35,312 nt of DNA, taken from Pseudonocardiales bacterium. Lineage in GTDB: Bacteria; Actinomycetota; Actinomycetes; Mycobacteriales; Pseudonocardiaceae. Every line of letters starts with the position of its first letter. Position 1 is the first letter of the stretch. Made by a program: the position numbers and the translations under genes. The notes under the pieces are model-generated. The model did not search any database, had not been told where the DNA came from, and worked only from the letters and a program-made list of their open reading frames with translations. This document shows, piece by piece, positions 1-35,312 of the stretch. Location of the stretch: NCBI GenBank assembly GCA_003244055.1, contig QHBZ01000200.1:1-35312 (forward strand). The letters run 5' to 3'.

Positions 1-230
1 TTCTCGCACCCACCCCTGACAATCAGCTTGCCTCCACGAAGCGTCCGTAGCACGGACTCGGCCCTGTCCCGTGGAGTCGGATGCACGGTGTTCGGTGCTC
101 TGTTGTCGCCGCGTTCGACGTGAAGGCTGCCCCGTTCGCGGCGGACAACCGTGGGGTCGAACTCGGCGACAGTAGGGTTAGCCACCGACTCCAAGATCTG
201 CGAGACACAGTCTAATACCTGCGAATTCAT
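1..230 (-). CDS. Unknown protein, 5' part only (runs off left edge)
   Basis: An open reading frame starts at an ATG at 228-230 and stays open to base 1, giving 76 codons with no stop; the rest lies outside the window. The visible protein begins MNSQVLDCVSQILESVANP and continues with an Arg-rich stretch. Codon third positions are GC-rich, as in neighbouring genes, which supports coding. A competing minus-strand frame at 23-208 has a Ser/Arg/Thr-rich composition typical of a shadow frame and was not preferred. No Shine-Dalgarno sequence is clear upstream of the ATG. I do not recognise a family. It is oriented the same way as ligA and lies downstream of it, 53 bases from the ligA stop. Confidence 0.45.
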   Translation of the reverse strand, partial: MNSQVLDCVSQILESVANPTVAEFDPTVVRRERGSLHVERGDNRAPNTVHPTPRDRAESVLRTLRGGKLIVRGGCE

Positions 231-283
231 GGAAAATTTGTGTCGCTCGTGCCCACGGCGAGGTTGCGGCCCGCGCTGTGCGA

Positions 284-2410
<2,127 letters not shown>

Positions 2411-2441
2411 CTAACTCTGGGAACCGACAGTCCGCATACAG

Positions 2442-2479
2442 CTCGCGGCCCCGCACCGGAAATGGTGCGGGGCCGCGAG
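2442..2479 (-). terminator. Perfect 16-bp stem hairpin after cspA
   Basis: Bases 2442-2457 are the exact reverse complement of 2464-2479, with a six-base loop (GGAAAT). The GC-rich stem begins 12 bases past the cspA stop codon on the minus strand and lies between cspA and ligA. No U-tract follows on either strand, which is common for actinobacterial terminators. It most likely ends the short cspA transcript. Confidence 0.75.
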
Positions 2480-2490
2480 GTGAGTCGCTG

Positions 2491-2694
2491 CTAGATGGCG
2501 CGAACCGAGTCAGCCTGCGGGCCCTTGGGTCCCTGGCTTGACTCGAACTCCACGCGCTGGTTCTCGTCCAGGCTGCGGTAACCGTCACCCTGGATGGCGG
2601 AGAAGTGGACGAATACGTCGGGGCCACCCCCGTCGACGGAGATGAAGCCGAAGCCCTTCTCCGCATTGAACCACTTCACGACGCCCTGTGCCAT
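2491..2694 (-). CDS. cspA: Cold-shock domain protein (CspA family)
   Basis: A 67-residue single cold-shock domain protein, the standard length for the family. It binds single-stranded RNA or DNA through the two RNP motifs, which are both visible: RNP1 as [11 protein letters not shown] (residues 13-23) and RNP2 as VFVHFSAI (residues 27-34). It starts [17 protein letters not shown], a typical actinobacterial sequence. A Shine-Dalgarno-like AGGGAGA (complement of 2700-2706) precedes the ATG. About 210 bases without a gene separate it from the next gene upstream; csp genes often carry long structured leaders there, but I did not establish a specific structure. A strong hairpin follows. The paralogue number (cspA, cspB and so on) cannot be decided from the sequence. 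Confidence 0.95.
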
Positions 2695-2907
2695 GTGCTC
2701 TCCCTGTGGAATCTGATGCCTGGACCGGCACCGTGCCGATCCGCGGTTGCGCGGACCACGCGCTCTCGATGCGAGGCATCCCCGACGGGAGCGCGAAGCC
2801 CGTAGTCAGACATTCCACGGACGCTTCACAACGATCGGGGAACTACACGACCACAACCAAGCACCATGCTACCACCCTGCGCTAGCACGCCTCGCACGCG
2901 ACATCCC

Positions 2908-4308
2908 TCAGGTCGGCTGTAACGCGGGTTTGATGTTGGCGTTGAGGTGGAAGACGTTGTCCGGGTCGTACTCGGCCTTGATCCGAGCCAGCCGCTCGTA
3001 CTTGGCCGGGCCGTAGGACGCCCGCACCCGATCCTCATCGATCTCGACCATCGCGTTGATGTAGCTGCCAGCACCCTCCGCATGTGGTCGCAGCGCCTCC
3101 CAGAACGTCCGGACCCAGGCACGTTCGGCAGCCAACAGCTGCGAATCTCCGGTAAGCGCGACGATGAAGACGCCGATACGGTTCGAGCGTTTGCCGCCGA
3201 ACGCGGTCTCGTCCTCGCCGACCTCGGCATATGCGGCGTCGAGGCGGTAGAGCTCCAGCAGCGACAGCGGCGACGTCTTGTCCGCCTGGTGCTTGGTGAT
3301 CACCACGATGGCATCGTCGGACAGCTCGTCGAGATAGAGGGCCTTCTCATAGCAGTTCACTCCCCACGACGTCCCCTCGTCGAACATCTGTTGCAGCTGG
3401 GTGTACGGCATCGGGGTGACGAATTCGAACAGCGGCGGGAGCGCCGCGCGGATGGGGGCCAGCACCCCTGCGTGCTCCTCGGCCGATCCAAATCCGACGA
3501 CCGCCAGCGCGTAGCCGGGCGTGCCTTGATGCTGCTCGGGCACGAATGGCGCTGGCGGAGCGTTGACGCCGATGATCATGGCATTGGCGTTCTGGGGCAG
3601 CGTGGCGAATACCTGCCGGCCCAGCTTCAACGCTTCGGTACCCTGGTCGAGGCTCCAGAAGAACAAGCCCAGGTGGACCACCGGACCGACCGGATGCAAC
3701 CGGAACTCGAACTCGGTGACAACGCCGAAGTTGCCGCCACCACCTCGCAACGCCCAGAACAGATCCTGGTTCTCGTCGGCAGCTGCCCGCAGCCGACGCC
3801 CGTCGGCGGTCACCACCTCAGCCGAGACGAGGTTGTCCGCGGTCAAGCCGTACAGGGGAGTCAGCCAGCCCATCCCGCCGCCCAGCGCGAGACCGCCCAC
3901 GCCGGTGTGGCTGACGATTCCGGCCGGAACCGCCAGGCCATGTGCCTGGGTTGCGATGTCCAGATCGCCCAGCGTGGCTCCCCCACCGACCCGCACCCGT
4001 CTGGCCGCGGAATCGACCTCGACCTGACGCAGCGGGCTGAGGTCGATCATCACGCCACCGTCACAGATAGCGGTGCCAGCGGTGTTATGGAAACCACCGC
4101 GCACCGAGATCTCCAGATCGCGCCGCCGGGCGAACCCGATAGCCACGGCGACATCATTCGCGTCGGAGCAGCGTGCAATCACAGCTGGGTACCGGTCGAT
4201 CTCGCCGTTCCATGCCGACCGCGCCTGGTCATAATCACCATCCCCGCGGATCAGCGCGATGCCGGACAACGCTGCGCGGAACGCCTCGATATCGGTGGAC
4301 TGGATCAT
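2908..4308 (-). CDS. FAD-binding oxidoreductase with BBE domain (berberine-bridge type)
   Basis: A 466-residue flavoprotein of the PCMH/VAO superfamily. The N-terminal FAD domain has RGGFHNTAGTAICDGGVMIDLS, where the His would be the usual covalent FAD attachment site, followed by GVGGLALGGGMGWLTPLYGLTADNL. The C-terminal BBE segment YDPDNVFHLNANIKP is intact. The second, cysteine-type FAD link of bicovalent members is not evident, so a single covalent link is likely. The start was placed at ATG 4306-4308 because GTAGGAGG lies just upstream; an upstream GTG would add nine residues and lacks such a site. No Tat signal is visible, so it is probably cytosolic. It sits 8 bases downstream of the GNAT gene stop and is likely co-transcribed with it. 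The substrate (sugar, alcohol or small metabolite) cannot be predicted. Confidence 0.9.
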   Translation of the reverse strand: MIQSTDIEAFRAALSGIALIRGDGDYDQARSAWNGEIDRYPAVIARCSDANDVAVAIGFARRRDLEISVRGGFHNTAGTAICDGGVMIDLSPLRQVEVDSAARRVRVGGGATLGDLDIATQAHGLAVPAGIVSHTGVGGLALGGGMGWLTPLYGLTADNLVSAEVVTADGRRLRAAADENQDLFWALRGGGGNFGVVTEFEFRLHPVGPVVHLGLFFWSLDQGTEALKLGRQVFATLPQNANAMIIGVNAPPAPFVPEQHQGTPGYALAVVGFGSAEEHAGVLAPIRAALPPLFEFVTPMPYTQLQQMFDEGTSWGVNCYEKALYLDELSDDAIVVITKHQADKTSPLSLLELYRLDAAYAEVGEDETAFGGKRSNRIGVFIVALTGDSQLLAAERAWVRTFWEALRPHAEGAGSYINAMVEIDEDRVRASYGPAKYERLARIKAEYDPDNVFHLNANIKPALQPT

Positions 4309-4316
4309 GGAACCTC

Positions 4317-5360
4317 CTACAGGTCGAGCTGCCAATCAGTCGCGCGGCGGTGCGGCCGGAACCCCATCACCTCGTTGATCCCGATCATGTATGGGTTGGA
4401 GTCAGCGTTGCAGGTGTCGATGACCCGGAGCTCAGGGCGCTGGGTCCGGGCAAGATCGAGGTTGGCCACCTTGATCAGCGTGCCAAGCCGGTGGCCGCGG
4501 TGCTCGGGCGCGACGATCGTGTTCCACTGGCCACCGAACCAGCGTGCCGTAGCGTAGCCGCTGATCTGGGTGAAGGCGACCAGCCTCCCGACGCTGTCCA
4601 CCGCGCCCGTCGTGACCATGTGCAGTCCGCGGGCCCGGGATCTGGCGTCGTGGGCCTGTATCCGCGCGGCGTCGTAGACCTCGGGGTCCCATTGCAGGTC
4701 GTCCAGCGGGGCGTCGGTAGACATCCGCCCCTCGAGGTAGGCGATGTCGTCGAGCCATCGCTGCGGCGTGCTGCCTACCCACTGCACCAGCGAGTAGCCC
4801 TGGGACTTCACCCGCGCCTGCTCGTTGAGCCGGGCGAGCATCGCCGGCTCCACCGACCCGACATCGAGTCGCCGCAGGGTCTGGAACAGCGCCGGCCGCG
4901 CTCCGGACACCGCCGCGAACTGCCCTGCCGGGTCGGGCGCTGCCGGATCCAGCGGCTGCTCCACCCAGAAGACAAGCCTGACCCGGCGCTGCCGGGCGGC
5001 CTCGGCCCGCAGGTGAGCGAGCAGTGCCCGACCGATGCCGCGCCGCCGGTGCTCGGGCGCCACCAGGATCTCACCGTGGGCATTGTGCTGGTTGTCCAGC
5101 ATCGGGAGGTCCAAACAGCAGCCACCCACCACCGAGCCACCCACCCGAGCCACCCACACCGCCTGGATCTCGCTGGCCGGTGGGTGCCGAAAGCTGCCGA
5201 GCTCGTAGACCCAACATGGCGGTGGGTCATCGGGCGCGTCCGCGCTCACTACAGCGCTGCGCAGCTCGTACCACTGCCGGATGGCGTCCTCGTCGGACGG
5301 CTCGACCGGCGCGAGAGACAGCCCGCTGAAACTGACGGTGGTCATACCCCATCTCGTCAC
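4317..5360 (-). CDS. Tandem GNAT-family N-acetyltransferase
   Basis: A 347-residue protein with two GNAT folds. The N-terminal half carries an acetyl-CoA loop PEHRRRGIGRALLAHLRAEA, and the C-terminal half carries a second, weaker one in PEHRGHRLGTLIKVANLDLA. The tandem layout resembles mycothiol synthase (MshD) and related actinobacterial acetyltransferases, but the characteristic MshD sequence is not recognised, so the acceptor substrate is unknown. It lies upstream of, and is probably co-transcribed with, the FAD oxidoreductase gene (8 bases apart). The start is either the GTG at 5360 or the in-frame ATG at 5345; the latter removes five residues and is preceded by a purine-rich GAGATGGGG. 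Confidence 0.88.
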   Translation of the reverse strand: MTRWGMTTVSFSGLSLAPVEPSDEDAIRQWYELRSAVVSADAPDDPPPCWVYELGSFRHPPASEIQAVWVARVGGSVVGGCCLDLPMLDNQHNAHGEILVAPEHRRRGIGRALLAHLRAEAARQRRVRLVFWVEQPLDPAAPDPAGQFAAVSGARPALFQTLRRLDVGSVEPAMLARLNEQARVKSQGYSLVQWVGSTPQRWLDDIAYLEGRMSTDAPLDDLQWDPEVYDAARIQAHDARSRARGLHMVTTGAVDSVGRLVAFTQISGYATARWFGGQWNTIVAPEHRGHRLGTLIKVANLDLARTQRPELRVIDTCNADSNPYMIGINEVMGFRPHRRATDWQLDL

Positions 5361-5412
5361 GATCCGGCGCCGGGCGCCACCGAGTTTCCCACCTCAGGCG
5401 GCACGACGGCCG

Positions 5413-6471
5413 TTACCGGGACCAAGAGTCGGGCGGATCGACGAACGCCTGTCCCAGCTCCCGCGCCAGGGTCAGCGCTCGCCGGGCCCAATCAGGGGTA
5501 GCGCCGGCCAGGCCGCAGGACGGGGTGGGCACGCAGCGCTCGGCAAGCAGCGAACGGTCGAAACCGAGCCGGTCCACCAGATCCAGCGCCGGCCGGGCCA
5601 GAGCGGCGAGCGTAGGTGGCCCGCTGGTCGGGCCTGAGGGCTGCCCGTCACGCGGAGCAGCCGGCACCAGGCCGAGCAACACCGACACCCCGGAATCCCA
5701 TGCCTCACCGAGGGCGTCGATGGTGGCCCGGGGCGCGCCGGCAAGCAGAGCGGCGTCGACGGCCAGCGCGTCAGCCCCAGCCTCGCACAGCAGCGCCAAC
5801 GGTGGCCGCGGCGCGCAGCAGTGCACGATCCGCGGCGTGGGCAGCGCTTCGAGCACGCTGTGTAGCAGCTCTGCCGCGGCGCTCTCGGGCACCGCGGCCA
5901 CGGTGCCGTACCCGGACGGGGTGGGCACGCTGCCGGCGAGAACAGCTGGTAGGCCCGGTTCGTCTAGCTGAACGACGGTACTCACGCCGAGCCGGCGGCG
6001 CACCTCGCTCGCGTGCATCCGCAACCCCTCGGCCAGCGACGCCGCGAACTCACGCAACGCGCCAGGGTCGGTGAGCACTTTGTGCCCGCTACGCAGCTCC
6101 ACCTCGGCCGCCAGCGTCCACGGCCCGGCGGCCTGCACCTTGATCACGTCGGGTCGGGCCCCGGAGGAGTCCATCGCCTCCTCGAACGCATCGAGATCGG
6201 CGCGCAACAGATCGACGCCACGGCGATGCTCGCGGCCGGCTCGGGCGGTAACCCGGTAACCAGACGGCACCAGCTCTACGGCGAGGTCGACGAGCAGAGC
6301 CGCGGTGCGCCCGATGATGTCGGCACCGGCGCCCCGGTCGGGCAGCTCGGGCAGGTGAGGCAGGTCAGGCAGCTCGCCGATCACGGTGCGGGCAGCTTCT
6401 CGGGCGTCGGTGCCGGGCATCGAGCCGATACCGGTCGCGGAGCCAGGGGGCCAGGGAGGTCGGTCAGTCAC
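5413..6471 (-). CDS. MetE-like (UROD/cobalamin-independent methionine synthase fold) protein
   Basis: A 352-residue protein related to the C-terminal catalytic barrel of cobalamin-independent methionine synthase. It is about half the length of true MetE and lacks the N-terminal barrel. N-terminal GSATGIGSMPGTDAREAARTV matches the conserved opening of this family. The potential zinc ligands are in IVHCCAPRP (His-Cys) and TPSCGLAGA (Cys). I recall the mycobacterial Rv3015c as the equivalent next to ligA. The reaction is not established: methyl transfer to a thiol is the family expectation, an inference only. The start is a GTG at 6471. Confidence 0.85.
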   Translation of the reverse strand: MTDRPPWPPGSATGIGSMPGTDAREAARTVIGELPDLPHLPELPDRGAGADIIGRTAALLVDLAVELVPSGYRVTARAGREHRRGVDLLRADLDAFEEAMDSSGARPDVIKVQAAGPWTLAAEVELRSGHKVLTDPGALREFAASLAEGLRMHASEVRRRLGVSTVVQLDEPGLPAVLAGSVPTPSGYGTVAAVPESAAAELLHSVLEALPTPRIVHCCAPRPPLALLCEAGADALAVDAALLAGAPRATIDALGEAWDSGVSVLLGLVPAAPRDGQPSGPTSGPPTLAALARPALDLVDRLGFDRSLLAERCVPTPSCGLAGATPDWARRALTLARELGQAFVDPPDSWSR

Positions 6472-6544
6472 CGGATCTTTCTATCAGGTAGCGGAGTATG
6501 GAATCTCCGTAGCCTGTCGCGGCGCGACTACGTATTTGGAATAG

Positions 6545-6590
6545 CTACACGATTAGGTGGTCCCCGGCAAGATTTACGTGCGGCTACCGA
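6545..6590 (+). repeat. Upstream repeat block, copy 1
   Basis: This block matches 7011-7057 at roughly four bases in five, with one single-base gap; both contain a shared TACGTGCG-CTACCG segment and a shared AGGT segment. It lies about 110 bases upstream of the first small peptide gene, and the partner lies at a similar place before the second. It is probably part of a duplicated promoter or regulator-binding region. Confidence 0.7.
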
Positions 6591-6658
6591 TTGCCACCGG
6601 ACATTACCGTCGGGCACGGTATGTGATGGCGAATCAGCAATACAAACGATGAGATGAC

Positions 6659-6788
6659 TTCCGTGCCCGAGACCACCTCGACCACCTTCCTTAGGGGGAT
6701 TTGATGTCTGACAAAGTGAGCCCTGCCGAGCTCGATGGGCAGCACATGGAGCTGCTGCCAGCCCGTACCGTCCTGTCGCTGTTCAGCG
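6659..6788 (+). repeat. Leader/RBS/5' coding repeat, copy 1
   Basis: These 130 bases align without gaps to 7080-7209 with high identity. The block covers about 45 bases upstream of the ATG, the ribosome-binding site (AGGGGG here, AGGAGG in the partner) and the first 28 codons. Identity falls sharply after GTTCAGCG, where the two peptides diverge. A tandem duplication with later change of the 3' halves explains this. Confidence 0.85.
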
Positions 6789-6919
6789 CCGGCGACGGCG
6801 GCACCGGCACCAACGGCGGAGACGCCGTCGGGACGCTCGGCATCAATTTATTGAACCACCCGTTGATTCCGGGCGGAGGCAACGCCGTCGGCACGGCCGG
6901 CATGTCCGCTGACGGCTGA
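6704..6919 (+). CDS. Small ELLPAR-motif peptide, copy 1 (RiPP-precursor-like)
   Basis: A 71-residue peptide. Residues 1-28 (MSDKVSPAELDGQHMELLPARTVLSLFS, in two overlapping parts MSDKVSPAELDGQHMELLPA and ELLPARTVLSLFS) are almost the same as those of the peptide at 7125. The rest is Gly/Asn/Thr-rich (GDGGTGTNGGDAVGTLG, then NHPLIPGGGNAVGTAG) and unlike its paralogue. It has no cysteine, signal peptide or clear membrane segment. ATG 6704 was chosen over the adjacent TTG 6701 because AGGGGG lies five bases upstream. A conserved leader with a variable tail is the usual look of a ribosomally made peptide precursor, but no modifying enzyme is adjacent. I recall small actinobacterial proteins with ELLPxR motifs but cannot check. 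Function unknown. Confidence 0.8.
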   Translation: MSDKVSPAELDGQHMELLPARTVLSLFSAGDGGTGTNGGDAVGTLGINLLNHPLIPGGGNAVGTAGMSADG

Positions 6920-6969
6920 TAACGCTTCGACCCGTCCGATTAAGGCTGAGTCCAGCGCTCTGGCTGGGG

Positions 6970-6996
6970 AGGGGTGGCCGCGTTCCAGCCACCCCT
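6970..6996 (+). terminator. Hairpin between the two small peptide genes
   Basis: AGGGGTGGC at 6970-6978 pairs perfectly with GCCACCCCT at 6988-6996 around a nine-base loop. It lies about 50 bases past the stop of the first peptide gene and before the repeat block of the second. A rho-independent-like terminator without a U-tract is likely, which would make the two peptides separately transcribed. Confidence 0.6.
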
Positions 6997-7010
6997 GGCG
7001 AGGTCTGCAA

Positions 7011-7057
7011 CTCCACGACTAGGTAGCCCACCGGGAAGTGCTACGTGCGACTACCGG
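7011..7057 (+). repeat. Upstream repeat block, copy 2
   Basis: Partner of 6545-6590. In this copy only 22 bases separate it from the leader/RBS block (7080), against 68 bases in copy 1, so 46 bases have been gained or lost between the two control elements. Confidence 0.7.
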
Positions 7058-7079
7058 ATCAGTAATTCAACCAGGTGTT

Positions 7080-7209
7080 TTCCGTGCCCGAGACCACCTC
7101 GACCACCTTCCCTAGGAGGATTTGATGTCTGACACAGTGAGCTCTGCCGAGCTCGACGAGCAGTGCACGGAGCTGCTGCCGGCCCGTACCGTCCTGTCGA
7201 TGTTCAGCG
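7080..7209 (+). repeat. Leader/RBS/5' coding repeat, copy 2
   Basis: Gap-free partner of 6659-6788, offset by 421 bases. It holds the AGGAGG ribosome-binding site and codons 1-28 of the second peptide. Confidence 0.85.
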
Positions 7210-7358
7210 TCCAAGACCCCGGCGGCGCCAACCCCGTAGGCGGCGTCACCCCCGGGGCGCTCACCACGTTCGTGCTCGGCGTTGCGGGCGTGCCCCACTC
7301 TTCGAGCTCCGGCGCTGACGGAAGCGCCAATGACGGCAACACGGGCGCCAGCAGCTGA
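7125..7358 (+). CDS. Small ELLPAR-motif peptide, copy 2 (RiPP-precursor-like)
   Basis: A 77-residue paralogue of the peptide at 6704. The N-terminal part (MSDTVSSAELDEQ, CTELLPARTVLSMFS) is conserved. The tail differs: DPGGANPVGGVTPGAL, a short hydrophobic run TTFVLGVAGVP, then a Ser/Asp/Gly-rich end. A perfect AGGAGG lies five bases upstream of ATG 7125, so expression should be strong. It has one cysteine, within the conserved region. The gene ends 17 bases before the convergent mnmA stop. No neighbouring enzyme specifies a modification, so its role (peptide product, signal or structural protein) is open. Confidence 0.8.
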   Translation: MSDTVSSAELDEQCTELLPARTVLSMFSVQDPGGANPVGGVTPGALTTFVLGVAGVPHSSSSGADGSANDGNTGASS

Positions 7359-7375
7359 GCGCGTTTCAGGTGGGC

Positions 7376-8467
7376 TCAGCTGGTAGCGGTGATGGTGGCG
7401 CTGCCGAGTACGACATCGCCACCAGGGTCGGGCCGGTACAGCGCGACGGCCTGGCCGGGTGCTACCCCGCGCAGCGATTCTCGCAGCTGCACCAGCACGC
7501 CGTCGCCGGTTGCCTCAACGACCGCGCTGGCGCACCCGCCGTGCGCCCGGACCTGGGCGATGCATTCGAACGGGCCATCGGGCGCACCGACGGCCCATAC
7601 CGGACGGTGGGCTTCGATCACGCCCACGTCGAGATGCCGCGCGGATCCCAGCCGCACCGTGCCGGTGGCCGCCTGGAGCCCCAGGACGAACCGAGGGCGG
7701 CCATCGGGCGCTGGGTGCCGCAACCCCAGCCCGCGGCGCTGGCCAACGGTAAAGCCGTGCACCCCCTGATGGTGGCCGAGGACCTCTCCGGTCTCCCCGT
7801 CGACCAGCTCTCCGGGACGGGAGCCCAGCCGGCCGGCCAGGAACGCCCGAGTATCGCCCGAGGGAATGAAGCAGATGTCGTGGCTGTCCGGCTTGGCCGC
7901 AACAGCCAGGCCGCGTCGCGTCGCCTCAGCCCGGATCTCGCCCTTGGCGGTGTCACCGACCGGAAACAGCGCGTGCGCCAGCTGCTCGGCGGTGAGCCCG
8001 GCGAGCACGTAGGACTGGTCCTTGCCCGTGTCCACCGCTCGGCGCAGCACTCCGTCGCACAGGCGCGCGTAATGACCCGTGCAGACCGCGTCGAAGCCGA
8101 GGTCGCGCGCGCGGTCCAGCAGCGCGGTGAACTTGATCCGCTCGTTGCATCGTAGGCACGGGTTGGGGGTGCGCCCGGCGGCGTACTCGGCGACGAAGTC
8201 GTCCACCACGTCGGTGGTGAACTGTTGCGCGAAGTCCCAGACATAGAAGGGGATGTCGATGACGTCGGCGACCCGCCGCGCGTCGGCCGCGTCCTCTTTC
8301 GTGCAGCACCCGCGCGCTCCGGTGCGCAGCGTGCCGGGTTGCGCCGACAGCGCCAGATGCACTCCGACCACCTCATGCCCGGCGTCGACCGCCCGGGCCG
8401 CGGCAACCGAGGAATCCACCCCGCCGCTCATGGCGGCCAAGACCTTCATCGGTCGCGACGCCGTCAC
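7376..8467 (-). CDS. mnmA: tRNA-specific 2-thiouridylase MnmA
   Basis: Adds sulfur to uridine 34 of the Lys, Glu and Gln tRNAs, using ATP and persulfide sulfur delivered from cysteine desulfurase. The 363-residue product has the ATP-pyrophosphatase loop [14 protein letters not shown] near the N terminus, the catalytic cysteine in [16 protein letters not shown] and the second active-site cysteine in [15 protein letters not shown]. The length is normal for the family. The start GTG at 8465-8467 overlaps the stop of iscS (GTGA); an internal ATG ([10 protein letters not shown]) six codons later is possible. Sharing an overlap with its sulfur donor gene agrees with coordinated expression, an order I recall from many actinobacteria. 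Confidence 0.97.
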
Positions 8468-9666
8468 GACGCGGCCACCCGCCGGAATCCAGCTCCCCGG
8501 GCCCGGGCGACCACCGGCTCGATGGCATCAAGCACCTCAGCCACGTCCGCGGCCGTCGAGGTGCGCCCGAGGGAGAAGCGCAGCGAGCCGCGAGCCGCAG
8601 CCGGCGTGGCTCCCATCGCCAGCAACACATGGGAGGGCTGCGCCACACCGGCGGTGCACGCCGCTCCCGTCGAGCACTCGATGCCCCGGGCGTCGAGCAG
8701 CATCAGTAGCGAGTCGCCCTCGCAGCCCGGGAAGGTGAAATGGGCGTTACCCGGCAACCGTGAGGGGCCACCGTCGAACAGTCCGTCGCTCGGATCTCCG
8801 TTGAGCACCGCGTCGGGAACCCTGGCCAGGATCCCTTCCACCAGCTCGTCTCGCAGCGCGGCGAGCCGGATCGTGCTCTGCGGCTGGGTAGCCACGGCGT
8901 GGCGGATCGCGGTGGCCAACCCGACGATCGCCGGGACGTCCAGCGTGCCGGAGCGCACATCGCGCTCCTGACCGCCGCCGTGCAGCAGCGGGGTCGCCGC
9001 GACCTCACGGCCCAGCAACAGCACCCCGACTCCGTAAGGGCCGCCCAGCTTGTGCCCGGTCAGGGTGAGCGCGGCGGCCTGGGATCGGCCGAAGTGCACC
9101 GGCAGCTGGCCCACCGCCTGCACGCCGTCGGTGTGCAGCGGTATCCCGTAACCGGCGGCGACCTCGGCCAGCTCGCGCACCGGTGCCACGGTGCCTACTT
9201 CGTTGTTCGCCCACATCACGGTCACCAGGGCCACCGACTCCGGGTCGCGGGCCAGCGCGGCGCGCAGCGTGTCCGGATGCACCCGGCCGTAGCGATCCAC
9301 TTCGAGCCACCCCACTTGGGCGCCTTCGTGATCGGCCAGCCAGGACACCGCATCGAGCACCGCGTGATGCTCGATGGCGGATGCCAGTACCCGCGTGCGG
9401 CGAGGATCGGCGGCACGCCGTTGCCAGAACAGTCCCTTGACGGCGAGGTTGTCGCCCTCCGTGCCGCCCCCGGTGAACACCACCTCAGACGGGCGGGCGC
9501 CCACCGCCTCCGCGATGCTCTCCCGGCATTCCTCCACGGTGCGCCGCGCTCGCCGGCCCGAGCCATGCAGCGACGAGGCATTGCCCAATGCGGACAATGC
9601 CTGGCTCATCGCTGCCACCGCCTCCGGCAGCATCGGCGTCGTGGCGGCATGATCGAGGTAGGTCAT
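8464..9666 (-). CDS. iscS: Cysteine desulfurase (IscS/NifS type)
   Basis: A PLP enzyme that removes sulfur from L-cysteine and passes it as a persulfide to acceptors such as MnmA and Fe-S assembly proteins. The 400-residue protein begins [13 protein letters not shown], a hallmark of the family. Visible motifs are IEHHAVLD (substrate/PLP histidine region), [14 protein letters not shown], the PLP lysine in [13 protein letters not shown], and the mobile-loop catalytic cysteine in [21 protein letters not shown] (quoted in parts: [21 protein letters not shown]). It starts at an ATG at 9666 and overlaps mnmA by four bases. The upstream region has repeats that could be control sites. Confidence 0.96.
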
Positions 9667-9711
9667 CGAGACCCCAGCCTAACGGCGCCCGCGGCTGTCC
9701 CAGCATGCGGA

Positions 9712-9729
9712 GTTGCCACCGATGGCAAC
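9712..9729. promoter_or_regulatory. Inverted repeat upstream of iscS, with a third half-site
   Basis: GTTGCCA (9712-9718) and TGGCAAC (9723-9729) form a perfect 7-bp inverted repeat with a CCGA spacer. An 11-base copy of the left side, GAGTTGCCACC, occurs at 9710-9720 and again at 9739-9749. The site is about 45-80 bases upstream of the iscS start, so it may be an operator for iscS-mnmA. The binding protein is unknown. Confidence 0.45.
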
Positions 9730-9790
9730 GCGTCGCGAGAGTTGCCACCCCCTGGCGCATCCCCCACCGATCCACGCACCTCCGGGTCGA

Positions 9791-9820
9791 GCGCCCCGTC
9801 TGAATAGCGCCCCGTCTGAA
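9791..9820. repeat. 14-bp direct repeat, period 16, before the island genes
   Basis: GCGCCCCGTCTGAA is present at 9791-9804 and again, exact, at 9807-9820. The second copy ends 17 bases before the ATG at 9838. It may be a tandem operator for the island's first gene or a duplication scar. It has no inverted partner nearby. Confidence 0.6.
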
Positions 9821-9837
9821 CATATGAGGACTGACCG

Positions 9838-10360
9838 ATGCCGGACAGCGTGCTCGCTGAACGATTTCTCGCTGTCGGCACAACCGCCATCTGTGATGCA
9901 CGGCTCGAACAAGTGGCGCTGACCGCGCTCGGCATCACCCCGGCCGCAGGTGACGCGCTCACGCAGGCACGCCAACGGTTCGAGCACCAGCTACCCGGCA
10001 TCAAGCACATGCGTGATGCCCTCATGCACTTTGATGAGTGGTCGCGCGGCGAGGGACGTGGCCCGCGAGTACTGGGGCTTCGCCTACGAACCCACCGCCG
10101 ACACTATCTCGCTCGGCGCGCTGCTCAAGGTCTCGCCGGGGACGGACCTGCGGGTATGGCTGTCCTTCGACCTCGGGACCGGCGGTGGCGAGCCAGAGCG
10201 TCGAGAGCTGTCCGCCCTGGCCGTCAACGCCCTCGCAACCGCAGGGCTCCACCTGGTCTGCCCCTCAGAATCGCAGAGCACGAACACGGTTGAGCGCCTG
10301 GTACGTGGCGAGGCCCTGTACGTCGAGTCCACCACCGCGGAAGCCACATCGGCGGAGTAG
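9838..10360 (+). pseudogene. Unknown gene with a frameshift near 10050
   Basis: From ATG 9838 a coherent protein sequence (MPDSVLAERFLAVGTTAICD ... ARQRFEHQLPGIKHMRDALM, then HFDEWSRGEGR) runs to about 10050. The same frame then turns into Arg-rich shadow sequence. The frame one base ahead becomes coherent at the same place (DVAREYWGFAYEPTADTISL, then GALLKVSPGTDLRVWLSFDL) and ends at a stop at 10358-10360. A single extra base (or two missing) would join them into one protein of about 173 residues. I see no convincing slippery heptamer, so a disrupted gene or a sequencing error is more likely than programmed shifting. I do not recognise the family; it heads the island's regulator group. Confidence 0.6.
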
Positions 10361-10475
10361 TGCTTGAGCGGACCGGCCACCATCCGCAGTATCCCGAGCG
10401 ATGGTTGACCCCTTCGGCCGCCTGCGCGACGATGGTGTCAGAGAAGATTTCTCCAACCTGCTCGAAGGAGGCACG

Positions 10476-10706
10476 ATGCGCGCCCGGTTCCTTGGGAAGG
10501 ACCCCGAGTCGCAGGTCGGTCAGTCGCCAACGCTGTTCGCGACGGACCGCACCGACCGCAAGACGTACATCGCTCAGGGCTGGGTCGTGACCGACCCGCA
10601 GGTGCTCGCTGACGTGGGCGAGGTCCCGCCTGGCGAAGCGCTCATCGAGATCCCCGAAGATGTGCTGAAGTTCTACCAGCGTAACCAAGAGGAGGGAGAC
10701 CGCTGA
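10476..10706 (+). CDS. Small conserved-type protein paired with DUF6879 gene
   Basis: A 76-residue protein, MRARFLGKDPESQVGQSPTL followed by FATDRTDRKTYIAQGWVVTD and ending in an acidic/basic tail. The start at ATG 10476 is fixed by AAGGAG six bases upstream; a longer reading from GTG/ATG 10401 would ignore this site. I recall small proteins of this type (MRARFLGKDP-S--G-SPTLYATDR) directly before DUF6879 genes in Streptomyces and relatives, from memory only. Its stop overlaps the presumed start of the next gene (CTGA), so the two are translationally coupled. No catalytic motif is visible; it may be a partner of the DUF6879 protein. Confidence 0.75.
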   Translation: MRARFLGKDPESQVGQSPTLFATDRTDRKTYIAQGWVVTDPQVLADVGEVPPGEALIEIPEDVLKFYQRNQEEGDR

Positions 10707-11221
10707 GCCTGCTTATCGGGGACGCTTTCGATCAGCTCTTTCAGACTTTCGAGCATACGGCGTTTCGCTTGGAAGTCCGGGACAGCTACGACTCGTCATA
10801 CGAGAACGACTCGTTGCAGAAGTTCCTCGCCGGCGAGCCTGACGATCTGCCCTGGATGCAAGACTGGTTGAAGATGATCCGCGCAGCGTCGGCCGGAGGC
10901 CGCCGCTTCTCTCGCGTGCGCGTGGTGATGGTGCCGCTCACGGACTACAGCCGTTTTGGTGTTTGGTGTAGCCAGTTCACCAACGGTGCCGGTGAGGATA
11001 TCAGGTATGTCACGCGAGATGAGGCGGTAGCCGATGGGCTGCCGAACCACGACTACTGGCTGCTCGACTCACGCAAGCTGGTCCGTATGAACTTCGATGA
11101 TGGTGGCCGCTTCGAGGGCGGTGAAATCGTTGAAGACCCCACCATGATCGTGCAGCACAACTACTGGCGCGATGTTGCCTGGCACCGCGCCAGACGACGG
11201 GACGACTTTGCCACCGAATAG
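10703..11221 (+). CDS. DUF6879-like protein, apparent CTG start
   Basis: The body (FEHTAFRLEVRDSYDS ... WLKMIRAASAGGRRFSRVRV ... FGVWCSQFTNGAGEDIRYVT ... HDYWLLDSRKLVRMNFDDGG ... YWRDVAWHRARRRDDFATE) matches what I know as the DUF6879 family, common in actinobacteria beside HTH-DUF5753 regulators. Upstream of the first TTG (10769) the family-like residues continue back to CTG at 10703, with an in-frame stop at 10682-10684 and no ATG, GTG or TTG between. CTG 10703 overlaps the previous stop as CTGA and is preceded by GGAGGGAGA, so it is the likely start, giving 172 residues. Function is unknown; a role with the downstream regulator is inferred from position. Confidence 0.8.
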   Translation: MSLLIGDAFDQLFQTFEHTAFRLEVRDSYDSSYENDSLQKFLAGEPDDLPWMQDWLKMIRAASAGGRRFSRVRVVMVPLTDYSRFGVWCSQFTNGAGEDIRYVTRDEAVADGLPNHDYWLLDSRKLVRMNFDDGGRFEGGEIVEDPTMIVQHNYWRDVAWHRARRRDDFATE

Positions 11222-11231
11222 AACGACCGGC

Positions 11232-12092
11232 GTGACCAACGTACAAGAGGCGCGCGCGGCGCTGGGCAAGCGACTCCGCGAGCTGCGGCAACAAGCCGGA
11301 CTGACCGGCAAGCAGCTCGCGGAGTCCTTGTCGTGGCCGCCATCGAAAATCTCCAAGCTTGAGAACGGTCGCCAGACCCCGACCGATGACGACATCAAGG
11401 GTTGGACGCGGATGACCGGCAGTGAGCACGAGACCGAAGCGCTGCTGGCCTCGCTGCACACGCTCGAAGTCCAGCACGCCGAGTGGCAGCGTCAACTCAA
11501 AGTGGGTTTGCGCCCGCATCAGAACAAAATCGCGCTACTTGATGCGAAGACGCGATTGTTTCGCGTATTTGAGGCTACTGTCATTCCCGGCATTATTCAG
11601 ACTGCGGACTATGCGCACTTCCGTTTCGCGCAAGGAATCACCATGTTCAAGGTGCCCAACGACATTAACGCCGCCGTAGAGACTCGTGTGAAGCGGCAAG
11701 AGATGCTGTACCGGCAAGACAAACGCTTCTATTTCGTGCTGACCGAAGCAGCACTTCGGCTGCGACTGTGTCCGCCTGAAATCATGCTGGCCCAGCTTGA
11801 CCGGCTTGTCTCGTTGTCGGCTCTATCGAATGTGCGCCTCGGGATCATCGGGTACGAGACGCAATACGTCGTCGCACCGTGGCACGGCTTCTGGCTATTG
11901 GACAACGACTTGGTGATGGTCGAGACGTTCTCAGCCGAGCTGAACCTGGCCCAGCCGCAAGAGGTCGAGCTGTACGCCGGCATCTTCGAGCAGCTCGCCG
12001 CTGTCGCCAGCTACGGCCGGGCGGCGCGAGCCATCATCACCCGCGTCATTGATGACCTCGTGCCCGAGGAGCCGGATGCGGATGGCTCGTAG
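11232..12092 (+). CDS. HTH (XRE) regulator with DUF5753 domain
   Basis: A DNA-binding regulator of the large actinobacterial helix-turn-helix plus DUF5753 family. Residues about 5-60 form the XRE domain (ALGKRLRELRQQAGLTGKQL, then SWPPSKISKLENGRQTPTDD). The DUF5753 part follows from about residue 90 (FEATVIPGIIQTADYAHFRF, RQEMLYRQDKRFYFVLTEAA, then SNVRLGIIGYETQY). The length of 286 residues is normal. The start was set at GTG 11232; earlier starts overlap the DUF6879 gene and add a non-family tail. The stretch at about 11510-11700 has lower GC than the surrounding genes, fitting acquired DNA. It probably controls itself and the operon that starts at 12223. Confidence 0.9.
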   Translation: MTNVQEARAALGKRLRELRQQAGLTGKQLAESLSWPPSKISKLENGRQTPTDDDIKGWTRMTGSEHETEALLASLHTLEVQHAEWQRQLKVGLRPHQNKIALLDAKTRLFRVFEATVIPGIIQTADYAHFRFAQGITMFKVPNDINAAVETRVKRQEMLYRQDKRFYFVLTEAALRLRLCPPEIMLAQLDRLVSLSALSNVRLGIIGYETQYVVAPWHGFWLLDNDLVMVETFSAELNLAQPQEVELYAGIFEQLAAVASYGRAARAIITRVIDDLVPEEPDADGS

Positions 12093-12146
12093 TTTCCGCA
12101 GCTCGTGCTGATTCGCGTGATTGCTAGAAATACTGAGAATCTTTCT

Positions 12147-12158
12147 GTTCAGCTGAAC
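12147..12158. promoter_or_regulatory. Perfect 12-bp palindrome, likely operator
   Basis: GTTCAGCTGAAC is its own reverse complement and is centred 70 bases upstream of the radical SAM start, in the only real gap of the island. It is a plausible target for the HTH-DUF5753 regulator. No clear sigma -35/-10 pair was assigned. Confidence 0.5.
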
Positions 12159-12222
12159 GTTTCGCTCCTACTCTTCCATCAGGGCGGGCCCTACCCTGTC
12201 GGCTACTTGGGAGGAGGACCAA

Positions 12223-13380
12223 GTGAGCACGTTAGTACCGTTGCTGACGCGCGAGCAGATTGACTGGCTGCCTGAGCGCGCTCGTGAAGTCGTGGAGTAC
12301 CGCAAGAGCGGCCTGAGCCTGAATCACATTCAGGGCTGCCCGCTGGACTGCGCGTACTGCATCCGGCACACCTACGGCCTGTGGGACCAGCGCCAGCCGC
12401 GCGCCCTGATGTCCGACACCGAAGCGGTGGAACAGCTCGTCAGCCACCGCTACTTCCAGCCACACGTGACGCCGGTTCAGCTCTTCAACCGGGCTACTGA
12501 CCCGTTCCTACCGAACGTCCGGCCGCACACCTTCGCCGTCCTCGGAGACCTCAACGCGCGGGGACTGCGTAACCACGTGCTCGTCATCACCCGGCACGCC
12601 ATGAAGCCGGCGGGCATCGACCGGCTCAACCAGCTCGTCAACCTCAAGGTCACGTTGCTGTTCACGTACTCCGGCATCGAGGACAAGCGCATCGAGCCGT
12701 ACCCTTCGCACGTCGCGGCTGAGTCGCTGAAGTTGATGAGCGCGCCGAGCGAGCGGAAGTATCGGACGGTGCTGTACTGGCGTCCGCTGGTGCCGGGGCT
12801 CAACGACACCGATGAGCACTTGGACCAGGCGCACGCGCTCAGCCTGCACGCCGACGCCACGGTGTTCACCGGCCTGTTCTACCGCGACCAGATCGCGGAG
12901 TACTACCAGGCCAACGGCCTGCCCGAGCCCTACGAGGAGACCGCCCGCCGCAAGATCGTGCCCGAGACGCTGGAACAGCGCGTGCTCGCGGCCTTCAGCG
13001 ACTCGACCTCGTTGTTCCGCAAGACCTCGTGCGCTGTCTCCTACGCGCACGAGCTGCCGGACTACAACGGGCACTATGGCATACGCGAACTCTGCGACAT
13101 CTGCCCGCTGAGCCAACTCGACCTGTGCCAGCGTGGGCACCACGTCCCGACCGCCGAGCGGCTGCGCGAAGTCGCCCGCGACCTGCCGGAGGCGCGCGGC
13201 CTGGTCGTCGTGGACATCACCGAACGCGCTGCCGTCGTGTCCGGCCTGAGCGAGGAACAGCCGCGCTACTACCTGCAACACGCACTCGGCTTTCAGGTGC
13301 ACGACGTGCGCCACCCCCACCACGCGCACCGCCACGGCCGCGCGGACATCGGGTGGAAGGACACCCCGACAGATGAGTGA
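12223..13380 (+). CDS. Radical SAM protein of unknown substrate
   Basis: A 385-residue protein with the radical SAM cluster motif CPLDCAYC (C39, C43, C46), a CX3CX2C spacing, in GCPLDCAYCIRHTYG. Family features include SGIEDKRIEPYPSHV and RPLVPGLNDTDEH in the barrel. The spore-photoproduct-lyase-like group is the nearest resemblance I see. C-terminal cysteines C270, C291, C294 and C302 (ELCDICPLSQLDLC) could hold a second iron-sulfur cluster. The GTG start at 12223 follows a strong GGAGGAGG. The stop overlaps the exonuclease start by eight bases (ATGAGTGA). Neighbours acting on nucleotides or DNA suggest a nucleotide or nucleic-acid substrate, but this is an inference from context. Confidence 0.88.
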   Translation: MSTLVPLLTREQIDWLPERAREVVEYRKSGLSLNHIQGCPLDCAYCIRHTYGLWDQRQPRALMSDTEAVEQLVSHRYFQPHVTPVQLFNRATDPFLPNVRPHTFAVLGDLNARGLRNHVLVITRHAMKPAGIDRLNQLVNLKVTLLFTYSGIEDKRIEPYPSHVAAESLKLMSAPSERKYRTVLYWRPLVPGLNDTDEHLDQAHALSLHADATVFTGLFYRDQIAEYYQANGLPEPYEETARRKIVPETLEQRVLAAFSDSTSLFRKTSCAVSYAHELPDYNGHYGIRELCDICPLSQLDLCQRGHHVPTAERLREVARDLPEARGLVVVDITERAAVVSGLSEEQPRYYLQHALGFQVHDVRHPHHAHRHGRADIGWKDTPTDE

Positions 13381-13963
13381 CTGGACCACCCTGCGCTACG
13401 CCGTGGTCGATGTCGAAGGCAACGGCCACCAGCCGCCCGACCTGGTGGAACTGGCCGTCGTGCCCATCGTGGGCGGCACCATCGGGGAGCCGGTGAGCTG
13501 GCTGGTGAAGCCCGAACAGGGCATCAAGTATTTTGCGACGCGCATTCACGGGCTGACCAACCAGGACGTAGCCGACGCGCCCGCGTTCGCGGAGATCGAG
13601 GACCAGGTACGGCAGGCACTCGCCGTGGACGCCCTGGTGGCGCACAACGCACATGTCGATGTCGGCGTGCTTCAGCGCAAGCTCGGCACGTGGGAGTGTC
13701 CCGAGGTCTTTGACACGCTCAAGCTCGCGCGTCGGCTGCGGCCGAACCAGGTGAGCTACAAGCTCGGTGCTCTGACCGAGGCATTCACTCTGGCCGAGGG
13801 GCTGCCGGACGGGTTGAGCCCGCACCGGGCCACCTATGACGCCCTAGTAGCCACGCGCCTGTTCGCGCTGCTCGCCACACACGCCGACGCCTCCCTGTTG
13901 TCACTGGCGGAACTCCGCGACGACAAACCGGGGGGTGGCGATGAAACTCCATCCCTTTTCTAG
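13373..13963 (+). CDS. DEDDh-type 3'-5' exonuclease (DnaQ-like)
   Basis: A 196-residue single-domain protein of the RNase T/DnaQ exonuclease superfamily, which removes nucleotides from 3' ends using two metal ions. All acidic residues are visible: D and E in VVDVEGNG (residues 11-18), D in LVAHNAHVDVGVLQ, and H and D in SPHRATYDALVATRLF. RIHGLTNQDVADAPAF is the usual HGIT-type segment. It has no polymerase or ligase fusion, so it may be a stand-alone nuclease. It is translationally coupled to the radical SAM gene and runs into the kinase gene. Its target (DNA, RNA or an oligonucleotide intermediate) cannot be told. Confidence 0.9.
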   Translation: MSDWTTLRYAVVDVEGNGHQPPDLVELAVVPIVGGTIGEPVSWLVKPEQGIKYFATRIHGLTNQDVADAPAFAEIEDQVRQALAVDALVAHNAHVDVGVLQRKLGTWECPEVFDTLKLARRLRPNQVSYKLGALTEAFTLAEGLPDGLSPHRATYDALVATRLFALLATHADASLLSLAELRDDKPGGGDETPSLF

Positions 13964-14582
13964 TCATGAGCGAGGCATGTTCGTCAGCATCGACGGCCCT
14001 AGCGGCGCGGGCAAGTCCACCATTGTCCGACACCTGGCGCAGATGCTTGTCGCTGGCGGTGAAGACGTACACGTGACTGCCGAGCCGTCCACCGGCCCTA
14101 TTGGCAAGCTGTGCCGTGAACTCACGGAATCCGTGACCGGACATGCTCTCGCGTGCCTGTACGCGGCCGACCGCTACCACCACATCGAGACCGAAATTCG
14201 GCCCAAGATGGAGGAGGGCCAGACGGTCATCAGGGACCGCTACATTCCGTCCGGCCTGGTGATGCAGCGCTTCGACGGCATCGACCCGGTATTCCTCTGG
14301 CATCTCAATGCCGAAGCCGACCGGCCCGACCTGGCCGTCATTCTCGAAGCCGACCCCGAGACCATCGCGGAACGCCTTGCCGGGCGCGGCCCGCACAACC
14401 GCTTCCAACTCTCACCCGGTAGCAACCACGCCGAAGTGCACTTCTACCGGCAGGCCACCGAGCGGCTGATCCAAGCCGGGTTCGACGTCTTGCGGGTGGA
14501 CTGCAACCAGCGGCCCCCGGAGCAGTCCGCGTCAGCGATCCACGACCGACTGCTGACCTTCTTCGCGTCCTCGAAGGGCTGA
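13941..14582 (+). CDS. Thymidylate-kinase-like P-loop kinase
   Basis: A nucleoside-monophosphate-kinase-type protein. The P-loop GPSGAGKST lies in MFVSIDGPSGAGKSTIVRHL, followed by the DR motif in VIRDRYIPSGLVMQ and the LID-like region ADPETIAERLAGRGPHNRF. Housekeeping dTMP kinase is similar in size (about 210 residues), but here the gene sits in an accessory operon, so a second, specialised copy is likely. The start is uncertain: GTG 13935, ATG 13941 (GGGGG just upstream, used here) or ATG 13977, which begins exactly at the domain and follows GCGAGG. Overlap with the exonuclease stop (13963) supports coupling. The substrate may be dTMP or a modified nucleotide. Confidence 0.85.
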   Translation: MKLHPFSSHERGMFVSIDGPSGAGKSTIVRHLAQMLVAGGEDVHVTAEPSTGPIGKLCRELTESVTGHALACLYAADRYHHIETEIRPKMEEGQTVIRDRYIPSGLVMQRFDGIDPVFLWHLNAEADRPDLAVILEADPETIAERLAGRGPHNRFQLSPGSNHAEVHFYRQATERLIQAGFDVLRVDCNQRPPEQSASAIHDRLLTFFASSKG

Positions 14583-14589
14583 CGCACCG

Positions 14590-15183
14590 ATGGTCGGCGT
14601 AACTACCCAGCCATGCGACACGGACATTGCCAAGCTCCGTGCACTGGCAACGCGCACGCTCAAGGAGCACCAAGACGACCGAGGGATCTGCGCCGTCTGC
14701 GGTTGTGCGCCCGTCGCCGGTCCTGCCAACCACCAGCGGGCGCCGTGGCGGACCGCGCTGGCGGCTGTGCCCCGGCACGAGTTCATCCCGGACACCGTGT
14801 GGATCGACCATGACGGCGAGGGTCCGGCTTTGGTGCCGCTGCACCGGGACGTCGATCCGGATCGGTGGCTGGAGCTGGCCTACTCCGACGATGCGGTGAT
14901 CACCCAGATCGATGACGGGCACCCAGCTGGACCGGGTCTAGCTGGGATGATGCTGGCCGCGTTGGACGCCAAACTGGGGCATCGGGTGTGCGAAATCGGT
15001 ACCGGTACCGGCCACAACGCCGCGCTGCTCGCCCGCAGACTCGGGGCCGAACACGTGACGAGCATCGAGGTCGACGCCGCCCACCGGTGGTGGGGCGAAC
15101 AAGGCAAACCAGACGTTGAGCAGTGGCGATTCACCGTCAACCCGAAAGGTCAACAGCTCGACCTCAGCTCTTGCGTTTGGTGA
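14590..15183 (+). CDS. Shrunken PCMT-like methyltransferase (probable internal deletion)
   Basis: The 197-residue product has a cysteine-pair opening ([16 protein letters not shown]), then the N-terminal part of a protein-isoaspartate-methyltransferase-like family ([20 protein letters not shown]) and SAM motif I in [20 protein letters not shown] with SIEVD. Directly after SIEVDAA, where the rest of the Rossmann fold should follow, comes a tail ([20 protein letters not shown]) resembling the extreme C terminus of full-length relatives of about 350-400 residues. So roughly half the catalytic domain is missing in frame, and activity is doubtful. The 3' end overlaps the convergent etfA stop by 20 bases. 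A pseudogene under decay is the likeliest reading; a regulatory SAM-binding remnant is possible. Confidence 0.7.
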
Positions 15184-16123
15184 CCGCGTCGGTGAGCTGC
15201 GGGGCGACGGTGAACAGATCGCCTACGATGCCGAAGTCGGCGATCTCGAAGATCGGCGCCTCCGGGTCTTTGTTGACCGCGACGATGGTCTTGGACGTCT
15301 GCATGCCCGCGCGGTGCTGGATCGCGCCGGAGATACCGAGCGCGACGTACAGCTGTGGCGAGACCGTTTTGCCGGTCTGCCCGACTTGGAACTGGTGCGG
15401 GTAGTAACCCGAGTCCACGGCCGCCCGAGAGGCTCCCACCGCGGCGCCGAGCGAGTCGGCGAGCTTCTCGATCACCCCGAAGTTGTCCGCCGAGCCGACG
15501 CCACGGCCACCGGAAACCACGACGCTCGCCTCACTGAGGTCCGGGCGGTCACCACCCTCGATGGGCTTACGCTCGATGATCTTCGCAGCCTTCGTCGCGC
15601 TCACCGCGGCGACCTCGACGGTCTGCTCGGTGGCCGCGCCCGGTGACTCGACCGGTTCGATCGCGCCGGCCCGGACAGTGATCACCGCGACCGGCGTGGT
15701 GGCCCGAGACCTCGCGAGGTATGAACCGCCGAACACCGAATGAGTTGCAGTGCCGTCGGCGGCCAGCTCGACGGTGTCGCAGAGCAGTCCCGATCCGGTA
15801 CGTACGGCAAGCTTGCCGGCGATCTCTTTGCCGTCCGGCGAGGAGGCGATGAGGACGGCAGCCGGCCGGACCGATTCCACGAGCGCCGCCAGCACTCCGA
15901 CAGCGGGAGCGGTCAGGTAGTTGTCCACGTCGTCGGACTCGGCCACATAGACTTTCGCGGCGCCATAGGCCGCCAGCCGGTCCTTGAGCTTGGCGGCGGC
16001 GCCAGGCGTGCCGACCACCACAGCTGACGGCTCACCCAGCTTCGCCGCCGCCGTGAGCAGTTCGTTGGTGACCTTCTTGACCTCGCCGCCGGAGTGCTCG
16101 ACCAGGACCAGGACCTCTGCCAT
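15164..16123 (-). CDS. etfA: Electron transfer flavoprotein subunit alpha
   Basis: The FAD-binding alpha subunit that accepts electrons from acyl-CoA and other flavin dehydrogenases and passes them on. The 319-residue product starts [20 protein letters not shown]. The C-terminal FAD domain is complete: [55 protein letters not shown] and [20 protein letters not shown], ending in [13 protein letters not shown]. The ATG at 16123 follows GAGGAGAA. It lies 21 bases after the etfB stop and is co-transcribed with it. Synteny iscS-etfA matches mycobacterial iscS/fixB, except that the island lies between here. Confidence 0.97.
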
Positions 16124-16144
16124 GACTGTTCTCCTCTGCGCCGA

Positions 16145-16927
16145 TCAGATCAGCTTCTGGCCGATGAGATAGGCGGCGAGCTGGGCCGCGCCGTCACCCT
16201 CGTCGGTGACGACCTGCCCGGCCAACCGCGGCGGCCGTGGCGTGGACTCGATCACCGTCGAGGTGGCGTTGGCCAACCCGACAGCAGTGCGCTCGATGCC
16301 CGCACCGGCCAGCGACAACGTGGCGACCGGCTTCTTCTTCGCGGCCATGATGCCCTTGAACGACGGGTAACGCGGCTCGTTGATCTTCTCGTTCACGCTG
16401 ACCACGGCTGGCAGCTCAGCCTGCAGGACGGTGATCGCATCATCGGTCTCCCGCTCGACGGTCACCGTGCGCCCTTCGACGGTGACCTTGCGTGCGTGGG
16501 TGAGCTCCGGCAGCCCGAGCACGTCGGCGACCATCGCCGCGATGGCACCCACGGTGCCGTCAGTGGCCTCGTTGCCGGCAATTATGAGGTCGACGTCGCC
16601 GAGGGTGCCGATGACTTTGGCCAAAGACTTGGCGGTCTGGACCGCGCAGGACCCGTGTAGACCCTCGTCAGACAGGTGCACGGCTTTGTCCGCGCCCATC
16701 GACAGGGCCTTGCGGATCGCGTCGGCGGCCCGCTGCGGGCCCATCGTGACGACGGTGACCTCCCCGTCAGCCGCCTCCTTGATCTTGAGCGCTTCCTCGA
16801 CGGCGCGTTCGTTGATCTCGTCCAGAACGACATCGGCCGAGGCGCGGTCAAGAGTGTGGTCGGAATCGGCCAGTGTGCGCACCGACCAGGTGTCCGGCAC
16901 CTGCTTGATCAGAACCACGATGTTCAT
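16145..16927 (-). CDS. etfB: Electron transfer flavoprotein subunit beta
   Basis: The AMP-binding beta subunit of ETF, 260 residues from ATG 16925-16927 (MNIVVLIKQVPDTWSVRTL). The open frame extends 41 codons upstream, but that part is Arg/Cys-rich and overlaps tetR, so it is not coding. Recognised features are DEINERAVEEALKIKE, VTMGPQRAADAIRKALSMGA, the ETF-beta signature around VDLIIAGNEATDGTVGAIAA, and the tail ARKVTVEGRTVTVERETDD. A 12-bp palindrome 12 bases upstream of the start may control it. The ribosome-binding site is weak. Confidence 0.96.
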   Translation of the reverse strand: MNIVVLIKQVPDTWSVRTLADSDHTLDRASADVVLDEINERAVEEALKIKEAADGEVTVVTMGPQRAADAIRKALSMGADKAVHLSDEGLHGSCAVQTAKSLAKVIGTLGDVDLIIAGNEATDGTVGAIAAMVADVLGLPELTHARKVTVEGRTVTVERETDDAITVLQAELPAVVSVNEKINEPRYPSFKGIMAAKKKPVATLSLAGAGIERTAVGLANATSTVIESTPRPPRLAGQVVTDEGDGAAQLAAYLIGQKLI

Positions 16928-16938
16928 GGCCACAACGT

Positions 16939-16950
16939 TACCGATCGGTA
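16939..16950. promoter_or_regulatory. Perfect palindrome TACCGATCGGTA before etfB
   Basis: A self-complementary 12-mer ends 12 bases upstream of the etfB ATG, between etfB and the tetR stop. Its ACCGNNCGGT core resembles operators of TetR-type fatty-acid and acyl-CoA regulators. It would be well placed to block etfB transcription or its start. The binder is unknown; it differs from the motif upstream of the adjacent tetR. Confidence 0.45.
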
Positions 16951-16960
16951 GATCCGTAGT

Positions 16961-16980
16961 GCAGTGACGGCCCTCACTGC
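16961..16980 (-). terminator. Short hairpin at the tetR 3' end
   Basis: GCAGTGA (16961-16967) pairs with TCACTGC (16974-16980) around six bases. It overlaps the tetR stop codon. A weak terminator is possible, but the stem is only 7 bp. Confidence 0.35.
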
Positions 16981-17711
16981 GGCGCAGCCGCGGCCTCCTC
17001 GGGCGCAGCGATCTTAACCTGCAAACCAGCGAGCAGAAGTTCGAGGCCATAGTCGAACCGCCCCGGCCGGTGCGGGCCGTTCAGGTGCGGACTCGCCGCA
17101 GTGACAGCGGGAATCTGCTGCGGTGGGAGCGGCGGGAAATAGCTGGTCTTCTCCTGGGTTGCGCTATCGCGCCGGGGGACGACGTGGCCTATCTGTTGGA
17201 AGCCGGCGGTGTAGATGAACAGGACGAAGAACACGTCGGACGCCTCGGCAGGCGAGAGCCCCGCCGCAAGCAGCAACGCAACCGTTCGCTCCATGATCAA
17301 CAGACCGTGCGGGCCGATTCTGACCCGAACGCTGTAAACCTTGGCCAGCTCATGGTGGGCCGCCAAGGCCTCGTGGTAGCTGCACACCAGCGCCCGGAGC
17401 TGGGTCAACCAGTCACCTTCCGTGACCGACGTGTCCACCTCGCCGAGCATCAGGTCAACCATGAGGTCCACCAGCTCGTCCTTGTCCCGCACATGGTTGT
17501 ACAGGGCCATTGGCGAGACCTCGAGCTCCGTGGCCAGCGCCCGCATCGTCAACGCAGCCAGGCCCTTCTCGTCAACCAGGCCCAGAGCGGCCCGCACTAT
17601 CCGGGGCCGGGACAGCGGGGGCGGCCGCGTTTGATCCTTGCTGGGGTCGATACCGACCCAGGCCGTCGGATCGGAGCGGCCAGGGGCCCGGGACTGGTCG
17701 TTCAACGTCAT
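16974..17711 (-). CDS. TetR-family transcriptional regulator
   Basis: A 245-residue repressor-type protein. After an N-terminal extension of about 30 residues comes the TetR HTH: RPRIVRAALGLVDEKGLAAL, TMRALATELEVSPMALYNHV, RDKDELVDLMVDLML. The C-terminal part (VYSVRVRIGPHGLLIMERTV and GLSPAEASDVFFVLFIYTAG) belongs to the tetracycline-repressor-like C-terminal domain group that binds small molecules. The ATG at 17711 is preceded by GAGGAGC. It diverges from the sigma/DyP operon across a 198-base gap carrying three related palindrome-like sites, so it probably represses both itself and that operon. The ligand is unknown. Confidence 0.93.
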   Translation of the reverse strand: MTLNDQSRAPGRSDPTAWVGIDPSKDQTRPPPLSRPRIVRAALGLVDEKGLAALTMRALATELEVSPMALYNHVRDKDELVDLMVDLMLGEVDTSVTEGDWLTQLRALVCSYHEALAAHHELAKVYSVRVRIGPHGLLIMERTVALLLAAGLSPAEASDVFFVLFIYTAGFQQIGHVVPRRDSATQEKTSYFPPLPPQQIPAVTAASPHLNGPHRPGRFDYGLELLLAGLQVKIAAPEEAAAAPQ

Positions 17712-17734
17712 CGCTCCTCGCTCGCTCTACCGCC

Positions 17735-17834
17735 ATACGTACAACGTATACCCGATTGGGCTATAGCTGTTTTCGCTCCCACACCATAACACTGTACACA
17801 CTAACTTACAACGTATGTTTCACGTACGGCGTAA
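17735..17834. promoter_or_regulatory. Three related operator-like sites between tetR and the sigma gene
   Basis: Site 1 (17735-17749) is a perfect inverted repeat, ATACGT-ACA-ACGTAT. Site 2 (17802-17816, TAACTTACAACGTAT) matches it at 12 of 15 positions, and site 3 (17820-17834, TCACGTACGGCGTAA) at 10 of 15. Sites 2 and 3 start 18 bases apart. Site 1 is 24 bases before the tetR start and sites 2-3 are 76-108 bases before the sigma start. They are probably bound by the TetR protein. Confidence 0.65.
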
Positions 17835-17909
17835 CCCAGCAGGTCTTGCTGCCTGATCACCATCCTGGGCACCTGCCTGGTGCCTACCCAGACGTCACCG
17901 GGGGTACCG

Positions 17910-18500
17910 ATGACAACCATCACCAGCTCGCCTGACGACACAGAGACCACCGCCGATCTACTGCGGCGCGCCTGCGACCGAGATCCGAAGGCGTGGGAGC
18001 AGATCGTGCATCGATATCGGGGGGTGGTGGTCTCGAAGGTGCGTTCGTTCGCACTCCAGGACGCGGATGCCCTCGACGCGGTGCAAATGACCTGGTTGCG
18101 ACTGGCGGAGAACTGCCACCGGATACAGCTACCCGAGCAGCTCGCGGGTTGGCTGGCAACCACCGCAAGTCGGGAGTGCCTGCGCATCCTGCGGCATCAG
18201 GCGCAGCAGACCACGGCGCCATCCTATGTGGCAGTAGAGCGGATGGCTGACCCATCCGTGGGGCCGGAGCAGCACGCCATCGACGCAGACACAGCGCGGC
18301 TGCTGTGGAGTCTCATCGCGACACTGTCACCCCGCCGTCAAGTACTCCTCCGCGAGCTGTTCGTCGATAGCCCGCGACCGTACGCCGAGGTCGCCCGAAG
18401 TACTGGAATCCCAGCCGGCGGCATCGGACCCACCCGTGCGCGTGCCCTGACCCAGCTGCGGCGCAGGCTTGACGAACGCGGGCTGACCTGCCGAACCTGA
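17910..18500 (+). CDS. ECF-type RNA polymerase sigma factor
   Basis: A 196-residue sigma-70-family factor with regions 2 and 4 only. Region 2 spans about residues 20-90 (DPKAWEQIVHRYRGVVVSKV, QDADALDAVQMTWLRLAENC, LAGWLATTASRECLRILRHQ). Region 4 (LIATLSPRRQVLLRELFVDS, ARSTGIPAGGIGPTRARALT, QLRRRL) carries the HTH. The start at ATG 17910 is preceded by GGGGG; a longer start at 17880 adds an unlikely Pro-rich leader. No anti-sigma gene is adjacent. The next gene begins 43 bases later, so it heads a three-gene operon with the 150-residue protein and the DyP-type peroxidase, and it could direct that operon's own transcription. Confidence 0.92.
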   Translation: MTTITSSPDDTETTADLLRRACDRDPKAWEQIVHRYRGVVVSKVRSFALQDADALDAVQMTWLRLAENCHRIQLPEQLAGWLATTASRECLRILRHQAQQTTAPSYVAVERMADPSVGPEQHAIDADTARLLWSLIATLSPRRQVLLRELFVDSPRPYAEVARSTGIPAGGIGPTRARALTQLRRRLDERGLTCRT

Positions 18501-18543
18501 CCCGGACGCTGATCGACTACTGTCCGCCCGAGAGGAGAATCCC

Positions 18544-18996
18544 TTGACCGAGCAGCCACCGCAGCCCGTCCAGAATCCGCTGACCATGGTGATGAAAGCG
18601 AAGTCTGAAGAAGACTACGCCGCGCTTGCACAGCTCGTCGGGCACCTGCAATCGCTGCCACCGGATCAAAATCCGGTCATCATCGCACTGAACAAAATCG
18701 GCACGGTTCATTTCGCCCGGTTCGCTTTCCTGGGCAACGACCAACTCGCGGTGATCACCACCTACGACGGTGCCTTCGAGGTGTACATCAACGAGTTCAT
18801 CGACACTATTGGCGATATTTTCAACGCTCTCTTGGCACACGCGGCGAGCGCCCCGCCGCTACCGGTACAGATCCATCGCCAGGAATTTCTCGACTACGTC
18901 CGCAGTGTCGACGTCGGTTGTGTGGGGAGGTTCTACAGCGCCTATCCCGAGCGCACGGTGCTCGACATTCTTGGGCCGGTCGGCGCCCCGAGCTGA
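18544..18996 (+). CDS. Unknown protein coupled to DyP-type peroxidase
   Basis: A 150-residue protein of unknown function. The core IGTVHFARFAFLGNDQLAVI, then TTYDGAFEVYINEFIDTIGD, looks like a compact alpha/beta domain; sequences of this shape (HFARW-----LLF-S-YDG----Y---F) occur, as I remember, in proteins related to or fused with DyP-type peroxidases, suggesting a ferredoxin-like fold. The TTG start at 18544 is supported by GAGAGGAGAA. The gene lies 24 bases before the DyP gene and 43 after the sigma gene, an evident operon. One Cys (CVGRFYSAYP) is near the C terminus; no signal peptide or haem motif is seen. It may be an accessory subunit of the peroxidase. Confidence 0.75.
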   Translation: MTEQPPQPVQNPLTMVMKAKSEEDYAALAQLVGHLQSLPPDQNPVIIALNKIGTVHFARFAFLGNDQLAVITTYDGAFEVYINEFIDTIGDIFNALLAHAASAPPLPVQIHRQEFLDYVRSVDVGCVGRFYSAYPERTVLDILGPVGAPS

Positions 18997-19020
18997 CATA
19001 TCTCGAGGAGGAGTTCCGCG

Positions 19021-20364
19021 ATGGTGGACGTCGAACTCGCAGATGTGCAGGGATTCATCGTCCGGGGTTATACGATGCCAGTTGCCCGATATTTCGGCCT
19101 GAGTGTTCGCGAGTCGACGGGTGCCCGGGCATTTCTGACCACATTGGTCGGTAGCGATCCGATGGTTCCCTCCATTACCACGGCGCAGCCTTGGGCGATG
19201 AAGCCGGAGTACTGCGTGAACCTGGGTATCACTTTCCGGGGCCTGGCGGCGCTGGGGGTACCGCCAGGCTCCTTGACCAGCTTTCCGGTGGAATACTGCG
19301 AGGGTGCAGTGGCCCGAGCAGCCAACGTAGGTGACGTCGGTACGAGCGCACCCGACCAGTGGCTACGGTGGCTGGTGGACCCGGAGCTGCAGCTGTTGCT
19401 GATGCTGTCCGCCCAGTCTGGCTCCGCGCTCGACGCCGCGACGAAGCGACTGGAACAGTCCTGGTCCACCAGCTGCGTCGAGCTGGGTCGCCACGATGGC
19501 GCTTCGCTGCCCGACGATGTGGCGCACTTCGGATATCGTGACGGAATATCCCAGCCCACCATCGAAGGTGTTCCGCTCGCCGGGCTACCGGATCATCTGC
19601 CGCCAGCCCCACTAGGCGAGTTCCTGCTCGGATACCCCAGCCAGTTCGACCAGTTCAGCTATCCGGTTCCGGAGCCTCCCGAGCTAGGCATCAACGGTAG
19701 CTTCGCCGCATTCCGCGTGCTTGAACAAGACGTTGCCGCGTTCGCGGAGTTCGTCAGCCAGCAGGCGTTGACGACGGGATTGTCGGAAGAACTGATCGAA
19801 GCGAAGCTGTGCGGGCGCTGGCGCAACGGCACGCCGTTGGTCCTCTCACCGGACACCGACACACCCGAGCCCCCGATTCCGCCCGAAGCGATGAACGACT
19901 TCGACTACATCGGACAGTACGATGACCAGCGGGGTTACCGTTGCCCGATCGGATCGCACATTCGCCGGATGAATCCGCGCGGGCAACGCGTCGCCGGCGA
20001 TGCCGGTCACCTGCACCGCATCGTCCGACGCGGTATCGCCTATGGTCCGCCATATGACCCGGAACATCCCAGGGACGGGCAGTCTCGAGGCCTGCTCGGG
20101 CTATTCATCGGGATCAGCCTGCACGATCAGTTCGAGTTCCTCATGACCCAATGGGCGAATGACGGGATCTTCACCGCCGGGCTCGGCCGCACCAACGACC
20201 CGCTGATCGGAGCCCAGGCCAACGGGGCTGGAACTTTCTCGATACCGCAGGCGGCGGGATCGGTGACACTGCAGGGACTCACGCGATTCGTCACCACCCG
20301 CGGTGGCGCCTACTGCTTCCTGCCCAGCATCTCCGCGATCCGCTACCTGGCGACCTTGGCGTAG
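19021..20364 (+). CDS. DyP-type haem peroxidase
   Basis: A 447-residue dye-decolorising peroxidase-family protein; haem oxidises organic substrates with peroxide. The catalytic GXXDG motif is GYRDG at 171-175 (D174 the acid/base residue). The proximal haem histidine is H313 in CPIGSHIRRMNPRG, and the distal arginine is in IVRRGIAYGPPYD. The C-terminal domain continues GLLGLFIGISLHDQFEFLMT with a final RGGAYCFLPSI. It is longer than the 300-350 residue bacterial A/B classes, like class C/D members. No Tat signal is present, so it is cytosolic unless carried by a partner. AGGAGGAG precedes the ATG. Its operon with a sigma factor and divergence from tetR suggest induction by a specific small molecule. 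Confidence 0.92.
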   Translation: MVDVELADVQGFIVRGYTMPVARYFGLSVRESTGARAFLTTLVGSDPMVPSITTAQPWAMKPEYCVNLGITFRGLAALGVPPGSLTSFPVEYCEGAVARAANVGDVGTSAPDQWLRWLVDPELQLLLMLSAQSGSALDAATKRLEQSWSTSCVELGRHDGASLPDDVAHFGYRDGISQPTIEGVPLAGLPDHLPPAPLGEFLLGYPSQFDQFSYPVPEPPELGINGSFAAFRVLEQDVAAFAEFVSQQALTTGLSEELIEAKLCGRWRNGTPLVLSPDTDTPEPPIPPEAMNDFDYIGQYDDQRGYRCPIGSHIRRMNPRGQRVAGDAGHLHRIVRRGIAYGPPYDPEHPRDGQSRGLLGLFIGISLHDQFEFLMTQWANDGIFTAGLGRTNDPLIGAQANGAGTFSIPQAAGSVTLQGLTRFVTTRGGAYCFLPSISAIRYLATLA

Positions 20365-20372
20365 CCGCAAGA

Positions 20373-20777
20373 TCAACTCTTGGCGCCGAACACCCGACCG
20401 TCGATCGACAACGTCGTCGTCTCCCGGCCGTCGGCGAAATCAGCGCTGACGACCAGGCCGTTGCTCATCCGGAGGTCCACATCAACGATGAGACCGTAGC
20501 CGGCCAACTCCTCGCCCATCAGGATGCAGCCCTCTGACAGGCGGGAACTCGCCCCCTTCAACCGCTGCCAGGGCACCCACAGCCACGGTTCTCCCTGCCC
20601 TATCAGGCCATGGTGGACCGCACACACCGGCACCGGCAGAGTCCATCGCTGCCGTTGATCGGAACGTCGTGCTGCAGGTCGCTCCGGTAACCGGTGCAGT
20701 GGATCACTACGCGCGACGCTGGCCCGGTTGGCGGCATGCTTTCGAAGGTAGCGTGCCGGCGCTGCGCCGACCATCAC
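20373..20777 (-). CDS. Unknown protein, possibly frameshifted at the 5' end
   Basis: The C-terminal two thirds looks coding: LPVPVCAVHHGLIGQGEPWL, WVPWQRLKGASSRLSEGCIL, MGEELAGYGLIVDVDLRMSN and DGRETTTLSIDGRVFGAKS. The first 45 residues are Arg/Ala-rich and unconvincing. In the next frame over the same bases an alternative N terminus appears (MPPTGPASRVVIHCTGYRSD, then LQHDVPINGSDGL) that would join the body by a one-base shift near 20640-20650. Either the gene has a frameshift, or the weak N terminus is genuine. It starts at GTG 20777 (or ATG 20774), overlapping the stop of the upstream small gene. It is convergent with the peroxidase gene. Function unknown. Confidence 0.45.
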   Translation of the reverse strand: MMVGAAPARYLRKHAANRASVARSDPLHRLPERPAARRSDQRQRWTLPVPVCAVHHGLIGQGEPWLWVPWQRLKGASSRLSEGCILMGEELAGYGLIVDVDLRMSNGLVVSADFADGRETTTLSIDGRVFGAKS

Positions 20778-21061
20778 ATCCGGCGGATGATGTCCTCGAC
20801 CGGATCTGGTTCGGGAGCTGGTGTTTCGAGCACCCTAATCTGATGGGCCCGCGTGTCGGAAACCCGCGCCGGGGGCAGGGCGAACGGGGCGCTGCGCCAC
20901 TCGTCGGGTGGAATCCCGCCCCAGGACAGGTGGTTGTCCAGGTCCTTGATCGCCTGGATGAGATCGTGCACAGGGGGCGGTGTGGCGGCCGGGCTGCCCT
21001 GGCCCAGGGTGGCCATCGAGCTTCGGATACTTCGCAGGATCGCGTTCGGATTCTTTGTCAT
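20774..21061 (-). CDS. Small unknown protein
   Basis: A 95-residue protein (MTKNPNAILRSIRSSMATLG, VHDLIQAIKDLDNHLSWGGI, PPDEWRSAPFALPP), ending in an acidic EPDPVEDIIRRM. ATG 21061 follows GGGAGGCC; a GTG three bases further upstream is also possible. The middle is likely helical and the C-terminal half Pro-rich. The stop overlaps the start of the next gene (ATGTGATG), so the two would be translated together. I do not recognise the family. Confidence 0.65.
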   Translation of the reverse strand: MTKNPNAILRSIRSSMATLGQGSPAATPPPVHDLIQAIKDLDNHLSWGGIPPDEWRSAPFALPPARVSDTRAHQIRVLETPAPEPDPVEDIIRRM

Positions 21062-21247
21062 CACGGGGCCTCCCGCGGAGTGCGCGGCATCCAAGGTTGT
21101 CCTGCGCTGATTGCGCGTCCCAAGAGGTTACTCCCACTTGCGGAGCACCCTGATCGGCGGCATGGCCATGTCCCCGGTAAAGGGCGCGGCGCGGCTGTAC
21201 GCGACCCGTTTTCACCCGGAAAGGGTCGATGCTGCGCGCGTGGTGGG

Positions 21248-22093
21248 ATGAACCCCGTGCACGTGACGGTGGTGGGCAGCGTCAACCCTGATCTGGTGGC
21301 CGCGCTGCCGCGGCTACCAGGCCCCGGCGAGACCCTGACCGCCACCGGCTTGACCCGCATCCCCGGCGGCAAAGGAGCAAATCAGGCGCTGGCCACCCAT
21401 CGACAGGGCCTACCGGTCCAGCTGGTCGCAGCGGTCGGCGCCGACCCCGAGGCCGACACCGCGCTCGAGCTGTTATACCGCGAAGGAGTAGCGCTGGACC
21501 GGCTGCGAACGGTCCCCGAGCCGACCGGGCTAGCGCTGATCGCCGTCGATCCAGCGGGAGAGACCACCATCGTGGTGGTCCCAGGCGCAAACGCGACGCT
21601 GCGAGTGGCAGCCCAGGACGTCGCAGGCGCCGCCGCGGTGCTCACCGTGCTGGAAGTACCCGAGCAGGCAGTGATCGCCGCTGCTCAGCATGCCACCGGG
21701 CTATTCGTGCTCAATGCATCTCCGGCCCGTCCGGTACCAGCCGCGGTGCTACGGCGCGCCGATTTGGTGGTGGTCAACCGCATCGAGTACACCGCGCTGC
21801 CCGGTCTGCGGGATGCCCGAGCCGTGGCTGTCACCGACGGACCCCGCGGCGCGGCGCTGCTCCGCGACGGCGTGCAGGTAGCGGCCGCAACGCCCCCACC
21901 GGTCAGCGCGGTGGACGGCACCGCTGCCGGAGACGCCTTCATCGGCTCCGCGGTAGCGAGTTTACTGCGCGGGCTGCCCGACGCCGAGTTGCTCGCCCGG
22001 GCCTGCGCTGCTGGCGCACTGGCGGCCACCCGGCCCGGTGCTCAACCGTCTCTGCCGACCTCTGCCGAGATCGACGAGGTGCTTTCCCGGTGA
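21248..22093 (+). CDS. rbsK: Ribokinase (PfkB family)
   Basis: Phosphorylates ribose to ribose-5-phosphate with ATP. The 281-residue protein shows PfkB features: VTVVGSVNPDLVAALPRLPG at the N terminus, IPGGKGANQALATHR (substrate binding), and the ATP/anion-hole signature VDGTAAGDAFIGSAVASLL with the catalytic Asp. The frame is open far upstream (to about 20669), but that part overlaps the small gene on the other strand and has no family likeness; ATG 21248 starts the domain exactly. Its stop overlaps the nucleoside hydrolase start (GTGA), so the pair can convert nucleosides to base plus ribose-5-phosphate. Confidence 0.93.
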   Translation: MNPVHVTVVGSVNPDLVAALPRLPGPGETLTATGLTRIPGGKGANQALATHRQGLPVQLVAAVGADPEADTALELLYREGVALDRLRTVPEPTGLALIAVDPAGETTIVVVPGANATLRVAAQDVAGAAAVLTVLEVPEQAVIAAAQHATGLFVLNASPARPVPAAVLRRADLVVVNRIEYTALPGLRDARAVAVTDGPRGAALLRDGVQVAAATPPPVSAVDGTAAGDAFIGSAVASLLRGLPDAELLARACAAGALAATRPGAQPSLPTSAEIDEVLSR

Positions 22094-23001
22094 CCGTGCC
22101 GATGATCATTGACACCGACCCCGGAGTGGACGACGCGGTGGCGCTGATGCTGGCCGCGGCTAGCCCGGAGGTGCGGCTGCTCGCCGTAACCACGGTATTC
22201 GGCAATGCCGACGTAGAGGTCACCACCGCCAACGCGGTGCGGCTGCGGACCCTGGCCGGGCTCGGCGACCTGCCGGTGGCCGCCGGTGCCGACCGGCCAC
22301 TGGTGTACCCACAACTGCGGCGGACCGATCGCTGGCACGGGCGAGACGGCCTCGGCGGTCATGCCGACCTGCTACCGCAACCCAGCGGACCGATCAGTGC
22401 CCTCGGCGCGGTTACCCTGATGGCCACCCTGCTGCGTGGCGCAGCGACCCCAGTGACGCTGGTGGCCATCGGACCGCTGACCAACATCGCGCTACTGCTC
22501 GCCGTGCACCCGGAGCTCAAGCCCCGGATCGGCCGCATCGTGATCATGGGTGGCAACCTCGCCGGTTCGTCGGCCGAGTTCAACATCGACTCCGACCCAG
22601 AAGCCGCCCGCCGGGTGCTGGTCGAGGAAGACGTACCGACCACGTTGGTGCCGTTGAACGTCACCCAGCGAGCCACGGTCGATGATGCGTGGCTCGCCGA
22701 GCTGGCGGAAGCCGGACCGCGCTGCGCGGCGCTGGCCGGCATCATCGGACATTGCGGGCAACAGCGCGCGTCGCCGGTGGCGCTGCACGACTCGTTGGCC
22801 GTGCTGGAAGCGGCCGTAGCGGGCATGCTGGCAACCACGCCGATGATCCTTCAGGTGGGCTGCGATCACGGAGGTGATCGCGGTGCCGTGCGGCCGGGCA
22901 GCGGTCAGGAAACAACGGCGCGTGTCGTTCAGGTGGCCTGTGACGCCGACCCGACGTCGATCAACGCGATGATCCTGCACCGGCTCCGATCTTTGCGGTG
23001 A
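22090..23001 (+). CDS. Nucleoside hydrolase (IUNH family)
   Basis: Cleaves the N-glycosidic bond of ribonucleosides, giving base and ribose. The 303-residue protein begins with the calcium-binding signature MIIDTDPGVDDAVALMLAAA. Further motifs are AVTTVFGNADVEVTTANA, the active-site region IVIMGGNLAGSSAEFNIDSD and the C-terminal LHDSLAVLEA. The length is typical. The start is GTG 22090, overlapping rbsK by four bases. Purine or pyrimidine preference cannot be read from the sequence. The 3' end overlaps the convergent VanZ-like gene by 41 bases. Confidence 0.95.
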   Translation: MTVPMIIDTDPGVDDAVALMLAAASPEVRLLAVTTVFGNADVEVTTANAVRLRTLAGLGDLPVAAGADRPLVYPQLRRTDRWHGRDGLGGHADLLPQPSGPISALGAVTLMATLLRGAATPVTLVAIGPLTNIALLLAVHPELKPRIGRIVIMGGNLAGSSAEFNIDSDPEAARRVLVEEDVPTTLVPLNVTQRATVDDAWLAELAEAGPRCAALAGIIGHCGQQRASPVALHDSLAVLEAAVAGMLATTPMILQVGCDHGGDRGAVRPGSGQETTARVVQVACDADPTSINAMILHRLRSLR

Positions 23002-23545
23002 CGCCAGGCGATCGCCGCGCTTGCAGCTGCAACACCACCACCGCCAGCAATGCGCCGATGACACCGCCAGCGGTGTTGTGCACCAGATCGCGGAGCTGAC
23101 ACTCGCCACCGCCAGTAGCGCCCTGGACGAACTCCGCGAACCCGCTGACCAACGCGCTGGATGCCACGGCGAGCAACGGGCGACGAGTCGCCAGGGTCCC
23201 GAAAAACGCGAACGGCACCAGCATCGCCACGTTGAGCTGCTCGTAGAGATGGGCCAACGACAGGCTGCCGATCGAACATTCCCGCAACGTCGTCAGCGGG
23301 TTGAAGCCACCCGCTTCGAAGTGTCCAAACGGCCGTACCACGGTGAGCGCCAGCGCCAGCGCCAGCGCGCACCCGGCAAGTACCGCCGGCCTCTGAGCCC
23401 AACCCCGACGCGGGGCCAGCCACCAGGCCAGCCCGCCGAGCAGCACCGATCCGGGAATGAAGGCTGCGGGTACCTCAAGGTGGTGCAGCAGGATGTTGAG
23501 GAGGTTGTGCGGGTTGAGGTCTGGTCCGTCTGACACCCCGAGCAT
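22961..23545 (-). CDS. VanZ-like integral membrane protein
   Basis: A 194-residue membrane protein with about five hydrophobic segments (for example IPGSVLLGGLAWWLA, AVLAGCALALALALTVV, LNVAMLVPFAFFGTL, LLAVASSALVSGFAEFVQGA, LVHNTAGGVIGALLAVVVLQ). The NVAMLVPFAFFG ... CQLRDLVHNTAGGVIG pattern is the VanZ-family hallmark. VanZ relatives can affect glycopeptide susceptibility, but most are of unknown role. ATG 23545 was used; an open extension to 23581 adds a 12-residue basic leader with no better ribosome site. The gene is convergent with, and overlaps the end of, the nucleoside hydrolase gene. Confidence 0.85.
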   Translation of the reverse strand: MLGVSDGPDLNPHNLLNILLHHLEVPAAFIPGSVLLGGLAWWLAPRRGWAQRPAVLAGCALALALALTVVRPFGHFEAGGFNPLTTLRECSIGSLSLAHLYEQLNVAMLVPFAFFGTLATRRPLLAVASSALVSGFAEFVQGATGGGECQLRDLVHNTAGGVIGALLAVVVLQLQARRSPGVTAKIGAGAGSSR

Positions 23546-23605
23546 GCTAGCCGAACCGGTGCGCAACCGGGCTCCCGCCACACCGACCGTTGCCGGCAGC
23601 CACCC

Positions 23606-23755
23606 TTACCTGTTGGCGGTGAAAGCGCCGAAGGCGGTCGTGACAACGAATAGGATGATCCCGACGACAAAGAGCCACAACAGGCCCTTTATGGCAATCC
23701 CGATGAACACGACGATGAGCCAGATGACGAGCAGCGCGACGATCAGACCCAGCAT
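23606..23755 (-). CDS. 49-residue hydrophobic membrane peptide
   Basis: A short gene encodes MLGLIVALLVIWLIVVFIGI, then AIKGLLWLFVVGIILFVVTT and AFGAFTANR: two membrane-spanning stretches joined by a single lysine turn. ATG 23755 follows a good TTGGAGG eight bases upstream, which supports a real gene. Peptides of this shape are common and conserved in actinobacteria, from memory. It lies alone between the VanZ-like gene and an enoyl-CoA hydratase gene. Function unknown. Confidence 0.8.
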   Translation of the reverse strand: MLGLIVALLVIWLIVVFIGIAIKGLLWLFVVGIILFVVTTAFGAFTANR

Positions 23756-23847
23756 GACGGCGTCCTCCAAGATTGCGGCGGCGTGTACCTGCCATACTAC
23801 TCACTGCAATCAGCCCAGTGCATACGTGGTAACCACGCAGACGCGGG

Positions 23848-24636
23848 CTATTGGCCGGTGAAGGTCGCCTTGCCGGGGCCATGGTCGAGGAACGAGCGGA
23901 TCCCCGTCACGCGGTCCTCGGTTCGGGCGAGGGCGGCGAATGCTTCGGCCTCCAGCGCGAGACCGTTGCTGAGATCGACGTCGAGCCCGTCGTCGATGGC
24001 GGCTTTGGCCGCTGCGAGCGCGAGCGCCGGCCCGGCGGCGAACTGGGCGGCCCAACGCGACGCCGCGCCGTACACGTCATCGCGGGTGACCACCTCGTCG
24101 ACCAGGCCGATCCGCAGCGCCTCCGCCGCCTCGACGAAGCGGCCGGTGTAGATCAGTTCTTTGGCTCGGGCCGGACCGATCAACCGGGGAAGCCGCTGGG
24201 TGCCGCCCGCACCTGGGATGATCCCGAGCAGGATCTCCGGCTGGCCGATCTTGGCGTTGTCCGCGGCGATCCGCCGATCGCAACACAGCGCAAGTTCGCA
24301 GCCACCGCCGAGCGCGAAGCCCGCGATCGCAGCCACCGTCGGTTTCGGGATGTCCGCCACCGCGCGAAACGCCGCGGACAGCGCCGCGGCCTGCGCCGCC
24401 ACCGCGGCCGGCGGCATCGTCGCCATTTCCTTGAGGTCGGCCCCGGCCGCGAACACCTTCTCGCCACCGTAGACGATCACCGCCCGGACGTCGGTGCGAT
24501 CTGCTGCCTGCCGCGCCGCGGACTGGATCTCCTGGGCACACCTGCGGCTCAACGCGTTCATCGGTGGCCGGTCCAGCCGGATCGTGCCGATTGCGTCGCG
24601 CACGTCAAGCCTGACGAACTCGCCCTCCACCGCCAT
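23848..24636 (-). CDS. Enoyl-CoA hydratase/isomerase (crotonase family)
   Basis: A 262-residue crotonase-fold enzyme, probably adding water to trans-2-enoyl-CoA in fatty-acid breakdown. The oxyanion-hole segments are AAGADLKEM and [17 protein letters not shown], and the catalytic region is [20 protein letters not shown] with the conserved Glu. The [12 protein letters not shown] form is typical of true hydratases. The C-terminal [20 protein letters not shown] is also typical. It precedes the ABC ATPase gene in the opposite sense of transcription order, with 18 bases between, so the two are probably one operon (ATPase first). Many paralogues (echA) exist, so the number is not assigned. Confidence 0.93.
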
Positions 24637-24654
24637 AGGTTCGAACGCTACCGG

Positions 24655-25491
24655 CTACATCGCCGTCGCCGCGGCGCGACGGTAGGCGAAGTAGCGCTCA
24701 CCGAAGCGGCGCAGCACGAGATCGACGCCGAACGTCTTGGACAGGTTGTCCTGGGTGAGTACCGAGTCGAGCAAGCCCTGGGCGACGACCGCGCCGTCGC
24801 GCATCAGCATGGCGTGCGTGAACCCGGGGGGGATCTCCTCGACGTGGTGGGTCACCAGCACCGTCGCGGGAGCGTCCGGATCGGCCGCCAAGTCGGCCAG
24901 CCGGGCGAGCAGATCCTCCCGGCCACCCAGGTCGAGCCCAGCGGCGGGCTCGTCCAGCAACAGCAGCTCCGGATCGGTCATCAGCGCCCTGGCGATCAGC
25001 ACCCGCTTACGCTCTCCCTCGGACAGGGTGCCGTAGCGCCGCAGCGCCATCCCGTCCATCCCCAGAGCCGCCAGCAGTCCGGCGGCTCGTGCGCTGTCGA
25101 CGTCCTCATAACCTTCACGCCACCGGCCGAGCACCGCGTAACCGGCGCTGACCACCAGGTCGGACACCAGTTCGTCACCGGGGATCCGGGCAGCCAGGGC
25201 TGCCGAGGAGAACCCGATCCGCGGACGGAGCCCGAAGACATCGGTGCGACCAAGCCGTTCCCCGAGGACGTGCACCATCCCGCAGGTCGGATGCAGCTCG
25301 GTCGCGACCAACCGCAGCAGGGTGGTCTTGCCGGCACCGTTGGGTCCCAGAATGACCCACTTCTCGTCCAGCTCCACCCGCCAGTCCACTCGGTGAAGCA
25401 GCGTGGCGGCACCGCGCCGGACGCCCACGCCGTCCATCCGCACGACCAGATCGGTCAGGTTGCCAGGTAGTAGCTCATCCCCCGCGTTCAC
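24655..25491 (-). CDS. ABC transporter ATP-binding protein, stand-alone
   Basis: A 278-residue ABC ATPase. Walker A is GPNGAGKTTLLRLVAT, the signature LSEGERKRVLIARALMTDPE, Walker B LLLLDEPAAGLDLGG and the H-loop VLVTHHVEEIPPGF. No permease gene is nearby, so it may pair with a permease elsewhere or act outside transport; I recall similar stand-alone YlmA-type proteins. The start is GTG 25489-25491 with GGCGGGG before it; a much longer open frame to 25713 overlaps glgX and is not coding. It likely precedes the enoyl-CoA hydratase gene in one transcript. Confidence 0.9.
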   Translation of the reverse strand: MNAGDELLPGNLTDLVVRMDGVGVRRGAATLLHRVDWRVELDEKWVILGPNGAGKTTLLRLVATELHPTCGMVHVLGERLGRTDVFGLRPRIGFSSAALAARIPGDELVSDLVVSAGYAVLGRWREGYEDVDSARAAGLLAALGMDGMALRRYGTLSEGERKRVLIARALMTDPELLLLDEPAAGLDLGGREDLLARLADLAADPDAPATVLVTHHVEEIPPGFTHAMLMRDGAVVAQGLLDSVLTQDNLSKTFGVDLVLRRFGERYFAYRRAAATAM

Positions 25492-25555
25492 CCCGCCATT
25501 GTGCTGATCGGTACAGCCGGCCTGAATGTCGGACCGGGCAGGCAGGATGACTTCC

Positions 25556-27640
25556 ATGAGCCGCCCACAAGTTGGCCGACCATTCCCGCTCGGCGCGCAC
25601 GCCGAGGGTGGCGGGGTGCGCTTCGCGGTGGCTTCCTCGGTCGCCGAGGCGGTCGAGGTATGTCTACAGTGGCCGGAGGCTGACGAGCTCCGCGTGCCGC
25701 TGACCGAACGCACCTTCGGGGTATGGCATGGGCTGGTCCCCGGCTTGGGTCCCGGACAGCGCTACGGCTACCGGGTGCATGGACCTTGGGACCCGGTGCG
25801 CGGCCTATTCTGCAACCCGGCCAAGCTGCTGGTCGATCCCTACACGTTGCGGATCGAAGGCAAAGTGACCGACCTGCAGGCCGCGCTGGGCTACCGTGGC
25901 GATCCGGCCGGCCCTCGCTGCGATGTCGACTCGCGAGGCAGCGTGCCGGTCTCGGTGGTCACTGCGCCCGGTGGTTCAGACACCGGCACCCGGCCCGACG
26001 TGCCGTGGGAGCACACGGTGCTCTACGAGCTACATGTGCGTGGCTTCACTCGCACCCATCCCGAGGTACCGCCAGAGCACCGCGGCACATACCTGGGATT
26101 GGCGCACCCCGCGGTGATCTCCTATCTCACCGATTTTGGCGTCACCGCCGTGGAGCTGCTGCCGGTGTCCGCGTACTGCGACGAACCGTCCTTGCTGCGC
26201 ATCGGCGCGCCTAACTACTGGGGCTACTCGCCGCTGGCCCTGCTCGCGGTGCATCCCGGGTACGCCGCCGTGCCCGGCGCTGAGGTGGCGGAGTTCCGCA
26301 CGATGGTGGCCGCGCTGCACGCCGCGGGCATCGAGGTCATCGTCGACATGGTGGCAAATCACACCTGCGAAGGCGGCATGGACGGTCCCACGCTGGCCTA
26401 CCGAGGATTGGACGCGCGCGCCTACTACCTCGATCATTACCTTCAGCCCGACCTCACCGGCTGCGGCAACACTCTGGACAGCGGCTCACCCACAGTGGTC
26501 GCACTGGTCACCGACGCGCTGCGGTACTGGGCAGGCGAGTTGGGCGTCGACGGGTTCCGCCTCGACCTGGCCAGTGTGCTGGGGCGCCCCCGGGGCGGCC
26601 CCTTCGACCCGGCCGCCCCACTGCTCACGGCGATCACCTCAGACCCGCTGCTGCGCAGCCGCAAGCTCATCGCCGAGCCTTGGGACGCCACTCGCGACGG
26701 CTACCGGATCGGCGGGTTCCCGGTGCATTTCAGCGAGTGGAACGGTCCCTATCGCGACGTGGTGCGCGACTTCTGGCGCGGCGTGCCCGGAGTCAGCCAG
26801 CTCGCATCCCGGTTGGCGGGCAGCTCCGACCTCTACGCGGCAAGCGGCCGCCGGCCGTGGGCATCGATCAACTTCGTCACCGCGCACGACGGATTCACGC
26901 TGCGCGACCTGGTCTCCTACAACCGCAAGCACAACGAGGCCAACGGTGAGGACGGCGCCGACGGCACCAATGACAACCGATCGTGGAACTGCGGTGTTGA
27001 AGGGGACACCGAGGATCCGGCGGTGCGCAGCCTGCGGGGCCGCCAGGCACGTAACCTGCTGGCCACCCTGGTGCTGTCCACCGGCACCCCGATGCTGCTT
27101 GCTGGCGACGAACGCTGGCACACCCAGGGTGGCAACAACAACCCCTACCGGCTCGACGACGAGACCTCGTGGCTGAACTGGTCCGCAGCTCCAGACACCG
27201 AGATGATGACCGCCTTCACTCGCCGCCTGCTTTCGCTGCGCAACACAACGCCCGCGCTGCGCCAACCGGAGTTTTTCGAGGGCCGCACCACCCCCACCGA
27301 CACGCCCGACCTTGTCTGGTTCGGTCCCGACGGGCGGCCTATGGAACTCAACGACTGGCAAGACGGCGAGCGGCGGACTCTCGGAATGTGGATCGATGGC
27401 GCCGACGTGCGGTCTCACCCGCCGCCACCAGCCACCGACTCGTGGTTGCTGGTATTGCACGCCGGCGCGCACCCGATCATGATCACACTACCGGGCCCCG
27501 AATACGGCGAGCGGTTCGAACCGGTACTGGACACTGGCTCCGCGGACGGGGTGCCCACCCACCCGCGAAACAGGCGCCCAGGCACCCGGATGACAGTCCC
27601 TGCCCGGACGCTGCTGGTCTTCCGGGCGGTGCGGAGCTAG
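25556..27640 (+). CDS. glgX: Glycogen debranching enzyme GlgX
   Basis: Hydrolyses alpha-1,6 branches of glycogen after phosphorylase trimming. The 694-residue protein has an N-terminal CBM48-like domain (RPFPLGAHAEGGGVRFAVAS ... FGVWHGLVPGLGPGQRYGYR) and a GH13 barrel: VIVDMVANHTCEG, the nucleophile in GVDGFRLDLASVLG, the acid/base Glu in LIAEPWDATRDGYRIGGFPV, and NFVTAHDGFTLRDLVSYNRK. The start is taken at ATG 25556 (MSRPQVGRPFPLG) with AGGATG upstream; ATG 25547 or 25526 would add 3 or 10 residues. It diverges from the ABC ATPase gene 64 bases away. Downstream repeats and a palindrome separate it from the next gene. Confidence 0.96.
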   Translation: MSRPQVGRPFPLGAHAEGGGVRFAVASSVAEAVEVCLQWPEADELRVPLTERTFGVWHGLVPGLGPGQRYGYRVHGPWDPVRGLFCNPAKLLVDPYTLRIEGKVTDLQAALGYRGDPAGPRCDVDSRGSVPVSVVTAPGGSDTGTRPDVPWEHTVLYELHVRGFTRTHPEVPPEHRGTYLGLAHPAVISYLTDFGVTAVELLPVSAYCDEPSLLRIGAPNYWGYSPLALLAVHPGYAAVPGAEVAEFRTMVAALHAAGIEVIVDMVANHTCEGGMDGPTLAYRGLDARAYYLDHYLQPDLTGCGNTLDSGSPTVVALVTDALRYWAGELGVDGFRLDLASVLGRPRGGPFDPAAPLLTAITSDPLLRSRKLIAEPWDATRDGYRIGGFPVHFSEWNGPYRDVVRDFWRGVPGVSQLASRLAGSSDLYAASGRRPWASINFVTAHDGFTLRDLVSYNRKHNEANGEDGADGTNDNRSWNCGVEGDTEDPAVRSLRGRQARNLLATLVLSTGTPMLLAGDERWHTQGGNNNPYRLDDETSWLNWSAAPDTEMMTAFTRRLLSLRNTTPALRQPEFFEGRTTPTDTPDLVWFGPDGRPMELNDWQDGERRTLGMWIDGADVRSHPPPPATDSWLLVLHAGAHPIMITLPGPEYGERFEPVLDTGSADGVPTHPRNRRPGTRMTVPARTLLVFRAVRS

Positions 27641-27702
27641 TGCTCTCGATCGGTGCACCTCTGCTTTCGATCGGGGCGCTTCTGCTCTCGATCGGGGCGG
27701 GT
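27640..27702. repeat. Three tandem 21-bp repeats after glgX
   Basis: Units at 27640-27660, 27661-27681 and 27682-27702 share the pattern CTGCTCTCGATCGGGGCG, differing at a few bases. The first begins at the last base of the glgX stop codon. Each contains the palindrome CGATCG. Because 21 is divisible by three, one frame would encode a repeating LLSIGA heptad, but nothing supports translation. It lies directly before the palindrome at 27710. Confidence 0.8.
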
Positions 27703-27709
27703 GCCCAAC

Positions 27710-27776
27710 GTTGATCACGACTTGTGTGCCGAAAACGACACGGGATGTCGCCCAGGTCACCCAAGTCGTGATCAAC
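27710..27776. repeat. Nested palindrome at the 3' side of the nuclease gene
   Basis: The outer arms GTTGATCACGACTTG (27710-27724) and CAAGTCGTGATCAAC (27762-27776) are perfect complements. Inside is a second small inverted repeat, CGACA-CGGGA-TGTCG. The right arm covers the stop codon of the nuclease gene. Its core is shared with the element at 28770-28832. It may be a mobile palindromic (REP-like) repeat or a bidirectional terminator. Confidence 0.8.
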
Positions 27777-28677
27777 CCGCATCCTCGGCGTGGCGCAGGG
27801 CCGCCCGGATCTCGGCTACCACCTCCTCGGGCCGGGACATCAGGTCGTGCCAGGTGAAGCGCAGCACGGTCCAGCCCGCAAGCACCATGGCGTTCTGCCG
27901 GCGCCGATCATGGGCGAACCGGTCGACGTCGGAGTGCCATGCCCAGCCATCGACTTCCAGGGCCAGCCGGCGGGCCTCGAAGGCGACGTCGATCCAGTAT
28001 TCGATCCCGGACAGCACCACCAGGTGGTTGGCCACCCAGCCATCGATCCGAGCACCCCGGAGCAGCCGGTGCACGACCCGTTCGGCATCCGAGCTCGCCC
28101 CGTCTGCAGCCTGCCGCAGCACCTGCCCCAGCCACGGCGATCCGTGCCTGCCGGATGATCGGTAGTACGCGGCATGAAGCTGGGCGAACGACACTCGGCG
28201 CTGCAGCGCCCGATCCACCAGCGGCCGGCCGGAGTCGCTGCCCAGCGCCACCGCCGCATCGAGGACGGTGAGCGGCAGCGCGGTCACCGGCAGCCCGCGC
28301 AACACGCCGAGATCCGCCGGGTCGAGATCTCGCCGTCGCAGCACCACATCCGCCGGCGGGCGACGGGATCGCGCCTGGGGCACGGTCACCTCAGCGGCGC
28401 CCGGCGCCCAGTCTCGCAGCTGCCACCACCAGGCCGCCGTCAACCCGCTCGCGACGGCGTCCGAACCCGCCCACGCCACGGCCGCACGGGTGCAAGCCTG
28501 CTGGCCGGGTTCGCGCCGCCCGATTAAATAGACCCCCGGGTGGAGCGTGATCCACTTTCCGGTACGGGCCCGATGCTGCACCTGCCGGAGCGTCAGCCCG
28601 CCGCGTAGTGCCTGGTCCCGGGTCACTACCCCGTCTTGGGAATCGGCGAGTTCCTCGATCAACACAGACACGAGCAT
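27772..28677 (-). CDS. AbiEi-like N-terminal domain with DUF559 nuclease-like domain
   Basis: A 301-residue protein. The N-terminal part (SVLIEELADSQDGVVTRDQA, LRGGLTLRQVQHRARTGKWI, TLHPGVYLIGRREPG) matches the winged-helix AbiEi-type domain seen in type IV antitoxins. The C-terminal part (EYWIDVAFEARRLALEVDGW, AWHSDVDRFAHDRRRQNAMV, LAGWTVLRFTWHDLMSRPEE) matches DUF559, a Vsr/PD-(D/E)XK-like fold with D...E-V-D. Such fusions are common in actinobacteria and their biological function is unknown. No toxin partner is adjacent. The start is at ATG 28677. Palindromes flank both ends, so the gene may be a small transferable unit within the glycogen gene region. Confidence 0.88.
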   Translation of the reverse strand: MLVSVLIEELADSQDGVVTRDQALRGGLTLRQVQHRARTGKWITLHPGVYLIGRREPGQQACTRAAVAWAGSDAVASGLTAAWWWQLRDWAPGAAEVTVPQARSRRPPADVVLRRRDLDPADLGVLRGLPVTALPLTVLDAAVALGSDSGRPLVDRALQRRVSFAQLHAAYYRSSGRHGSPWLGQVLRQAADGASSDAERVVHRLLRGARIDGWVANHLVVLSGIEYWIDVAFEARRLALEVDGWAWHSDVDRFAHDRRRQNAMVLAGWTVLRFTWHDLMSRPEEVVAEIRAALRHAEDAG

Positions 28678-28718
28678 CGCCGAACCTCACCCACCCGCCG
28701 AGCGTCAGCGCCCCGGCC

Positions 28719-28746
28719 CTGTGGACAGCACCCCCGCTGTGGACAG
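28719..28746. repeat. Two CTGTGGACAG direct repeats (DnaA-box-like)
   Basis: CTGTGGACAG occurs at 28719-28728 and 28737-28746, 18 bases apart. Read on the other strand, each contains CTGTCCACA, one base from the actinobacterial DnaA box TTGTCCACA. It lies between the nuclease gene start and the palindrome at 28770. Two sites are far too few for an origin. Confidence 0.5.
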
Positions 28747-28769
28747 ATTCTCCCCGGCGCAACCCCCAG

Positions 28770-28832
28770 TGATCGCCGTTTGGGTGCCCAGGACGACACG
28801 GCCTGTCGTCGCAGGCACATAAACGGCGATCA
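28770..28832. repeat. Nested palindrome at the 5' side of the nuclease gene
   Basis: Outer arms TGATCGCCGTTT (28770-28781) and AAACGGCGATCA (28821-28832) pair perfectly. Inner arms GACGACA and TGTCGTC (28792-28810) flank CGGCC, and GTGCC/GGCAC also pair. The inner core (GTGCC ... ACGACACGG-TGTCG ... AGG-CAC) resembles that of 27710-27776, while the outer arms differ. Confidence 0.8.
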
Positions 28833-28863
28833 AGGCGAGGGGTGAGGAATCGGGTCGTCGGGG

Positions 28864-31425
28864 TCAGGTGGCCAGGTGGAGCAGGCCGAACTCGGCGGGG
28901 CTGGCCATCATGGGGTTCTGCGGTAGTACCCGCACGGTGTATCCGACCAGCCCGGCGTGCGGCAGCCGTAGCGTCGCCTCGAATCGGTCACCCTCGCCAT
29001 CAACGCCGCCGACCGGTTGCATGACCACCACGAGCGGGTCCCGCAGCTCGTCCCCGTCGTCGACCCGACCCACCACGACCTGGACGTCGACGTCGCTCGG
29101 CTGCAGTCCGGCCATCTCCACCGCCGCCCGAACCGTCATCTCCGAGCCCAGCTCCGGGGTGGCCGGCAGGCCGGAGATGTCCACCTGCGCTACCCGCACC
29201 CGTGGCCACGCAGCCTCGACGCGCAACCGGTACCGCGACAACGCGCGGGCCCCGGCGAAGGAGTCGGCGCGCACCACCGCGGCCGAGTCGGCTGCGGGCG
29301 CGTAGAGGCGCTCCACGTACTCCTGCACCATCCGGCAGGCCTGGACCTGCGGGCGCAGCGTGGCCAGCGTGTGCCGCACCATGGACACCCAGCTGGTCGG
29401 CACGCCGTCGGCGCCACGGTCGTAGAACTCCGGGGCAAGCTGGGTCGTGATCAGCTCGTAGAGCGCGTTGGCCTCCAGGGTGTCCCGACGCTCCGGATTC
29501 TCGACGCCGTCGGCGGTCGGGATGGCCCACCCGTTGCGGCCGTCGTAGAGCTCATCCCACCAGCCGTCCCGGATGGACAGGTTCAGCCCACCGTTGAGCG
29601 CGGACTTCATCCCCGAGGTGCCACACGCCTCCAACGGCCGTAGTGGGTTGTTCAGCCACACGTCGCAGCCCCAGTACAGGTACCGGGCCATCGACATGTC
29701 GTAGTCGGGCAGGAACGTGATCCGGTGCCGCACGTCCGGCGAATCGGCGAACCGCACCACCTGCTGGATCAGCGCCTTGCCCCCGTCATCAGCGGGATGT
29801 GACTTGCCGGCGATGATCAACTGCATCGGCCGCTGCGGATCCAAGAGCAATGCCCGGAGCCGGTCGGGGTCGCGCAGCATCAAGGTGAGCCGCTTGTAGG
29901 TGGGCACCCGGCGAGCGAAGCCCATCGTGAGAACGTCTGGATCGAAGATCCGCGACGTCCAGCCCAGCTCCGGCGCGGAAGCACCGCGCTCCAGCCAGGC
30001 GGCCCGGACCCGCCTGCGCACCTCTTCCACCAATTTGGCGCGCAGCAGGCAGCGCAGCTTCCACAGGACGGAATCGGGCGCCGACAGGGCCGCACTGCCG
30101 TCGTCGGAATCGCCGAGCAGGCCGGCGAGTTCCCGGGCGGCCCAGGTCGGGCCGTGCACCCCGTTGGTGACCGATCCGATCGGCACCTCCTCGACGTCGA
30201 ACTGCGGCCACAGCCCACGGAACATCGCCCGGGACACCGCGCCATGCAGCCGCGACACACCATTGGCGCGCTGGGCCAGCCGCAGCCCCATATGCGCCAT
30301 GTTGAACATCCCGGGCTGGTCCTCGGCGCCTAGCGCCAGCACCCGGTTGACGTCGACGCCAGGCAGCAGCCCTGTCTCCCCTGATGACCCAGCCTCGCTG
30401 GACGACCCGACGAAGTGGTGGCGCACCAGGTCGACCGGGAAGCGATCGATCCCGGCGGGCACCGGCGTGTGCGTGGTGAACACAGTGCCGGCGCGCACCG
30501 CGGTCAAGGCCTCGTCAAAGCTCAGCCCGTCCTCGCTGATCAGCTCGCGGATCCGTTCCAAACCGAGGAAGCCGGCGTGGCCCTCGTTGGTGTGGAACAC
30601 CTCGGGTTCGGGATGGCCGGTGAGCCGGCAGAACATCCGCACGGCACGGACCCCGCCGACCCCGGCGAGGATCTCCTGGGTGATCCTGTGGTCCTGGTCG
30701 CCGCCGTAGAGCCGGTCGGTGACCCCACGCAGGTCGTCCGGATTGTCCTCGATGTCAGAGTCCAGCAGCAGCAGCGGCACCCGCCCGACGTCAGCCCGCC
30801 AGATCCGCGCACACAGCACCCGTCCACCGGGCATGTTGACGCACACCAACACCGGCGCGCCGGCGGCGTCGGATACTAGGCGCAGCGGCAGTCCCTGCGG
30901 GTCCAGGGCTGGGTAGTGCTCCAGCTGCCAACCGTCCAGCGACAACGACTGGCGGAAGTAGCCCGAGCCGTAAAGCAGGCCGACGCCGATCAGCGGCACC
31001 CCCAGGTCCGAGGCAGCCTTGAGGTGATCGCCCGCCAGCACACCCAGACCGCCAGAGTAGAACGGCAGCACCTCGGAGACGCCGAACTCCATCGAGAAAT
31101 AGGCGATCGCCGCTGGTAGCGCTGCCGCGCGTTGCTGATACCACCGGGGATCCCCGAGATAGCGGCGCAAATCCTCGGCCAGCGCGTTGGTGCGGGCCAC
31201 CACCGTCTCGTCGGTGGCCAGCGCGGTGAGCCGGCGGGTGGGGATCTCACCGAGCAGCCGCACCGGATCCCCGTTGACAGCGTTCCAAGTGCGCTCGTCG
31301 AGCGAGGCGAACAAGTCCTGGGTCGGCGGATGCCAGGTCCACCGCAGGTTGGTGGCCAGAGTCTCCAGTGGGGCCAGCGGTCCCGGTAACTGGGCGCGGA
31401 CGGTGAACCGGCGCAGTGCTCTCAT
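28864..31425 (-). CDS. glgP: Alpha-glucan (glycogen/maltodextrin) phosphorylase
   Basis: Releases glucose-1-phosphate from alpha-1,4-glucans. The 853-residue protein has the GH/GT35 PLP site: [20 protein letters not shown] then [20 protein letters not shown], with the PLP lysine in GMKSALNGG. Other family marks are [40 protein letters not shown], and [19 protein letters not shown]. This is the long actinobacterial type with an extra N-terminal DUF3417-like region ([20 protein letters not shown]). The start ATG 31425 is firm by homology. It diverges from glgE 142 bases away and shares the promoter region, consistent with joint control of glucan turnover. Confidence 0.96.
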
Positions 31426-31567
31426 GGGCGGACTTTATCCGGCGGCCCCCATCGGGTGGATGCACAGCGCGGTGTCGGTCACGAGTCTCACACCCAGCGC
31501 GCACCGGCCGGCCGATCCCGGCAGACTGGAGACCGACTTGAGGACCGAGGGAAAAGGGGCGGCAGCG

Positions 31568-33550
31568 GTGAGTGGTCGGATCGCCATTGATGATGTAACG
31601 CCCGTGGTCTCCTGCGGGAGATACCCCAGCAAAGCGGTGGTCGGGGAGCATGTTCCGGTCTGCGCCACGGTCTGGCGCGAGGGCCATGACGCGGTGGGCG
31701 CCACGGTGCTCTGGCGCGGTCCGGGCAACGGGTCGGGCAACGGGTCGGGTAACCAGATCCGGATGCAGCCTGGACCACCAGGCCTCGACCAGTTCATCGC
31801 GACCGTGGTGGCTGACGAGGTGGGTTGGTGGAGCTTCCGGGTAGATGGCTGGGCCGATCCCTGGGAGACCTGGCGGCACGCGATCGAGGTGAAGATCGGC
31901 GCCGGTCAGACCGTGTCCGAGCTGGAGAATGACCTGATCGGGGGCGCCCGGTTGCTGGAGCGAGCGGCTCGCCGCCCCGGTCAGCAGGCCTACCGAGCGG
32001 CGCTGAACGCAGCAGCGGCGGCGTTGCGCGACGTCGGGCTGCCCCTCGCCGAGCGGGTGGGCCCGGCGCTCGGCGAGCCGGTGGTCCAGGCTCTGACCGC
32101 CGACCCACTCCGTGATCTGGTCACCCGCGGCGCTTCGCACAAGGTGTGGGTGGACCGCCCACGGGCCCTGTTCAGCTCCTGGTATGAGTTCTTCCCGCGG
32201 TCTACCGGCGGCTGGGACGCCCAGGGCCAACCGCTGCACGGAACCTTCGCGACTGCAACCGGTGAGCTGGACCGGATCGCCCGGATGGGCTTCGACGTGG
32301 TGTACCTGCCGCCGATCCACCCGATCGGCGAGGTGAACCGCAAGGGCCCCAACAACGTCATGCATGCCGGACCCGACGACGTCGGTTCACCGTGGGCGAT
32401 CGGTTCCGCCGAGGGCGGGCACGACACCGTGCACCCCCGGCTGGGCACATTGGAGGACTTCGAGGCTTTCGTCGCCAGGGCCCGCGAGCTCGGCATGGAG
32501 GTCGCGCTGGATTACGCGCTGCAATGCGCGCCGGATCACCCGTGGGCGAAGGAGCACCAGGAGTGGTTCACCACTCGCCCGGACGGGACGATCGCCTATG
32601 CGGAGAACCCGCCCAAGCGCTACCAGGACATCTACCCCCTCAACTTCGACTCCGAACCCCGCGGTAGCTATCTGGAGATGCTGCGGGTGCTGCTGTTCTG
32701 GGTAGAGCGCGGGGTGCGGATCTTTCGAGTGGACAACCCACACACCAAGCCCCCGGACTTCTGGCAGTGGCTGATCTGGCAAGTCAAGGACCGTCACCCG
32801 GATGTACTTTTCCTGGCCGAGGCATTCACCCGGCCGGCTCGACTTTACGGGCTGGCCCGACTTGGTTTTACCCAGTCCTATACCTACTTCACCTGGCGAA
32901 CCGGCAAACAAGAGCTCACCGAGTACGCGACGGAGCTGGCGTCCAGAGCGGACGAAATGCGGCCCAACTTATTCGTCAATACCCCGGACATCCTGCACGC
33001 GTCACTACAGCAGGGCGGCCCGGGTATCTTCGCCATCCGCGCCGCGCTGGCTGCTACGCTATCGCCCGCTTGGGGCGTCTACTCCGGATTCGAGCTCTTC
33101 GAGAACCTGGCGGTGGCGCCGGGCAGTGAGGAATACCTGGACAGCGAGAAATATCAGCTGCGCCCCAGAGACTTTTCCGGTGCATTAGCTCAAGGGCTAT
33201 CGCTGGAACCGTGGATAACCAGGCTCAACGCGATACGGCGGGCGCATCCAGCGCTGCAGCAAATGCGCACGCTGCGGTTTCACCAGGTGGACAATCCGTC
33301 GCTGCTGGCGTATTCCAAGACCGATCCCGCCACCGGCGACACCGTGATCTGCGTGGTCACCCTGGATCCGTTCAGCACGGTCAGCGGGATGGTCTCGCTG
33401 GACCTGCCCGCGCTGGGGCTCGACCCGCTGGCCCGCTTCTTCGGATACGACGAGGTCAGCGGCGCGACCTTCAACTGGGGTAAAGCCAACTTCGTGCAAC
33501 TCCAACCCTGGCGTGCCGTGTGCCACATCGTGTGGCTGCGCCGCCCGTGA
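31568..33550 (+). CDS. glgE: Alpha-1,4-glucan:maltose-1-phosphate maltosyltransferase GlgE
   Basis: Transfers maltose from maltose-1-phosphate to the ends of alpha-glucan (GH13_3). The 660-residue protein has the usual length. The nucleophile Asp lies in [20 protein letters not shown], the acid/base Glu in [20 protein letters not shown] and the third carboxylate in [33 protein letters not shown] and [19 protein letters not shown] are also typical. GTG 31568 was chosen; the frame is open for over 100 codons upstream, but that region overlaps glgP and is not conserved. It contains a [10 protein letters not shown] repeat near residue 55, probably a flexible surface loop. No treS or mak is visible in the window. 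A palindrome overlaps its stop. Confidence 0.96.
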
Positions 33551-33589
33551 GTGGGGAAGCGAGTCAGGACTCGCATTCCCACTCACGGG
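33544..33589. terminator. Long palindrome over the glgE stop codon
   Basis: Arms of 22 bases (33544-33565 and 33568-33589) pair at 20 of 22 positions around a two-base AG loop. The outer 12 and inner 7 pairs are perfect. The glgE TGA (33548-33550) lies inside the left arm, and the next gene starts 20 bases past the right arm. It is probably a bidirectional terminator or a REP-type repeat. Confidence 0.75.
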
Positions 33590-33609
33590 GCAGCCGTAGG
33601 CTGCCTATC

Positions 33610-34311
33610 GTGACGATCGACGTAACGAGTGAGTTCGATGCTGCCGCGGCCAGCTATGACCGGCTGGTCGGCGCGAGCCCGGGCTACTACAGCAACCTAT
33701 CCCGCTCCGCTCACCGGATGCAGATTCCGGGCAACGGTGCCGGGTTGCACCTGCTGGACCTGGGTTGCGGCACCGGGGCGTCGACCTTGGCGCTGCTCGC
33801 GGCCGCGCCCCAGGCCAGGATCACCGCGGTGGACGCATCGGCCGGCATGCTCGCCAAGGCCCGGCAGGCCGACTGGCCGGCGCAGGTGTCGTTCGTGCAT
33901 GCCCGGGCCGAGGAACTCGCCGATGCCGGAGTGCAGGGACCGTTCGACGGGATCTTCGCCGCGTACTTGGTGCGCAACCTGCCCGACCCGGACCCGGTAC
34001 TTGCCGGACTGTGCGATCAGCTGGCGCCGGGAGCGCCGCTGGCGGTACACGACTACGCGTTGGACGGTCGGCGGCGAAGCGCGGCGATCTGGACCGCGGT
34101 GTGCTGGAGCGTGATCATCCCAGCCGGGAAGGTGGTCACCGGTCGGGCCGGGCTCTACCGGTACCTGTGGCGCAGTGTGCTGCGTTTCGACACCGTCGAC
34201 GCGCTGGCGGCACGGTTACGCGGGCACGGCCTGGTCGACGTCCGGATCGACACGACGCGGGGTTGGGAACGCGGCATCGTGCACACCGTCGTGGCCCGGC
34301 GGCCGGCGTGA
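33610..34311 (+). CDS. Class I SAM-dependent methyltransferase
   Basis: A 233-residue protein with the UbiE-like class I fold: motif I LLDLGCGTGASTLALLAAAP, motif II ITAVDASAGMLAKARQADWP, and the later GIFAAYLVRNLPDPDPVLAG. The C-terminal part (GLYRYLWRSVLRFDTVDALA and HGLVDVRIDTTRGWERGIVH) is typical of small-molecule methyltransferases. GTG 33610 begins the domain; the longer open frame from 33520 crosses the palindrome and glgE end. Its stop overlaps the next start (GTGA), so it is coupled to the FAD oxidoreductase gene. The substrate may be a quinone or isoprenoid-related compound, an inference from the neighbour. Confidence 0.9.
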   Translation: MTIDVTSEFDAAAASYDRLVGASPGYYSNLSRSAHRMQIPGNGAGLHLLDLGCGTGASTLALLAAAPQARITAVDASAGMLAKARQADWPAQVSFVHARAEELADAGVQGPFDGIFAAYLVRNLPDPDPVLAGLCDQLAPGAPLAVHDYALDGRRRSAAIWTAVCWSVIIPAGKVVTGRAGLYRYLWRSVLRFDTVDALAARLRGHGLVDVRIDTTRGWERGIVHTVVARRPA

Positions 34312-35312
34312 CGTCAGCGGCCGAACGCAGCGGCAACGGAGTACGGCCGGGCCGGGACCGCCGGGCCGTACTCCACCCGCCACGGGCTGGTCGGCCGCGA
34401 CCTGAGGGCCAACCTCCCCGGGTCGCCGTCGTCGGCGGTGGGATCGCCGGCATCGCCGCAGCCGTAGCGTTGGCCGAGCGCGGCGTGCAAGTGCAGCTGC
34501 TGGAGCGGGAGCCGCAGCTCGGCGGCCGGCTGCGCGGCTGGCCGATCATGCTGGCCGATGGATCCCCGGCCACGATGAGCCGCGGGTTTCATGCCTTCTT
34601 CCGGCAGTACTACAACCTGCGGGCGCTGCTGCGCCGGGCCGATCCGCTGGGTCGGGCGCTGGTGCCGATGGCGGATTACCCGCTGATCGACGCCGACGGC
34701 CATCGTGACACCTTCCAGGGTCTGCCGCGTACGCCACCGTGGAACGCGCTGACCTTCGCGCTGTTGAGCCCCACTTTCCAATGGCGGGACCTGGTCACCC
34801 GGATCGATCCGGTGGCCGCGCTGCCGCTGGTCGACGTGTCGGTGCCAGAGGTCTACCGGCGGTTGGACGATCAGGACGCGATGACGTTCCTGGAGCGGGT
34901 GCGCTTCCCGGACGCGGCCCGGCACCTGGCGTTCTCGGTGTTCTCCCGCAGCTTCTTCGCCGATCCCCGGGAGCTGTCGGCGGCCGAGCTGGCCACGATG
35001 TTCCACATCTACTTCCTGGGCTCGGCCGAGGGCCTAGTGTTCGACGTGACCCCCGAACCGTTCCCGCAGGCACTGTGGGATCCGATGGGCGCTTACCTGG
35101 CCGAGCTCGGGGTGCCGGTGCGCGCGGGAGTGGCCGTCGAGCAGGTGACACCGGGGCGCGAGCGTCGCTTCGCGGTCCACGCCGGCGGCGACGGCGGGCA
35201 AGAGGTCGACGCCGTGGTGCTCGCCGCCGATGTGACCGGGTTGCAGGCGCTGCTCGCCGCCTCACCCGACCTCGGCGAAGCACCCTGGCGGGCACGCATC
35301 GCCCGCTTGCGC
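34308..35312 (+). CDS. FAD-dependent carotenoid-desaturase-like oxidoreductase (3' part outside window)
   Basis: The reading frame starts at GTG 34308, overlapping the methyltransferase stop, and stays open to the window end (335 codons seen). After a basic N-terminal extension of about 37 residues comes the dinucleotide motif VAVVGGGIAGIAAAVALAER with a GGRL follow-up (LEREPQLGGRLRGW). MSRGFHAFFRQYYNLRALLR resembles what I recall of isorenieratene synthase/CrtU-type carotenoid enzymes, and FVVVF-type domain sequence follows (EVYRRLDDQDAMTFLERVRF, AELATMFHIYFLGSAEGLVF). The true start could be later, at VAVVGG minus a few residues. Actual product (carotenoid, squalene or other) cannot be decided. 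Confidence 0.85.
   Translation, partial: MTSAAERSGNGVRPGRDRRAVLHPPRAGRPRPEGQPPRVAVVGGGIAGIAAAVALAERGVQVQLLEREPQLGGRLRGWPIMLADGSPATMSRGFHAFFRQYYNLRALLRRADPLGRALVPMADYPLIDADGHRDTFQGLPRTPPWNALTFALLSPTFQWRDLVTRIDPVAALPLVDVSVPEVYRRLDDQDAMTFLERVRFPDAARHLAFSVFSRSFFADPRELSAAELATMFHIYFLGSAEGLVFDVTPEPFPQALWDPMGAYLAELGVPVRAGVAVEQVTPGRERRFAVHAGGDGGQEVDAVVLAADVTGLQALLAASPDLGEAPWRARIARLR

Follow-up and report, generated by a model that had tools for sequence, protein, structure and literature searches.

Two short genes lying next to each other on the plus strand interrupt a minus-strand block in the window (by which we mean the whole stretch of 35,312 nucleotides from Pseudonocardiales bacterium that was analysed), and they raise the question of what kind of peptides they encode and which protein, if any, acts on them. 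An earlier reading made from the letters of this stretch alone (hereafter, the sequence-only reading) took them for ribosomally made precursors with a fixed leader and a variable tail. Here we examine the pair, the family to which it belongs, and the proteins encoded near the other members.

Two tandem genes with a common leader and different tails

Gene 1 (6704..6919) and gene 2 (7125..7358), both on the plus strand and starting with ATG, encode putative precursor peptides of 71 and 77 aa, respectively, and are flanked by the minus-strand genes 5413-6471 and mnmA (7376-8467), confirming the tandem arrangement described earlier. The former flanking gene has no NCBIfam match, and its look, judged by eye, suggests a methionine-synthase-like protein. 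The ribosome-binding sites (RBSs) of the pair, AGGGGGA (6693..6699, plus strand) and AGGAGG (7114..7119, plus strand), lie 4-5 nt ahead of the ATG codons and are of good quality, as had been noted. The protein of gene 1, which is matched by the leader profile, consists of the leader MSDKVSPAELDGQHMELLPARTVLSLFS and the tail AGDGGTGTNGG...MSADG, and that of gene 2 of the leader MSDTVSSAELDEQCTELLPARTVLSMFS and the tail VQDPGGANPVGG...GNTGASS. Both leaders contain the motif ELLPAR (6749..6766 in gene 1 and 7170..7187 in gene 2, plus strand); we propose that the motif in gene 1 would be bound by the RRE domain described below. The leaders agree in 22 of 28 residues and in 75 of 84 bases, and the roughly 40 bases immediately 5' of the two genes are also nearly identical, whereas the tails are identical in only 13 of 45 aligned residues. 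Hence, the sequence-only reading was correct about a shared leader with unrelated tails, but it overstated the case in calling the first 28 residues nearly identical. A GC-rich hairpin without a T run (AGGGGTGGC/GCCACCCCT, 6970..6996, plus strand) between the genes is a possible terminator or processing point; it is not significant by folding (z -0.8). The pair is retained at one locus in four species: the window's own, two with a pair at the same locus (L071 and L074), and one with orthologues of both genes, that of gene 1 at the same locus (L072).

An undescribed family of short peptides

The likeness of the leaders goes far beyond chance: using the second leader as a query, we found 26 copies at E<=1e-3 on 18 contigs of the window's own genome, all with uninterrupted reading frames, and 5-22 copies in each of ten congeners, which are uncultured metagenome-assembled genomes (MAGs), nearly all labelled Pseudonocardiales. 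All of these are minimum numbers. Copies at the end of C115 and the start of C275 (both contigs) have neighbours that belong to one array in related species, so the assembly has probably split a single array there. The leader search returned mostly no copies in 26 other genera of the taxonomic family, and further homologues with the same leader occur in other actinobacteria, where short ORFs with the motif ExLPxR are found from Pseudonocardia to Streptomyces, in agreement with the sequence-only reading, which mentioned ELLPxR peptides of unassigned function in other actinobacteria. Among the 26 genomic copies, the median pairwise identity is 69% for the leader vs 38% for the tail (325 pairs), so a comparison that could have shown equal conservation of the two parts shows a far more conserved leader. 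The E, L, P and R of ExLPxR show no variation in 20 leaders sampled across the family.

A few Gly-rich types can be told apart among the tails (GRGGLGINLLNLNLFGDQTNSAG; GSAQGGLGINILSGIGILGTG; others); most tails are acidic or neutral with few Lys or Arg, and those of the window pair are less Gly-rich (28% and 20%). Cysteine is present in only 21 of 94 peptides of the genus and absent from the window pair. Streptomyces peptides carry ...AELLPGREALGRLKFSF..., and those of Thermoleophilia and Acidimicrobiia carry ...GEELPERAAMSLINAN.... Two loci (L099 on G007:C44, and L101) encode longer members with tandem-repeat tails, for example GGDK repeats or two repeats of a GGNGGIGGNGGNGTGGVGVN-like unit. 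The predicted structure of a precursor from the conserved core array is disordered (mean pLDDT 43). No Pfam or NCBIfam model matches the ExLPxR peptides, and our search of the literature for the leader sequence or the ExLPxR motif returned only accidental letter matches, although supplementary tables and subscription journals could hold a mention. The window genes are thus members of an undescribed family of short peptides with a common ExLPxR tag and differing tails.

Tails of the conserved array are under purifying selection (dN-dS <0 in bootstrap). For the two window tails the median dN-dS is +0.21 and +0.09, with intervals touching zero and bootstrap fractions above zero of 0.97 and 0.91, values that are no more than suggestive of positive selection. 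As dN is at least as large as dS in these tails, both copies may be relaxed or decaying; alternatively, the pair may be diversifying.

A common upstream region

Gene 1 is preceded by a region that is common to the dispersed copies (6548..6702, plus strand; match to profile R1 with E=8.1e-24 in the own genome), as delineated by an alignment of 52 copies and by k-mer enrichment. It comprises TAGGT/TTACGTG repeats, the promoter-like arrangement TTGCCA-18-CACGGT, the CGAATCAG element and the RBS. The putative -35 hexamer is TTGCCA (6591..6596, plus strand), of which TTGnC is invariant or nearly so in the 52 copies, and the putative -10 hexamer, 18 nt past it, is CACGGT (6615..6620, plus strand; CAnnGT in the family). 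The order in the alignment is TTGnC, 17-18 bases, CAnnGT, AATCGG and CGATGAGG, and the RBS. Upstream of the 26 copies, AGGAGGA is found in 18 and GAATCGG in 11, compared with a maximum of 8 for any word in 200 shuffles. A profile of the upstream sequence only had 21 strong hits in the genome, all of which end at one of the family's peptide genes; since the profile drew in part on these very copies, their recovery is expected, and its added value is that almost nothing else matches genome-wide. One degenerate remnant of the region (L220:7179-7255, on G000:C164; E=2.8e-4) has no peptide gene behind it.

A strict sigma70 consensus scan found no promoter at the locus. A structured RNA was considered and rejected, as Rfam gave no match and consensus folding was weak (-3.1 kcal/mol, with 2 pairs showing double changes); for these reasons we favour a putative common promoter over an RNA element. 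A mini-ORF upstream of the genes, GTG...TGATG in the window pair, was likewise dropped as a conserved feature, since the other copies do not generally have it. The corresponding region of gene 2 is truncated (7013..7123, plus strand): model positions 4-47 and 91-159 are kept and the -35/-10 block (48-90) is gone, and the orthologue of gene 2 in L072 has the identical deletion. Therefore, expression of gene 2 may depend on read-through from gene 1.

An RRE-M50 protein is encoded beside other members of the family

When the neighbours of all copies were grouped, a protein of about 450 aa surfaced at unrelated loci; it adjoins the conserved four- to five-copy array and also other copies on contig C236. 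It has an N-terminal PqqD/RRE-like region followed by a membrane part with HECGH and LDGYY, and HExGH and LDGYY are conserved or nearly so in 62 aligned sequences. All 62 match NF041824 (daptide intramembrane metalloprotease) and NF058609 (YydH/LiaK), and a few also match PqqD, ApyI or ScmD. Full-length scores fall far short of the NCBIfam cut-offs (99.7 bits vs 300 for NF041824; 39.7 bits vs 225 for NF058609, a match that indicates a homologous region only). In an AlphaFold2 model (pLDDT 84, pTM 0.80), the order beta-beta-beta-alpha-alpha-alpha, as in RRE domains, is followed by a membrane helix bundle, which together with the HExxH and distal Asp motifs is the hallmark of M50/S2P proteases. 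Foldseek with this model returned PqqD (probability 0.89, E 0.64) and SpoIVFB (probability 0.51), with no match at E<=0.001. Judging from motifs, profile matches and the predicted fold, the partner is an unnamed fusion of a putative PqqD-like RiPP-recognition domain and a predicted site-2-type intramembrane metalloprotease (RRE-M50), distantly related, by sequence, to the leader proteases of daptides and of the YydH/LiaK group. The own genome has three RRE-M50 genes. Accordingly, the window locus indeed has no adjacent protease, transporter or maturase, as remarked earlier, but other copies in this genome have a cognate protease gene beside them.

Among named genomes, 220 relatives of the protease were detected, and we took the best 80 of these 220, 79 of which had enough upstream sequence for linkage counts. 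In 71 of these 79 loci, a short ORF with ExLPxR and an RBS lies at most 1.7 kb upstream of the RRE-M50 gene on the same strand, compared with 1 of 79 on the opposite strand, most likely a peptide pair read the other way (L162), and 0 of 58 downstream. The usual number of peptide copies per locus is one to three, and the linkage holds across several orders and classes, including Pseudonocardia, Streptomyces and Thermoleophilia, though the tails are unrelated. A conserved leader with a variable core, and an RRE protein encoded with the precursor (at these 71 loci, away from the window locus), are two general features of RiPP systems that use an RRE. Taken with the existence of the family and the contrast between leader and tail, this linkage supports the reading of the pair as ribosomally made precursors.

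Leader and protease also co-occur among 201 genomes of the taxonomic family, where 27 have both, 1 the leader only, 10 the protease only and 163 neither (p=4e-24); outside the genus the numbers are 16, 1, 10 and 163, respectively (p=1e-15). These p values are only indicative because the genomes are related. The leader match in the sole leader-only genome has E=0.005, and the ten protease-only genomes possibly have divergent leader peptides. In the own genome, none of the RRE-M50 genes found lies within 5 kb of 19 of the 26 copies, the window pair among them, and the processing of these copies would therefore be in trans.

Other neighbours of the protease and of the window pair

Grouping of neighbours by blastp revealed no modification enzyme recurring within about 7 kb of the 79 RRE-M50 loci. 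A LuxR-type (LuxR/AbsR2-like) regulator recurs at 20 loci, including those of the genus; beyond Pseudonocardiales and Geodermatophilaceae, most loci lack it. A secreted protein family lies beside the protease at 18 loci in Thermoleophilia, Acidimicrobiia, other MAGs and some Streptomyces; a GxGG-rich secreted protein is encoded upstream of RRE-M50 at 11 Saccharopolyspora loci (L127-L141, L170, L184); and in the window's genus the neighbour is a lipoprotein-like protein with a GGNGYGG stretch and a DUF2807 (head GIN) domain (L041:5828-6874, L061, L067). To the eye, the proteins other than the regulator look secreted, and the secreted neighbour in Saccharopolyspora and in the window's genus resembles the peptides in composition, which suggests that the products act outside the cell.

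Elsewhere in the window, 14590-15183 encodes a truncated protein corresponding to the N-terminal part of methyltransferases of ATP-grasp peptide maturase (graspetide) systems (TIGR04188, 113 bits, cut-off 380). It is preceded by genes for an HTH regulator, a radical-SAM-like protein, a nuclease-like protein and dTMP kinase, and this segment is possibly a decayed RiPP-related cluster. The radical-SAM-like gene (12223-13380, 5 kb from the pair) has no NCBIfam match. The region 18544-20364 encodes an unannotated 150-aa protein directly before a Dyp-type peroxidase-like protein (TIGR01413, 90 bits, cut-off 100.5), preceded by an ECF-type sigma factor (17880-18500).

Discussion

We consider it rather likely that the products of the window genes are precursors and that RRE-M50 binds and cuts their ExLPxR leader in trans, releasing Gly-rich, acidic peptides. 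The PqqD-like RRE domain would dock the ExLPxR motif of the N-terminal leader, cleavage by the M50 domain would take place at the leader or a little behind it, and the Gly-rich tail would be freed at the membrane as a secreted or surface-released peptide, with one protease, encoded elsewhere, serving many dispersed precursor genes. Binding, cleavage, cut site, export and activity are what we infer in this scheme, the first two by analogy with the daptide protease MpaP and with EpeP. The product is most likely an unmodified or lightly modified extracellular peptide.

Several known systems share parts of this organization. MpaP, described as an intramembrane peptidase that relies on an RRE and cleaves off the daptide leader (PMC10036551), likewise joins an N-terminal RRE to a site-2-type metalloprotease (NF041824), and several short precursors (MpaA) with a short leader motif lie beside it. 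However, the daptide motif is ELExMEAP rather than ExLPxR; daptide precursors have an invariant C-terminal Thr, whereas 0 of 94 peptides of the genus end in Thr; no oxidative decarboxylase, aminotransferase or methyltransferase of the daptide type recurs in the blastp grouping of neighbours; and RRE-M50 scores about 100 bits against the cut-off of 300. These four differences rule out a daptide identity, and in the window's genus the precursors are dispersed, unlike those of daptides. In the epipeptide (YydF/EpeX) systems, an M50 protease (YydH/EpeP or LiaK; NF058609) matures a ribosomal peptide and may release it, and EpeP suffices for epipeptide production (PMC10885120); however, no radical-SAM epimerase recurs beside the precursors in the same grouping, and the protease here carries an RRE and reaches 40 bits against the cut-off of 225. 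In TMcins, the S2P-clan protease TmcP (DUF3267) removes a leader peptide, but TMcin precursors contain a transmembrane helix, and TmcP belongs to another family and is not known to carry an RRE fusion (PMC13252029). Class II bacteriocins have a double-Gly leader and a C39-peptidase ABC transporter nearby; the leader here carries ExLPxR in place of a double-Gly motif, and the general grouping of neighbours showed no recurring transporter of that type. We class it as a probable leader system that depends on an RRE protease, in which the precursors are multicopy and dispersed and no modification is evident; we found no name for it in Pfam, NCBIfam or the literature.

The released peptides may have a structural, a signalling or an antagonistic role. 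They could be structural, Gly-rich components of the cell surface that assemble together with a secreted protein specific to the lineage, in a matrix- or coat-like material. This is a narrower version of the product proposed above, and our confidence in the two overlaps; we regard it as possible, though on balance doubtful. The secreted proteins adjoining the protease in Saccharopolyspora and in the window's genus have a low-complexity composition similar to that of the peptides, and the core-array tails are under purifying selection, but the likeness is one of composition alone, seen by inspection, the window tails are less Gly-rich and fast-evolving, and the precursor model is disordered. 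Additional processing by a maturase encoded elsewhere, which would alter the tails besides the cutting by RRE-M50, seems unlikely to us: RiPP pathways typically have RRE proteins and precursors in several copies (PMC7470986, PMC10036551), and the relatives of RRE-M50 are RiPP leader proteases, but no modification enzyme recurs around the protease loci, and the tails have few modifiable residues in common, cysteine being scarce.

Cleavage by an M50 protease also releases signal peptides, as in pheromone maturation of the Eep type, and the LuxR-type regulator whose gene lies close to many RRE-M50 genes might sense the peptide freed here. That regulator is present in the genus, and many precursors have in common a promoter region with repeat elements, yet signals are normally few and conserved, whereas there are up to 26 precursors here with tails of roughly 40-80 residues, and the regulator is patchily distributed as described above; we therefore hold a signalling role to be quite improbable. 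Lower still do we rate the idea that most copies are non-functional duplicates spread by recombination and kept by chance. It would fit dispersed copies that bring their upstream region along, a second window copy that has lost its promoter block, window tails with dN at least equal to dS and a promoter remnant without a peptide gene, but all 26 reading frames are uninterrupted, leader and upstream region are conserved while the tails change, the core-array tails have dN<dS, and the window locus is retained in four species.

Beyond the window, we give an even chance to a wider proposal, namely, that an ExLPxR leader and an RRE-M50 protease, working without modification enzymes, constitute an undescribed, widespread class of peptide maturation in actinobacteria, and that in one soil genus one type of protease acts in trans on more than 20 precursors that are dispersed and co-regulated. 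The pairing of leader and protease offers a testable partner and mechanism for many unannotated short actinobacterial peptides, including those of culturable Streptomyces, Saccharopolyspora and Pseudonocardia, and it widens the range of RRE-fused intramembrane proteases from daptides to a system in which no modification chemistry can be recognised. It is also a case in which a single processing enzyme appears to serve many precursor genes that are not linked to it, an arrangement that genome mining based on gene neighbourhoods would miss. If this is true, one fixed leader would give these bacteria a set of extracellular peptides that can be expanded.
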